Of a DNA stretch of 64,000 nucleotides, positions 1 to 64,000 are shown in pieces. Location: NCBI GenBank assembly GCA_017871115.1, contig JAFCIZ010000003.1:187001-251000 (forward strand), written 5' to 3'. Made by a program: the position numbers and the translations under genes. A model generated the notes under the pieces. The model did no database searches. It saw only the letters and a program-made list of their open reading frames with translations, and was not told where the DNA came from. This DNA is from Cunninghamella blakesleeana. Lineage: Eukaryota; Mucoromycota; Mucoromycetes; Mucorales; Cunninghamellaceae. How positions within the stretch are numbered: the stretch's first letter is position 1; the number at the start of each line of letters is the position of its first letter.

Positions 1-1642
1 AAATGCCCAAGTGTTTTGCAATTTTTAATATTTTTTGTATTTCATTTAAATATTTATTAATAAATCTATAACAGCTAATGTATATTGTGTAGCACTAATA
101 AAGCTCTATCTATCCATGAATAACAATTGTGAGAATACACTATTGCATGGCTTCAATATACCACATTTAAATTTTTTATTAAAAAAAATAAAATAAAAAA
201 GAGTAGTGTACATGACATTTCTTTTTATCTAAAGCTACTAATAAGGGATACGACCACCTTTATTTTTTATTATTAATTGACATCTGTGTGGCATTGAATT
301 AACGACTTTAATTGCCATATCATTCATATATTTACTTTCCCAAATCACTTCAATACGTTCCCATAGTTCATCTAGTGATTTAGCTGGTTCATCATAGTTT
401 TTCACCAGCTGTTGCTTAAGTAATGACCACATATTCTCTATTGGGTTTAAATCTGGAGAGTATGTTGGCCAATATAATAATTCTACATTATGCTTCTGGT
501 ACCATTTTTGGGATGCAATAGATTTATGCTTAGGATCGTTGTCTTGCAAAAGTAAAACGTGACTTTTGTCAAAGTTATACCAATCCAAAGTCTTTATGAA
601 TTCATCATCCATTATTTCTAGAAATAATGGAGTATCCATGTAGGAATGTAGTCGTGATAAAAAGCCTACACCTTTAGCAGTGATGCAGCCCCAAACGGAA
701 ATTGAACCACCAAACCCCTTTGGCACCTCGGAGAAAGAAAAGTCTTGTCGAGGTACATTCTTTTTCCCCCAAGTCCATAAATTGCCGTCATCACCAAAAC
801 GATTCACTCTACTTTCATCTGCGAAGATAACCTTTGACCACTCCGCTTCTCCCCAATCCTTGTACCTTTTAGCAAATTCTAGGCGCTTTCGTTTGGTGCT
901 CTTAGTTAGTGGAGGAACCGTTTTTTTTTTTCGTGCAACCAAATCCTTCCCAACAAGTACCCTACGAATTGTTGATTTGCTAACTTTAACATTATAACTA
1001 CGTCCTATGGACTTTACTGCTTCTACTGTATTCATTAATTTTCCTCGCTGGAAAGATGTCACCAAATGAGATTCGCATTCCTTAGAGATTCTATGTGGCC
1101 GACCAGCATTATTTTTAGGAATGTTCTTTAAAGTCTTACTAATGTTTAATACTGTTCCTTTAGAAACTTTAAATTTACGAGCTATATCTCTGTGTGGTTC
1201 GCAATGTTGCAAAGCTACTATTATGTCTGACTTCTTTGCTTTGTTAATTGGGTGCATTGTGAAATGTCGAAATTACGAAATTAGAGATCAATTAATTTAA
1301 AAAAAAAAAAAAAAACTAGATATTCAAGAAAGAAATGAAGAAAAAGTAATTCTCCGATAACGACCATATTTTATATAAAAAGCATAAACCAATAAAACCT
1401 ATTTTTCAAAAAAAAAATTTTTTTGGGCACCAAGGTTCAAAATTGCCCAAATGAATTTTTTTTTTCAGCAACATATTACGCGGGACTGGATATGTATATA
1501 AACATAGCGCTTTTAATATAAAAGGACAATTACTAGGACATTATATTCATGCAGTATATACACATATTTAATATAGAAATTAACTTGAATTATTTCGAAA
1601 AAAAAAAAAAATGTAAACACTTGGGCATTTTGGACCGAGGTG
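1..1642 (-). mobile_element. Tc1/mariner element, family A (left tip outside window)
   Basis: The right end (about 1606-1642) reads, inverted, CACCTCGGTCCAAAATGCCC, and the window opens inside the matching left repeat (AAATGCCCAAGTGTTT), so about 12 bp of the left tip are missing. A TA at 1643-1644 follows the right end. The element sits in the integrase gene of a gypsy element: the sequence from 1645 resumes in frame with the integrase C-terminus. It carries one intact transposase gene on the minus strand. Extra TTGGGCA/TGCCCAA copies near 1422-1455 may be further transposase binding sites (inference). Confidence 0.85.
238..1257 (-). CDS. Tc1-family transposase (family A), DD34E
   Basis: A 339-residue transposase that would cut and paste its own element at TA sites. 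An N-terminal paired-type DNA-binding region has a first helix-turn-helix at about residues 8-45, a GRP-type linker near 52-54, and a second HTH at about 60-105. The DDE catalytic domain follows: D147 in FADESRVNRFG, D239 in LLQDNDPKHKS and E274 in SPDLNPIEN, with 34 residues between the last two. Length and order are typical for Tc1 and the frame is unbroken, so this copy may be functional. It resembles family D more than B or C (CACCT ends, FADE motif). The low-complexity A/T tracts upstream (1290-1310, 1410-1460) lie between the start codon and the right terminal repeat. Confidence 0.95.
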   Translation of the reverse strand: MHPINKAKKSDIIVALQHCEPHRDIARKFKVSKGTVLNISKTLKNIPKNNAGRPHRISKECESHLVTSFQRGKLMNTVEAVKSIGRSYNVKVSKSTIRRVLVGKDLVARKKKTVPPLTKSTKRKRLEFAKRYKDWGEAEWSKVIFADESRVNRFGDDGNLWTWGKKNVPRQDFSFSEVPKGFGGSISVWGCITAKGVGFLSRLHSYMDTPLFLEIMDDEFIKTLDWYNFDKSHVLLLQDNDPKHKSIASQKWYQKHNVELLYWPTYSPDLNPIENMWSLLKQQLVKNYDEPAKSLDELWERIEVIWESKYMNDMAIKVVNSMPHRCQLIIKNKGGRIPY

Positions 1643-1644
1643 TA

Positions 1645-1792
1645 CATCAATCTCTTGGGAAAGGTACTTATATGATTAAACCACTAGATACAACAAAGAC
1701 AAGGATAAAGCGTGTTCACGGTAATAGGCTCAAGATCTTACAATTACCTGATGTAAATTGGAATGTACATGTTTATAAAACCTATGGATTGG

Positions 1793-1800
<8 letters not shown>
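1645..1800 (+). pseudogene. Gypsy 1 integrase, C-terminal remnant
   Basis: About 50 codons matching the last part of the integrase in gypsy 2 (9352-10671): HQSLGKGTY, then RIKRVHGNRLK, ending in an LPDVNWN and TYGLEL-like tail. This is the GPY/F-like module after the catalytic core. The rest of the gene lies beyond the family A insertion, outside the window. It is followed by an A-rich tract and then the third ORF, the same order as in the complete element. Confidence 0.85.
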
Positions 1801-1840
<40 letters not shown>

Positions 1841-2177
1841 TACGTACTCTTCCGAAAAAAAATAATAATAATAATATATATAATAATAACCATAATAATA
1901 TATATAATAATAATCATAATAACATAAATCATATTTAAAAGAAATCAGATAACAAATATAATTTTAACGAAGTTGATCCAGTAACACAAAAGAACTAATC
2001 TGCCAACACAAAAAAAAAAAAAAAAATCTTATAAAAAAAAAAAAAAAGAATTTTTCTTTCTTTCATTACTCCCTTTATTTTTATCAAGTTATTACAAAAA
2101 TAAATAAATAAATAATAATAATTAACTTAATAACCATTTTTTTATATAATTGCTACTATCATACTTTATTAACAAAT
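1801..2177 (+). other. A-rich spacer between integrase and ORF3 of gypsy 1
   Basis: Long A runs (1800-1837, 2010-2046) and AATAAT-type simple sequence, with no coding signal. The matching position in gypsy 2 (10672-10980) is also A-rich, so it looks like a normal feature of this element family, perhaps an untranslated leader for the third ORF (inference). Confidence 0.6.
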
Positions 2178-2639
2178 ATGGAAATACCTACTAATCGCAA
2201 TCGGATACCTCTAGATGAAGACCCACTCTACGATGAAGCACTGGCTGTATTGGAAAACTTCGACAAGCTGCCGGAAATTGAAACATATAAAATGTTTATA
2301 AGATATATGTACCCAATGTACGTGGATGATCATGAAACTATAGAAAAAATAAAAAACAAAAAGTGTGAAACTTTCTCGGTTAGCCTCTGTCCTATGGTTC
2401 ACAGGTTTCTCCACCAGTCATTATGTCGCCCTACTACTAAAGAAAGCCTAATTGTATATAAAATGCAACGGACAAACCTATTACAAGAACTCTTTGCAGG
2501 TGTTGGTACCGCTAAAGTCAACAGGATCGTTACTAGAAAAATAAAACATAGGGATCCCTGGAATCATGTTCAAGATAGAGGGCTATCTTTTGTTGGCGTT
2601 GGGGGTGTCGACAATGGTGATACCAATGGCGCTCTTTGA
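2178..2639 (+). CDS. Gypsy 1 third ORF (accessory protein of unknown function)
   Basis: A 153-residue protein of unknown function in the position where env-like genes sit, downstream of integrase and running into the 3' LTR. It is clearly related to the ORF at 10981-11511: both have an acidic, proline-containing N-terminus (DEDPLYDEAL / DQDPIYEEVL), then a MYVDDH segment, then a basic LL.EL region followed by HRDPW or KEDPW, and finally FVGV. Minus-strand relatives occur in gypsy 3a and 3b. No signal peptide or membrane segment is visible, so it is not an obvious envelope protein. Retention of the open frame in four elements argues for a real gene; its role is unknown. Confidence 0.75.
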   Translation: MEIPTNRNRIPLDEDPLYDEALAVLENFDKLPEIETYKMFIRYMYPMYVDDHETIEKIKNKKCETFSVSLCPMVHRFLHQSLCRPTTKESLIVYKMQRTNLLQELFAGVGTAKVNRIVTRKIKHRDPWNHVQDRGLSFVGVGGVDNGDTNGAL

Positions 2640-3507
2640 AATTGGTCACTGCTTTTTTGAACCGTTGTTCACTGAACCATTGTTCACTGAACCAATGTTC
2701 ACTGAACCAATGTTCACTGCACCGTTGTTCAATATGAAAGTCACTTCCATATCTTTTCCCTACTCTCAATATACTTTAAATAATTTTTTTAAATTTTTTT
2801 TTTAAATATAAATAGAACCAATTTTTTTCTCTTTCTTTCTCTTAAATTGTCAAATTTTTATAATAAATTATTATCTACTAAATAATTATTGAACTTGTCC
2901 ACTTTATAAAACAAACTTTATAATTTTAAATTTTTTTATTTTAACTTACTATAACATATTCAATTATTGAACTTATCTATTTTTTATTTAACAAATTATT
3001 TTATTTTTATTTTATTTTTACTTTATAATATTTTATATTATTATATACTATCTTATTTTATAATATTTATTCACTTAAATATTCTATACTACTGATCTAA
3101 ATCATTTAAACTCTTTACTACTTATTTTACTCGGCGGTCATTAAACTTTTGCTTTAATCCTGCTTATATTTTACTTATAATCTTTATTTTATTTTCTTTT
3201 ATTTTTTTTATTTTATTTTATTTTTTTTAATTTTCTATTCCTTTATATTAAGTCGTTCTACTTATAAAACAGGAACTGGTGCTCACTGGAAACTTATTAT
3301 ATACTCCAAATATAACTTATAATACTCATTCCTCATTTCAAAAATAAATCTTAACCAAAAACCCACATAACATTATATTAAGTCGTTCTACTTGTAAAAC
3401 AAGAACTGGTGCTCACTGGAATTATCTTATTTATAATTAATATAAATACAAACTCTCTTATTTTATTTTAACAAAAATAACTCTTACCAAAAACACACAC
3501 AACACTC
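2606..3507 (+). repeat. Gypsy 1 3' LTR (interrupted by gypsy 2)
   Basis: Begins TGTCGACAATGG just inside the end of the third ORF and runs to ACACACACAACACTC, where gypsy 2 has inserted. The tail resumes at 12241-12292 after a 4-bp ACTC duplication. It holds five 15-bp repeats near its start, and a duplicated R/U5-like stretch at about 3244-3292 and 3372-3421 (AAGTCGTTCTACTT, TATA-like TTATAAAA, then GGTGCTCACTGG). The same block is found once in the gypsy 2 LTR. Confidence 0.75.
2659..2733 (+). repeat. 15-bp minisatellite in gypsy 1 LTR
   Basis: Five tandem 15-bp units of the form GAACCRWTGTTCACT, the last diverged. They lie just after the third ORF stop, the position where the gypsy 2 LTR carries an unrelated 14-bp minisatellite. 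Confidence 0.9.
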
Positions 3508-4256
3508 TGTCGCGCAGGATAATGATCCTACCGGTGTTTAAAAAGTTTTTTTAACTTTTGTTTTAATTGGTCAAGCTCACATCCACAACCGCACATCCAC
3601 AGACGCACATCCACAGACGCACATCCACAACCGCACATCCACAACCGCACATCCACAGACGCACATCCACAACCGCACATCCGCAACCGCACATCCTTGA
3701 CCGTATGACTTCTTTCTCTCTCTCTAAAATAAATTTTGTTTTAATATAAATAGGAAAGAATATTTTTCTTTCTCTTTTGTTTTTTTTACTTTGTCAAATT
3801 TTTAAAATAATATTTTATATAATAAATATTTTATTTGTCCAAACTAATTTTTATTTTTATTTTATTTTAATTTTATATTAATTTCTTAATTGAAATCATT
3901 TTTATTACTATAACAAGTATATTTTATTTCTTAAGTGAAATCTCTTTTTATTTATATACAACATATATAAACTTTTATATATTATTTTATTATTACTTTA
4001 TTTGATTATTACCCTTTTTATATAATAATCTACTCTCTGACTTTTAAATTCATTTGCATATACTTTTGAATTTTTTTAAATATTTTATTTTATTTTATCT
4101 TTTTATTTTTTTTTTACTTTTATATTATATTAAGTCGTTCTACTTATAAAACAAGAACTGGTGCTCACTGGAATTATCTTATTTATAGTTAATATAAATA
4201 CAAACTCTCTTATTTTATTTTAACAAAAATAACTCTTACCAAAAACACACACAACA
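3508..4256 (+). repeat. Gypsy 2 5' LTR
   Basis: 749 bp, starting TGTCGCGCAGG and ending ACACACACAACA. It carries nine 14-bp units at 3578-3703 and a TATA-like TTATAAAA about 15 bp before GGTGCTCACTGG near 4152, a likely promoter and transcript start region (inference). Confidence 0.9.
3578..3703 (+). repeat. 14-bp minisatellite, nine units
   Basis: Units of CACATCCACAACCG and CACATCCACAGACG, with two diverged units at the end. The 3' LTR has ten units at 11548-11687. Confidence 0.95.
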
Positions 4257-4260
4257 TATT

Positions 4261-4279
4261 TGGTGCTCACTGGCGGGGA
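4261..4279 (+). promoter_or_regulatory. Probable primer binding site of gypsy 2
   Basis: TGGTGCTCACTGGCGGGGA begins four bases after the 5' LTR, and starts with TGG as expected for pairing to a tRNA 3' CCA end. The primer tRNA was not identified. The first 13 bases also occur inside the LTR near 4152. Confidence 0.6.
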
Positions 4280-4401
4280 AACTTCAAAAAACTACAGGGT
4301 AAACTTTAAAAACTACTAAGGAAAATTTCAAAACTATTACATTCTGCAAGTACACTCTTTGAAGTTTATTCATTTTAAAACTGAAGATTATCAACCATAA
4401 A

Positions 4402-5559
4402 ATGTCTTACGATTATACCGCGTTGGCTCAAGAACAACCTTTGCTCAAGCTCATTCCTAAACTCATTCCTTTTACTGGAGGTGAGCGTGAAGACTTTCGC
4501 CACTTCAGACAAATGCTGGAAACTTATTTAGAACTCACAAATACTACAAGTGACTCAAGAAAACTAGCCATATTAAGAACTCAAGTACACAAGTCTGCAA
4601 AAACTTATTTGGACTGTCTTAAGGATCAATACAAGGATTCTTTAACTTTTGATATTGTTATGTCGGCTTTTGAAACAAAATTCGTTACTGCTGAACTTTT
4701 AGAATCTTATAAATTAATGCTAAACGAAATGAAACAAGGTACCGAGGAACATCCAAGGGACTTTTACTCAAGATTACAAGAAGTTGCTAGATTAGCTAAG
4801 AAAGAAGATGATGATATTATTCTTATGCGATTCAGATATGGATTGAATCCTAATATTAGTAAACATTGCATTGCTCTTGCTTCTATAACTGCTGAACAAT
4901 GGTTAAAAAATGCTGAAGCTTGGTGGTCAGCTAACAAATCAATGAATTATGGAATGATAAACAACCGTACAACTGAACATGAACAATTATTGTACTCTGG
5001 TTACGCTATGGATAGAAATACAATTGATAATCCACATAATAATATTAATTCATTTAATGTTATGGAGTTTAGTAAAAACGAATCAGTTACAAATTTATCT
5101 TCAAACTCTGACCCAATAGTAAAACTCTTAGAACGATTGGTTCTTAATGTTGAGACTATGGAAAAGAATGTGAATGACAAAATTGAACAGATTCAGCATA
5201 CTAAAAAACAAACTAAAAATAATGATAATATGTCTAGTGATGATATAATCAAACTTGTACGTTCTGAATTAGCTAAATCTAATGGTCCAATTAATAATTC
5301 AAATAATAATAATTATAATAGACATAACAATCAATACAACAATAAAAGATTCTATCGTCAACAACAGAAAAATCAAGATTATCATAATAATAATTATTAT
5401 AATGATAAACAACCACCTCAACCTCAACAATATAATGATTATTACAATTCAGCTCAGAACTTATCTAATTCTCAACAAGTTCCAATTCAACAATATCAAC
5501 AACAGCAATCTCATCAACAATATAATCAACAATATGATAACCAACAATCAAAAAACTAG
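4402..5559 (+). CDS. gag: Gypsy 2 Gag polyprotein
   Basis: A 385-residue retrotransposon Gag that would form the virus-like particle. Residues about 25-180 fit the Retrotrans_gag fold: a helical region with HFRQMLETYL, then FETKF, ending with a YGLNP motif and an EQWLKNAE helix. The C-terminal 150 residues are Asn/Gln-rich low complexity (5220-5550). No CCHC zinc knuckle is visible. The gene ends at a TAG placed directly after an A AAA AAC slippery site, so part of the product probably continues into the pol frame. The start ATG follows the PBS by about 120 bp. Confidence 0.9.
   Translation: MSYDYTALAQEQPLLKLIPKLIPFTGGEREDFRHFRQMLETYLELTNTTSDSRKLAILRTQVHKSAKTYLDCLKDQYKDSLTFDIVMSAFETKFVTAELLESYKLMLNEMKQGTEEHPRDFYSRLQEVARLAKKEDDDIILMRFRYGLNPNISKHCIALASITAEQWLKNAEAWWSANKSMNYGMINNRTTEHEQLLYSGYAMDRNTIDNPHNNINSFNVMEFSKNESVTNLSSNSDPIVKLLERLVLNVETMEKNVNDKIEQIQHTKKQTKNNDNMSSDDIIKLVRSELAKSNGPINNSNNNNYNRHNNQYNNKRFYRQQQKNQDYHNNNYYNDKQPPQPQQYNDYYNSAQNLSNSQQVPIQQYQQQQSHQQYNQQYDNQQSKN
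5550..5556 (+). promoter_or_regulatory. -1 ribosomal frameshift site between gag and pol
   Basis: The gag-frame codons tcA AAA AAC TAG contain the canonical X XXY YYZ heptamer A AAA AAC immediately before the gag stop. The pol frame lies -1 to gag and is open from 5541. The pol ORF has no ATG near its start, which fits translation only by frameshifting. Confidence 0.8.
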
Positions 5560-8500
5560 ATAGGGCAATTGTTAATAATGGTCAATTGGCAGTCCCTGAT
5601 AATAAATCCATTAATAAAAATAAACAACAAAATATAAATAACCAACAAAATATAAATAACCAACAAAATATAAATAACCAACAAAATATAAATAACCAAC
5701 AAAATATAAATAATCAACATCATATGGATACTCAACAAAAAATAAATAATACACAAAAAAATCAACAAAATACAAGTAATATGGATAACCATCAAAACAT
5801 GAATGTTTTATTAAATAATGAAGAAATAGAAGATGAATATAATTATGGACCGCATATAAATAATCATGATTTATATGCTGCAAGAATAGAAAAACCTCCT
5901 GTTGTTAAACATCATGAAACATCAGCAAAAACAAAAAGGGTTACAGAAAAATCAAGATCAGCTAAAAGAATCAGAATGGATGATGAAATTACAGATAAAG
6001 ATTTAGAAAAAGAAGAAATGATGGATGATATCGATATCGTTACACTTGATACAACAACTATTCCATCTAATCATAATAAAATATCTGAAAATAATGATAA
6101 ACCCAAAAGAAAAAGATCACCTCCTGCAACTATTGATATAGAATATGATATTATTAAAGATGTATTCAAACAAAAAGCTAACATAGAAGTTGGAGATTTA
6201 ATAAAATCATCACATCATTTAAGAAAACAACTATTAACAGCATGTAAACCTAAAAGAAGATCAGTAAAAAATAAATTGGATCAACAAATAACAGAATCAT
6301 CACACTTAAATACATTAGATAATGAAGATGTAATAACAACTGCAGCTTACACTAATTTAATTATAGAAAATAAAAAAGTCAAAGTATTAATTGATAGTGG
6401 AGCAGCTAAATCATGTATGTCAAAAGCAATGATGAAGCTATTAGGATTAGAAATAGATGCACCTTCTACTAACATATTTGTATTAGGAAATGGAACAAAA
6501 CAACCAACCTTAGGTATTGTACATGATGTTAATATACAAGTAACACCTGATATAAATATACCGGTCAATATGGAAGTATTACCCAGATGTCCTGCTCATA
6601 TAGTTCTTGGTAATAATTGGTTAAGTCATGTACAAGCTCTCCTTAATTTTAAAACAAGTACTCTAAAGGTTACATACAAACATAAAATAGCTGAACTACC
6701 TATTATATTTCTAAAATCAACTGATAGACCACTCATATCAATTAAATCTATTAATGGAAATTATCAACAAGACAACAAGATTGCAATTAATGAAAAAGAA
6801 ACTTTAGATGAAAGTGATACTGATATAACAGACCTTGAAACAGATGAAGAAGAATGGGAACATGATGAACATTCTGACGAAGATGAAGATGATTATTATA
6901 ATATTACAACAATAGAAAATAATTTAAAAATACAACAAGATGATGATACAACAACTATTACAACAGGAAAAGATGGATTAACTGTACCACCGTATTCAAT
7001 ATGTCAAATACAAATCGATTCTAATAAAGATATACATACAACTACAAGCAACATATTAAATGAATCAAAAATAAAAAATAATTATGATCACACAACAATA
7101 AATTTAATTAATAAGTCTGATAATAATATGGATCTACCACCTAATCAAATCATTAGTGAATTTTTTAATTTAGATGAAAATGGGAATAATGAAGGTATAG
7201 AAGGATACAATTTAGTAGACCAGCTTAGTCCATATAAAACATATATAGAATTTAATAATATTGAAACAGATATTAAAGAAGACACTTTGGATGAATCTTT
7301 TAAAAATAAACTACAACTTGGAAATATACCAATGGAATACAAAATAAAATTTTGGAAATTAATACAACAATATCAAGATGTATTCGATTGGAATAATGAC
7401 AAGATGGGACATACTACTCTTCTTGAACATGAAATAATACTAAAACAAGATGCAATGCCAATACGACATAGACCTTATCGTATGAGCCCTATGGAACAAG
7501 AATATTTAAAATCAGAATTGGATCGTTTATGTGAACTTGGAATAATCAAACCAGCTAACACTCCTTATACTGCTCCCATAATTTTAGTCAAAAAGAAGAA
7601 TGGTGATTATAGAATGGTAGTTGATTATAGAAAGCTTAATGCTCAAACTAAAGTAGATGCATATCCTTTACCAAGAATAGATGACTTAATTGATGAAATT
7701 GGTGTATCAAGAATATTTTCTGCTTTGGATCTTAGATCAGGGTTCCATCAAGTACCTATGAAAGAAAATAGTAAAGAATTAACTGGTTTTGTCACCAAGT
7801 TTGGAACTTATCAATATGAAATGTTACCTATGGGTTTAGTAAATAGTCCAGCTACCTTTCAACGTTTAATAGATATATGTTTTAAAACTATGATCAATAG
7901 ATGCTTAGTAGCATATATTGATGATCTTAATGTACACTCGAATAATTTGGATCAACATCTATTGGATTTAGAAGAATTATTTAAATGTGCAAGACTTGGC
8001 GGATTACTATTCAATATTGAAAAATGTGTATTCTTTAAAGATGAATTGAAGTTCCTTGGATATATAATCACTAAAGATGGAATAAAAACTGATCCTACAA
8101 AAATAGAAAAAGTAAAGAATTATCCTATACCAACTACAGTCAAGCAAATAAGAGGATTTATTGGATTAGCTTCTTATTATAGAAGATTTATACAAAACTT
8201 TGCAGCTATTGCTAGACCATTACATAATGTCACTAAAACAAAAAAGAAAATACCTTGGACTGCGGAAACAACAAAATCTTTTGAATTATTAAAACAAAAA
8301 TTAACTGAAGCACCTATATTGAAAAGGGCTGATTATAACAAACCATTTATTATCGTTTGTGATGCTTCTACTGATGGACTTGGAACTATATTATCACAAT
8401 TGGATGAAGAAGGTCTAGAACATCCTGTTATATATGCCAGTCGTGGTTTAAAAGAAAGTGAAGCAAATTATAGTGCAACTAAGTTAGAATGTTTGGCTCT

Positions 8501-8717
8501 TATATGGAGTTTGCAAATTTTTAGACCATATTTACTTGGGAGAAAATTTACAGTATTATCAGATCACTCTCCACTCAAATGGCTTATTAAATCACCAAAA
8601 CCTACTGGTATGGTAGCTCGTTGGATCACTTATTTAGCAGATTATGAATTTGAAGTTATATATAGAAGTGGTAAAAAACAACAATCGGCTGATTTTCTCT
8701 CAAGACTTGGTTATTAA
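5553..8717 (+). CDS. pol: Gypsy 2 Pol: protease, reverse transcriptase, RNase H
   Basis: Open from just after the slippery site to 8717, about 1,050 residues. The first third is Asn/Gln-rich and acidic, with six or so NNQQNI repeats (5635-5715). An aspartic protease active site is seen as LIDSGAAKSCMS near 6384-6420. Reverse transcriptase follows: YRMVVDYRKLN, YPLPRIDDL, LDLRSGFHQVP, LPMGLVNSPATFQ and the catalytic YIDDL (about 7915). RNase H carries CDASTDGLGTIL, KLECLALIWSL and LSDHSPLKWL. The frame stops at RLGY with no integrase; integrase is a separate downstream ORF, which is unusual for gypsy elements. No in-frame ATG exists upstream of the protease until about 5724. Confidence 0.93.
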   Translation, partial: KLDRAIVNNGQLAVPDNKSINKNKQQNINNQQNINNQQNINNQQNINNQQNINNQHHMDTQQKINNTQKNQQNTSNMDNHQNMNVLLNNEEIEDEYNYGPHINNHDLYAARIEKPPVVKHHETSAKTKRVTEKSRSAKRIRMDDEITDKDLEKEEMMDDIDIVTLDTTTIPSNHNKISENNDKPKRKRSPPATIDIEYDIIKDVFKQKANIEVGDLIKSSHHLRKQLLTACKPKRRSVKNKLDQQITESSHLNTLDNEDVITTAAYTNLIIENKKVKVLIDSGAAKSCMSKAMMKLLGLEIDAPSTNIFVLGNGTKQPTLGIVHDVNIQVTPDINIPVNMEVLPRCPAHIVLGNNWLSHVQALLNFKTSTLKVTYKHKIAELPIIFLKSTDRPLISIKSINGNYQQDNKIAINEKETLDESDTDITDLETDEEEWEHDEHSDEDEDDYYNITTIENNLKIQQDDDTTTITTGKDGLTVPPYSICQIQIDSNKDIHTTTSNILNESKIKNNYDHTTINLINKSDNNMDLPPNQIISEFFNLDENGNNEGIEGYNLVDQLSPYKTYIEFNNIETDIKEDTLDESFKNKLQLGNIPMEYKIKFWKLIQQYQDVFDWNNDKMGHTTLLEHEIILKQDAMPIRHRPYRMSPMEQEYLKSELDRLCELGIIKPANTPYTAPIILVKKKNGDYRMVVDYRKLNAQTKVDAYPLPRIDDLIDEIGVSRIFSALDLRSGFHQVPMKENSKELTGFVTKFGTYQYEMLPMGLVNSPATFQRLIDICFKTMINRCLVAYIDDLNVHSNNLDQHLLDLEELFKCARLGGLLFNIEKCVFFKDELKFLGYIITKDGIKTDPTKIEKVKNYPIPTTVKQIRGFIGLASYYRRFIQNFAAIARPLHNVTKTKKKIPWTAETTKSFELLKQKLTEAPILKRADYNKPFIIVCDASTDGLGTILSQLDEEGLEHPVIYASRGLKESEANYSATKLECLALIWSLQIFRPYLLGRKFTVLSDHSPLKWLIKSPKPTGMVARWITYLADYEFEVIYRSGKKQQSADFLSRLGY

Positions 8718-9351
8718 AGAAAAAAAAAAAATACATATATATATATATAAAATATAAAAAAAAAAAAAAAAAGAAATAATAAATGAATAAATATATTTTA
8801 TACAACAAGCGTCCAAGACGATTGAAGACGTTAAAAGCTAATCCAACAAATTAATATCAAGATTTTTATTTTTATTATCACAATAGTTTATTTCATACAA
8901 CAAGCGTCCAAGACGATTGAAGACGTTAAAAGCTAATCTATTAACATAACATTATATTATTAACAATTATTTTACATTTATTTTTATTAGTTTTACAACA
9001 AATTTTATACAACAATATTATTCAAACATTTTTTATATAATACAACAATTATTTTTAATCAACAATATATATATAGTCAAAAAAAAAAAAAACAATAACA
9101 CACAACTTATAAATTATTTAATACAACAAACGTCCAAAGACGATTGAAGACGTAAAAAGCTATACTCACACCATACAATCAACATATATATCACTTAATA
9201 ACAACTTTTTACCTATCTTAATTCAACAAAATCAACAAAAAAAAAAAATTATAATATCAGTTATCAAAAAAAAAATAAGCTAGTAACACAAAAAAAAAAA
9301 AAATAGTAAACAATAACATCAACACACCTATCAAAAATTTAATTACTTAGT
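8718..9351 (+). other. Pol-integrase intergenic region with three repeats
   Basis: A 634-bp AT-rich gap between RNase H and integrase. It holds three copies of a block of about 43 bp (8801-8843, 8896-8938, 9122-9162) with the core TGAAGACGTTAAAAGCT. The gypsy 3a and 3b elements have a similar core at the same position. It might be a promoter, splice or RNA-binding element for integrase expression (inference). Confidence 0.7.
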
Positions 9352-10671
9352 ATGGATCAACAATTAATAGATAATATGAAGCAATATTTAGTCACTTTAA
9401 AACTACCAAACAACATTACACCAAAAGAAAAAAGATATATACAACGAAATTCACATAACTTTGTGGTACGATCAAATCAATTATATAAATATAATATAGA
9501 ACATCAAACATTAAGAAAAGTCCTAAATAAAACACAAGCTATGGAAGTTTTATTTATGTGTCACCAACATCCTTTAGGAGGTCACCTCGGTTATCATAAT
9601 ACTTTATATAAGGTATCAACTAGATATTATTGGAATGCTATGGCTAAAGATATACAAGAATATGTTAAAAAATGTAAAAGATGTCAAACTACTGGACCTA
9701 AGAAATTAAACGAATTTTTATATCCTGTTCCTGTGAAATCAAAACCTTTCGAACAATGGGGAATTGATGTCAAGCATGTTCCAACGTCTAAAAGTGGATA
9801 TCGTTACGTTATAGCCGCTATTGACTATCTTACTAAATGGGTGGAGGCACGAGCACTTAAGTATCAATCAACTTCGGAAATTGCTTTATTTATATATGAA
9901 GAAATTATATGTAGGCATGGTACGCCTCATCTTATTATATCGGATAATGGTACTCCTTTTATTAGTGACTTAATCAATAAAGTTTGTAGACAATATAATA
10001 TTCATCATAATACTATTACTGTTGGAAATTCTCAAGCTAATGGATTAATAGAAAGATTTAATTCAACACTTGGATCAATTATCAAAAAGATTGCAACAAC
10101 AGAAAAGGGAATATGGGATCAATATTTACCATCTGTATTATTTTCCTATCGCACAATAAAACAAAATTCAACAAAACAATCTCCATTTTATTTAACATAT
10201 GGTTACATTCCAAAGACTCCTTTTGATCATATAGACACAATAGTAGATTTTAACTCTTATAACTTTGAAAATCAGATAATGCTCAGAACAAAAAAGGAAA
10301 TTACTGCACTAAATCTAATAAGACAACAATCAGCAGAAAAAATCAAAAGGTCGCAAGAAAACCAGAAAAAGGCAATAGATAAGAAAGTAAATAAACGAGA
10401 CCGCGAATGGAAACCAGCTTTTAGAATTGGTGAAATAGTAACCTTATATACAGGAATACAATCAAACTCATGGTCAGGTAAAATATCGGATATGTGGCAA
10501 GGAAGGTATACTATACATCAATCTTTAGGAAAAGGTACCTATTTGATTAAATCTCTAGACTCTAATAACATAAGAATAAAGCGTGTACATGGAAACCGAC
10601 TCAAATTATTACAAATGCCAGATGTATATTGGAATACACATGTATCTAAAACTTATGGAATTGATCTATAA
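9352..10671 (+). CDS. int: Gypsy 2 integrase (separate ORF)
   Basis: A 439-residue retroviral-type integrase with its own ATG. An N-terminal HHCC zinc region spans about residues 70-122 (HPLGGHLGYHN ... CKRCQTTG). The catalytic core has D138 in WGIDVKH, the second Asp in IISDNGTPF (about 197) and Glu in GLIERFNSTLG (about 234). The C-terminal region has a GPY/F-like module ending in GKGTYLIK and RIKRVHGNRLKLL. There is no chromodomain. It would insert the cDNA; this family has ends near tRNA genes in the window. Independent coding of integrase, not fused to RNase H, recurs in gypsy 3a and 3b. Confidence 0.95.
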   Translation: MDQQLIDNMKQYLVTLKLPNNITPKEKRYIQRNSHNFVVRSNQLYKYNIEHQTLRKVLNKTQAMEVLFMCHQHPLGGHLGYHNTLYKVSTRYYWNAMAKDIQEYVKKCKRCQTTGPKKLNEFLYPVPVKSKPFEQWGIDVKHVPTSKSGYRYVIAAIDYLTKWVEARALKYQSTSEIALFIYEEIICRHGTPHLIISDNGTPFISDLINKVCRQYNIHHNTITVGNSQANGLIERFNSTLGSIIKKIATTEKGIWDQYLPSVLFSYRTIKQNSTKQSPFYLTYGYIPKTPFDHIDTIVDFNSYNFENQIMLRTKKEITALNLIRQQSAEKIKRSQENQKKAIDKKVNKRDREWKPAFRIGEIVTLYTGIQSNSWSGKISDMWQGRYTIHQSLGKGTYLIKSLDSNNIRIKRVHGNRLKLLQMPDVYWNTHVSKTYGIDL

Positions 10672-10980
10672 AAAAAAAAAAAAAAATTTACATATAAATA
10701 AAATAAAATAAAATAAGATAAAAGAAAATTTTTTTAAAAAAAAAAAAAAAAAAAACAAATACAATCAAAAAAAAAAAATAACAGCAATAATAATAATAAA
10801 TAAATAAATAAAAATAATTATAAAGATAAAGAAATATTTAGATAGATATATATGATAATTACAAAAAAAAAAATTTATATAAATATCAAAAAAAAAAAAA
10901 AATTTATTTCAAAAAAAAAAAAATATTTACAATATAAACATATCTCACTTATTTTTATACAATTCAAGCATTATACAAGA

Positions 10981-11511
10981 ATGAATCTACCTTTTAATTT
11001 TAACAGACCTTCTGTGGATCAAGATCCCATCTATGAAGAAGTTCTTGCAGCCTTTACAGAAAATCTCTCGGAAATTGAACTTTTGAAATTCTTTATCAAG
11101 TATTCCTACCATATGTATGTAGATGATCACCATCGTGTAATTGAAATACAAAAGAGTATGCAAGAAAATTATGCCAAGCATATTTTACCTAACGTGGTCA
11201 AGCTTCTTCATACATCCTTGGGAAAACCAACCAATCTTGGTGAATTAATTAATTATCGACGTGAACGTATGGAATTACTCAATGAGTTGTTAAGTCCTTT
11301 GGCTAAACCTCGTTTTAACCAAGTTTTTTATAAAAAATTACGTAAAGAAGATCCTTGGGGAAAGGATACTATTCTCATGGAACAAGAAGAAAATGATGTG
11401 GAAGTTCCTATGACTTTTGTCGGTGTCGCTAATGACAATAATAACGATGGAGGTCCATCTTCTCCTGGTGGTGAGGGTGTCGCGCAGGATAATGATCCTA
11501 CCGGTGTTTAA
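10981..11511 (+). CDS. Gypsy 2 third ORF (accessory protein, unknown function)
   Basis: About 176 residues from the ATG at 10981; the frame is open upstream to 10852 but that part is poly-Lys from A tracts and was not chosen. It shares the layout of the ORF at 2178-2639: DQDPIYEEVL, MYVDDHHRV, a basic region YRRERMELLNELL, then KEDPW and FVGV, with an Asn/Asp/Gly-rich tail. The last 11 codons (VAQDNDPTGV) lie inside the 3' LTR. No signal peptide or transmembrane helix is seen. It could be a matrix, nucleic-acid-binding or targeting factor; function is unknown. Confidence 0.75.
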   Translation: MNLPFNFNRPSVDQDPIYEEVLAAFTENLSEIELLKFFIKYSYHMYVDDHHRVIEIQKSMQENYAKHILPNVVKLLHTSLGKPTNLGELINYRRERMELLNELLSPLAKPRFNQVFYKKLRKEDPWGKDTILMEQEENDVEVPMTFVGVANDNNNDGGPSSPGGEGVAQDNDPTGV

Positions 11512-12240
11512 AAAGTTTTTTTAACTTTTGTTTTAATTGGTCAAGCTCACATCCACAACCGCACATCCACAGACGCACATCCACAGACGCACATCCACAG
11601 ACGCACATCCACAACCGCACATCCACAACCGCACATCCACAGACGCACATCCACAACCGCACATCCGCAACCGCACATCCTTGACCGTATGACTTCTTTC
11701 TCTCTCTCTAAAATAAATTTTGTTTTAATATAAATAGGAAAGAATATTTTTCTTTCTCTTTTGTTTTTTTTACTTTGTCAAATTTTTAAAATAATATTTT
11801 ATATAATAAATATTTTATTTGTCCAAACTAATTTTTATTTTTATTTTATTTTAATTTTATATTAATTTCTTAATTGAAATCATTTTTATTACTATAACAA
11901 GTATATTTTATTTCTTAAGTGAAATCTCTTTTTATTTATATACAACATATATAAACTTTTATATATTATTTTATTATTACTTTATTTGATTATTACCCTT
12001 TTTATATAATAATCTACTCTCTGACTTTTAAATTCATTTGCATATACTTTTGAATTTTTTTAAATATTTTATTTTATTTTATCTTTTTATTTTTTTTTTA
12101 CTTTTATATTATATTAAGTCGTTCTACTTATAAAACAAGAACTGGTGCTCACTGGAATTATCTTATTTATAGTTAATATAAATACAAACTCTCTTATTTT
12201 ATTTTAACAAAAATAACTCTTACCAAAAACACACACAACA
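11478..12240 (+). repeat. Gypsy 2 3' LTR
   Basis: 763 bp. By inspection it matches the 5' LTR apart from one additional 14-bp minisatellite unit (ten at 11548-11687). A purine-rich GGTGGTGAGGG precedes it, the likely polypurine tract. Confidence 0.9.
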
Positions 12241-12292
12241 ACTCTCTTATTTTATTTTAACAAAAATAACTCTTACCAAAAACACACACAAC
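12241..12292 (+). repeat. Displaced tail of the gypsy 1 LTR
   Basis: ACTCTCTTATTTTATTTT to ACACACACAACA, a second copy of the 52-bp LTR tail that also stands at 3453-3504. It fits gypsy 2 having inserted between two tandem tails of the gypsy 1 LTR with an ACTC duplication. A scrap of another LTR-type tail (TTTTTCAAACAACCAAAAAT) follows at 12294-12319. Confidence 0.65.
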
Positions 12293-12335
12293 ACTTTTTC
12301 AAACAACCAAAAATTTACACATGAACAAAAAATAA

Positions 12336-12407
12336 CTCTCAGACGGGGAATTGAACCCCGGTCTCCCGCGTGACAGGCGGGGATACTCACCACTATACTA
12401 TCTGAGA
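12336..12407 (-). tRNA. tRNA-Asp (GTC)
   Basis: The minus strand folds as a 72-nt cloverleaf: acceptor TCTCAGA/TCTGAGA, anticodon stem CCCGC/GCGGG with loop CTGTCAC (anticodon GTC), and T arm CGGGG TTCAATT CCCCG. No CCA is encoded. A TTATTTTTT run follows its 3' end and could terminate Pol III. LTR sequence lies 11 bp upstream and about 43 bp downstream. Confidence 0.95.
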
Positions 12408-12418
12408 AATTATATATT

Positions 12419-12817
12419 TGTCGGCAATAAAATAACTAGTAATAGTAAGGACGATGCTTTCAAGGAATTAGAAAGCACTAAAATGGATGAAGACAATGAT
12501 GACAATAACAATATTATTATTGAGGAAGAAAATAATGATTTATTTAAAAATAATAATATTACAAAAGATTCAATTAGTAAATCTACAACTAAAAATAATG
12601 AAGAAATAAAAAATAAAAATATGGAGTTAGAAAGAGAAGAAAGGAAAAGAAAGAGGAGTTTCAAACCAACGATTCCAAAAAACAGGAAGAAATCCAAAGT
12701 CCGAAGAACCTTCCTAAACTGGTCCAAGGTTTTAAGCGCCGCTCGTAACCCCGGGCACCATGCCGTGTTGTTCTGGAAATTCCTCTCGGCGACCCACAAA
12801 CGCCAAACCAAAAACTA
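12419..12817 (+). repeat. LTR fragment (family G) upstream of tRNA-Asp
   Basis: Starts TGTCGGCAATAAAATAAC 11 bp from the tRNA 5' end and is nearly identical to 26445-26844. It is cut at 12818 by a family B Tc1 inserted at the TA of what is the TATA box in the intact copy (AAAAACTATATAAAGG). It contains an open frame rich in Lys, Asp and Asn (about 130 codons) shared by both copies. That frame may be a protein tail or chance; no function is assigned. Confidence 0.8.
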
Positions 12818-13938
12818 CAGTGGGGGAAAAAACTGTTCATACGTTTTCAAAGTTTGACTTTGTTCTTTAATTAATCTATCAATACTTTATCAATCCTTAT
12901 GAAACTTAGAATAGTAATAGAATAGCTTATTTATAAATATATTATAAAGTTTGAGTTTAAAATATTTAGATCTCCGGTTTTTATTAAGGTTTTAAACAGC
13001 GATGTCCATATGAACAGTTTTTTCCATAATGTGAATATTAAGCATTTTCGTTCTGTTTGCCTACCTTACCTTTTATTATTGGTTCGGAAAGTATAGAATA
13101 ATGATTACTAACATAAATACATTCCGAAAAACTATTTAAACCATTATTTTTCAGTTTATTTTTTTTTATTTTCTTTCACTTTTCTTTATCACCTCAATTA
13201 AACTACCTATTCACTTTGTCCATTAATCAAGATGCCTCAAGCTTTACCTGTAGACGTCCAAAATGATTTAAAATCAATGTTGATCAATGAAATACCATAC
13301 AGTATCATTTCTAGTAGACTTGGTTTATCAAAAGGTGTCATTAGTAACTACTCTAGTAAGTGGTTCCCTAATAGAAACCGTAATCTTGGTGGAAGACCTA
13401 TTGTTGTAGCCGACAAAACTAAATCTCTTATCAAAAAAATGGTTCTATCAGGTCAACTACTAACTGCCACGGATGTCCAAAGGAAGTTATCGAACCTAGG
13501 ATATGAATTGACAGTCAAAACATCGGCTAATGTTTTAAAATCTATGAATTTTTTTTCTGCTATTAAAAAAAAGAAGCCACTTTTGTCAAAAAAGCATCAA
13601 CAGGACCGTTTAAACTTTGCAAAAAGATACAAAAACTGGACTATTGATGACTGGAGACGTGTAGTATTCTCTGACGAAACCAAAATAAACGTCTGGGGGT
13701 CTGATGGCTGCAAATATTATTGGTCAAGACCAGGTGACAAATTGAAGCCTCATCATCTTGATTTAACAGTCAAGCATGGGGGTGGAAATATAATGATGTG
13801 GGGTTGTATAACTCATTCTGGACCAGGATATGCATGTCAAGTTTACGATGGGACTATGAAAGCTAAGGATTATCAAGAAATTTTGAACACTACATTCAGA
13901 GATAGCATGGAATACTATGGTTTTGACTGGTCAGAGTA
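12818..13938 (+). mobile_element. Tc1 family B copy B1 (3' half missing here)
   Basis: Left end CAGTGGGGGAAAAAACTG at a TA. Outer site GTTCATACG and inner site CCATATGAAC are of the ATA type. Broken at 13937 by a family D end. Confidence 0.9.
13232..13937 (+). pseudogene. Family B transposase, truncated (B1)
   Basis: The first 235 residues of a Tc1 transposase. HTH residues 31-43 are of the GLSKGVISNYSSK type, which goes with ATA-type terminal repeats. The first catalytic Asp (FSDETKINVWG, residue 148) is present. The second Asp and the Glu are lost because a family D end begins at the TA within the WSEY codons. The last codon before the stop is from the inserted element. A matching 3' part lies inverted at 15683-15937, so the gene was split by insertion and then rearranged. 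Confidence 0.9.
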
Positions 13939-14020
13939 CACCTAGAGGCAAAACTGATCACGGTGCTCGCTTTTTTGATTGTTTGGCATTATATTTTATT
14001 TAATACAACTAAAAGAAATA
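13939..14020 (+). mobile_element. Family D left-end fragment
   Basis: 82 bp starting CACCTAGAGGCAAAACTGAT, matching the left end of the complete D copy at 53829. It ends at a TA where B2 begins. Confidence 0.9.
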
Positions 14021-15682
14021 CAGTGGGGGAAAAAACTGTTCGGACGTTTCCAAAATTTGACTTTGTTCTTTAATTACTCTATCAATACTTTATCAATCCT
14101 TATGAAACTTAGAATAGTAATAGAATAGCTTATTTATAAATATATTACAAAGTTTGAGTTTAAAATGTTTAGATCTCCGGTTTTTATTAAGGTTTTAAAC
14201 AGCGATGTCTATTCGAACAGTTTTTTCCATAATGTGAATATTAAGCATTTTCGTTCTATTTTCCCATTTTACCTACTATTATTGGTTCGGAAAGTATAGA
14301 ATAATAATTACTAATGTAAATGCATTCCGAAAAACTATTTAAACCATTATTTTTCAGTTTATTTTTTTTTATTTTCTTTCACTTTTCTTTATCACTTCAA
14401 TTAAACTACCTATTCACTTTATCCATTAAACAAGATGCCTCAAGCTTTACCTGTAGATGTCCAAAATGATTTAAAAGCAATGTTGATCAATGAAATACCA
14501 TACAGTATCATTTCCAGTAGACTTAACTTATCAAAAAGTACCATTAGCTCCTATTCTAATAAGTGGTTCCCTAATAGAAACCGTAATCTTGGTGGAAGAC
14601 CTATTGTTGTAGCCGACAAAACTAAATCTCTCATCAAAAAAATGGTTCTATCAGGTCAACTACTAACTGCCACGGATGTCCAAAGGAAGTTATCGAACCT
14701 AGGATATGAATTGACAGTCAAAACATCGGCTAATGTTTTAAAATCTATGAATTTTTTTTCTGCCATCAAAAAAAAGAAGCCACTTTTGTCAAAAAAGCAT
14801 CAACAGGACCGTTTAAACTTTGCAAAAAGATACAGAAATTGGACTATTGATGACTGGAGACGTGTAGTATTCTCTGACGAAACCAAAATAAACGTCTGGG
14901 GGTCTGATGGCTGCAAATATTATTGGTCAAGACCAGGTGACAAATTGAAGCCTCATCATCTTGATTTAACAGTCAAGCATGGGGGTGGAAATATAATGAT
15001 GTGGGGTTGTATAACTCATTCTGGACCAGGATATGCATGTCAAGTTTACGATGGGACTATGAAAGCTAAGGATTACCAAGAAATTTTGAACACTACATTC
15101 AGAGATAGCATGGAATACTATGGTTTTGACTGGTCAGAGTATTATTTTCAACAGGATAACGACCCAAAACATAAGGCAACATCTACTATTGAATGGATGC
15201 GACAAGAAAAGATAAAAATACTTGAAGATTGGCCGGCTCAAAGTCCTGACTTAAACCCAATTGAACATGTGTGGCACCATTTGAAGTTAAAGCTTAGTGA
15301 ATACAGTACCAGGGCTAAAGGTGTTCACGAATTATGGGAAAGAATTGATGTAGAATGGAATTCTTTTACACAGGAACAATGTAGAAGATACATAGATAGT
15401 ATGCCTGATCGTATTCAAGCTGTACTGGATGCTAAAGGCGGACCAACAAGATATTAGTTAATTAATTAGAAATTGGAAAAAACTGTTCGAATAGACATCG
15501 CTGTTTAAAACCTTAATAAAAACCGGAGATCTAAATATTTTAAACTCAAACTTTGTAATATATTTATAAATAAGCTATTCTATTACTATTCTAAGTTTCA
15601 TAAGGGTTGATAAAGTATTGATAGAGTAATTAAAGAACAAAGTCAAATTTTGGAAACGTCCGAACAGTTTTTTCCCCCACTG
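14021..15682 (+). mobile_element. Tc1 family B complete copy B2
   Basis: 1,662 bp with inverted ends CAGTGGGGGAAAAAACTG. Each terminal repeat of about 210 bp has an outer site (GTTCGGACG) and an inner site (ATTCGAAC). The flanks do not match: left is family D sequence, right is inverted family B sequence. The TA itself is present on both sides. Confidence 0.95.
14435..15457 (+). CDS. Tc1-family transposase (family B, B2), DD35E
   Basis: A 340-residue intact transposase. HTH1 spans about residues 10-45 with recognition segment NLSKSTISSYSNK (31-43), a GGRP linker at 53-56, and HTH2 to about residue 105. Catalytic residues are D148 (FSDETKINVWG), D241 (FQQDNDPKHKA) and E277 (SPDLNPIEH), with 35 residues between the last two, one more than in families A, C, D and F. 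All three acids and a full frame suggest it could be active. It is one of two family B types in the window that differ mainly in the first HTH. Confidence 0.95.
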   Translation: MPQALPVDVQNDLKAMLINEIPYSIISSRLNLSKSTISSYSNKWFPNRNRNLGGRPIVVADKTKSLIKKMVLSGQLLTATDVQRKLSNLGYELTVKTSANVLKSMNFFSAIKKKKPLLSKKHQQDRLNFAKRYRNWTIDDWRRVVFSDETKINVWGSDGCKYYWSRPGDKLKPHHLDLTVKHGGGNIMMWGCITHSGPGYACQVYDGTMKAKDYQEILNTTFRDSMEYYGFDWSEYYFQQDNDPKHKATSTIEWMRQEKIKILEDWPAQSPDLNPIEHVWHHLKLKLSEYSTRAKGVHELWERIDVEWNSFTQEQCRRYIDSMPDRIQAVLDAKGGPTRY

Positions 15683-15937
15683 TATGTATCTTCTACATTG
15701 TTCCTGTGTAAAAGAATTCCATTCTACATCAATTCTTTCCCATAATTCGTGAACACCTTTAGCCCTGGTACCATATTCACTAAGCTTTAACTTCAAATGG
15801 TGCCACACATGTTCAATTGGGTTTAAGTCAGGACTTTGTGCTGGCCAATCTTCGAGTATTTTTATCTTTTCTTGTCGCATCCATTCAATAGTAGATGTTG
15901 CCTTATGTTTTGGGTCGTTATCCTGTTGAAAATAATA
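15683..15937 (-). pseudogene. Family B transposase, inverted 3' fragment
   Basis: Minus-strand reading begins YYFQQDNDPKHKA and continues through DWPAQSPDLNPIEH to QCRRYI, the part missing from B1. It begins at a TA next to a family D end and stops at the TA beside B2. It is therefore the displaced 3' part of a family B gene first split by a D insertion. Confidence 0.9.
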
Positions 15938-16199
15938 CACCTAAAGGCAAAACTGATCACGGTTTTTTGATTTTTTAGTTATTTTTGATTGGACTTGATT
16001 TTGTACTAAATATTCAAATACAAGTTTAATTATTTATTTTCTTTAAATGTATCCTCACATGATTGACTTTTCTTTCATGCAGTAATACAAATACTATTAA
16101 TGTGTTTATTATGTATAAAATGCATTTTAAAATTTTTATTTCTAGTTTTTATAAATCTGTAAAAAAATACAACTTCATACAATAACTGATATCTACTGT

Positions 16200-17128
16200 T
16201 TAATAATGTATATGATCACCTTTATTTTGTATTACTAAATCGCACCTCTTAGGCATGGAATGGATAACAGTTTTAGCCATATTGTTCATAGCCGGAGAAT
16301 CCCAAATGACTTGAATACGTTCCCACAAATCATCCAATGATACAGCAGGTTCAGCATACTTTTCATGTAACAATTGCTTTAGATAAGCCCACATGTTTTC
16401 AATGGGATTTAAATCAGGAGAGTACGTAGGCCAATAAAGTAAATCCACATTGTTTTTTTTGTACCATTCTTGGGATGCTTTTGCTGTATGTTTAGGATCT
16501 TTATCTTGCAACAATTTAACCTGTGATTTGTCAAAGTTATACCATTCTACAGTTTTTATAAATTCGTCATTCATGATATCTATAAACAATTGCGTATCCA
16601 TGGTCGAATCTATTCTAGTCAAGTAACCGACACCTTGTGCTGTTATACAACCCCAAAGGCATACTGAACCTCCACCACCTTTTGGCACTTCATATACTTC
16701 ATGTGGTTTTGTTGGCCTATTTCTTTCTCCCCACACCCACTGATAGCCTTCTCCACCAAACCTGTGCACCCTAGTTTCGTCAGCAAAGATTACTTTATCC
16801 CAATCACTAGAGTCCCAACCACCATACATTTTTGCAAACTGCAAACGGTTTTTTTTGACATCACGTGATATTGGAAATACTTTTCTTTTTTTATGAGCAA
16901 AAAGGTTTCGAGATTTAAGGAACCTACGAATAGTCCGAAGGCTTGCATCACTAATATTATTATACTTTAAATATCTCTGAGTTTCAACAGCATTGATAAC
17001 CTTCCCCGTTTTAATAGATCTAGCAATTAAATTAGAGGTATGTTTGGATATTTTTTTTGGTCGACCACCGTGACATGTTTTTATTGGCCCAATTGACTGT
17101 CTAATTTTTGATATTTCCCCAACAGATA
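16200..17128 (-). pseudogene. Family D transposase, main part (D1), split by C1
   Basis: The minus-strand frame runs from ISVGEISKIRQS (next to C1 at 17128) to the stop at 16200. It includes the GGRPKK linker, the second HTH, and D-D-E motifs FADETRVHRFG, LLQDKDPKHTA and SPDLNPIEN. The first 30 codons lie at 25061-25149. No stop was seen, so only the C1 insertion breaks the gene. The residue after the second catalytic Asp is Lys rather than the usual Asn, in all family D copies here. Confidence 0.85.
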
Positions 17129-17517
17129 TACAGTGGCTTCCAGAAGTGTTCGAATGTTTTCGTTTTTTTTATAAAATCAATTGTATCAATAAAACTTATT
17201 ATTTAACCATGCATGATTTATACATCAATCGAAAGCCCTATTGATTGGCTTTCATATGAATATATTTATATGCATTTCCATATTTGGGTTGCGGAGTAAA
17301 TGGTGTTTGAAAATTATTGGTACATTCGAACAGTTGTGTTGCGATGCCAAAAAAATACCACAACTTGTGATAAAACAATAATAGAGTATAAAATAATCTA
17401 TAAAATGTTAGAATAAACCTGTTTCGCACTTTCTTAGTTCAAATCTATAGCTAATATTCTATTTTTTATATATTTTTTATATCAATATTGTCCATTTTTT
17501 AGTGATCTGTTATCAAC

Positions 17518-17590
17518 ATGCGTCCTATTCAAAATTCCATTAAGAACCAAGTCATTAACCTTCTCAAACAAGGTAAATCTATGCGTCAAG
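17518..17590 (+). pseudogene. Family C transposase, 5' part (C1)
   Basis: ATG and the first 24 codons (MRPIQNSIKN ... MRQV). The chromovirus then begins at 17591. The gene resumes at 23839. Confidence 0.9.
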
Positions 17591-18147
17591 TGAAAAATAT
17601 GTTAAAATTAAAAATAGGTAAAATAAATAGTTTTTATATATAAAAGAGAAAAACAAAATAATTAAGTGAAATTCCTTAGTTGGTTGTTTTTATTATAAAT
17701 ATAAGATGAAGATTGTAATAATAATCTAATTCTGCTTTAGTATTTATATAAAATAATATTTCACTTTTCATATGATTAGTGATATTAATCAATATGATTT
17801 ATAACCCCATTATGACGATCTTTCATATATTTTATTATTACTATATGATGATCCATGATAACTGTCATTGGTTCTTTTATATATTAATGTAGTAATATAG
17901 TTAGATTCAATATAGGGACTTTTAACATTCAGTTTATAAGGTTAAGTTTGACAGTTTAAAGATAATAATATATCTGAGTTAGATTTAACTCCTTATTTAG
18001 TATAGCTATCCATTTAAATAAAAGATTATATATTTTAATCTCAGTGCACTTGACGATCATTATCATTATTTTACTTTATACTATTTACTATTATATAATC
18101 ATAGCATTATATTTGTTTACTATAAGATAAAATAGCCTGATACGACA
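17591..18147 (-). repeat. Chromovirus 1 3' LTR
   Basis: 557 bp. On the minus strand it starts TGTCGTATCAGG and ends CATATTTTTCA. It is the same length as the 5' LTR and appears near-identical. Confidence 0.95.
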
Positions 18148-18412
18148 TTACCCCCTTCCAGTCTGTTAGACGTCTCCAACAGAAAAGCAGGCTAGTCAGT
18201 ATCTAGATATGTTTATATACACATATTTATTTATTTATAATAGTATTTATTAATCGCGATATTTTGATAATGTCTGTATGTGTTGTTATTCTTATAACAC
18301 ATTTTATATATATTAAATATATCTTATTTGTATATACATACAATTATTTATTTATTTTTATTTTATTTTATTTTATTTTATTTTATTTTATTTTATTTTA
18401 TTTTATTTTATT
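18148..18412 (-). other. Chromovirus 1 3' untranslated region, PPT and (TTTTA)n
   Basis: The polypurine tract at 18148-18160 is followed by about 200 bp of noncoding sequence. A TTTTA microsatellite (18356-18416) abuts and includes the gag-pol stop codon. Confidence 0.8.
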
Positions 18413-21400
18413 TTATAACTTTCTTCTTTTATTTCTTACAGTTTGTTTATGATCTAGATTAATTTCAGATTTTTTTCTCCAATAAGATATAATTGTATTG
18501 ATATCATCAAACTGTTTTTCTTTTTCCCATGTATCATCGTCAGCTTTATAGCTTTTCCAACGTACTCGGTATTCATAATCACCATCAGAAGTTAAACGAT
18601 GATCAATTATTTTTTCTACTTCCCATCTTTGCTCATCAGCAAATTCTGGATCCTCGGATACACTTTTTAATAAGTTTGGAGGATATTTAGAAGGTAATGG
18701 TTTTCCTCTTTTATCCATTAACTTATAGGCACCACCTTTATTCTTTTCAATAACAGTAAAGGGTCCTATATATTTAGGTTCTAGTTTTGAGGTTTTATAA
18801 GGGGTTATCATACTAACTAGAGAACCTACTTTAAATTCTATTATTTTATTATTTTTATTAAATTTTTCTTGAGAAGCATTTCTTATTTCTTTTGTTCTTT
18901 TTATTATAGCAGGTAGGATAATGTTTGCCATATCATTTATTCTATTATGAACTTCTTTTATTCTTTCTATATGATTTTCATTAATTGAAATATCAGAATA
19001 ATCTTTGAATTCATTTAATTTTCTAGCAAACATTAATGCAAAAGGCGTAGAATTATGTAGTCTTACATATTTATTATTAATTTCTAACTGAGCACTTTTT
19101 ACATAATAGTCCCAATCTCTTGCTTTTCCTTTAATTTTCTTTTTTATTGTATTCATAGCGGTTTGAACTGTTTTTTCAGCTGCACCATTTGCTCTAGGAT
19201 GATATGGTGATACTAGTCTATGATCAATTCCAGTAATCTTACACATATCTTTTATTATTTCATTTACAAATTCTGTTCCATTGTCAGATTGGATTATTTT
19301 TGGAAATCCAAAATCACAAAAGATATTTACCAATGTTTCAGCAATTGTAAAAGATGTTTTATCAATTAAAGGTTTGAGTAAAACAAATTTAGTACAGATA
19401 TCTACCATTACTAAGATATAATGATTACCTCTATGTGATTCATCTAACGGACCAGCTAAATCTATGGCCCAATGATCACAAGGTAGATTAGCTGTTATAG
19501 ATGCTAAAGGATGGTAACCTTTCTTTGCAATATTATATTGCATACATTGATGACATTTTTTAATTAATTCAATTGCATCATTTTTTATATTAGGCCAATG
19601 CAATCCATCAGCATGTATTGCTTTTTCTATTGCTTCGGCACCGAAGTGACCAAAAGCATGATGATTATTTAATATTTTTAATTTTTCGTCCTGATCTATA
19701 ATTATTCTTTTATTTAATTCTTCTGGTTGTTGAAGATGATTAATAGAATAAATAGCAGCACTTCTATGATATTTTCTAATAATATCATTTCTTTCTTTTT
19801 TATTATCTATTATTATGTAGTCATCAATAGTATTTTTATTTTTACTTTCATTATGGAATTCTTTTTCGGAATCAGATCCGGTGTGGCTGTGATTATTTTT
19901 GTTTTTGGAAGAATAATTTTTCATTTTTTCTTCCTTTTCTTCTGATTTTTTATTTTCTATTTCTTTAATATTTTTAATTGTTTTTATTTTTTCTATGCCA
20001 TCACCCCCTTCCAGTTCTTTTTCTACTGTAAAAAGACGAGATAAGGCATCTGGTAATATATTATTTAAACCAGGTATATGGGCAACAGTAAAGTTATATT
20101 GCAAAATAGTATCCAGCCAGTTATTCATCATAGCGTTCATTATTTTTTGCGTATGTATGTAAGTTAGAGCTCTATGATCAGTATATAAAACGAAATGATT
20201 ACCCCATAAGAACTTATGATATTTATTTAAAGCAAATACAATTGCTAACAGTTCTCTTTTTGTTGTGGAATAATTTATTTCAGATTTAGATAACGAGCGC
20301 GCCATAAAACCAAGGTGTCTTATTTTATTATTATCATTCAATTGGAATAACACAGCACCTATACCCACGTTAGAAGCATCAGTAGCAACATAAAAAGGTT
20401 TATGCATTAACGGATACGAAATAACAGGTGTAAGGCTTATAACCTTTTTTAAAGTAATAAAGGCGTGTTCACACTGGTCATCCCATTTATTTTTTAATTC
20501 TTTAACTTTTCTTAATTTATCAAGTGGTTTTGTTAGTGTGGAAACTTTTGGAATATGTTCCCTAAAATAATTAATGACACCCAAGAATCGTTCAATATCG
20601 TTTCCTGTTTTAGGTTTTGGCCAATTTTCTACGTTTGTTAATTTTCTTTTATCCAAAGAAATACCTTTATCTGATACACAAAATCCAAGCAAATGGACGG
20701 ATTGTTGTGCAAAATGGCATTTATTAGGATTTAACAACAAGTTGACTTCAGTTAATTTGTTTATTACTATTTTTACATGATCAGCATGTTCTTTTATATT
20801 TTTGGAAAATACAACAATATCATCAATAAAGGATGTAGCAAAAGGCATGTCTTCCAATATTAATGCAGTCACCCTCTGGAATTTACTAGATAAAGGTTTT
20901 AATCCAAATGGACAACCTCTAAACATGTATTGTATTCCTCTATGTGTGAAGGTGGTTTTATGTTGATCTTCAGGTGCAATCATAAATCTATGAAAAGCAC
21001 TTTTTAAGTCAAGTGTTGTAAATACCGATGATCCTTGTAAAGTTAAATAAATCTCACTAATCAAAGGTAAAGGGTACTTATCATCTTGCAACAACTTATT
21101 TATGTGTCGTGGATCAAGACAAGCTCGTTTTTTAGTTTTCTTTCCATTTTCATCTTTTTTTGGTGCAAGTGTAATTGGACTATTCCATTGATTATTTACA
21201 CTAGCTTTAGTAATGGTACCCTCTTTGAACCATGCTTCAACAGCTTCATCAACCAAATGCATATCAGCTTCAGCAATAGGATATTGGCGACGATAACATG
21301 ATTCATTAGGTGGTGTGTCTAAATGTACAATTGATTCAGGTACTGTACAAAAAGCGTCATTAGGAATGGATTGATTATTATTTATACTGGATTGAATATT

Positions 21401-23233
21401 ATTTATGAATTGTTGTTGATCTTCTAATGATCCATAAGGACAATTATCAGGCTCAACTTCATCAATAATTTCTTCTACTTCCATTTGTTGGTGATCACCA
21501 TGTGATACAGCCAATCCTTGTAAGTAGATTCCAAGTTTATTCATAATATCAGTTCCTATTACTATTTTATAATTCTCATCTTCAGGTAAGTCCATTATTT
21601 CAAAACAATGATCAATATTGTACTTCCCATGTGTGAATGATAAGCTTTTAGTAACACCAATTCTTTTTATTATATTATTATTAGATGCTAAACTAATGAT
21701 ACCATCATTGATTTTATTAAAAATAAAATTGTTTTTAAGGACAAAACTATTACTAATGCAACTGAAGTTACAACCAGTGTCTACAAGAGCAAATGTTTTG
21801 AAAGATCCTATAATAACAGGTACAATGATAGAATCAGTATTTTTGTTTTTAAATTCATTTTCTTTTTCTTTTTGATTTAATTTTTTATTAATTAACTTAC
21901 AGTTATCTAAATCCATAGGATTTTTGATAAGTTCAGCTTCATTTTGTTTAGCATTTAGCTGTGCCATACGAAATTTGAATTCCTTATTTGCTGCACGAAG
22001 TTCATAGCCCTTCGCACAACGATGACCAGGTATCCATTCATTATGACAATAATAACATTCATTGTTATTTTTATTAATTTTGTTTTTTATGTCCGAAGAC
22101 TTATTAAACTTTTTATGTTTCTTATTTTCATAAGGTTTAGAATAACCTTTATTATATTTTTTATAGGATTTAGCACCAATGGTAGCAGCAGAAACACCTA
22201 TATCCATCTTATCAGGATTATATAGCAAAGCAGCAGTATCCATTATAAATTTACAATTTAATATAGGACGTACTTCAACAGCCATACCAGCATGGGTTTG
22301 TCTTATTTGCTGTGCTAAATAATAAAAATTTACATCCATCTTTTGAAGAAGCATGAAACCAAATGCCATACTATCTTCAACACCTGCATTGATTCTTGTG
22401 ACATTGAATTTTTCAATAAATTCTAATGGATTATCACCTTTCTTCAAGATCATGGCATTTAATCTTTGCATGTACCATCCTTCACTACGATCACCAGCGT
22501 ACTTCTTTTTTATCATGGATCTAGCTTGTTCCCAAGAAAAATTCTTGTTCATCAAGTTAGCTTTAAACCATGATAACTTGTTTTCAGAATGTTGTATGGC
22601 ACCAATATAGCAAGATTCCCATACATCATCAAGTTTCAATTTGTGCTGATAAAGTATCATTTCAAAATGGTCCAAAAATTTATCTATGGTTTCAAATATG
22701 GTACCATTATTTTTCTTGTCAGAATCATTGGAAAACTGCAATACAGGTAGGTTGTAAGGTAATTTGACTTTATATTCTTGTTTATTCTTTTGTTGAACAT
22801 AAAAATCTAAAGTATCTTGTAGTGATTTAACACGATTCAAGGCATCACTTCTTGTTCTGTCATTTTGTTCTAGCTGTTCTCTTGTAGGATTATTCACCAA
22901 AAGTTGAAGATATTCTTGATGGGCATCTTGAAGTTGATTTTCAGCAGCCACTAATGATTGCAAAGTAATATTAATCATCACTGATTTTGAAGTTCTATTT
23001 ATTTGAACAGGAGAACCAGTAATAGCATCAACTGTATTATTCATCATCAGGGTATCTTGATTTTGGAAACTAATTGATAAACTATCTTGAACACCATTAT
23101 CAATAGGATTGTTATTAGTAACTACATCGGCTAAGGTAAGATTTTGGAGGTTATCTTGTGTAGCCACAGTATTATCCATAGTATTCATTTGTGAAATAGC
23201 AGAATCAGTTGAACTAGAGGTAAGAATAGACAT
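18413..23233 (-). CDS. gag-pol: Chromovirus 1 Gag-Pol polyprotein with chromodomain
   Basis: A 1,606-residue single frame. Gag occupies about residues 1-420 and ends with a zinc knuckle of the form CYYCHNEWIPGHRC (about 392). Protease has LVDTGCNFSCIS (about 483). RT includes ACLDPRHINKLL, LDLKSAFHRF, CPFGLKPLSSKFQ and catalytic FIDDIVVFS (about 802). RNase H has ATDASNVGIGAVLF and LYTDHRALTYI. Integrase has an HHCC region, then IDLAGP, QSDNGTEF and ANGAAEKT for the D, D and E. A chromodomain (about 1535-1585; YEYRVRWKSY, DDTWEKEKQF) ends the protein and would direct insertion to marked chromatin, as in fungal chromoviruses. No frameshift is needed. Confidence 0.97.
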   Translation of the reverse strand: MSILTSSSTDSAISQMNTMDNTVATQDNLQNLTLADVVTNNNPIDNGVQDSLSISFQNQDTLMMNNTVDAITGSPVQINRTSKSVMINITLQSLVAAENQLQDAHQEYLQLLVNNPTREQLEQNDRTRSDALNRVKSLQDTLDFYVQQKNKQEYKVKLPYNLPVLQFSNDSDKKNNGTIFETIDKFLDHFEMILYQHKLKLDDVWESCYIGAIQHSENKLSWFKANLMNKNFSWEQARSMIKKKYAGDRSEGWYMQRLNAMILKKGDNPLEFIEKFNVTRINAGVEDSMAFGFMLLQKMDVNFYYLAQQIRQTHAGMAVEVRPILNCKFIMDTAALLYNPDKMDIGVSAATIGAKSYKKYNKGYSKPYENKKHKKFNKSSDIKNKINKNNNECYYCHNEWIPGHRCAKGYELRAANKEFKFRMAQLNAKQNEAELIKNPMDLDNCKLINKKLNQKEKENEFKNKNTDSIIVPVIIGSFKTFALVDTGCNFSCISNSFVLKNNFIFNKINDGIISLASNNNIIKRIGVTKSLSFTHGKYNIDHCFEIMDLPEDENYKIVIGTDIMNKLGIYLQGLAVSHGDHQQMEVEEIIDEVEPDNCPYGSLEDQQQFINNIQSSINNNQSIPNDAFCTVPESIVHLDTPPNESCYRRQYPIAEADMHLVDEAVEAWFKEGTITKASVNNQWNSPITLAPKKDENGKKTKKRACLDPRHINKLLQDDKYPLPLISEIYLTLQGSSVFTTLDLKSAFHRFMIAPEDQHKTTFTHRGIQYMFRGCPFGLKPLSSKFQRVTALILEDMPFATSFIDDIVVFSKNIKEHADHVKIVINKLTEVNLLLNPNKCHFAQQSVHLLGFCVSDKGISLDKRKLTNVENWPKPKTGNDIERFLGVINYFREHIPKVSTLTKPLDKLRKVKELKNKWDDQCEHAFITLKKVISLTPVISYPLMHKPFYVATDASNVGIGAVLFQLNDNNKIRHLGFMARSLSKSEINYSTTKRELLAIVFALNKYHKFLWGNHFVLYTDHRALTYIHTQKIMNAMMNNWLDTILQYNFTVAHIPGLNNILPDALSRLFTVEKELEGGDGIEKIKTIKNIKEIENKKSEEKEEKMKNYSSKNKNNHSHTGSDSEKEFHNESKNKNTIDDYIIIDNKKERNDIIRKYHRSAAIYSINHLQQPEELNKRIIIDQDEKLKILNNHHAFGHFGAEAIEKAIHADGLHWPNIKNDAIELIKKCHQCMQYNIAKKGYHPLASITANLPCDHWAIDLAGPLDESHRGNHYILVMVDICTKFVLLKPLIDKTSFTIAETLVNIFCDFGFPKIIQSDNGTEFVNEIIKDMCKITGIDHRLVSPYHPRANGAAEKTVQTAMNTIKKKIKGKARDWDYYVKSAQLEINNKYVRLHNSTPFALMFARKLNEFKDYSDISINENHIERIKEVHNRINDMANIILPAIIKRTKEIRNASQEKFNKNNKIIEFKVGSLVSMITPYKTSKLEPKYIGPFTVIEKNKGGAYKLMDKRGKPLPSKYPPNLLKSVSEDPEFADEQRWEVEKIIDHRLTSDGDYEYRVRWKSYKADDDTWEKEKQFDDINTIISYWRKKSEINLDHKQTVRNKRRKL

Positions 23234-23276
23234 GATAGGTAAGGGTTTTTGTATGTGGAAGATTCACTTAAAAAAA

Positions 23277-23833
23277 TGAAAAATATGTTAAAATTAAAAA
23301 TAGGTAAAATAAATAGTTTTTATATATAAAAGAGAAAAACAAAATAATTAAGTGAAATTCCTTAGTTGGTTGTTTTTATTATAAATATAAGATGAAGATT
23401 GTAATAATAATCTAATTCTGCTTTAGTATTTATATAAAATAATATTTCACTTTTCATATGATTAGTGATATTAATCAATATGATTTATAACCCCATTATG
23501 ACGATCTTTCATATATTTTATTATTACTATATGATGATCCATGATAACTGTCATTGGTTCTTTTATATATTAATGTAGTAATATAGTTAGATTCAATATA
23601 GGGACTTTTAACATTCAGTTTATAAGGTTAAGTTTGACAGTTTAAAGATAATAATATATCTGAGTTAGATTTAACTCCTTATTTAGTATAGCTATCCATT
23701 TAAATAAAAGATTATATATTTTAATCTCAGTGCACTTGACGATCATTATCATTATTTTACTTTATACTATTTACTATTATATAATCATAGCATTATATTT
23801 GTTTACTATAAGATAAAATAGCCTGATACGACA
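23277..23833 (-). repeat. Chromovirus 1 5' LTR
   Basis: 557 bp. Downstream on the minus strand no TGG-type PBS follows; the first bases are T-rich and then TTAAGTGAATCTTCC. A complementary TTCACTTAA stretch occurs within the LTR, about 70 bp from its inner edge, so self-priming is possible (inference). Confidence 0.93.
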
Positions 23834-23838
23834 TCAAG

Positions 23839-24785
23839 TAGCAAAGGATGTTGGTGTAAGTTGTACAACTGTCCACAAGTACTCTGCAGGTCTTGAACGG
23901 GAGATTCCTATGGCTGTTGGTGGTGCTGTATCCAAGCTCACTGGTAGAGACAAGTCCTTTTGTGTGCATCAAGTGACCAAAGGAGGTAAAAGTAATGCTA
24001 CTGAGGTGCGAAAGGCATTAAAGGAACATTTGGAAATCGATATAAGTGCTCAAACAGTCCGTAGAACACTTAAAGAAAAAGGATTAGGGTCCTTTGTCAA
24101 GCCAAAGAAACCTCTCCTCAGTGCCAAGAATGTTAAAGCTCGTTTAGCTTGGGCAAAAGCACACAAAGATTGGACTTTAGATGACTGGAGTCGTGTCATT
24201 TGGTCAGACGAAACCAAAATTAATCGTTTTGGATCGGATGGACGCCGCTATGCTTGGAAAAGGGCCGAGGAAAGGCTTCAACCTAAACATGTCAAGCAAA
24301 CAGTCAAACATGGTGGTGGAAACATAATGGTTTGGGGATGCATTTCGTACGATGGCCCGGGTTACATGACTAAAATTGATACAGTTTTAGATAAGGAACT
24401 CTACCAAGCTATTTTGGAGCATGAATTAGTGCATACATTTGACTGGTATGGCATGGATCAAAGCAAAATGGTCTTTCAACAAGATAACGATCCAAAACAC
24501 ACAGCCAAAGCAGTCAAAGAATACTTGGAAAACCAGCCTTTTTCGGTAATGGAATGGCCTGCACAGTCACCTGACTTGAATCCCATTGAGAATATATGGG
24601 CTTTGGTGAAAAACAGACTCTTTAGCAACTATACTACACCACCAAAAGGGATGTTAGACTTGTGGGACCGTACTCAGGAAGTATGGAATACAATCACGGC
24701 TGAAGATTGTAAAAAAGTGATAGAAACAATGCCTAAACGTTGTAATGATGTAATAAAAGCAAAGGGCTATTGGATTGATTATTAA
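23839..24785 (+). pseudogene. Family C transposase, 3' part (C1)
   Basis: Continues from the 17518-17590 segment after the chromovirus. It contains the first HTH with GVSCTTVHKYS, the second HTH, and all three catalytic acids: WSDETKINRFG, FQQDNDPKHTA and SPDLNPIEN (34 residues between the last two). Unlike C3, C5 and C6, the first catalytic Asp is retained. The only break is the chromovirus insertion. An internal ATG at 23910 gives a shorter frame that would lack the first HTH. Confidence 0.9.
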
Positions 24786-25060
24786 ATAAAGACTTTTTAT
24801 ACCATTTATATTGTGTTTTAATTATATTTTTAATTTTTTTGGTATCGCAACACAACTGTTCGAATGTGCCAATAATTTTCAAACACCATTTACTCCGCAA
24901 CCCAAATATGGAAATGCATATAAATATATTCATATGAAAGCCAATCAATAGGGCTTTCGATTGATGTATAAATCATGCATGGTTAAATAATAAGTTTTAT
25001 TGATACAATTGATTTTATAAAAAAAACGAAAACATTCGAACACTTCTGGAAGCCACTGTA

Positions 25061-25149
25061 TTATATTTTTCTGCTATTGCCCTATGAGTATCACCATGTT
25101 TTATTGCATCAGTTATATATTGTTTCTTTTGTCTTGTAATATAAGTCAT
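25061..25149 (-). pseudogene. Family D transposase, first 30 codons (D1)
   Basis: Starts with the ATG of MTYITRQKKQ and ends at EKYN beside C1. The left terminal region of D1 follows, to 25549. Confidence 0.85.
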
Positions 25150-25551
25150 ATTAATAAAATATCAAGTATTTGATCACAGTAAAACTTATGCAATTTAAAA
25201 ATAAATGTAAAGAGAAAAAGAAGAAGGTTAAAATAAATATACAAAATACAGAATATAAATATTTGAAGAAATAAAATATTGACCGATTTGAAACAGGCCA
25301 TGGAGGTTTAAATAATAACACAAACTTTTTTTTAAAAATCACCGATCCGGAAATTTTGGATTTTTTTTTTTAAATTAATTTAATTTCCATTTATTGACCG
25401 TGGACTTTAAACCATATTGTTTCAAAATATAGAGTATTAGTTAAGGAAAATTTATCACCCATCAACATATTTCTTTTAGTTGTATTAAATAAAATATAAT
25501 GCCAAACAATCAAAAAAGCGAGCACCGTGATCAGTTTTGCCTCTAGGTGTA

Positions 25552-26444
25552 AATCAAAACACAATTCTTCAAAATAATAATAAAAAATAAAATAAAATAA
25601 AATAAAATAAAAAAATAATATAATAATAATGGTAATACGAAATAAAATAAAATATAAAAATATAAAAATAAAAAAATAAAATAAAGTATATAAAAAAAAA
25701 TGAAAAATAATAAATTAAGCGGGTAAGATATTATAGTATAATTGTAATTAGCACAACCGTACGAGATCTTATAAAAATAAACAAGAAATCAATAAAATAG
25801 TAATTATAGTATCGATAACTTGCCCAGGTTCTCCACCAAAATGATACGGATGGTGCTTCAACTTGAAGTGGCTAGGTCCAAGAGTTGTATATATCAGAGT
25901 TTGTTAGTGTTTAATTCGATAGGGGAATTCGAATTAAACAATATCAGAATAGAATAAAAAATAAATAAAATAAAAAAATGAACAATAAAAGTTAAAAATA
26001 ATTAACACGAAATAACTAACTAAAATAAAATAAGAAAAACAAAAAAAATAATTCAATCTTCAAAAAAAATACTTCAACTAAAAGAAATAAAAAAACTAAA
26101 ACTAAAAACCAAATCGAGTGACTAATACGCTAAAGAAAAGTGTAGTTTTATTATTATAATGAAATTCTGATTTTATGGTTGCATATTTCTATCGGGATTT
26201 AAAATATAATAAAGTTTAAAAATAAAATAAAAATAAAAATGTAAATAAAAAAATAAATAAAAAGATAATAATAAAAATAATAATAAAATATAATAGAATA
26301 ATAAATAAAAATAATATAACATATAATAGAAATAGTAAAATAAATAAATTAACAAAAATAAAATATAAAAAATAAAATAATTTAAATAAAAAAGAAAAGT
26401 TCAAGACGGAGCGACTTCAAAGACGCACCGGCGCCCTCTCAAAA
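25552..26444. other. AT-rich DNA with no recognised gene
   Basis: Mostly A/T simple sequence (AAAATA-type at 25575-25700 and 26215-26400). A more complex stretch at about 25790-25930 contains TTGCCCAGGTTCTCCACC and nearby inverted-repeat-like bases, and a GC-richer tract lies at 26402-26440. It could be the internal 3' part of the element whose LTR follows, but no protein motif supports this. Confidence 0.5.
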
Positions 26445-26841
26445 TGTCGGCAATAAAATAACTAGTAATAGTAAGGACGATGCTTTCAAGGAATTAGAAA
26501 GCACTAAAATAGATGAAGACAATGATGACAATAACAATATTATTATTGAGGAAGAAAATAATGATTTATTTAAAAATAATAATATTACAAAAGATTCAAT
26601 TAGTAAATCTACAACTAAAAATAATGAAGAAATAAAAAATAAAAATATGGAGTTAGAAAGAGAAGAAAGGAAAAGAAAGAGGAGTTTCAAACCAACGATT
26701 CCAAAAAACAGGAAGAAATCCAAAGTCCGAAGAACCTTCCTAAACTGGTCCAAGGTTTTAAGCGCCGCTCGTAACCCCGGGCACCATGCCGTGTTGTTCT
26801 GGAAATTCCTCTCGGCGACCCACAAACGCCAAACCAAAAAC

Positions 26842-26849
26842 TATATAAA
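26842..26849 (+). promoter_or_regulatory. TATA box of family G LTR
   Basis: TATATAAA followed by GGCC about 375 bp into the LTR, a typical Pol II core promoter position. The other copy is destroyed here by Tc1 B1. Confidence 0.55.
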
Positions 26850-26919
26850 GGCCAACTCGAAGGCAGAAAAATAAAGGAGATACTCTTCCTCTCAAGCTTA
26901 GTTTTAGATACTTTTATTT

Positions 26920-27100
26920 TTTTGTCTTTGCGTTAGACATTTATTATTCTTTGCGTAAGAATATTTATTTTTTATAAAAATCATATACTTTTTAATCACC
27001 TTTGCGTAAGGTTGTTTTTATATATTTTACTTACCTTGATCACCTTTGCGTAAGGTTGTTTTATTACTTTCTTTTACTCTTTATTATCTTTGCGTAAGAT
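26920..27100 (+). repeat. CTTTGCGTAAG repeats in LTR
   Basis: Five copies of CTTTGCGT(A/T)AG spaced 20-65 bp apart in otherwise T-rich DNA, two within the longer shared unit ATCACCTTTGCGTAAGGTTG. Possibly a protein or RNA binding repeat; the role is unknown. Confidence 0.8.
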
Positions 27101-27216
27101 TCTTTCTTTTATTTTATTTATTTTTATTCTTTTATTTTATTTTATAATAATTGTATCTAAGCTAAATAAACTATTCTAATTAAAACAGAAACCGCGCTCG
27201 ACAAAAACATGAATTT

Positions 27217-27290
27217 GATTCCTTGGTGTAGTCGGTTATCACGCCTGTCTAACACACAGGCGGTCGCCAGTTCGAATCTGGCAGGAATCA
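27217..27290 (+). tRNA. tRNA-Val (AAC)
   Basis: A 74-nt cloverleaf: acceptor GATTCCT/AGGAATC, anticodon stem CCTGT/ACAGG with loop CTAACAC (anticodon AAC), and T arm GCCAG TTCGAAT CTGGC. No CCA is encoded. A T5 run at 27293-27297 would end Pol III transcription. The gypsy 3a LTR begins at that T run. Confidence 0.95.
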
Positions 27291-27296
27291 TATTTT

Positions 27297-27913
27297 TGTT
27301 GTGTGTGTTTTTGGTAAGAGTTATTTTTGTTGTTGTGTAAATTTTTGGTTGTTTGAAAAATAGAATTTCCTTTTATAGTGTTGTGTGTGTTGTTGTGTAA
27401 ATTTTTGGTTGTTTGAAAAATAGAATTTCCTTTGTTGTGTAAATTTTTGGTTGTTGTAAAAGTAGAATTTCCTTTTATAGTTTTGGAAAGTAGATAGCTT
27501 TGTAGTTTAGTTTAATTGTCAGTGAGCACCAGTATCTTGTTTTATAAGTAGATACAACTTAGTTTAGATTGATAGTTTAAAATAAAATAAATTATATAAT
27601 TGGATAAAGATCAACAATTATATAGACAAAGTAATAAAATTAAAATAAAATAAGTATAATATCGGATAAAGATCAACGATTATTATAATAAAATAATATA
27701 AAGTAATATTGGATAGTAATCAACAATATTAATATAAAATAAAAATAATCTTTAGCTAAAAAGATGAGTTAATAGACTTATTGGTTATAATATAAGTTCT
27801 TTTATTTAAAATTAACTTGTTATTAACTGATTTTTCAAAAATAAAATAAAAATTGTCGAGTATTTATATAAAAAAATAAAAATAAGGTTTTATATTTTAT
27901 GTCAGATTCGACA
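27297..27913 (-). repeat. Gypsy 3a 3' LTR
   Basis: On the minus strand it runs from TGTCGAATCTGAC (27913) to ACACACACAACA (27297). It shares CTTATAAAACAAGA and TGGTGCTCACTG with the gypsy 1 and 2 LTRs. Its tail carries three copies of a unit containing TTTTTCAAACAACCAAAAAT (about 27325-27475). The outer end is 6 bp from the tRNA-Val 3' end. The exact inner boundary is less sure. Confidence 0.7.
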
Positions 27914-28028
27914 TAAAAAGTGTTACTGATTTTGTCATCAAATTTGTCACCAAAAGTGTTAACAAATTTGTTATCGAAAATGATATAAAAAGTGTTAGAA
28001 AAATTGTTACCAAAAATGATGAAATATT

Positions 28029-28595
28029 TTAACCAATCAAATTCCATGAGCGGTCTTCGAAATGATCCAAGCGAATCCATCGCGCAACATCCGCCCACCA
28101 AGATTTAGGTGGACCACCACCATTTTTATTGGTCCAAGGGTCGTTTGCATAAATCTTCTTGATAATTTCCTTCTTGAATTCCGCGTAACCAAGATTTTTA
28201 AACAATTCTTCTAAGACTTGTCTTCTTTTTGTATAATAAGTCCTTTTTTGGGAATTCGTATTTGGCTTCTTAAAAATATTATGAAGGTAAGTAATAGTAT
28301 CAGGAATAATAGTATTATCTAATAAGCTTTCTTTTCGCCATTTGTTATCCAGTTCAGCAATACAATGATCAGTAAACTTATTAAAATTGTTTGTGATCAT
28401 AAATTTCAAATGATCATCAACGGTATAATCTTGGTTTAGCCATATCATCATAGATTCATTGAACAGTTGATCCACCATCATATCAGCTTCACTATTCAAT
28501 TTTGTTTCCATGGGATCCGAGTTACTTGTATCCGAGAATATATCTTGAATATTAAGACCTTGAAAAAGAATACTTGTAGTGTTGTTTGAATTCAT
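28029..28595 (-). CDS. Gypsy 3a third ORF (accessory protein, unknown function)
   Basis: A 188-residue protein downstream of integrase. Like the ORFs of gypsy 1 and 2 it has an acidic N-terminus, a basic helix-like segment (TKRRQVLEELF) and an ANDPW motif. Like gypsy 3b it then ends with KSWWADV and a short Trp-rich tail. No zinc finger, signal peptide or membrane helix is evident. The recurrence of a related protein in four elements, at low sequence identity, suggests it is selected. Confidence 0.75.
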   Translation of the reverse strand: MNSNNTTSILFQGLNIQDIFSDTSNSDPMETKLNSEADMMVDQLFNESMMIWLNQDYTVDDHLKFMITNNFNKFTDHCIAELDNKWRKESLLDNTIIPDTITYLHNIFKKPNTNSQKRTYYTKRRQVLEELFKNLGYAEFKKEIIKKIYANDPWTNKNGGGPPKSWWADVARWIRLDHFEDRSWNLIG

Positions 28596-28761
28596 GTTAA
28601 GATTGTTATTTTATAAAATATAATTAAAAATTTTTACTATTTTTTTTTTTTTTTTATATCTATTTTTCTTTTCGGAATTTCAATTTTTCTCCTTTTTGTT
28701 TTATCATTAATTTTTTTTTTTTTCTTTTTTTTTTTTTTTTAAAAAATTTTTTTTTTTTTTT

Positions 28762-30072
28762 TTAAACAATTGTCTTTTTGGAAAAGTCAATCCAAAATAC
28801 ATCAGGCATCTGTAATAACTTTAATTTGTTTCCGTGTATCCTTCTTAGTTTAGTGTTGGTCACGTTGAATTCTTTTATCAAATATGTTCCTTTGCCTAAA
28901 CATTGATGAATAATATATTTGCCCTTCCAGTTGTCAGATATTTTTCCACCCCAAGAGTTTGGTTTTCTTCCAACATACATCATAACAATATCACCAGTTC
29001 TAAAAGGCGGCTTCCATTCTTTCTTGTGATTATTTATCTTCTTATCAATAGCCTTCTTTTGATTCTTTTGGGATTTTTGTATAAATTCTGCAGCGTCTTC
29101 TCTTATCTGTTTCAGTGCTAATAATTCTTTTGTGGCGCGTTCCCTTAGCTGATTTTGAAAACTTGCAGAGTTTGTTTCCAAAGGTATATTTAAGATTGTG
29201 TCATAAGGTGTCTTTGCTTCATAACCGTAAGTCAAATAAAATGGAGAATAATTTGTTGATTTTTGTTTAATAGTCCTATAAGCAAATAGAACAGAAGGTA
29301 GATATTGATCCCATACTTGTTTTTCTTTATTATTTAGCTTTAGAATAGCACCTAACGTGGAATTAAACTTTTCTATCAGCCCATTCGCTTGTGAATTTCC
29401 AACGCTTATAGTCTTGTGATGAATTTTATAATAGAAACAGACTTTCTTGATTAGATCACCTATAAATGGTTTTCCATTATCAGTTATAATTATATGCGGT
29501 GTACCGTGGCGACATATGATATCTTCATAAATAAATAAAGCAATTTCAGCTGCAGTTTGAAATTTTAATGCTCGAGCTTCAACCCATTTAGTTAGATAAT
29601 CAATACCAGCAACTATATATCTATATCCATTTTTAGAAGTAGAGATGTGTTTGACATCTAATGCCCATTGGAAAAAAGGTTTAGATGAAGTTGGAATAGG
29701 ATGTAACAATTCGTTATGTTTGGCAGGTCCTGTGGTTTGACATCTACTGCAGTTTTTGACATAGTTTTGTACATCTTTTGTCATGTTTTCCCAATAATAA
29801 TGGTTTGCAAGTTTAAATAAGGTGTTGTGATACCCCGTGTGTCCTCCTAATGGATGTTGATGATGCATGTATAGTGCTTCTGAAACTTGATCTTTATTCA
29901 AAACTTTTCTGATCGTCTGCAAGTTGATGTTGTATCTGTATAGATCGTTATTATGTAATATAAATTTATGGGAATGTTTTTGTAAATAATTCTTTTCCTT
30001 TTTGGTGATGTTATCAGGTAATTTTAGTGTTGTTAAATAATTTTTTATCAAGTCGATTTTGATTTGTTCCAT
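28762..30072 (-). CDS. int: Gypsy 3a integrase (separate ORF)
   Basis: A 436-residue integrase related to the gypsy 2 integrase. HHCC zinc region with HPLGGHTGYHN and CSRCQTTG; catalytic Asp in WALDVKH, second Asp in IITDNGKPF and Glu in GLIEKFNSTLG; C-terminal GKGTYLIKEF and LRRIHGNKLKLL. It has its own ATG (MEQIKIDL). One residue is missing relative to gypsy 3b in GAILKLNNK. The frame is intact although the upstream pol gene is truncated, so the element is defective as a unit. Confidence 0.93.
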   Translation of the reverse strand: MEQIKIDLIKNYLTTLKLPDNITKKEKNYLQKHSHKFILHNNDLYRYNINLQTIRKVLNKDQVSEALYMHHQHPLGGHTGYHNTLFKLANHYYWENMTKDVQNYVKNCSRCQTTGPAKHNELLHPIPTSSKPFFQWALDVKHISTSKNGYRYIVAGIDYLTKWVEARALKFQTAAEIALFIYEDIICRHGTPHIIITDNGKPFIGDLIKKVCFYYKIHHKTISVGNSQANGLIEKFNSTLGAILKLNNKEKQVWDQYLPSVLFAYRTIKQKSTNYSPFYLTYGYEAKTPYDTILNIPLETNSASFQNQLRERATKELLALKQIREDAAEFIQKSQKNQKKAIDKKINNHKKEWKPPFRTGDIVMMYVGRKPNSWGGKISDNWKGKYIIHQCLGKGTYLIKEFNVTNTKLRRIHGNKLKLLQMPDVFWIDFSKKTIV

Positions 30073-30187
30073 TTTGCTGTTATTTGTTGTGTATTTTTAA
30101 TTAGATTGTTTGTTGAATATTGTTTCAGTATTTATGTTGATTATGTTGATTGTATTGTTGTTATATATATTGTATTTATCTGAATAT

Positions 30188-30222
30188 ATGCAGCTTTTTA
30201 CGACTTCAGCAAAACTTGGTCG
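30188..30222 (-). promoter_or_regulatory. Conserved pol-integrase spacer motif (gypsy 3a)
   Basis: Minus strand CTGAAGTCGTAAAAAGCT, matching the repeated TGAAGACGTTAAAAGCT core in gypsy 2, again between RNase H and integrase. Function unknown. A long T tract on the plus strand adjoins it (30241-30316). Confidence 0.6.
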
Positions 30223-30274
30223 ATTGGTAAGTAATTGAAATTTTTTTTTTTTTTTTTTTTTTTGTTTGTTTTTT

Positions 30275-30319
<45 letters not shown>

Positions 30320-30327
30320 TATATATA

Positions 30328-32007
30328 CAGTGGCTTCCAGAAGTGATCGAATGTTTTCGTTTTTTTTATAAAATCAATTGTATCAATAAAACTTACTATT
30401 TAACCATGCATGATTTATACATCAATCGAAAGCCTTATTGATTGGCTTTCTTGTGAATATATTTATATGCATTTCCATATTTGGGTTGCGGAGTAAATGG
30501 TGTTTGAAAATTATTGGTACATTCGATCACTTGTGTTGCGATACCAAAAAAATTATAAATATAATTAAAACACAATATAAATGGTACAAAAAGTCTTTAT
30601 TTAATAATCAATCCAATAGCCCTTTGCTTTTATTACATCATTACAACGTTTAGGCATTGTTTCTATCACTTTTTTACAATCTTCAGCCGTGATTGTATTC
30701 CATACTTCCTGAGTACGGTCCCACAAGTCTAACATCCCTTTTGGTGGTGTAGTATAGTTGCTAAAGAGCCTGTTTTTCACTAAAGCCCATATATTCTCAA
30801 TGGGATTCAAGTCAGGCGACTGTGCTGGCCATTCCATTACCGAAAAAGGCTGGTTTTCCAAGTATTCTTTGACTGTTTTGGCAGTGTGTTTTGGATCGTT
30901 ATCTTGTTGAAAGACCATTTTGCTTTGATCCATGCCATACCAGTCAAATGTATGCACTAATTCATGCTCCAAAATAGCTTGGTAGAGTTCCTTATCTAAA
31001 ACTGTATCAATTTTAGTCATGTAACCCGGGCCATCGTACGAAATGCATCCCCAAACCATTATATTTCCACCACCATGTTTGACTGTTTGCTTGACATGTT
31101 TAGGTTGAAGCTTTTCCTCGGCCCTTTTCCAAGCATAGCGGCGTCCATCCGATCCAAAACGATTAATTTTGGTTTCGTCTGACCAAATGACACGACTCCA
31201 GTCATCCAAAGTCCAATCTTTGTGTGCTTTTGCCCAAGCTAAACGAGCTTTAACATTCTTGGCACTGAGGAGAGGTTTCTTTGGCTTGACAAAGGACCCT
31301 AATCCTTTTTCTTTAAGTGTTCTACGGACTGTTTGAGCACTTATATCGATTTCCAAATGTTCCTTTAATGCCTTTCGCACCTCAGTAGCATTACTTTTAC
31401 CTCCTTTGGTCACTTGATGCACACAAAAGGACTTGTCTCTACCAGTGAGCTTGGATACAGCACCACCAACAGCCATAGGAATCTCCCGTTCAAGACCTGC
31501 AGAGTACTTGTGGACAGTTGTACAACTTACACCAACATCCTTTGCTACTTGACGCATAGATTTACCTTGTTTGAGAAGGTTAATGACTTGGTTCTTAACA
31601 GAATTTTGAATAGGACGCATAATGATAACAGAGTACTAAAAAATGGACAAAATTGATATAAAAAATATATAAAAAATAGAATATTAGCTATAGATTTGAA
31701 CTAAGAAAGTGCGAAACAGGTTTATTCTAACATTTTATAGGTTATTTTATACTCTATTATTGTTTTATTACAAGTTGTGGTATTTTTTTGGCATCGCAAC
31801 ACAAGTGATCGAATGTACCAATAATTTTCAAACACCATTTACTCCGCAACCCAAATATGGAAATGCATATAAATATATTCACAAGAAAGCCAATCAACAG
31901 GGCTTTCGATTGATGTATAAATCATGCATGGTTGAATAGTAAGTTTTATTGATACAATTGATTTTATAAAAAAAACGAAAACATTCGATCACTTCTGGAA
32001 GCCACTG
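30328..32007 (-). mobile_element. Tc1 family C' copy C2'
   Basis: 1,680 bp, ends CAGTGGCTTCCAGAAGTG. Outer and inner sites are GATCGAATG and CATTCGATC in place of GTTCGAATG and CATTCGAAC. TA on both sides. Confidence 0.95.
30601..31620 (-). CDS. Tc1-family transposase (C2'), DD34E
   Basis: A 339-residue intact frame. HTH1 has GVSCTTVHKYS, the same as in the C copies with GTTCGAATG ends, although this copy has GATCGAATG ends; the mismatch may reflect conversion or recombination. Catalytic acids are D148 (WSDETKINRFG), D240 (FQQDNDPKHTA) and E275 (SPDLNPIEN). It could be active. It lies in the pol-integrase spacer of gypsy 3a, in the same direction as that element. Confidence 0.95.
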   Translation of the reverse strand: MRPIQNSVKNQVINLLKQGKSMRQVAKDVGVSCTTVHKYSAGLEREIPMAVGGAVSKLTGRDKSFCVHQVTKGGKSNATEVRKALKEHLEIDISAQTVRRTLKEKGLGSFVKPKKPLLSAKNVKARLAWAKAHKDWTLDDWSRVIWSDETKINRFGSDGRRYAWKRAEEKLQPKHVKQTVKHGGGNIMVWGCISYDGPGYMTKIDTVLDKELYQAILEHELVHTFDWYGMDQSKMVFQQDNDPKHTAKTVKEYLENQPFSVMEWPAQSPDLNPIENIWALVKNRLFSNYTTPPKGMLDLWDRTQEVWNTITAEDCKKVIETMPKRCNDVIKAKGYWIDY

Positions 32008-32013
32008 TATATA

Positions 32014-33669
32014 CAGTGGGTGAAAAAATTGTTCACGTGTTACTCACTTTTTCACTTTTTCACTTGTATCTCTACAACGGTCAGCAGCAGCACAAAGCCA
32101 AATACAGTATTTGAAAGCCACGTTAAACAGGGTTATTTTGATGTGTAACATAGGCGGAGTTTATTATTAATATAAGCAATGAGAGCGATATAAAGGGGAA
32201 GGGGTTACGTGAACAATTTTTTCCAATGGAAAACATTTTCAATAATTCGCGTGGTACCACCAAGAACTGCTAATTAATCGTGCTGACAAATGCATTGGAG
32301 CCTTCTAGATGGTCCTACAAATTATAAAAAGTATATAAACACCATGATTTTGCTGGGAAATTCCCTATTTTACCTTCTTTTTTCGCTGAACTCTTTTGCT
32401 TACGATACTTCCCTTATCATGACTCGTGCTCTTCCTGTTGGCGTCCAAATGGATTTAAAAAACCTTCTTATGAAAGATGTACCCATGGTAACTATCTCCA
32501 AGAGGCTGGGTGTATCCAAAGGGGTGATCAGCAAGTATGCCAACAAGTGGTTTCCCAACCGCGATCGCAACCGAGCTGGTAGACCGGCGATTGTGGCTGA
32601 TGCAAGCAAGTCTTTGGTGCGTAGGAAGGTTCTTTCTGGTGCTCTTCTTACTGCTCATGATGTCCATAAAGAGCTCTTGCAGCTTGGGTACACCTTGACA
32701 GCAAAAACGGCCGGTAATGTCCTCAAGTCAATGAATTTCTTTTCCGCCATTAAGAAGAAGAAGCCTTTGTTGGGCGCCAGGCACATGAAGGCGAGGTTTG
32801 ACTGGGCGAAACGACACCAACATTGGACCATCGATGATTGGAGAAGAGTCATCTTCTCAGATGAGACCAAAATCAACATTTGGGGGTCAGATGGGTGCAA
32901 GTACTATTGGTCAAGACCTGATGATGATCTCAAGCCGCATCATATCGATGTTACTGTCAAGCATGGTGGTGGAAGCCTGATGATGTGGGGTTGTATGACC
33001 TACTATGGACCTGGATATGCATGTCAAGTATACGATGGGACCATGAAGTCGGAGGATTATATTCACATCTTGGATACAAGTCTGCGTGACACCATGGAGT
33101 ACTATGGTCTGGACTGGTCAGAGATGTATTTTCAAGACGATAATGCACCCAATCACCGTTCCGTTGCCACCAAAAGATGGATCCAGGACCAAGGCATCGT
33201 TGTTCTAGAAGATTGGCCTGCTCAGAGCCCAGATTTGAATCCAATTGAGCACCTGTGGCATCATCTCAAGCTCAAACTTAGTGTCTATGAGAAGAAGGCC
33301 AAAGGTGTCCATGAACTTTGGGAAAGATGTGATAAAGAGTGGAATACATTCACCAAGGATGAGTGTAGAAGGTATATTGACAGTATGCCAAAGAGAATCA
33401 AGGCTGTAATTGACGCTAAGGGTGGCTCAACAAGGTATTAGTGATAGATTTTAGAGAAGGAAAAAATTGTTCACGTAACCCCTTCCCCTTTATATCGCTC
33501 TCATTGCTTATATTAATAATAAACTCCGCCTATGTTACACATCAAAATAAACCTGTTTAACATGGCTTTCAAATACTGTATTTGGCTTTGTGCTGCTGCT
33601 GACCGTTGTTGAGATACAAGTGAAAAAGTGAAAAAGTGAGTAACACGTGAACAATTTTTTCACCCACTG
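32014..33669 (+). mobile_element. Tc1 family E
   Basis: 1,656 bp, ends CAGTGGGTGAAAAAATTG. Outer and inner sites share TTGTTCACGT. It sits four bases from the end of C2', separated only by TATA. It is less AT-rich in its coding region than its neighbours. Confidence 0.95.
32419..33441 (+). CDS. Tc1-family transposase (family E), DD35E
   Basis: About 340 residues from the ATG at 32419 (MTRALPVGVQ). The frame is open to 32290, but the extra N-terminus is hydrophobic and absent from the related family B protein. HTH1 contains RLGVSKGVISKYANKW, close to the B1 and B4 type. A GRP linker follows. Catalytic acids lie in FSDETKINIWG, FQDDNAPNHRS and SPDLNPIEH, with 35 residues between the last two. 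The codon use is richer in G and C than in family B, suggesting a different history. The frame is intact. Confidence 0.93.
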   Translation: MTRALPVGVQMDLKNLLMKDVPMVTISKRLGVSKGVISKYANKWFPNRDRNRAGRPAIVADASKSLVRRKVLSGALLTAHDVHKELLQLGYTLTAKTAGNVLKSMNFFSAIKKKKPLLGARHMKARFDWAKRHQHWTIDDWRRVIFSDETKINIWGSDGCKYYWSRPDDDLKPHHIDVTVKHGGGSLMMWGCMTYYGPGYACQVYDGTMKSEDYIHILDTSLRDTMEYYGLDWSEMYFQDDNAPNHRSVATKRWIQDQGIVVLEDWPAQSPDLNPIEHLWHHLKLKLSVYEKKAKGVHELWERCDKEWNTFTKDECRRYIDSMPKRIKAVIDAKGGSTRY

Positions 33670-33703
33670 TATATATGTATTTATATTTTTGCATTTTGTT
33701 ATT

Positions 33704-33866
33704 TTAGTAGCCTAGTCTTGAAAGAAAATCGGCAGCTTCTTGTTTTCTTCCAGCCCTATATTTGATTTCAAATTCATAATCGGCCAAATATGTGATCCAT
33801 CTTGCAACAATTCCAGTAGCTTTTGGCGATTCAATTAACCATTTTAGCGGCGAATGATCAGATATA
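33704..33866 (-). pseudogene. Gypsy 3a RNase H, C-terminal end
   Basis: From SDHSPLKWLIES to DFLSRLGY, the last 54 codons of pol. F1 is inserted at the TA in the preceding codons. The remaining pol sequence is absent from the other side of F1. Confidence 0.9.
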
Positions 33867-35542
33867 CAGTGACGAGCGAAATTGTTCACGATTTTTTTTT
33901 TTTTTATATTTTTTTATTTTTCTCGAAATTAAATATAAATACAAAATGGTAACTTTTATATCAAATGAGAGCTGTGGTTATGAGCTTTCATGCTTTATAT
34001 ACTAATTGGCGCTGGAGAAAGTATGAAGCCTTAAATGAACGGGGTTTCAAAAAAAGTATGAAAAACCTGTTTTTTTTTTTCTGTTTTTATGATAGATATA
34101 AAATTCTTTTAAATATAATTTTTTATGTGACATTATAAAATGGTTTTTTTTTTTATTTTTTAAATTTTCCGAGACCTTAAGTCACTATAATTACAGTTTT
34201 TTTTATTTTTTTATTTTTTTTGAATCTTTACCATCTTACTACTCATTAACCTAATTCCATTAACAATGGTGAAGACATCTCACAACAAAAAAATGGCAGT
34301 TTTGGAAAAACTTAATAATAAAGAAACATATAGAAGTATTGCAAGTTCACTGAATATTTCACTCGGTCTCATTAGTAAAATTGCAAAACGCAATTATGTT
34401 AATTGTAAAAATAATGCTGGTCGACATTCAGAAATCTCATGTAATTTAGGCAGGTTGATTGCTCGTAACTTCTATACTGGCAAGTTTTCTACAGCTATAG
34501 GTGCTTCAAGGGCTTTACGTTTTAGTGGCTATAATATTTCAGCATATTCTATACGAAGATTCCTTGGTAATAATGATTTTGCTTCGGAGATTAAAAAGTC
34601 CGCTTTGCCACTTACTACTATACGAAAGAAAAAGCGTTTAAATTGGGCAAAAGCACATAGACACTGGACAGTTGAAGATTGGAAAAAGGTCGTCTTTAGT
34701 GACGAAACAAAAATAAATCGTTTTGGATCCGATGGGAAATTATGGACGTGGGTTAAAAAAGGAAGACCTTTACGAGACCATAATTTCAATTTCAAGTATA
34801 AGGGTGGTGGTGGAAGTTTAATGTTGTGGAGTTGTTTTACGCAACACGGACCAGGTTATATTGCAAAAATAGAAGGTGGAATGGACTCTAAATTGTACTG
34901 TGAGATTTTAGGGGACGATTTCAAAGGCACCTTAAAAGATTATGGCATGAAACTGAATGAGGTTCTTCTGCAACAAGACAATGATCCTAAACATAAGTCA
35001 GCTTTTACCACTAAATGGATAAAAAAACATCATATAAACGTTCTAGATTGGCCACCATACTCTCCAGATTTAAATCCAATCGAAAATATGTGGTTTTATC
35101 TTAAGTGTCAACTTGCAGCATACAACATACCGCCTAAAAACAAACAAGAACTATGGGAGCGCGCGGCCCACATATGGTACAAAAAAATAACACCGGAAAT
35201 GTGCATAAAACATATTGAAAGTATGCCTAGACGTATAGAGGCTGTGATAAAACAAAAAGGAGGGGCAACTAAATGGTGATTTTGTTGAATTTAATTAGCA
35301 AATAATAATATATTTAATTTTTTTAATAAAAAAAAATATGCATTTTTGAGACTTTTTTTTTTCAAGTGCTTCTTTATCATTTATGTTAATATATATTATA
35401 TGGAAAATTGTTTATTTACATTTAGTATTTTAATAGGGCTTTCGAATGATATAACATATGTCTACAGTTAAATATGTACTTTTCAAGATAAATGAAAAAA
35501 TGTAAAAAAAAAAAAAATCGTGAACAATTTCGCTCGTCACTG
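33867..35542 (+). mobile_element. Tc1 family F copy F1
   Basis: 1,676 bp, ends CAGTGACGAGCGAAATTG. TA on both sides, but the left flank is RNase H of gypsy 3a and the right flank is the 3' region of gypsy 3b, so the flanks are discordant. Confidence 0.95.
34266..35279 (+). CDS. Tc1-family transposase (family F), DD34E
   Basis: A 337-residue intact transposase: HTH1 at about 8-42 (LNISLGLISKIAK), linker AGRHSEI instead of the usual GRPxxx, HTH2 to about 102. Catalytic acids are D146 (FSDETKINRFG), D238 (LLQQDNDPKHKS) and E273 (SPDLNPIEN). All key residues are present. A second, truncated copy is at 63152-63771. Confidence 0.95.
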   Translation: MVKTSHNKKMAVLEKLNNKETYRSIASSLNISLGLISKIAKRNYVNCKNNAGRHSEISCNLGRLIARNFYTGKFSTAIGASRALRFSGYNISAYSIRRFLGNNDFASEIKKSALPLTTIRKKKRLNWAKAHRHWTVEDWKKVVFSDETKINRFGSDGKLWTWVKKGRPLRDHNFNFKYKGGGGSLMLWSCFTQHGPGYIAKIEGGMDSKLYCEILGDDFKGTLKDYGMKLNEVLLQQDNDPKHKSAFTTKWIKKHHINVLDWPPYSPDLNPIENMWFYLKCQLAAYNIPPKNKQELWERAAHIWYKKITPEMCIKHIESMPRRIEAVIKQKGGATKW

Positions 35543-35589
35543 TATATGCATATATTTATATATGCAAAAACACTTGTTTAAAAATATAT

Positions 35590-36138
35590 TTAAAAATTAT
35601 TTTTAGGATTATTTAGGTATGATAAGTTCAACCATACCATAACATCCCTCCACCACGATTTAGATGACGCCGCATCTTTTTCATGCGTCCAGGTATCTAA
35701 ATTTATTATCCTTTTGATCATAACCTGGTCGAGTTCATCATAAGAACCACTTTTAAATAGCTTCTTCAGTGTTTCTCTTCTTGCCCTAACATACTTATGG
35801 TAGCCTATTTTGTTTGGGTGAGCGCAACTTTGATGTATGTATTCCAAGGTTTGTGGAATAATAAAATTATCTACCAAATTTTCCTTTTCCCATCTTGCTT
35901 TTAATTCAGTAACCAAAATATCGAGTAGATTTTTATAGTTTTCCTGAATTTGAAACTTGATCCATTCACTAGTAGATATATCCGTGTTTAACCAATATAG
36001 AAGTTCAGGAGTTAAAAAATTTAAGTCAATAGGTTCGGTTATAGGTACCAATTCATCGAGTATGTTGTCAACTTCATGGGAATCAACAAGATCTTCTTGA
36101 GAGAGTAGTTTGTTTGTTTGGTTATCTTGTGGAGTCAT
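35590..36138 (-). CDS. Gypsy 3b third ORF (accessory protein, unknown function)
   Basis: A 182-residue protein, related to 28029-28595: LLYWLNTD (cf. MIWLNQD), KARWEKENLVDNFIIPQTL (cf. KWRKESLLDNTIIPDTI), a basic ARRETLKKLF segment, LDTWTHEK and KSWWRDV. No known domain was recognised. The conserved pattern across 3a and 3b with many substitutions indicates a maintained protein. Confidence 0.75.
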   Translation of the reverse strand: MTPQDNQTNKLLSQEDLVDSHEVDNILDELVPITEPIDLNFLTPELLYWLNTDISTSEWIKFQIQENYKNLLDILVTELKARWEKENLVDNFIIPQTLEYIHQSCAHPNKIGYHKYVRARRETLKKLFKSGSYDELDQVMIKRIINLDTWTHEKDAASSKSWWRDVMVWLNLSYLNNPKNNF

Positions 36139-36305
36139 CTTTAATATCGTTAATATTATTTTTTTTTTTTTTGAATAAAGAAAAATTATAATATAATTTT
36201 TCCTTATTTATAGTTTTTTTTTTTTCGGAATTTTAAATATATATATAAAGTTTTTCTTTTTTTTTTTTTTAAATTTTCTTTTTCCCATAAATTTTTTTTT
36301 TTTTT

Positions 36306-37619
36306 TTATACGATTGTCTTTTTAGCAAAGTAAATCCAAAATACGTCAGGCATCTGCAACAACTTCAATTTATTGCCGTGTATTCTTCTTAGTTTGGTAT
36401 TGGTCACGTTGAATTCTTTTATCAGATAAGTACCTTTACCTAAACTTTGATGAACAATATATTTGCCTTTCCAGTTATCTGATATTTTGCCACCCCAAGA
36501 GTTTGATTTTCTTCCAATATACATCATAACAATATCACCAATCCTAAAAGGCGGTTTCCATTCCTTCTTTTCATTATTAATCTTCTTGTCAATGGCCTTC
36601 TTTTGATTCTTTTGGGATTTCTTTATAAATTCTGCAGCGTCTTCTCTTATCTGTTTTAGTGACAATAATTCTTTTGCAGCGCGTACGTGTAACTGATGTT
36701 GGAATCTTGCAGAATTTACTTCTATTGGTATATCCATAAATAAATCATAAGGTGTCTTTGCTTCATGCCCGTAAGTTAAATAAAAAGGAGAATAATTTGT
36801 TGATTTTTGTTTGATAGTACGATAGGCAAATAGAACGGATGGTAAATATTGATCCCATACTTGTTTTTCTTTATTGTTTAACTTTTTTAGAATAGCGCCT
36901 AAAGTGGAATTAAACTTTTCTATCAACCCGTTTGCTTGCGAATTCCCAACACTTATAGTTTTATGGTGGATATTGTATTGGAAACAGACTTTTTTTATTA
37001 ATTCACCTATAAATGGCTTTCCATTATCTGTAATTATTATGTGTGGCGCACCGTGTCGACAAATAATATCTTCATAAATAAACAATGCTATTTCGGCTGC
37101 AGTTTGGAATTTTAATGCACGAGCTTCAACCCATTTCGTTAGATAATCAATACCTGCAACTATATATCTATATCCATTTTTAGATGTAGAAATATGTTTG
37201 ACATCTAATGCCCATTGGAAGAAAGGTTTGGATGTTGTTGGAATAGGGTGTAATAATTCGTTATGTTTAGCAGGACCTGTAGTTTGACATCTACTGCATT
37301 TCTTGACGTAATTCTGTACATCTTTTGTCATATTTTCCCAATAATAATGATTTGCAAGTTTGAATAATGTGTTGTGGTAACCCATATGTCCTCCTAATGG
37401 ATGTTGATGATGCATGTATAATGCTTCTGACACTTGATCTTTATTCAAAACTTTTCTTATCGTCTGCAGGTTAATATTATATCGGTACAATTCGTTGTTG
37501 TGTATGATAAATTTGTGGGAATGTTTTTGTAAATAATTTTTTTCTTTATCGGTGATGTTGTCAGGTAATTTTAATGTTGATAAATAATTTTTTATTAAAT
37601 CAATTTTGTTTTGTTCCAT
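36306..37619 (-). CDS. int: Gypsy 3b integrase (separate ORF)
   Basis: 437 residues from the ATG at 37619 (MEQNKIDL). An upstream extension to 37715 is open but crosses the family D end at 37703 and was not used. HHCC region, WALDVKH, IITDNGKPF and GLIEKFNSTLG give the zinc and D-D-E residues, and the tail has GKGTYLIKEF and RRIHGNKLKLL. Closely similar to gypsy 3a and apparently intact. Its upstream region is separated from pol by D3. Confidence 0.93.
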   Translation of the reverse strand: MEQNKIDLIKNYLSTLKLPDNITDKEKNYLQKHSHKFIIHNNELYRYNINLQTIRKVLNKDQVSEALYMHHQHPLGGHMGYHNTLFKLANHYYWENMTKDVQNYVKKCSRCQTTGPAKHNELLHPIPTTSKPFFQWALDVKHISTSKNGYRYIVAGIDYLTKWVEARALKFQTAAEIALFIYEDIICRHGAPHIIITDNGKPFIGELIKKVCFQYNIHHKTISVGNSQANGLIEKFNSTLGAILKKLNNKEKQVWDQYLPSVLFAYRTIKQKSTNYSPFYLTYGHEAKTPYDLFMDIPIEVNSARFQHQLHVRAAKELLSLKQIREDAAEFIKKSQKNQKKAIDKKINNEKKEWKPPFRIGDIVMMYIGRKSNSWGGKISDNWKGKYIVHQSLGKGTYLIKEFNVTNTKLRRIHGNKLKLLQMPDVFWIYFAKKTIV

Positions 37620-38102
37620 TTTTACTGATATTTGTTGTAAATTTCTTGTATTTAGATTCTTGAATATATTGTTGAATAATATTTTAGTAATACTGATAAA
37701 TACACCTAGAGGCAAAACTGATCACGGTGCTCGCTTTTTTGATTGTTTGGCATTATATTTTATTTAATACAACTAAAAGAAATATGTTGATGGGTGATAA
37801 ATTTTCCTTAACTAATACTCTATATTTTGAAACAATATGGTTTAAAGTCCACGGTCAATAAATGGAAATTAAATTAATTTAAAAAAAAAAATCCAAAATT
37901 TCCGGATCGGTGATTTTTAAAAAAAAGTTTGTGTTATTATTTAAACCTCCATGGCCTGTTTCAAATCGGTCAATATTTTATTTCTTCAAATATTTATATT
38001 CTGTATTTTGTATATTTATTTTAACCTTCTTCTTTTTCTCTTTACATTTATTTTTAAATTGCATAAGTTTTACTGTGATCAAATACTTGATATTTTATTA
38101 AT

Positions 38103-38283
38103 ATGACTTATATTACAAGACAAAAGAAACAATATATAACTGATGCAATAAAACATGGTGATACTCATAGGGCAATAGCAGAAAAATATAATATATCTGT
38201 TGGGGAAATATCAAAAATTAGACAGTCAATTGGGCCAATAAAAACATGTCACGGTGGTCGACCAAAAAAAATATCCAAACATA
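38103..38283 (+). pseudogene. Family D transposase, N-terminal part (D3)
   Basis: The first 60 codons (MTYITRQKKQ to KKISKH): first HTH and GGRPKK linker. C3 is inserted at the TA that follows. The open frame then runs on into C3 for a few codons. Confidence 0.9.
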
Positions 38284-39963
38284 CAGTGGCTTCCAGAAGT
38301 GTTCGAATGTTTTCGTTTTTTTTATAAAATCAATTGTATCAATAAAACTTATTATTTAACCATGCATGATTTATACATCAATCGAAAGCCCTATTGATTG
38401 GCTTTCATATGAATATATTTATATGCATTTCCATATTTGGGTTGCGGAGTAAATGGTGTTTGAAAATTATTGGCACATTCGAACAGTTGTGTTGCGATGC
38501 CAAAAAAATACCACAACTTGTAATAAAACAATAATAGAGTATAAAATAACCTATAAAATGTTAGAATAAACCTGTTTCGCACTTTCTTAGTTTAAATCTA
38601 TAGCTAATATTCTATTTTTTATATATTTTTTATATCAATATTATCCATTTTTTAGTGATCTGTTATCAACATGCGTCCTATTCAAAATTCCATTAAGAAC
38701 CAAGTCATTAACCTTCTCAAACAAGGTAAATCTATGCGTCAAGTAGCAAAGGATGTTGGTGTAAGTTGTACAACTGTCCACAAGTACTCTGCAGGTCTTG
38801 AACGGGAGATTCCTATGGCTGTTGGTGGTGCTGTATCCAAGCTCACTGGTAGAGACAAGTCCTTTTGTGTACATCAAGTGACCAAAGGAGGTAAAAGTAA
38901 TGCTACTGAGGTGCAGAAGGCATTAAAGGAACATTTGGAAATCGATATAAGTGCTCAAACCGTCCGTAGAGCACTTAAAGAAAAAGGATTAGGGTCCTTT
39001 GTCAAGCCAAAGAAACCTCTCCTCAGTGCCAAAAATGTTAAAGCTCGTTTAGCTTGGGCAAAAGCACACAAAGATTGGACTTTGGATGACTGGAGTCGTG
39101 TCATTTGGTCAGAGGAAACCAAAATTAATCGTTTTGGATCGGATGGACGCCGCTATGCTTGGAAAAGGGCCGAGGAAAAGCTTCAACCTAAACATGTCAA
39201 GCAAACAGTCAAACATGGTGGTGGAAATATAATGGTTTGGGGATGCATTTCGTACGATGGCCCGGGTTACATGACTAAAATTGATACAGTTTTAGATAAG
39301 GAACTCTACCAAGCTATTTTGGAGCATGAATTAGTGCATACATTTGACTGGTATGGCATGGATCAAAGCAAAATGGTCTTTCAACAAGATAACGATCCAA
39401 AACACACAGCCAAAACAGTCAAAGAATACTTGGAAAACCAGCTTTTTTCGGTAATGGAATGGCCAGCACAGTCGCCTGACTTGAATCCCATTGAGAATAT
39501 ATGGGCTTTAGTGAAAAACAGGCTCTTTAGCAACTATACTACACCACCAAAAGGGATGTTAGACTTGTGGGACCGTACTCAGGAAGTATGGAATACAATC
39601 ACGGCTGAAGATTGTAAAAAAGTGATAGAAACAATGCCTAAACGTTGTAATGATGTAATAAAAGCAAAGGGCTATTGGATTGATTATTAAATAAAGACTT
39701 TTTATACCATTTATATTGTGTTTTAATTATATTTTTAATTTTTTTGGTATCGCAACACAACTGTTCGAATGTGCCAATAATTTTCAAACACCATTTACTC
39801 CGCAACCCAAATATGGAAATTCATATAAATATATTCATATGAAAGCCAATCAATAGGGCTTTCGATTGATGTATAAATCATGCATGGTTAAATAATAAGT
39901 TTTATTGATACAATTGATTTTATAAAAAAAACGAAAACATTCGAACACTTCTGGAAGCCACTG
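38284..39963 (+). mobile_element. Tc1 family C copy C3
   Basis: 1,680 bp, ends CAGTGGCTTCCAGAAGTG with GTTCGAATG sites, TA duplication within D3. Confidence 0.95.
38671..39690 (+). CDS. Tc1-family transposase (C3) with catalytic Asp to Glu
   Basis: A 339-residue full-length frame identical in protein to those of C5 and C6. HTH1 GVSCTTVHKYS; D240 and E275 are present. Residue 148, the first catalytic Asp in Tc1 proteins (SDETK), is Glu here (WSEETKINRFG). In this family that change is expected to stop cleavage, so the protein is probably inactive, yet the copy is recent. It may have been moved by a transposase from another copy such as C1 or C4' (inference). Confidence 0.93.
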   Translation: MRPIQNSIKNQVINLLKQGKSMRQVAKDVGVSCTTVHKYSAGLEREIPMAVGGAVSKLTGRDKSFCVHQVTKGGKSNATEVQKALKEHLEIDISAQTVRRALKEKGLGSFVKPKKPLLSAKNVKARLAWAKAHKDWTLDDWSRVIWSEETKINRFGSDGRRYAWKRAEEKLQPKHVKQTVKHGGGNIMVWGCISYDGPGYMTKIDTVLDKELYQAILEHELVHTFDWYGMDQSKMVFQQDNDPKHTAKTVKEYLENQLFSVMEWPAQSPDLNPIENIWALVKNRLFSNYTTPPKGMLDLWDRTQEVWNTITAEDCKKVIETMPKRCNDVIKAKGYWIDY

Positions 39964-39965
39964 TA

Positions 39966-40804
39966 CCTCTAATTTAATTGCTAGATCTATTAAAACGGGG
40001 AAGGTTATCAATGCTGTTGAAACTCAGAGATATTTAAAGTATAATAATATTAGTGATGCAAGCCTTCGGACTATTCGTAGGTTCCTTAAATCTCGAAACC
40101 TTTTTGCTCATAAAAAAAGAAAAGTATTTCCAATATCACGTGATGTCAAAAAAAACCGTTTGCAGTTTGCAAAAATGTATGGTGGTTGGGACTCTAGTGA
40201 TTGGGATAAAGTAATCTTTGCTGACGAAACTAGGGTGCACAGGTTTGGTGGAGAAGGCTATCAGTGGGTGTGGGGAGAAAGAAATAGGCCAACAAAACCA
40301 CATGAAGTATATGAAGTGCCAAAAGGTGGTGGAGGTTCAGTATGCCTTTGGGGTTGTATAACAGCACAAGGTGTCGGTTACTTGACTAGAATAGATTCGA
40401 CCATGGATACGCAATTGTTTATAGATATCATGAATGACGAATTTATAAAAACTGTAGAATGGTATAACTTTGACAAATCACAGGTTAAATTGTTGCAAGA
40501 TAAAGATCCTAAACATACAGCAAAAGCATCCCAAGAATGGTACAAAAAAAACAATGTGGATTTACTTTATTGGCCTACGTACTCTCCTGATTTAAATCCC
40601 ATTGAAAACATGTGGGCTTATCTAAAGCAATTGTTACATGAAAAGTATGCTGAACCTGCTGTATCATTGGATGATTTGTGGGAACGTATCCAAGTCATTT
40701 GGGATTCTCCGGCTATGAACAATATGGCTAAAACTGTTGTCCATTCCATGCCTAAGAGGTGCGATTTAGTAATACAAAATAAAGGTGATCATATACATTA
40801 TTAA
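39966..40804 (+). pseudogene. Family D transposase, C-terminal part (D3)
   Basis: Continues the 38103-38283 frame from TSNLIARSIK to the stop: second HTH, then FADETRVHRFG, LLQDKDPKHTA and SPDLNPIEN. No other break is seen. Removal of C3 would leave one open frame. Confidence 0.9.
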
Positions 40805-41093
40805 ACAGTAGATATCAGTTATTGTATGAAGTTGTATTTTTTTACAGACTTATAAAAACTAGAAATAAAAATTTTAAAATACATTTTTTACATAATAAAC
40901 ACATTAATAGTATTTGTATTACTGCATGAAAGAAAAGTCAATCATGCGAGGATACATTTAAAGAAAATAAATAATTAAACTTGTATTTGAATATTTAGTA
41001 CAAAATCAAGTCCAATCAAAAATAACTAAAAAATCAAAAAACCGTGATCAGTTTTGCCTTTAGGTGTAGTGTTGATCGATTATAAGTGTAGGT

Positions 41094-41129
41094 ATGCAGC
41101 TTTTTACGACTTCAGCAAAACTTGGTCGA
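41094..41129 (-). promoter_or_regulatory. Conserved pol-integrase spacer motif (gypsy 3b)
   Basis: Minus strand CTGAAGTCGTAAAAAGCTGC, as in gypsy 3a and similar to the three repeats in gypsy 2. Confidence 0.6.
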
Positions 41130-41232
41130 GTAGTAAGTAATTGAATTTTTTTTTTTTTTGTTTTTGTTTGTTTTTGTTTTTTGTTTTTTTTTTTTTTTTA
41201 TATATGTATTTATATTTATGCATTTTGTTATT

Positions 41233-43274
41233 TTAGTAGCCTAGCCTTGAAAGAAAATCAGCAGCTTCTTGTTTTCTTCCAGCTCTATATTTGATTTCAA
41301 ATTCATAATCGGCTAAATATGTGATCCATCTTGCAACCATTCCAGTAACTTTTGGTGATTCAATTATCCATCTTAACGGCGAATGATCAGATATAACAGT
41401 AAACTTCTTTCCCAATAAATACGGTCTGAATATTTGTAAACTCCATACCAAAGCAAGACATTCTAGTTTAGTAGCACCATAGTTTAATTCACTATTCTTC
41501 AATCCTCTACTGGCAAATATTATAGGATGTTCACGACCATCATCATCTAGTTGTGTTAATATAGAACCTAGTCCTAGTTGTGAAGCATCGCATACAACAA
41601 TGAATGGTTTATCAAAATCAGGTCTTCTTAATATTGGTGCATTGATTAGATTTTCCTTTAATTTTTCAAAAGCTTTTGTTGTATCTTCTGTCCATGGTAT
41701 TCTCTTTTTGGTTTTTGTTTGATCATGTAATGGCCTAGCAGTAGCAGCAAATCCTTTTACAAATCTTCTGTAATAAGAAGCTAAACCTAAGAAGCCTCTA
41801 ACTTGTTTAATTGTTTTTGGTATTGGATAATCTTTAACCTTTGCAATTTTATCTGGATCAGTCTTGATTCCTTCAGCAGTTATTATGTATCCTAAAAATT
41901 TTAATTCATCTTTAAAGAATATACACTTTTCAATATTAAACACCAATCCACCTCTTCTAGTGTATTCGAATAATCTTTCCAAGTCAATTAGGTGTTGATC
42001 CAAGTTTTTAGAATGTACATTAAGATCATCAATAAATGCAACTAGATTACTATGCAGCAAATCTTTATAACAGATATCAATTAATCTTTGGAAAGTGGCA
42101 GGACTATTCACCAATCCCATTGGCAGCATTTCATATTGATAAGTACCAAATTTAGTTGTAAAGCCAGTTAATTCTTTACTTGATTCTTTTAATGGAACTT
42201 GATGGAAACCAGATCTTAAATCCAAAGCAGAAAATATTTTTGATTTTCCAAGTTCGTCAATTAAATCATCAATACGTGGTAGCGGATATGAATCAACTTT
42301 TGTATGTGTATTCAGTTTACGATAGTCAACTACCATACGATATTCACCATTCTTCTTTTTGACTAAGATAATTGGTGCAGTAAAAGGAGAATTTGAAGGT
42401 TTTATAATTCCCAATTCACAAAGACGGTCTAATTCATTCTTCAAATATTCTTGTTCACTTGGTCCCAATCTATATGGTCTGTGTCTGATAGGTAATGTAT
42501 TTTCTTTTAATATTATTTCGTGTTCTATTAATGTAGTTTTTCCCATTTTATCATTATTCCAATCAAAGATATCTTGATAATGGTGTATTAATTTATAAAA
42601 TTTCTTTTTATATTCTTCAGGTATATCACCCATTTGGATTTTTCCTTTTATATTAGGATCAAGTATAATTTCTTCAGTATCATCTTCCAGCAGCGAAGGT
42701 GGTAAATCTCTATAGTGGTCTTCAAAATCATAACCAGTATATTCGACATATGGATCCTTTTGTATTGGAAATTGTTTCCTATTTATGAATTCACCTAGTA
42801 TGTTGTTTGGCGGTATTTCCATCATGTCTTCAGTTTTATTTATAATTTCCAAGATTACATCAAAGTCTTCGTGCTTGTCCAAAAATTCGTCAAGACGTTT
42901 AAAATATGGAACAATTATATTTTCATCAATAGCATAATTGATTTGACAAATATGATAAGGTGGTATTGATAAACCAGTACTTCCACTTAATATCATCATA
43001 GTACCTTCATCTTTATTTGGACGTGTTTGGATTACTGGACTTTTTTCATGATCATCCATTAGATAAAAGTCTTCATCATCTTGTACAGCATCTTCTTCAT
43101 TACTATCAGTAGATTCTTCGTCATCAATCGAATCTTCATCATTAGAATCAGTATCATCTTCAGATTCACTAGTATTTGATAGATTATCAGCTACTTCTTC
43201 ACCTTGTGGCTGTTCCAATTCATATTTAACATTTGTAACACGTTGATATGTATATGGACGTTCATTTGTTTTTA
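41233..43274 (-). pseudogene. pol: Gypsy 3b Pol (RT and RNase H), 5' end lost
   Basis: About 680 codons, open to the B3 insertion with no ATG at the break. An acidic Asp/Glu/Ser-rich segment precedes RT. RT shows YRMVVDYRKLN, YPLPRIDDL, LDLRSGFHQVP, LPMGLVNSPATFQ and FIDDLNVHS, so the catalytic motif is FIDD rather than YIDD as in gypsy 2. RNase H has CDASQLGLGSIL and ISDHSPLRWI. The protease and gag are missing. As in gypsy 2 the frame stops at RLGY before integrase. Confidence 0.9.
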
Positions 43275-43367
43275 TACAGTGGGGGAAAAAACTGTTCGGA
43301 CGTTTTCAAAATTTGACTTTATTCTTTAATTACTCTATCAATACTTTATCAATCCTTATGAAACTTA

Positions 43368-45047
43368 CAGTGGCTTCCAGAAGTGATCGAATGTTTTCGT
43401 TTTTTTTATAAAATCAACTGTATCAATAAAACTTACTATTCAACCATGCATGATTTATACATCAATCGAAAGCCCTGTTGATTGGTTTTCTTGTGAATAT
43501 ATTTATATGCATTTCCATATTTGGGTTGCGGAGTAAATGGTGTTTGAAAATTATTGGTACATTCGATCACTTGTGTTGCGATACCAAAAAAATTAAAAAT
43601 ATAATTAAAACACAATATAAATGGTATAAAAAGTCTTTATTTAATAATCAATCCAATAGCCCTTTGCTTTTATTACATCATTACAACGTTTAGGCATTGT
43701 TTCTATCACTTTTTTACAATCTTCAGCCGTGATTGTATTCCATACTTCCTGAGTACGGTCCCACAAGTCTAACATCCCTTTTGGTGGTGTAGTATAGTTG
43801 CTAAAGAGCCTGTTTTTCACCAAAGCCCATATATTCTCAATGGGATTCAAGTCAGGCGACTGTGCAGGCCATTCCATTACCGAAAAAAGCTGGTTTTCCA
43901 AGTATTCTTTGACTGTTTTGGCAGTGTGTTTTGGATCGTTATCTTGTTGAAAGACCATTTTGCTTTGATCCATGCCATACCAGTCAAATGTATGCACTAA
44001 TTCATGCTCCAAAATAGCTTGGTAGAGTTCCTTATCTAAAACTGTATCAATTTTAGTCATGTAACCCGGGCCATCGTACGAAATGCATCCCCAAACCATT
44101 ATGTTTCCACCACCATGTTTGACTGTTTGCTTGACATGTTTAGGTTGAAGCTTTTCCTCGGCCCTTTTCCAAGCATAGCGGCGTCCATCCGATCCAAAAC
44201 GATTAATTTTGGTTTCGTCTGACCAAATGACACGACTCCAGTCATCCAAAGTCCAATCTTTGTGTGCTTTTGCCCAAGCTAAACGAGCTTTAACATTCTT
44301 GGCACTGAGGAGAGGTTTCTTTGGCTTGACAAAGGACCCTAATCCTTTTTCTTTAAGTGCTCTACGGACTGTTTGAGCACTTATATCGATTTCCAAATGT
44401 TCCTTTAATGCCTTTCGCACCTCAGTAGCATTACTTTTACCTCCTTTGGTCACTTGATGCACACAAAAGGACTTGTCTCTACCAGTGAGCTTGGATACAG
44501 CACCACCAACAGCCATAGGAATCTCCCGTTCAAGACCTGCAGAGTACTTTTGAACTGTTCCATAGCCTACACCAACATCCTTAGCTACTTGACGCATGGA
44601 CTTACCTTGTTTGAGAAGGTTAATGACTTGGTTCTTAACAGAATTTTGAATAGGACGCATAATGATAACAGAGTACTAAAAAATGGACAAAATTGATATA
44701 AAAAATATATAAAAAATAGAATATTAGCTATAGATTTGAACTAAGAAAGTGCGAAACAGGTTTATTCTAACATTTTATAGGTTATTTTATACTCTATTAT
44801 TGTTTTATTACAAGTTGTGGTATTTTTTTGGCATCGCAACACAAGTGATCGAATGTGCCAATAATTTTCAAACACCATTTACTCCGCAACCCAAATATGG
44901 AAATGCATATAAATATATTCACAAGAAAACCAATCAACAGGGCTTTCGATTGATGTATAAATCATGCATGGTTGAATAGTAAGTTTTATTGATACAGTTG
45001 ATTTTATAAAAAAAACGAAAACATTCGATCACTTCTGGAAGCCACTG
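43368..45047 (-). mobile_element. Tc1 family C' copy C4'
   Basis: 1,680 bp, with GATCGAATG outer and CATTCGATC inner sites. TA duplication in the terminal repeat of B3. Confidence 0.95.
43641..44660 (-). CDS. Tc1-family transposase (C4'), variant HTH
   Basis: A 339-residue intact protein. HTH1 reads GVGYGTVQKYS where all other family C copies have GVSCTTVHKYS (residues 30-40). This copy also has GATCGAATG ends, so helix and site may have changed together. D148 (WSDETKINRFG), D240 and E275 are all present. It is a candidate active source for C' elements. It lies inside the left terminal repeat of B3. Confidence 0.95.
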   Translation of the reverse strand: MRPIQNSVKNQVINLLKQGKSMRQVAKDVGVGYGTVQKYSAGLEREIPMAVGGAVSKLTGRDKSFCVHQVTKGGKSNATEVRKALKEHLEIDISAQTVRRALKEKGLGSFVKPKKPLLSAKNVKARLAWAKAHKDWTLDDWSRVIWSDETKINRFGSDGRRYAWKRAEEKLQPKHVKQTVKHGGGNIMVWGCISYDGPGYMTKIDTVLDKELYQAILEHELVHTFDWYGMDQSKMVFQQDNDPKHTAKTVKEYLENQLFSVMEWPAQSPDLNPIENIWALVKNRLFSNYTTPPKGMLDLWDRTQEVWNTITAEDCKKVIETMPKRCNDVIKAKGYWIDY

Positions 45048-45372
45048 TAGAATAGTAATAGAATAGCTTATTTATAAATATATTACAAAGTTTGAGTTTA
45101 AAATATTTAGATCTCCGGTTTTTATTAAGGTTTTAATCAGCGATGTCTATTCGAACAGTTTTTTCCATAATGTGATTATTAAGTATTTTCGTTATGTTTT
45201 CCCATTTTACTTGCTATTATTGGTTCGGAAAGTATAGAATAATAATTAATAACGTAAATATATCCCGAAAAACTATTTAAACCATTATTTTTCAATTTAA
45301 TTATTTTTATTTTCTTTTACTTTTCTTTATCACCTCAATTAAACTACCTATTCACTTTATCCATTAATCAAG

Positions 45373-46095
45373 ATGCCTCAAGCTTTACCTGTAGATGTCC
45401 AAAATGATTTAAAAGCAATGTTGATCAATGAAATACCATATAGTATCATTTCTAGTAGACTTAACTTATCAAAAAGTACCATTAGCTCTTATTCTAATAA
45501 GTGGTTCCCTAATAGAAACCGTAATCTTGGTGGAAGACCTATTGTTGTAGCCGACAAAACTAAATCTCTCATCAAAAAAATGGTTCTATCAGGTCAACTA
45601 CTAACTGCCACGGATGTCCAAAGGATGTTATCGAACCTAGGATATGAATTGACAGTCAAAACATCGGCTAATGTTTTAAAATCTATGAATTTTTTTTCTG
45701 CCATCAAAAAAAAGAAGCCACTTTTGTCAAAAAAGCATCAACAGGACCGTTTAAACTTTGCAAAAAGATACAAAAACTGGACTATTGATGACTGGAGACG
45801 TGTAGTATTCTCTGACGAAACCAAAATAAACGTCTGGGGGTCTGATGGCTGCAAATATTATTGGTCAAGACCAGGTGACAAATTGAAGCCTCATCATCTT
45901 GATTTAACAGTCAAGCATGGGGGTGGAAATATAATGATGTGGGGTTGTATAACTCATTCTGGACCAGGATATGCATGTCAAGTTTACGATGGGACTATGA
46001 AAGCTAAGGATTATCAAGAAATTTTGAACACTACATTCAGAGATAGCATGGAATACTATGGTTTTGACTGGTCAGAGTATTATTTTCAACAGGAT
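45373..46095 (+). pseudogene. Family B transposase, truncated (B3)
   Basis: The first 241 residues. HTH1 is the NLSKSTISSYSNK type, matching the GTTCGGACG/ATTCGAAC ends. D148 is present and the frame reaches FQQD, the second catalytic Asp, before the chromovirus LTR at 46096. An R to M change (QRMLSNLG) is seen relative to the other copies. The Glu-containing end is not adjacent. Confidence 0.93.
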
Positions 46096-46613
46096 TGAAA
46101 AATATGTTAAAATTAAAAATAGGTAAAATAAATAGTTTTTATATATAAAAGAGAAAAACAAAATAATTAAGTGAAATTCCTTAGTTGGTTGTTTTTATTA
46201 TAAATATAAGATGAAGATAATAATAATCTAATTCTGCTTTAGTATTTATATAAAATAATATTTCACTTTTCATATGATTAGTGATATTAATCAATATGAT
46301 TTATAACCCCATTATGACGATCTTTCATATATTTTATTATTACTATATGATGATCCATGATAACCGTCATTGGTTCTTTTATATATTAATGTAGTAATAT
46401 AGTTAGATTCAATATAGGGACTTTTAACATTCAGTTTATAAGGTTAAGTTTGACAGTTTAAAGATAATAATATATCTGAGTTAGATTTAACTCCTTATTT
46501 AGTATAGCTATCCATTTAAATAAAAGATTATATATTTTAATCTCAGTGCACTTGACGATCATTATCATTATTTTACTTTATACTATTTACTATTATATAA
46601 TCATAGCATTATA

Positions 46614-48293
46614 CAGTGGCTTCCAGAAGTGTTCGAATGTTTTCGTTTTTTTTATAAAATCAATTGTATCAATAAAACTTATTATTTAACCATGCATGAT
46701 TTATACATCAATCGAAAGCCCTATTGATTGGCTTTCATATGAATATATTTATATGAATTTCCATATTTGGGTTGCGGAGTAAATGGTGTTTGAAAATTAT
46801 TGGCACATTCGAACAGTTGTGTTGCGATACCAAAAAAATTAAAAATATAATTAAAACACAATATAAATGGTATAAAAAGTCTTTATTTAATAATCAATCC
46901 AATAGCCCTTTGCTTTTATTACATCATTACAACGTTTAGGCATTGTTTCTATCACTTTTTTACAATCTTCAGCCGTGATTGTATTCCATACTTCCTGAGT
47001 ACGGTCCCACAAGTCTAACATCCCTTTTGGTGGTGTAGTATAGTTGCTAAAGAGCCTGTTTTTCACTAAAGCCCATATATTCTCAATGGGATTCAAGTCA
47101 GGCGACTGTGCTGGCCATTCCATTACCGAAAAAAGCTGGTTTTCCAAGTATTCTTTGACTGTTTTGGCTGTGTGTTTTGGATCGTTATCTTGTTGAAAGA
47201 CCATTTTGCTTTGATCCATGCCATACCAGTCAAATGTATGCACTAATTCATGCTCCAAAATAGCTTGGTAGAGTTCCTTATCTAAAACTGTATCAATTTT
47301 AGTCATGTAACCCGGGCCATCGTACGAAATGCATCCCCAAACCATTATATTTCCACCACCATGTTTGACTGTTTGCTTGACATGTTTAGGTTGAAGCTTT
47401 TCCTCGGCCCTTTTCCAAGCATAGCGGCGTCCATCCGATCCAAAACGATTAATTTTGGTTTCCTCTGACCAAATGACACGACTCCAGTCATCCAAAGTCC
47501 AATCTTTGTGTGCTTTTGCCCAAGCTAAACGAGCTTTAACATTTTTGGCACTGAGGAGAGGTTTCTTTGGCTTGACAAAGGACCCTAATCCTTTTTCTTT
47601 AAGTGCTCTACGGACGGTTTGAGCACTTATATCGATTTCCAAATGTTCCTTTAATGCCTTCTGCACCTCAGTAGCATTACTTTTACCTCCTTTGGTCACT
47701 TGATGTACACAAAAGGACTTGTCTCTACCAGTGAGCTTGGATACAGCACCACCAACAGCCATAGGAATCTCCCGTTCAAGACCTGCAGAGTACTTGTGGA
47801 CAGTTGTACAACTTACACCAACATCCTTTGCTACTTGACGCATAGATTTACCTTGTTTGAGAAGGTTAATGACTTGGTTCTTAATGGAATTTTGAATAGG
47901 ACGCATGTTGATAACAGATCACTAAAAAATGGATAATATTGATATAAAAAATATATAAAAAATAGAATATTAGCTATAGATTTAAACTAAGAAAGTGCGA
48001 AACAGGTTTATTCTAACATTTTATAGGTTATTTTATACTCTATTATTGTTTTATTACAAGTTGTGGTATTTTTTTGGCATCGCAACACAACTGTTCGAAT
48101 GTGCCAATAATTTTCAAACACCATTTACTCCGCAACCCAAATATGGAAATGCATATAAATATATTCATATGAAAGCCAATCAATAGGGCTTTCGATTGAT
48201 GTATAAATCATGCATGGTTAAATAATAAGTTTTATTGATACAATTGATTTTATAAAAAAAACGAAAACATTCGAACACTTCTGGAAGCCACTG
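46614..48293 (-). mobile_element. Tc1 family C copy C5
   Basis: 1,680 bp, GTTCGAATG-type ends, TA duplication in the chromovirus LTR. Confidence 0.95.
46887..47906 (-). CDS. Tc1-family transposase (C5) with catalytic Asp to Glu
   Basis: 339 residues, protein identical to C3 and C6. The first catalytic position is Glu (WSEETKINRFG), with D240 and E275 intact. It shares EVQKAL and NQLFSV with C3 and C6 only as a set, marking a single recent lineage. Probably inactive as an enzyme, though it may still bind the terminal repeats (inference). Confidence 0.93.
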   Translation of the reverse strand: MRPIQNSIKNQVINLLKQGKSMRQVAKDVGVSCTTVHKYSAGLEREIPMAVGGAVSKLTGRDKSFCVHQVTKGGKSNATEVQKALKEHLEIDISAQTVRRALKEKGLGSFVKPKKPLLSAKNVKARLAWAKAHKDWTLDDWSRVIWSEETKINRFGSDGRRYAWKRAEEKLQPKHVKQTVKHGGGNIMVWGCISYDGPGYMTKIDTVLDKELYQAILEHELVHTFDWYGMDQSKMVFQQDNDPKHTAKTVKEYLENQLFSVMEWPAQSPDLNPIENIWALVKNRLFSNYTTPPKGMLDLWDRTQEVWNTITAEDCKKVIETMPKRCNDVIKAKGYWIDY

Positions 48294-48331
48294 TATTTGT
48301 TTACTATAAGATAAAATAGCCTGATACGACA

Positions 48332-48604
48332 TTACCCCCTTCCAGTCTGTTAGACGTCTCCAACAGAAAAGCAGGCTAGTCTGTATCTAGATATGTTTAT
48401 ATACACATATTTATTTATTTATAATAGTATTTATTAATCGCGATTTTTTGATAATGTCTTGTACATGTTGTTATTTTATAACATATTTTATATATTAAAT
48501 GTATCTTATTTGTATATACATACGATTATTTATTTATTTTTATTTTATTTTATTTTATTTTATTTTATTTTATTTTATTTTATTTTATTTTATTTTATTT
48601 TATT
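48332..48604 (-). other. Chromovirus 2 3' untranslated region with (TTTTA)n
   Basis: Polypurine tract, noncoding DNA and a TTTTA microsatellite at 48541-48606 that includes the stop codon, as in chromovirus 1 but with a different repeat number. Confidence 0.8.
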
Positions 48605-51600
48605 TTATAACTTTCTTCTTTTATTTCTTACAGTTTGTTTATGATCTAGATTAATTTCAGATCTTTTTCTCCAATAAGATATAATTGTATTGATATCATC
48701 AAACTGTTTTTCTTTTTCCCATGTATCATCGTCAGCTTTATAGCTTTTCCAACGTACTCGGTATTCATAATCACCATCAGAAGTTAAACGATGATCAATT
48801 ATTTTTTCTACTTCCCATCTTTGCTCATCAGCAAATTCTGGATCCTCGGATACACTTTTTAATAAGTTTGGAGGATATTTAGAAGGTAATGGTTTTCCTC
48901 TTTTATCCATTAACTTATAGGCACCACCTTTATTCTTTTCAATAACAGTAAAGGGTCCTATATATTTAGGTTCTAGTTTTGAGGTTTTATAAGGGGTTAT
49001 CATACTAACTAGAGAACCTACTTTAAATTCTATTATTTTATTATTTTTATTAAATTTTTCTTGAGAAGCATTTCTTATTTCTTTTGTTCTTTTTATTATA
49101 GCAGGTAGGATAATGTTTGCCATATCATTTATTCTATTATGAACTTCTTTTATTCTTTCTATATGATTTTCATTAATTGAAATATCAGAATAATCTTTGA
49201 ATTCATTTAATTTTCTAGCAAACATTAATGCAAAAGGCGTAGAATTATGTAGTCTTACATATTTATTATTAATTTCTAACTGAGCACTTTTTACATAATA
49301 GTCCCAATCTCTTGCTTTTCCTTTAATTTTCTTTTTTATTGTATTCATAGCGGTTTGAAGTGTTTTTTCAGCTGCACCATTTGCTCTAGGATGATATGGT
49401 GATACTAGTCTATGATCAATTCCAGTAATCTTACACATATCTTTTATTATTTCATTTACAAATTCTGTTCCATTGTCAGATTGGATTATTTTTGGAAATC
49501 CAAAATCACAAAAGATATTTACCAATGTTTCAGCAATTGTAAAAGATGTTTTATCAATTAAAGGTTTGAGTAAAACAAATTTAGTACAGATATCTACCAT
49601 TACTAAGATATAATGATTACCTCTATGTGATTCATCTAACGGACCAGCTAAATCTATGGCCCAATGATCACAAGGTAGATTAGCTGTTATAGATGCTAAA
49701 GGATGGTAACCTTTCTTTGCAATATTATATTGCATACATTGATGACATTTTTTAATTAATTCAATTGCATCATTTTTTATATTAGGCCAATGCAATCCAT
49801 CAGCATGTATTGCTTTTTCTATTGCTTCGGCACCGAAGTGACCAAAAGCATGATGATTATTTAATATTTTTAATTTTTCGTCCTGATCTATAATTATTCT
49901 TTTATTTAATTCTTCAGGTTGTTGAAGATGATTAATAGAATAAATAGCAGCACTTCTATGATATTTTCTAATAATATCATTTCTTTCTTTTTTATTATCT
50001 ATTATTATATAGTCATCAATAGTATTTTTATTTTTACTTTCATTATGGAATTCTTTTTCGGAACCAGATCCGTTGTGGCTGTGATTATTTTTGTTTTTGG
50101 AAGAATAATTTTTCATTTTTTCTTCCTTTTCTTCTGATTTTTTATTTTCTATTTCTTTAATATTTTTAATTGTTTTTATTTTTTCTATGCCATCACCCCC
50201 TTCCAGTTTTTTTTCTACTGTAAAAAGACGAGATAAGGCATCTGGTAATATATTATTTAAACCAGGTATATGGGCAACAGTAAAGTTATATTGCAAAATA
50301 GTATCCAGCCAGTTATTCATCATAGCGTTCATTATTTTTTGCGTATGTATGTAAGTTAGAGCTCTATGATCAGTATATAAAACGAAATGATTACCCCATA
50401 AGAGCTTATGATATTTATTTAAAGCAAATACAATTGCTAACAGTTCTCTTTTTGTTGTGGAATAATTTATTTCAGATTTAGATAACGAGCGCGCCATAAA
50501 ACCAAGGTGTCTTATTTTATTATTATCATTCAATTGGAATAACACAGCACCTATACCCACGTTAGAAGCATCAGTAGCAACATAAAAAGGTTTATGCATT
50601 AACGGATACGAAATAACAGGTGTAAGGCTTATAACCTTTTTTAAAGTAATAAAGGCGTGTTCACACTGGTCATCCCATTTATTTTTTAATTCTTTAACTT
50701 TTCTTAATTTATCAAGTGGTTTTGTTAGTGTGGAAACTTTTGGAATATGTTCCCTAAAATAATTAATGACACCCAAGAATCGTTCAATATCGTTTCCTGT
50801 TTTAGGTTTTGGCCAATTTTCTACGTTTGTTAATTTTCTTTTATCCAAAGAAATACCTTTATCTGATACACAAAATCCAAGCAAATGGACGGATTGTTGT
50901 GCAAAATGGCATTTATTAGGATTTAACAACAAGTTGACTTCAGTTAATTTATTTATTACTATTTTTACATGATCAGCATGTTCTTTTATATTTTTGGAAA
51001 ATACAACAATATCATCAATAAAGGATGTAGCAAAAGGCATATCTTCCAATATTAATGCAGTCACCCTCTGGAATTTACTAGATAAAGGTTTTAATCCAAA
51101 TGGACAACCTCTAAACATGTATTGTATTCCTCTATGTGTGAAGGTGGTTTTATGTTGATCTTCAGGTGCAATCATAAATCTATGAAAAGCACTTTTTAAG
51201 TCAAGTGTTGTAAATACCGATGATCCTTGTAAAGTTAAATAAATCTCACTAATCAAAGGTAAAGGGTACTTATCATCTTGCAACAACTTATTTATGTGTC
51301 GTGGATCAAGACAAGCTCGTTTTTTAGTTTTCTTTCCATTTTCATCTTTTTTTGGTGCAAGTGTAATTGGACTATTCCATTGATTATTTACACTAGCTTT
51401 AGTAATGGTACCCTCTTTGAACCATGCTTCAACAGCTTCATCAACCAAATGCATATCAGCTTCAGCAATAGGATATTGGCGACGATAACATGATTCATTA
51501 GGTGGTGTGTCTAAATGTACAATTGATTCAGGTACTGTACAAAAAGCGTCATTAGGAATGGATTGATTATTATTTATACTGGATTGAATATTATTTATGA

Positions 51601-52324
51601 ATTGTTGTTGATCTTCTAATGATCCATAAGGACAATTATCAGGCTCAACTTCATCAATAATTTCTTCTACTTCCATTTGTTGGTGATCACCATGTGATAC
51701 AGCCAATCCTTGTAAGTAGATTCCAAGTTTATTCATAATATCAGTTCCTATTACTATTTTATAATTCTCATCTTCAGGTAAGTCCATTATTTCAAAACAA
51801 TGATCAATATTGTACTTCCCGTGTGTGAATGATAAGCTTTTAGTAACACCAATTCTTTTTATTATATTATTATTAGATGCTAAACTAATGATACCATCAT
51901 TGACTTTATTAAAAATAAAATTGTTTTTAAGGACAAAACTATTACTGATGCAACTGAAGTTACAACCAGTGTCTACAAGAGCAAACGTTTTGAAAGATCT
52001 TATAATAACAGGTACAATGATAGAATCAGTATTTTTGTTTTTAAATTCATTTTCTTTTTCTTTTTGATTTAATTTTTTATTTATTAACTTACAGTTATCT
52101 AAATCCATAGGATTTTTGATAAGTTCAGCTTCATTTTGTTTAGCATTTAGCTGTGCCATACGAAATTTGAATTCCTTCTTTGCTGCACGAAGTTCATAGC
52201 CCTTCGCACAACGATGACCAGGTATCCATTCATTATGACAATAATAACATTCATTGTTATTTTTATTAATTTTGTTTTTTATGTCCGAAGACTTATTAAA
52301 CTTTTTATGTTTCTTATTTTCATA
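48605..52324 (-). pseudogene. gag-pol: Chromovirus 2 Gag-Pol, 3' part
   Basis: About 1,240 codons from the zinc knuckle region to the chromodomain, nearly identical to chromovirus 1, with the same DTG, FIDD, RNase H, D-D-E and chromodomain motifs. The frame is open across the whole stretch up to element K at 52325; an internal Met at 52159 is not the true start. Small differences from chromovirus 1 include IIRSFKTF for IIGSFKTF and RSEINLD for KSEINLD. The gene was broken by K in the Gag region. Confidence 0.93.
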
Positions 52325-52605
52325 GGAGGTTGTCTAAATACTCGCGATCGCTACGATTCGCTCGTAAAGGATATGACCCTTTGGGCATCGACAAACTGCC
52401 AACCGCGGGTAATTAACAACGATGTACAAGAACAATTGGATGAAGACCAACAAAAGAATGGCCAGATTATATTTTTAAAACCAAAAGAAACATTCTGTAC
52501 GTTTTAAAACCAATGGTATGATAGCGGTTGGCAGTTTGTCGATGCCCAAAGGGTCATATCCTTTACGAGCGAATCGTAGCGATCGCGAGTATTTAGACAA
52601 CCTCC
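52325..52605. repeat. Element K left terminal foldback block
   Basis: Arm 52325-52406 (82 nt, starting GGAGGTTGTCTAAATACT) is the perfect reverse complement of arm 52524-52605, around a 117-nt spacer. The arm contains GCGATCGC. The first arm and spacer read as a 60-codon open frame, which may be chance or a captured fragment. Confidence 0.95.
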
Positions 52606-52680
52606 TACCAAGTGGGGGGGCCAAAATGGACAGGGACCTGAATAGTTTCAGCCCCCTCTTGGGTTTGGAAACTATACACA
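52606..52680. repeat. Element K inner inverted repeat, left
   Basis: Matches the reverse complement of 57689-57764 apart from a 7/8 difference in a G run. It contains CCCCCTCTTGGGTTTGG. Confidence 0.9.
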
Positions 52681-52750
52681 CTAAGATTGAACAGCTGTAT
52701 CCGGTGGAAACCTGCTTTTAAAATACCAATAATACATAATTTTATATTTC

Positions 52751-53827
52751 ATGTTTCCTAAAGAAGTTTTAGAAGCATTTACATTACTCATGGCCACCTA
52801 TTGGCAGTTCCTTTATATGGATTGGCCAGTAGTGCAGAAGGTCAAATACCACAGGTCAGAAATAAAACCTGTGAAGGATATCCAGTATGTCAAATCTTAT
52901 GTACTGGAACGTCTTGGTTACATCCCTGTGTTTTTCTTTTTGGTAGAACTCTTTGCTCAACAGGAATACCCTGGTCCTTATTCTCATGTGGAAAAGGGTT
53001 TATTGGTTCTCTATCAACTGCTAACTGGATGTTCTATTGCTCAAATGGCACGCTTTATACCCCAAAGCAGTTATCATGCCATTTACCAAGCGTTTTATAT
53101 AAAGTATGGTGATAAGCTAAATTCTACCCTTGATACTTGTCTACAAAAGATGTTTTCCTCTGCCAAAATTAGAATCATGTGTGCCGTCCATTTTAATCCA
53201 GAAGACTTTAAGCATGTTACTATGATGATAGATGGTCATGACTCCAGAGCAACGTATATTAATGCTGCTGATCATACCATGTTTTATTCATACAAACTTA
53301 AGAAATCTGGTTTCCGTACACAAGTTTGTACCGATGTTAATGGAATGGTATTATTCGTTTCAGATGCTGCTCCATGTTCGGATAACAACGATGGTTCTAT
53401 GTTGGCTGAAATGCGCTTGAAAAAGAAAATAAGAAAGTATGACTGTATCGTTCTTGATGGTGGTTATACTCCTTTTATAGACCGTATTATAGAACGTAAC
53501 CCTCATCTTGGTCATCATAACTTTGTGTTTCCTATCCGTAAAGCCAGAGGTGTTAGCCTTAAACCTGAAGAAGCCCACTACAATTCGGTTCTTGGTAGTT
53601 TCAGATCTTCCATCGAGTCAACGTTTGGAGATATTGGTACATTATTTCACCGGTTTAATGGCAAGTGTGTGATCCGTGTCACCGATATGGAAACGTTTAC
53701 GGTACAATTTAAACTAGCCTGCCTTCTTAGAAACATAAAGAAGTTTGTTGCAAGTGGCTGTGTATCTAATACAGAACATCATACTTTCTGGATGCAACCA
53801 AACTTCGATTATCCATCCGGTGAAAGT
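52751..53827 (+). pseudogene. Element K DDE transposase (Harbinger-like), 5' part
   Basis: The first 359 residues of a transposase of the DDE_Tnp_4/Harbinger type. A helical N-terminal region precedes the catalytic core: D161 in MMIDGHDSRA, then a TDVNGMVLFVSDAAP strand pair, D236 in CIVLDGGYTP, and E289 in SSIESTFGDIGTLFHRF, the usual IExxFG...RF end motif. At codon 359 the Tc1 copy D2 (53829-55510) splits the gene with a TA duplication. The frame continues at 55512. Apart from D2 no break is seen. The ATG at 52751 is the first in frame after the left repeat. Confidence 0.88.
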
Positions 53828-53828
53828 A

Positions 53829-55510
53829 CACCTAGAGGCAAAACTGATCACGGTGCTCGCTTTTTTGATTGTTTGGCGTTATATTTTATTTAATACAACT
53901 AAAAGAAATATGTTGATGGGTGATAAATTTTCCTTAACTAATACTCTATATTTTGACACAATATGGTTTAAAGTCCATGGTCAATAAATGGAAATTAAAT
54001 TAATTTAAAAAAAAAAATCCAAAATTTCCGGATCGGTGATTTTTAAAAAAAAGTTTGTGTTTTTATTTAAACCTCCATGGCCTGTTTCAAATCGGTCAAT
54101 ATTTTATTTCTTCAAATATTTATATTCTGTATTTTGTATATTTATTTTAACCTTCTTCTTTTTCTCTTTACATTTATTTTTAAATTGCATAAGTTTTACT
54201 GTGATCAAATACTTGATATTTTATTAATATGACTTATATTACAAGACAAAAGAAACAATATATAACTGATGCAATAAAACATGGTGATACTCATAGGGCA
54301 ATAGCAGAAAAATATAATATATCTGTTGGGGAAATATCAAAAATTAGACAGTCAATTGGGCCAATAAAAACATGTCACGGTGGTCGACCAAAAAAAATAT
54401 CCAAACATACCTCTAATTTAATTGCTAGATCTATTAAAACGGGGAAGGTTATCAATGCTGTTGAAACTCAGAGATATTTAAAGTATAATAATATTAGTGA
54501 TGCAAGCCTTCGGACTATTCGTAGGTTCCTTAAATCTCGAAACCTTTTTGCTCATAAAAAAAGAAAAGTATTTCCAATATCACGTGATGTCAAAAAAAAC
54601 CGTTTGCAGTTTGCAAAAATGTATGGTGGTTGGGACTCTAGTGATTGGGATAAAGTAATCTTTGCTGACGAAACTAGGGTGCACAGGTTTGGTGGAGAAG
54701 GCTATCAGTGGGTGTGGGGAGAAAGAAATAGGCCTACAAAACCACATGAAGTATATGAAGTGCCAAAAGGTGGTGGAGGTTCAGTATGCCTTTGGGGTTG
54801 TATAACAGCGCAAGGTGTCGGTTACTTGACTAGAATAGATCCGACCATGGATACGCAATTGTTTATAGATATCATGAATGACGAATTTATAAAAACTGTA
54901 GAATGGTATAACTTTGACAAATCACAGGTTAAATTGTTGCAAGATAAAGATCCTAAACATACAGCAAAAGCATCCCAAGAATGGTACAAAAAAAACAATG
55001 TGGATTTACTTTATTGGCCTACGTACTCTCCTGATTTAAATCCCATTGAAAACATGTGGGCTTATCTAAAGCAATTGTTACATGAAAAGTATGCTGAACC
55101 TGCTGTATCATTGGATGATTTGTGGGAACGTATCCAAGTCATTTGGGATTCTCCGGCTATGAACAATATGGCTAAAACTGTTGTCCATTCCATGCCTAAG
55201 AGGTGCGATTTAGTAATACAAAATAAAGGTGATCATATACATTATTAAACAGTAGATATCAGTTATTGTATGAAGTTGTATTTTTTTACAGACTTATAAA
55301 AACTAGAAATAAAAATTTTAAAATACATTTTTTACATAATAAACACATTAATAGTATTTGTATTACTGCATGAAAGAAAAGTCAATCATGCGAGGATACA
55401 TTTAAAGAAAATAAATAATTAAACTTGTATTTGAATATTTAGTACAAAATCAAGTCCAATCAAAAATAACTAAAAAATCAAAAAACCGTGATCAGTTTTG
55501 CCTTTAGGTG
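53829..55510 (+). mobile_element. Tc1 family D complete copy D2
   Basis: 1,682 bp, ends CACCTAGAGGCAAAACTGAT and inverted CACCTAAAGGC, TA on both sides, inside the element K transposase gene. Confidence 0.97.
54229..55248 (+). CDS. Tc1-family transposase (family D, D2), DD34E
   Basis: The only uninterrupted family D gene in the window, 339 residues. HTH1 at about 8-42, GGRPKK linker (51-56), HTH2 at about 60-102. Catalytic acids D147 (FADETRVHRFG), D239 (LLQDKDPKHTA) and E274 (SPDLNPIEN). The usual Asn after the second Asp is Lys. All catalytic acids are present, so it may supply transposase for D1 and D3, whose genes are broken (inference). Confidence 0.95.
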   Translation: MTYITRQKKQYITDAIKHGDTHRAIAEKYNISVGEISKIRQSIGPIKTCHGGRPKKISKHTSNLIARSIKTGKVINAVETQRYLKYNNISDASLRTIRRFLKSRNLFAHKKRKVFPISRDVKKNRLQFAKMYGGWDSSDWDKVIFADETRVHRFGGEGYQWVWGERNRPTKPHEVYEVPKGGGGSVCLWGCITAQGVGYLTRIDPTMDTQLFIDIMNDEFIKTVEWYNFDKSQVKLLQDKDPKHTAKASQEWYKKNNVDLLYWPTYSPDLNPIENMWAYLKQLLHEKYAEPAVSLDDLWERIQVIWDSPAMNNMAKTVVHSMPKRCDLVIQNKGDHIHY

Positions 55511-55511
55511 T

Positions 55512-55856
55512 AGAAGCATCTATAGTGTCATGAATGATATTACAATTGCTGAAAAATCCAATGATGCTAATGAGATGATAGCCCTACAGCAACAGTTCTT
55601 ATCATTGGGAATAGATGAAGACGATTGCATGGAGGATGAAGGCGTTGATGGTGAGGAATTACCAAGCGGACATTACGAAGTGGAAGCTATCACTGCTCAT
55701 CGTGGACCTAAACATCGCCGGGAGTATTATGTTAAATGGGTAGACTACGATGAAAGTAACAATAGTTGGCTTACTGCTGACCAATTCGATAACCCGGATA
55801 CAGTGGCTGACTATGAGAAGAAATATAAGAAGATGAAAAGAATTACCATTGTTTAA
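55512..55856 (+). pseudogene. Element K transposase, 3' part with chromodomain
   Basis: Joined in frame to 52751-53827 when D2 and one TA are ignored (codons GAA AGT AGA AGC across the site). It adds about 114 residues: a helical linker (DITIAEKSND), an acidic segment, and a chromodomain at the end with the aromatic cage pattern HYEVEAIT, YYVKWVDY and NNSWLTADQF. The whole transposase would be about 473 residues. Chromodomains bind methylated histone tails and are known from chromovirus integrases; a fusion to a Harbinger-like enzyme is unusual. A separate small gene is the alternative, but no good start codon lies after D2 upstream of the domain except the internal Met in SVMND. Confidence 0.85.
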
Positions 55857-55965
55857 AACTTTTTTTTTTAATGGTATTCTCTCTCCAATTGCCTCCTCTT
55901 TTTTAAAAAATAGAATACTGTCTATATTTTTAAAAGTTTATTATATTATACAAAGGCAATAACAA

Positions 55966-57642
55966 ATGTCTATAGAAAATCTGTTTGTAGATTATAGCCA
56001 ATACCTCAACAATGTGTATGGGGTTGATTATATTAACTTAGGAAAAGAACGCACGGGATGGGATTATATAAGTGCTGTTTTCTGTGACAGTCTTGTACTT
56101 TGGTATGCTGTAAATTGGAGCCAAAACAAAATGCAATCAGAAATTAGTATGGCAATGGCTCTCCTTCGTGGGATCTTGAATTGTTGTTTAAAGACAACAC
56201 AGTTCAAGATCTTCTGTATTGGCAAAGGTAAATGGACAACTGATGATAAGAATGCCAAAAAATTACACAAAAGAAAGGCAAAGAAACTTGACATTAATAA
56301 AGACGAATACCAACCAGGATATATTTCCATGCGTGTTTCCTTTGAAAACATTCCCTATGAAGAACTATGGCCAAAACTCAAGGAAATTCTTCGCAAGGCT
56401 AGAAAACAATGCATGATACTCCATGATTTAGACATTAGTGTAGATTGTGCCTACATCTCAACACGAAATGTAATTAAAGAATACATTCTTGCCAATGGTG
56501 TAAAGGAAAAGGATATTGTAAACGATCGTAACTCTGTTGGTGATAATTGTATATCATGGAAAAAGAATAGTGGAACTGATACCGATAATAATATCCCATT
56601 AAGAATTAAAGTATACAACAAGTTTGTACAAATGCTGGAGAGCCGTGAATTACGATCTTTAATGGGTTCTCAACTTCACCACTTGGTAGCTAACCCAAAT
56701 AAGGACTTCCAAGAACACATTGCCAACTATCGACGCCGTGGTATGACCAGAATAGAAATAACATTTTATACTGCTGACTTTAAGGAAGAAGACTATTACA
56801 CTAATATAATGTCAGAGATGCTTAAATTTCTTAATAATTGTCCAACGTACAAAGTTAGCTTTGACAAACAGTGGAAGCAATTGTCCAGTAGACTTACACA
56901 AATGCTAGCTGTCTATGTACCAGACAAGGAAACATTTGCTTATTGTCACTGGTGGAACTCTCTTACTCGCCGTATGCAAGGTGTGATAAAAAGAAATGTA
57001 CCTGAAGATTATAGCATGTTACACCTTGCAAATTTATCATTCAACGATCGACCAATCCATTACCTAGTTGTCAAGTTCAAGAAGAATGGAGGATATAAAG
57101 TTTTACAAGAGAGTGTATATTATCGTGAGAAGGGTTGTACTGCTATTACGATTGTCCCAGGATTGTCTAATTCGTTGACACCATATCGTAAGGATATGAA
57201 AACTGTAGCTCTCCCTTTTGCTGATGTTGGATTAAGAAACTACAACAACATCACACTCGAATGGCCTGAACAACGATTGCGAATGGATAGAGGTGACAAG
57301 CTTGCCAATATTGTACTGGCCAAAGAGGAGTCCAACCACGATACAGAAAGATGCCTGGAACACCTTGATCCTTTCCCTACAACCAGAGCCAAAGCTGACT
57401 ATCTGGCAATGGAAGCTGGTGAAGATTACCAAGTAATTGGTTATGGCAAAGGTAATTTCCGTGGAAAAGATTACCTGTATCTAAAGATCTCTGGTGGATT
57501 TTCTGTTCGCTGCAGTCGTGGTATGGAACAAGAAGTACACAATGTACTCAAGAAAAACGCATTGTTCACCATTCGTATTATTCGCATTAAGAAAGTACAT
57601 GGAATACGCGATGTTGAATGTGAAGTAATTCGCAGCCAATAG
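55966..57642 (+). CDS. Element K second protein, possible Rep-like initiator
   Basis: A 558-residue protein of unrecognised family, about 110 bp after the transposase stop and on the same strand. A central region has a DLD triplet (154-156, MILHDLDISVD), then RIKVYNK (213-219) and TRIEITFY (261-268). This order of DxD, (K/R)xxxY(D/N)K and RxE resembles plasmid Rep_trans-type replication initiators; the likeness is remote and rests on motif order only. A C-terminal part (about 480-558) is beta-rich and could be an OB-like fold (inference). No HUH motif was located with confidence. Harbinger elements normally carry a Myb-like partner, which this is not. It is intact. Confidence 0.8.
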   Translation: MSIENLFVDYSQYLNNVYGVDYINLGKERTGWDYISAVFCDSLVLWYAVNWSQNKMQSEISMAMALLRGILNCCLKTTQFKIFCIGKGKWTTDDKNAKKLHKRKAKKLDINKDEYQPGYISMRVSFENIPYEELWPKLKEILRKARKQCMILHDLDISVDCAYISTRNVIKEYILANGVKEKDIVNDRNSVGDNCISWKKNSGTDTDNNIPLRIKVYNKFVQMLESRELRSLMGSQLHHLVANPNKDFQEHIANYRRRGMTRIEITFYTADFKEEDYYTNIMSEMLKFLNNCPTYKVSFDKQWKQLSSRLTQMLAVYVPDKETFAYCHWWNSLTRRMQGVIKRNVPEDYSMLHLANLSFNDRPIHYLVVKFKKNGGYKVLQESVYYREKGCTAITIVPGLSNSLTPYRKDMKTVALPFADVGLRNYNNITLEWPEQRLRMDRGDKLANIVLAKEESNHDTERCLEHLDPFPTTRAKADYLAMEAGEDYQVIGYGKGNFRGKDYLYLKISGGFSVRCSRGMEQEVHNVLKKNALFTIRIIRIKKVHGIRDVECEVIRSQ

Positions 57643-57688
57643 TACTTGTTTAAAAGCCAATTTCCATTATTACAGTAGGAGCTATCCT

Positions 57689-57764
57689 TGTGTATAGTTT
57701 CCAAACCCAAGAGGGGGCTGAAACTATTCAGGTCCCTGTCCATTTTGGCCCCCCCCACTTGGTA
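57689..57764. repeat. Element K inner inverted repeat, right
   Basis: Reverse complement of 52606-52680 with one extra C in the C run. Confidence 0.9.
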
Positions 57765-58045
57765 GGAGGTTGTCTAAATACTCGCGATCGCTACGATTCG
57801 CTCGTAAAGGATATGACCCTTTGGGCATCGACAAACTGCCAAACGCGGGTAATTAACAACGATGTACAAGAACAATTGGATGAAGACCAACAAAAGAATG
57901 GCCAGATTATATTTTTAAAACCAAAAGAAACATTCTGTACGTTTTAAAACCAATGGTATGATAGCGGTTGGCAGTTTGTCGATGCCCAAAGGGTCATATC
58001 CTTTACGAGCGAATCGTAGCGATCGCGAGTATTTAGACAACCTCC
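57765..58045. repeat. Element K right terminal foldback block
   Basis: Arms 57765-57846 and 57964-58045 around a 117-nt spacer. As written on the plus strand it is a direct copy of the left block with a single difference (A at 57843, C at 52403), so the spacer has the same genomic orientation at both ends. Confidence 0.95.
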
Positions 58046-58138
58046 ATAAGGTTTAGAATAACCTTTATTATATTTTTTATTGGATTTGGCACCAATGGTA
58101 GCAGCAGAAACACCTATATCCATCTTATCAGGATTATA

Positions 58139-59818
58139 CAGTGGCTTCCAGAAGTGTTCGAATGTTTTCGTTTTTTTTATAAAATCAATTGTATCAATAA
58201 AACTTATTATTTAACCATGCATGATTTATACATCAATCGAAAGCCCTATTGATTGGCTTTCATATGAATATATTTATATGCATTTCCATATTTGGGTTGC
58301 GGAGTAAATGGTGTTTGAAAATTATTGGCACATTCGAACAGTTGTGTTGCGATGCCAAAAAAATACCACAACTTGTAATAAAACAATAATAGAGTATAAA
58401 ATAACCTATAAAATGTTAGAATAAACCTGTTTCGCACTTTCTTAGTTTAAATCTATAGCTAATATTCTATTTTTTATATATTTTTTATATCAATATTATC
58501 CATTTTTTAGTGATCTGTTATCAACATGCGTCCTATTCAAAATTCCATTAAGAACCAAGTCATTAACCTTCTCAAACAAGGTAAATCTATGCGTCAAGTA
58601 GCAAAGGATGTTGGTGTAAGTTGTACAACTGTCCACAAGTACTCTGCAGGTCTTGAACGGGAGATTCCTATGGCTGTTGGTGGTGCTGTATCCAAGCTCA
58701 CTGGTAGAGACAAGTCCTTTTGTGTACATCAAGTGACCAAAGGAGGTAAAAGTAATGCTACTGAGGTGCAGAAGGCATTAAAGGAACATTTGGAAATCGA
58801 TATAAGTGCTCAAACCGTCCGTAGAGCACTTAAAGAAAAAGGATTAGGGTCCTTTGTCAAGCCAAAGAAACCTCTCCTCAGTGCCAAAAATGTTAAAGCT
58901 CGTTTAGCTTGGGCAAAAGCACACAAAGATTGGACTTTGGATGACTGGAGTCGTGTCATTTGGTCAGAGGAAACCAAAATTAATCGTTTTGGATCGGATG
59001 GACGCCGCTATGCTTGGAAAAGGGCCGAGGAAAAGCTTCAACCTAAACATGTCAAGCAAACAGTCAAACATGGTGGTGGAAATATAATGGTTTGGGGATG
59101 CATTTCGTACGATGGCCCGGGTTACATGACTAAAATTGATACAGTTTTAGATAAGGAACTCTACCAAGCTATTTTGGAGCATGAATTAGTGCATACATTT
59201 GACTGGTATGGCATGGATCAAAGCAAAATGGTCTTTCAACAAGATAACGATCCAAAACACACAGCCAAAACAGTCAAAGAATACTTGGAAAACCAGCTTT
59301 TTTCGGTAATGGAATGGCCAGCACAGTCGCCTGACTTGAATCCCATTGAGAATATATGGGCTTTAGTGAAAAACAGGCTCTTTAGCAACTATACTACACC
59401 ACCAAAAGGGATGTTAGACTTGTGGGACCGTACTCAGGAAGTATGGAATACAATCACGGCTGAAGATTGTAAAAAAGTGATAGAAACAATGCCTAAACGT
59501 TGTAATGATGTAATAAAAGCAAAGGGCTATTGGATTGATTATTAAATAAAGACTTTTTATACCATTTATATTGTGTTTTAATTATATTTTTAATTTTTTT
59601 GGTATCGCAACACAACTGTTCGAATGTGCCAATAATTTTCAAACACCATTTACTCCGCAACCCAAATATGGAAATTCATATAAATATATTCATATGAAAG
59701 CCAATCAATAGGGCTTTCGATTGATGTATAAATCATGCATGGTTAAATAATAAGTTTTATTGATACAATTGATTTTATAAAAAAAACGAAAACATTCGAA
59801 CACTTCTGGAAGCCACTG
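58139..59818 (+). mobile_element. Tc1 family C copy C6
   Basis: 1,680 bp, GTTCGAATG-type ends, TA duplication in the gag of chromovirus 2. Confidence 0.95.
58526..59545 (+). CDS. Tc1-family transposase (C6) with catalytic Asp to Glu
   Basis: 339 residues, identical to C3 and C5. Glu replaces the first catalytic Asp (residue 148, WSEETKINRFG). HTH1 GVSCTTVHKYS; the other two acids are kept. Three identical copies at three different sites show that this lineage has moved lately despite the change. Confidence 0.93.
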   Translation: MRPIQNSIKNQVINLLKQGKSMRQVAKDVGVSCTTVHKYSAGLEREIPMAVGGAVSKLTGRDKSFCVHQVTKGGKSNATEVQKALKEHLEIDISAQTVRRALKEKGLGSFVKPKKPLLSAKNVKARLAWAKAHKDWTLDDWSRVIWSEETKINRFGSDGRRYAWKRAEEKLQPKHVKQTVKHGGGNIMVWGCISYDGPGYMTKIDTVLDKELYQAILEHELVHTFDWYGMDQSKMVFQQDNDPKHTAKTVKEYLENQLFSVMEWPAQSPDLNPIENIWALVKNRLFSNYTTPPKGMLDLWDRTQEVWNTITAEDCKKVIETMPKRCNDVIKAKGYWIDY

Positions 59819-60874
59819 TATAGTAAAGCAGCAGTATCCATTATAAATTTACAATTTAATATAGGACGTACTTCAACAGCCATACCAGCATGGGTTTGTC
59901 TTATTTGCTGTGCTAAATAATAAAAATTTACATCCATCTTTTGAAGAAGCATGAAACCAAATGCCATACTATCTTCAACACCTGCATTGATTCTTGTGAC
60001 ATTGAATTTTTCAATAAATTCTAATGGATTATCACCTTTCTTCAAGATCATGGCATTTAATCTTTGCATGTACCATCCTTCACTACGATCACCAGCGTAC
60101 TTCTTTTTTATCATGGATCTAGCTTGTTCCCAAGAAAAATTCTTGTTCATCAAGTTAGCTTTAAACCATGATAACTTGTTTTCAGAATGTTGTATGGCAC
60201 CAATATAGCAAGATTCCCATACATCATCAAGTTTCAATTTGTGCTGATAAAGTATCATTTCAAAATGGTCCAAAAATTTATCTATGGTTTCAAATATGGT
60301 ACCATTATTTTTCTTGTCAGAATCATTGGAAAACTGCAATACAGGTAGGTTGTAAGGTAATTTGACTTTATATTCTTGTTTATTCTTTTGTTGAACATAA
60401 AAATCTAAAGTATCTTGTAGTGATTTAACACGATTCAAGGCATCACTTCTTGTTCTGTCATTTTGTTCTAGCTGTTCTCTTGTAGGATTATTCACCAAAA
60501 GTTGAAGATATTCTTGATGGGCATCTTGAAGTTGATTTTCAGCAGCCACTAATGATTGCAAAGTAATATTAATCATCACTGATTTTGAAGTTCTATTTAT
60601 TTGAACAGGAGAACCAGTAATAGCATCAACTGTATTATTCATCATCAGGGTATCTTGATTTTGGAAACTAATTGATAAACTATCTTGAACACCATTATCA
60701 ATAGGATTGTTATTAGTAACTACATCGGCTAAGGTAAGATTTTGGAGGTTATCTTGTGTAGCCACAGTATTATCCATAGTATTCATTTGTGAAATAGCAG
60801 AATCAGTTGAACTAGAGGTAAGAATAGACATGATAGGTAAGGGTTTTTGTATGTGGAAGATTCACTTAAAAAAA

Positions 60875-61426
60875 TGAAAAATATGTTAAAATTAAAAATA
60901 GGTAAAATAAATAGTTTTTATATATAAAAGAGAAAAACAAAATAATTAAGTGAAATTCCTTAGTTGGTTGTTTTTATTATAAATATAAGATGAAGATTGT
61001 AATAATAATCTAATTCTGCTTTGGTATTTAAATAATATTTCACTTTTCATATGATTAGTGATATTAATCAATATGATTTATAACCCCATTATGACGATCT
61101 TTCATATATTTTATTATTACTATATGATGATCCATGATAACTGTCATTGGTTCTTTTATATATTAATGTAGTAATATAGTTAGATTCAATATAGGGACTT
61201 TTAACATTTAGTTTATAAAGTTAAGTTTGACAGTTTAAAGATAATAATATATCTGAGTTAGATTTAACTCCTTATTTAGTATAGCTATCCATTTAAATAA
61301 AAGATTATATATTTTAATCTCAGTGCACTTGACAATCATTATCATTATTTTACTTCATACTATTTACTATTATATAATCATAGTATTATATTTGTTTACT
61401 ATAAGATAAAATAGACTGATACGACA
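60875..61426 (-). repeat. Chromovirus 2 5' LTR
   Basis: 552 bp. It has several differences from the chromovirus 1 LTRs, including a gap near 61025, so this LTR is more diverged than the pair in chromovirus 1. Confidence 0.93.
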
Positions 61427-61929
61427 CCTGGTCTTGACCAATAATATTTGCAGCCATCAGACCCCCAGACGTTTATTTTGGTTTCGTCAGAGAATACTAC
61501 ACGTCTCCAGTCATCAATAGTCCAGTTTTTGTATCTTTTTGCAAAGTTTAAACGGTCCTGTTGATGCTTTTTTGACAAAAGTGGCTTCTTTTTTTTAATA
61601 GCAGAAAAAAAATTCATAGATTTTAAAACATTAGCCGATGTTTTGACTGTCAATTCATATCCTAGGTTCGATAACTTCCTTTGGACATCCGTGGCAGTTA
61701 GTAGTTGACCTGATAGAACCATTTTTTTGATAAGAGATTTAGTTTTGTCGGCTACAACAATAGGTCTTCCACCAAGATTACGGTTTCTATTAGGGAACCA
61801 CTTACTAGAGTAGTTACTAATGACACCTTTTGATAAACCAAGTCTACTAGAAATGATACTGTATGGTATTTCATTGATCAACATTGCTTTTAAATCATTT
61901 TGGACGTCTACAGGTAAAGCTTGAGGCAT
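61427..61929 (-). pseudogene. Family B transposase, N-terminal part (B4)
   Basis: About 168 residues, HTH1 of the GLSKGVISNYSSK type in agreement with its ATA-type ends. D148 in FSDETKINVWG is present; the frame ends at WSRPG next to the LTR. B3 on the other side of chromovirus 2 is of the other HTH type, so B3 and B4 are not two halves of one element. Confidence 0.93.
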
Positions 61930-62343
61930 CTTGATTAATGGACAAAGTGAATAGGTAGTTTAATTGAGGTGATAAAGAAAAGTGAAAGAAAATAAAAAAA
62001 AATAAACTGAAAAATAATGGTTTAAATAGTTTTTCGGAATGCATTTATGTTAGTAATCATTATTCTATACTTTCCGAACCAATAATAAAAGGTAAGGTAG
62101 GCAAACAGAACGGAAATGCTTAATATTCACATTATGGAAAAAACTGTTCATATGGACATCGGTGTTTAAAACCTTAATAAAAACCGGAGATCTAAATATT
62201 TTAAACTCAAACTTTGTAATATATTTATAAATAAGCTATTCTATTACTATTCTAATTTTCATAAGGATTGATAAAGTATTGATAGAGTAATTAAAGAACA
62301 AAGTCAAATTTTGAAAACGTATGAACAGTTTTTTCCCCCACTG
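61427..62343 (-). mobile_element. Tc1 family B copy B4, truncated
   Basis: Right-hand end is inverted CAGTGGGGGAAAAAACTG at 62343, with TA following. Sites are of the ATA type (GTTCATACG outer, CCATATGAAC inner). Cut at 61427 by the chromovirus 2 LTR. Confidence 0.93.
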
Positions 62344-62353
62344 TATATTGTTG

Positions 62354-62716
62354 TTAATTATCTTCATCTGGAATATATTCTGAATGTTCACTATCACTTG
62401 CACTATCACTACTACTTTCTATCTCATTATAAGCTCTTCTGCTAGGAATAATGGTAGGAATTGTATCACTATTTGAAGCAAAAGGTACCTCGTATTCTAT
62501 CTCTTCTGTATTAAAATATTCTGCATCCTCTTCCTCTTCTTCATCTTCTTCGTTTAGCCAATAAAAATTTGTATCCTTAATAGCATTCAGCATACCTTCC
62601 CAAAGATTATCTTTATTTTTTCTACGCCACATAAATTCAACAAGACGGCAAGGTAACAAGAGTCTAGTGCGTGTTCTAGGACGCAAATTTATTTTAATAC
62701 CATTCCAGGTACCTAT
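62354..62716 (-). pseudogene. Merlin/ISXO2-like transposase, last exon
   Basis: Minus-strand reading begins after a TTTTATAG splice acceptor with GTWNGIKI, then RPRTRT, LVEFMWRRKNKDNLW and a long acidic Glu/Asp/Ser tail ending at 62354. ISXO2-like (IS1016/Merlin) transposases have an EGxWxxIK...RxRT...FxWRRKN pattern at this point, and the catalytic Glu would be on the previous exon, which is missing beyond B5. There is no ATG at the exon start. The acidic tail is not typical of the family. The assignment rests on these motifs only. Confidence 0.6.
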
Positions 62717-62750
62717 AAAATAAAGTTAAACTAATTATAGCTTTCATCTA

Positions 62751-62853
62751 CAGTGGGGGAAAAAACTGTTCGGACGTTTCCAAAATTTGACTTTGTTCTT
62801 TAATTACTCTATCAATACTTTATCAACCCTTATGAAACTTAGAATAGTAATAG
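62751..62853 (+). mobile_element. Tc1 family B end fragment B5
   Basis: 103 bp starting CAGTGGGGGAAAAAACTG with the GTTCGGACG site, cut by an LTR scrap. Confidence 0.88.
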
Positions 62854-62888
62854 TGAAAAATAAGTTAAAATTAAAAATAGTTAAAATA
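62854..62888 (-). repeat. Chromovirus LTR scrap
   Basis: 35 bp matching the edge of the chromovirus LTR (TGAAAAATAAGTTAAAATTA, with small differences), between B5 and F2. Confidence 0.75.
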
Positions 62889-63773
62889 CAGTGACGAGCG
62901 AAATTGTTCACGATTTTTTTTTTTTTTACATTTTTTCATTTATCTTGAAAAGTACATATTTAACTGTAGACATATGTTATATCATTCGAAAGCCCTATTA
63001 AAATACTAAATGTAAATAAACAATTTTCCATATAATATATATTAACATAAATGATAAAGAAGCACTTGAAAAAAAAAAGTCTCAAAAATGCATATTTTTT
63101 TTTATTAAAAAAATTAAATATATTATTATTTGCTAATTAAATTCAACAAAATCACCATTTAGTTGCCCCTCCTTTTTGTTTTATCACAGCCTCTATACGT
63201 CTAGGCATACTTTCAATATGTTTTATGCACATTTCCGGTGTTATTTTTTTGTACCATATGTGGGCCGCGCGCTCCCATAGTTCTTGTTTGTTTTTAGGCG
63301 GTATGTTGTATGCTGCAAGTTGACACTTAAGATAAAACCACATATTTTCGATTGGATTTAAATCTGGAGAGTATGGTGGCCAATCTAGAACGTTTATATG
63401 ATGTTTTTTTATCCATTTAGTGGTAAAAGCTGACTTATGTTTAGGATCATTGTCTTGTTGCAGAAGAACCTCATTCAGTTTCATGCCATAATCTTTTAAG
63501 GTGCCTTTGAAATCGTCCCCTAAAATCTCACAGTACAATTTAGAGTCCATTCCACCTTCTATTTTTGCAATATAACCTGGTCCGTGTTGCGTAAAACAAC
63601 TCCACAACATTAAACTTCCACCACCACCCTTATACTTGAAATTGAAATTATGGTCTCGTAAAGGTCTTCCTTTTTTAACCCACGTCCATAATTTCCCATC
63701 GGATCCAAAACGATTTATTTTTGTTTCGTCACTAAAGACGACCTTTTTCCAATCTTCAACTGTCCAGTGTCTA
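62889..63773 (-). mobile_element. Tc1 family F copy F2, truncated
   Basis: End CAGTGACGAGCGAAATTG at TA 62887-62888. Cut at 63773 by B6. Confidence 0.93.
63152..63771 (-). pseudogene. Family F transposase, C-terminal part (F2)
   Basis: From RHWTVEDWKK to the stop, matching F1: FSDETKINRFG, LLQQDNDPKHKS and SPDLNPIEN are present, so the full catalytic set is kept. Both HTH regions are missing because B6 is inserted upstream. A short open extension to 63796 is B6 sequence and not part of the gene. Confidence 0.93.
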
Positions 63774-64000
63774 CAGTGGGGGAAAAAACTGTTCATACGT
63801 TTTCAAAATTTGACTTTGTTCTTTAATTACTCTATCAATACTTTATCAATCCTTATGAAAATTAGAATAGTAATAGAATAGCTTATTTATAAATATATTA
63901 CAAAGTTTGAGTTTAAAATATTTAGATCTCCGGTTTTTATTAAGGTTTTAAACAGCGATGTCCATATGAACAGTTTTTTCCAATTTCTAATTAATTAACT
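63774..64000 (-). mobile_element. Tc1 family B copy B6 (continues past window)
   Basis: CAGTGGGGGAAAAAACTG at TA 63772-63773, outer site GTTCATACG, inner site CCATATGAAC (ATA type). The last bases are the sequence that follows a family B stop codon, inverted, so the transposase gene lies beyond 64000 on the minus strand. Confidence 0.9.

Follow-up and report, generated by a model that had tools for sequence, protein, structure and literature searches.

The element described here occupies 5.7 kb of the window, by which we mean the whole 64,000-nucleotide stretch of Cunninghamella blakesleeana DNA that was analyzed (C3:187001-251000, within a searched genome of 31.9 Mb on 12 contigs). Its components follow in the order block, inner inverted repeat, transposase gene and second gene, inner inverted repeat, and block (Table 1). 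The nested mariner that splits the transposase gene is not part of the composite.

Table 1. Coordinates of the element, its components, and its target duplication (window numbering)
Feature	Position	Strand	Remarks
Element	52325-58045		5.7 kb; 3.4-4 kb minus nested insertions
Target duplication, left copy	52322..52324	.	ATA; single copy at 11 empty sites
Left terminal block, 281 bp	52325..52605	+	Arms 52325-52406 / 52524-52605, spacer 52407-52523
Inner inverted repeat, left, 75 bp	52606..52680	+	Starts TACCAAGTGGGG
Transposase gene, DDE_Tnp_4 (PF13359) part	52751..53826	+	Open frame reaches 53893, within nested mariner
Nested Tc1/mariner-type element	53827..55512	+	28-nt ends, TA at both edges; splits transposase gene
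Nested-element transposase	54229..55248	+	DDE_3, HTH_Tnp_Tc3_2
Chromodomain part of split transposase, C-terminal	55530..55856	+
Second gene, 558 aa	55966..57642	+	Without Pfam family over cut-off
Inner inverted repeat, right, 76 bp	57689..57764	-
Right terminal block, 281 bp	57765..58045	+	Arms 57765-57846 / 57964-58045, spacer 57847-57963
Target duplication, right copy	58046..58048	.	ATA

The two blocks were identical at 280 of 281 positions and were arranged as direct repeats with identical 117-nt spacers. The arms were complementary at 82 of 82 positions in the left block and at 99% in the right block, in which the single odd base was read as 57843 from the sequence. The block ends were GGAGGTTGTC...GACAACCTCC, and the core had the ends CCAAGTGGGG with TA at its edges. 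The inner inverted repeats matched perfectly over 67 bp and differed by one base within a G run (75 versus 76 bp); the left one forms a hairpin on its own. In single-stranded form, the left block reached a folding energy of -116.6 kcal/mol compared to -28.7 (SD, 3.6) for 200 shuffles (z, -24.8), and none of the 200 folded as well. The block palindromes are therefore not a product of chance. Rfam returned matches below threshold only; one of them (MIR841; 69.1 bits, gathering threshold of 200) reflects the hairpin. These results bear out the initial annotation in its account of 281-bp ends built from 82-nt arms around a 117-nt spacer, of a further inner inverted repeat, and of arms with the potential to form hairpins.

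The description of the element as Harbinger-like also held, as the window transposase matched PF13359 with 42.1 bits (cut-off, 24.8). The DDE residues D161, D236, and E289 (numbering of P0089) were invariant in all 27 aligned transposase rows, and the same motifs were present in the window frame. P0089, an unsplit relative, is a single protein of 473 amino acids with a chromodomain. No intact transposase of the window family was found in the genome: the window gene is split by the mariner, and the gene of a sister copy on contig C2 is split by a different Tc1 insertion and carries 2 stops within the match. Named homologues of the core genes came from Mucoromycota-type fungi, among them Rhizomucor, Apophysomyces, Cunninghamella, and Mortierella, and a scan of viral contigs with P0089 gave pattern matches and no relative.

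Insertion as one unit and solo blocks

The left flank of the element matched 13 places in the genome, and 12 of these, including the window's own, were cut as loci. The other 11, which are related retrotransposon copies, continued across the site without a gap and had one ATA, where the window carries ATA on both sides. The sister copy (C2:1872470-1878171) has the same block ends with CTA at both outer sides, and L050, a 67%-identical retrotransposon paralogue of its target, was ungapped across the joined (empty) site. The initial annotation had taken the outer ATA as a sign that the blocks are part of the mobile unit, which the 11 empty sites confirmed, and had proposed looking for copies with a common outer boundary; the sister copy is one, with its own duplication, and an empty site is available for both copies.

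These two were the only full copies, with blocks at both ends of each, and their duplications differ. Their cores were 99.8-100% identical outside the nested insertions. The blocks of the C2 copy are inverted relative to each other, whereas those of the window are direct, and the complete 357-bp end of the C2 copy is a perfect inverted repeat; one block spacer is turned over between the two copies. The inner flanks of the window blocks (TAC and GTA) are unequal and form no duplication, which indicates that neither block was separately inserted beside the core. Good matches to the inner repeat were found at 4 places in the genome, all within the two composites. Genome matches of block and core, with only two full copies, included no multimers of the form (repeat-core)n and no losses of the block-core junction like those of KolobokP (see below), and an exact pattern search yielded no block-block junction or block dimer.

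A genome search with the block gave 40 matches, and the counts derived from it are lower bounds. Beyond the four composite blocks, we found at least six full-length solo places (one on C6, split by Tc1; one on C7; two on C10; two on C1) and at least five fragment places (three on C4 and one each on C5 and C6). The full-length solos on C6 and C7 were flanked by ATT/ATT and TAA/TAA, respectively, and the remaining four had no duplication. The probability of an equal 3-mer at two random window places is 0.025, and that of at least two such cases among six is 0.009. Identity of the solos to the composite block ranged from about 68% to 100%, compared to 99.6-100% among the composite blocks; since solo identities fall so low, the block family predates the two composites. 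An adjacent pair of old blocks was located at C1:5168372-5168877. Taken alone, the block resembles a MITE in being short (281 bp) and noncoding, with 82-bp inverted ends and a duplication in two of six cases, but it does not show the high copy number expected of one.

The blocks are therefore both components of the mobile unit and mobile in their own right. The initial annotation had set two possible findings against its own reading, namely, copies lacking the blocks and blocks occurring widely as independent elements with their own duplications. The latter was borne out in part, at two of the six full-length solos; the former was not, as both full copies have blocks at both ends. The two observations are compatible and together describe a composite-like transposon.

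Other PF13359 elements of the genome

A PF13359 profile search of the genome found five places over the cut-off, namely, the two composites, L048 (C7), L046 (C2:12345), and L047 (C3); a protein search added the degenerate L049. Paired terminal repeats were also present in L047, L048, and L049. The terminal repeats of L048 were direct and identical in 223 of the 224 columns compared (the last one being flank), with ends GATG...CATC and with CAT on both outer sides. Solo relatives of this repeat are numerous (23 match rows in the genome), and one of five that were sampled had a duplication (TAT). The direct repeats of L047, with ends GAGGATTG...CATTCCTC, were identical at 238 of 238 positions and were matched nowhere else in the genome. 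L047 lacks a duplication because its flanks derive from two different Tc1 copies. The blocks of L047 and L048 were not strong foldbacks. L049 consisted of a left 221-bp palindrome, right-hand remnants of direct repeats (80-83%), and a transposase with stops. L046, inside Tc1, has no blocks; it showed short imperfect ends (GAGGA...) and a CTT duplication, and the 3-bp duplication of this block-free element fits a transposase of the PF13359 kind.

All four transposases with intact frames matched PF13359. A chromodomain was over or near the cut-off in L046, L047, and P0089, and none was found by Pfam in the L048 transposase. In the trees, L047 and L048 were sisters (0.992 in one tree and 99 in another), L046 stood with P0192 beside them, and the window family was placed elsewhere. 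The block layout therefore either arose repeatedly or has been lost in L046. Both L047 and L048 have blocks without the second gene, so that the second gene is not required for the layout; a 124-amino-acid second frame in L048 had no Pfam match.

The second protein

The second protein carries the residue pattern D41, D156, D160, K215, Y217, K219, Q222, R262, and E264, and nine Rep_trans positions showed no variation among the 52 aligned homologues. The position corresponding to R177 of Rep_trans was occupied by K in all 52. In a confident structure model (mean pLDDT, 91.2), the tyrosine and three carboxylates lay at Rep_trans positions and on the expected strands. A fold search with this model gave RepSTK1 as the longest alignment (176 residues) among the 50 rows listed; the match was weak (Z, 6.5, under the level that the tool treats as telling), and seven rows ranked higher. 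The better-ranked rows were SAM lyases and mitoribosomal and S6 proteins, which are common two-layer folds. The model-based match to RepSTK1 was weighed by its alignment length and by the residue pattern, not by Z. From the residue pattern and the model, we infer that the second protein is a putative Rep_trans-like tyrosine nickase.

Neither PF02486 nor a Myb/SANT-like match was among the best 25 of 35 Pfam families listed for the second protein, and no Pfam match to a His-Me finger nuclease was found in either core gene. A PHROG replication protein (phrog_702) was matched in one member (P0014) of the 52, of which 40 were rescanned. The Rep of phage XacF1, which falls into PHROG families other than phrog_702, showed no profile similarity to the second-protein family. 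A PDB sequence search gave no match with the second-protein alignment and two matches only, at E values of 0.65 and 1.2, with P0014; tblastn of P0014 against phages and plasmids gave none, and viral and prokaryote contigs scanned with the alignment gave pattern matches and no relative. P0067 is a fusion of transposase and second protein. Seven contig sizes (3383, 3407, 3363, 3700, 3343, 3985, and 5721) were common to the homologue list of the second protein and to that of the transposase (best 120 of 243), which, as a proxy from shared contig sizes, suggests that the two genes adjoin elsewhere too.

Mechanism, alternatives, and comparison with known systems

We consider it probable that the element is a composite-like Harbinger/IS5-like (PF13359) transposon that is moved by its block ends and has a Rep_trans-like partner. 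Its architecture is read directly from the DNA, which shows the layout, the joint insertion of all parts, solo blocks flanked by duplications of their own, the turned spacer, and recurrence in other elements; the enzymology, including the nicking and the assignment of proteins to ends, is our reconstruction. On this reading, each terminal block is a minimal transposon that has both ends. The transposase would bring together the outermost end of each block and transfer the entire unit by cut-and-paste with a 3-bp duplication, and by pairing both ends of one block it would move the block alone, like a MITE. Recombination across the 82-bp arms could invert the spacer, and exchange between blocks could leave or refill solo blocks. 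The predicted nickase may act on the cruciform-prone blocks by nicking extruded hairpins. That the L046 ends (GAGGA...) are similar to those of the blocks (GGAGG, GAGGATTG) supports the latter as the natural substrate of the transposase. A more elaborate version, which we regard as speculative and on balance doubtful, assigns distinct tasks to two cutting enzymes: the DDE transposase would move unit or block, and the Rep_trans-like tyrosine nickase would open the hairpin blocks, copy or turn them, and keep the pair identical, thereby maintaining the layout, with KolobokP as a convergent case that uses a different nuclease.

Several observations count against the composite reading. The 3-bp duplication was missing at four of the six full-length solos, at four of the five sampled solos of the L048 block, and at L047; L046 is block-free though nested among the block-bearing L047 and L048; no intact transposase of the window family exists in the genome; and the inner repeat with its TA edges is not accounted for. 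An ordinary transposon (the core) might instead lie by chance between two unrelated MITE copies, the resulting macrotransposon having since been moved by a foreign transposase. The order block-TA-core-TA-block fits an insertion of the core at TA, and both the age of the block family, with solos at 68-87% identity compared to 99.6-100% for the composite blocks, and the old adjacent pair on C1 are in line with it. We nevertheless find this explanation unlikely: no core without blocks was found, good inner-repeat matches were confined to the two composites, the exact pattern search gave no block-block junction, the layout is repeated with unrelated blocks around other PF13359 genes, and the block ends are like those of block-free L046 (GAGG...). 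That the blocks are long terminal inverted repeats of the Galileo/Foldback type, i.e., internally palindromic 356-bp ends, seems very improbable. The perfect inverted repeat at the C2 end would fit, but solo blocks with their own 3-bp duplications, the direct arrangement of the blocks in the window and in both L047 and L048, and the lack of strong foldbacks in the blocks of the latter two all disfavor it.

Refilling, as proposed for KolobokP (PMC9587614), would have a solo block insert first and a circle of block and core recombine into it later, so that the outer duplication would date the solo and not the composite. It would yield direct blocks and an unchanged duplication, and palindromic arms would presumably allow either orientation; however, no circle or multimer was seen, two such events are needed for the two composites, and we rate it as unlikely. 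A more serious competitor concerns the second protein, which might well be an accessory DNA-binding protein like ORF1 of PIF/Harbinger and not a nuclease; the invariant tyrosine and three carboxylates at Rep_trans positions and on the expected strands argue against this. The composite-like transposon remains our preferred reading of the element as a whole. From the initial annotation it retains the Harbinger-like transposase, the long foldback ends, and the blocks as part of the mobile unit, and it adds what had been missed there: the second gene, the block orientation, the recurrence, the nested mariner, and the parallel to KolobokP.

Bacterial composite transposons have their transposase gene within the end modules, and two mobile ends carry a central segment. 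The element shares mobile end modules with these and differs in having its transposase gene in the middle. Foldback/Galileo elements, of the P superfamily, have long self-complementary ends, which to our knowledge do not occur as independent units with their own duplications. With PIF/Harbinger elements, the element shares a DDE_Tnp_4 transposase, a 3-bp duplication, and MITE-like small relatives. PIF/Harbinger duplications are typically TTA/TAA, and the second protein is Myb/SANT-like. Here, in contrast, the ends are paired blocks, the transposase has a chromodomain, no Myb-like second protein was found among the families listed, and the duplications are ATA and CTA (composites), CAT, and CTT, with TAA at one window-family solo only.

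The second protein resembles Rep_trans (PF02486) initiators and MOBT relaxases (RepSTK1, 4CIJ; PMC4797284 and PMC6499999) in its catalytic residue pattern and strand order, with a weak fold match to RepSTK1 over residues 33-292. In contrast to them, it is below detection by sequence search, has K at the R177 position, an extra C-terminal half, and an extra 45-residue spacing between the tyrosine and the R-x-E motif, and is the partner of a DDE transposase in fungi. Rep_trans proteins are described as nicking an extruded stem-loop (PMC4797284).

In the open literature (as distinct from Repbase, Dfam, and subscription papers), no published case of the block-ended layout other than KolobokP was found. 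KolobokP was described as resembling no other DNA transposon (Kojima and Bao 2022, PMC9587614); it is an animal element of the Kolobok superfamily with repeats of about 450 or 660 bp, inverted ends of 11-18 bp, duplications of mainly 3-5 bp depending on family, a His-Me finger nuclease, and multimers. Both elements have an internal region between long terminal repeats that carry inverted ends of their own, both have solo repeats flanked by target duplications, and both encode a DDE transposase next to a second protein, thought to cut DNA in KolobokP and a putative nickase here. The window element differs in that its host is a fungus, its transposase is assigned by Pfam to PF13359 and has a chromodomain, its 281-bp blocks have arms of 82 bp, its duplications are of 3 bp, and its second protein is Rep_trans-like; one orientation flip was seen, and no multimer. 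The element is not a KolobokP, since transposase and nuclease differ, but by analogy it appears to work like one. If so, a second case in another superfamily and kingdom would make paired mobile ends a recurrent design of eukaryotic transposons and would unite autonomous elements with their MITEs in a single entity. A rolling-circle-initiator-like protein partnered with a DDE transposase would bring two recombination chemistries together in a new way, and the putative nickase would provide a testable explanation for the persistence of paired, identical end blocks. With block-bearing elements, block-free elements, and solo blocks in one genome, gain and loss of the layout are open to study.

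Surroundings of the composite element

The target into which the Harbinger-like composite of the window inserted is a retrotransposon with a polyprotein frame of 1,184 aa, which is of Ty3 type judging by its sequence. Nested transposons are abundant in the window, and several Tc1-type copies in it belong to two families, which are kin to the Tc1-type elements nested in the composites. The second frame of L048, a further PF13359 element that has direct terminal repeats, comprises 124 aa and had no Pfam match.

Coordinates of the features discussed
Feature	Window or locus position	Contig position	Strand
Tc1-type copy	window 13028-15684		
Tc1-type copy	window 32628-33472		
Tc1-type copy	window 45169-46095		
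Tc1-type copy	window 61425-62853		
Polyprotein frame (putatively Ty3-type)	window 48605-52159		minus
Second frame	L048 5645-6019	C7	
Inverted duplication	L013 1160-4195	C4:10660-13695	
Pair of old blocks	L014 5872-6378	C1:5168371-5168877	
Further foldback	L010 3466-4046	C10	
C9 locus	L018	C9:26000-32000	
C9 locus	L019	C9:62500-68500	

Block pieces and foldbacks elsewhere in the genome

An inverted duplication (1,345 bp, 99.8%) was observed on contig C4, and a 59-bp piece of an arm of the composite's 281-bp terminal block lies exactly at its inner edge; a block-arm hairpin may have been the seed of this rearrangement. On contig C1, two old blocks stand head to head with a gap of 2 bp, and one of them is missing its first 43 bp. 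A solo block on contig C10 has a further foldback as its neighbour, which spans about 584 bp and is self-complementary at 92%.

Contig C9

This 74-kb contig looks like a unit of about 36.5 kb that was doubled head-to-tail (99.98% identity over 5,847 bp), and it encodes an Rpb2-like RNA polymerase protein. It also contains, in two copies, a 46-bp stretch that is 87% identical to the inner repeat of the composite. C9 may represent an extrachromosomal element that resembles a plasmid or a virus.
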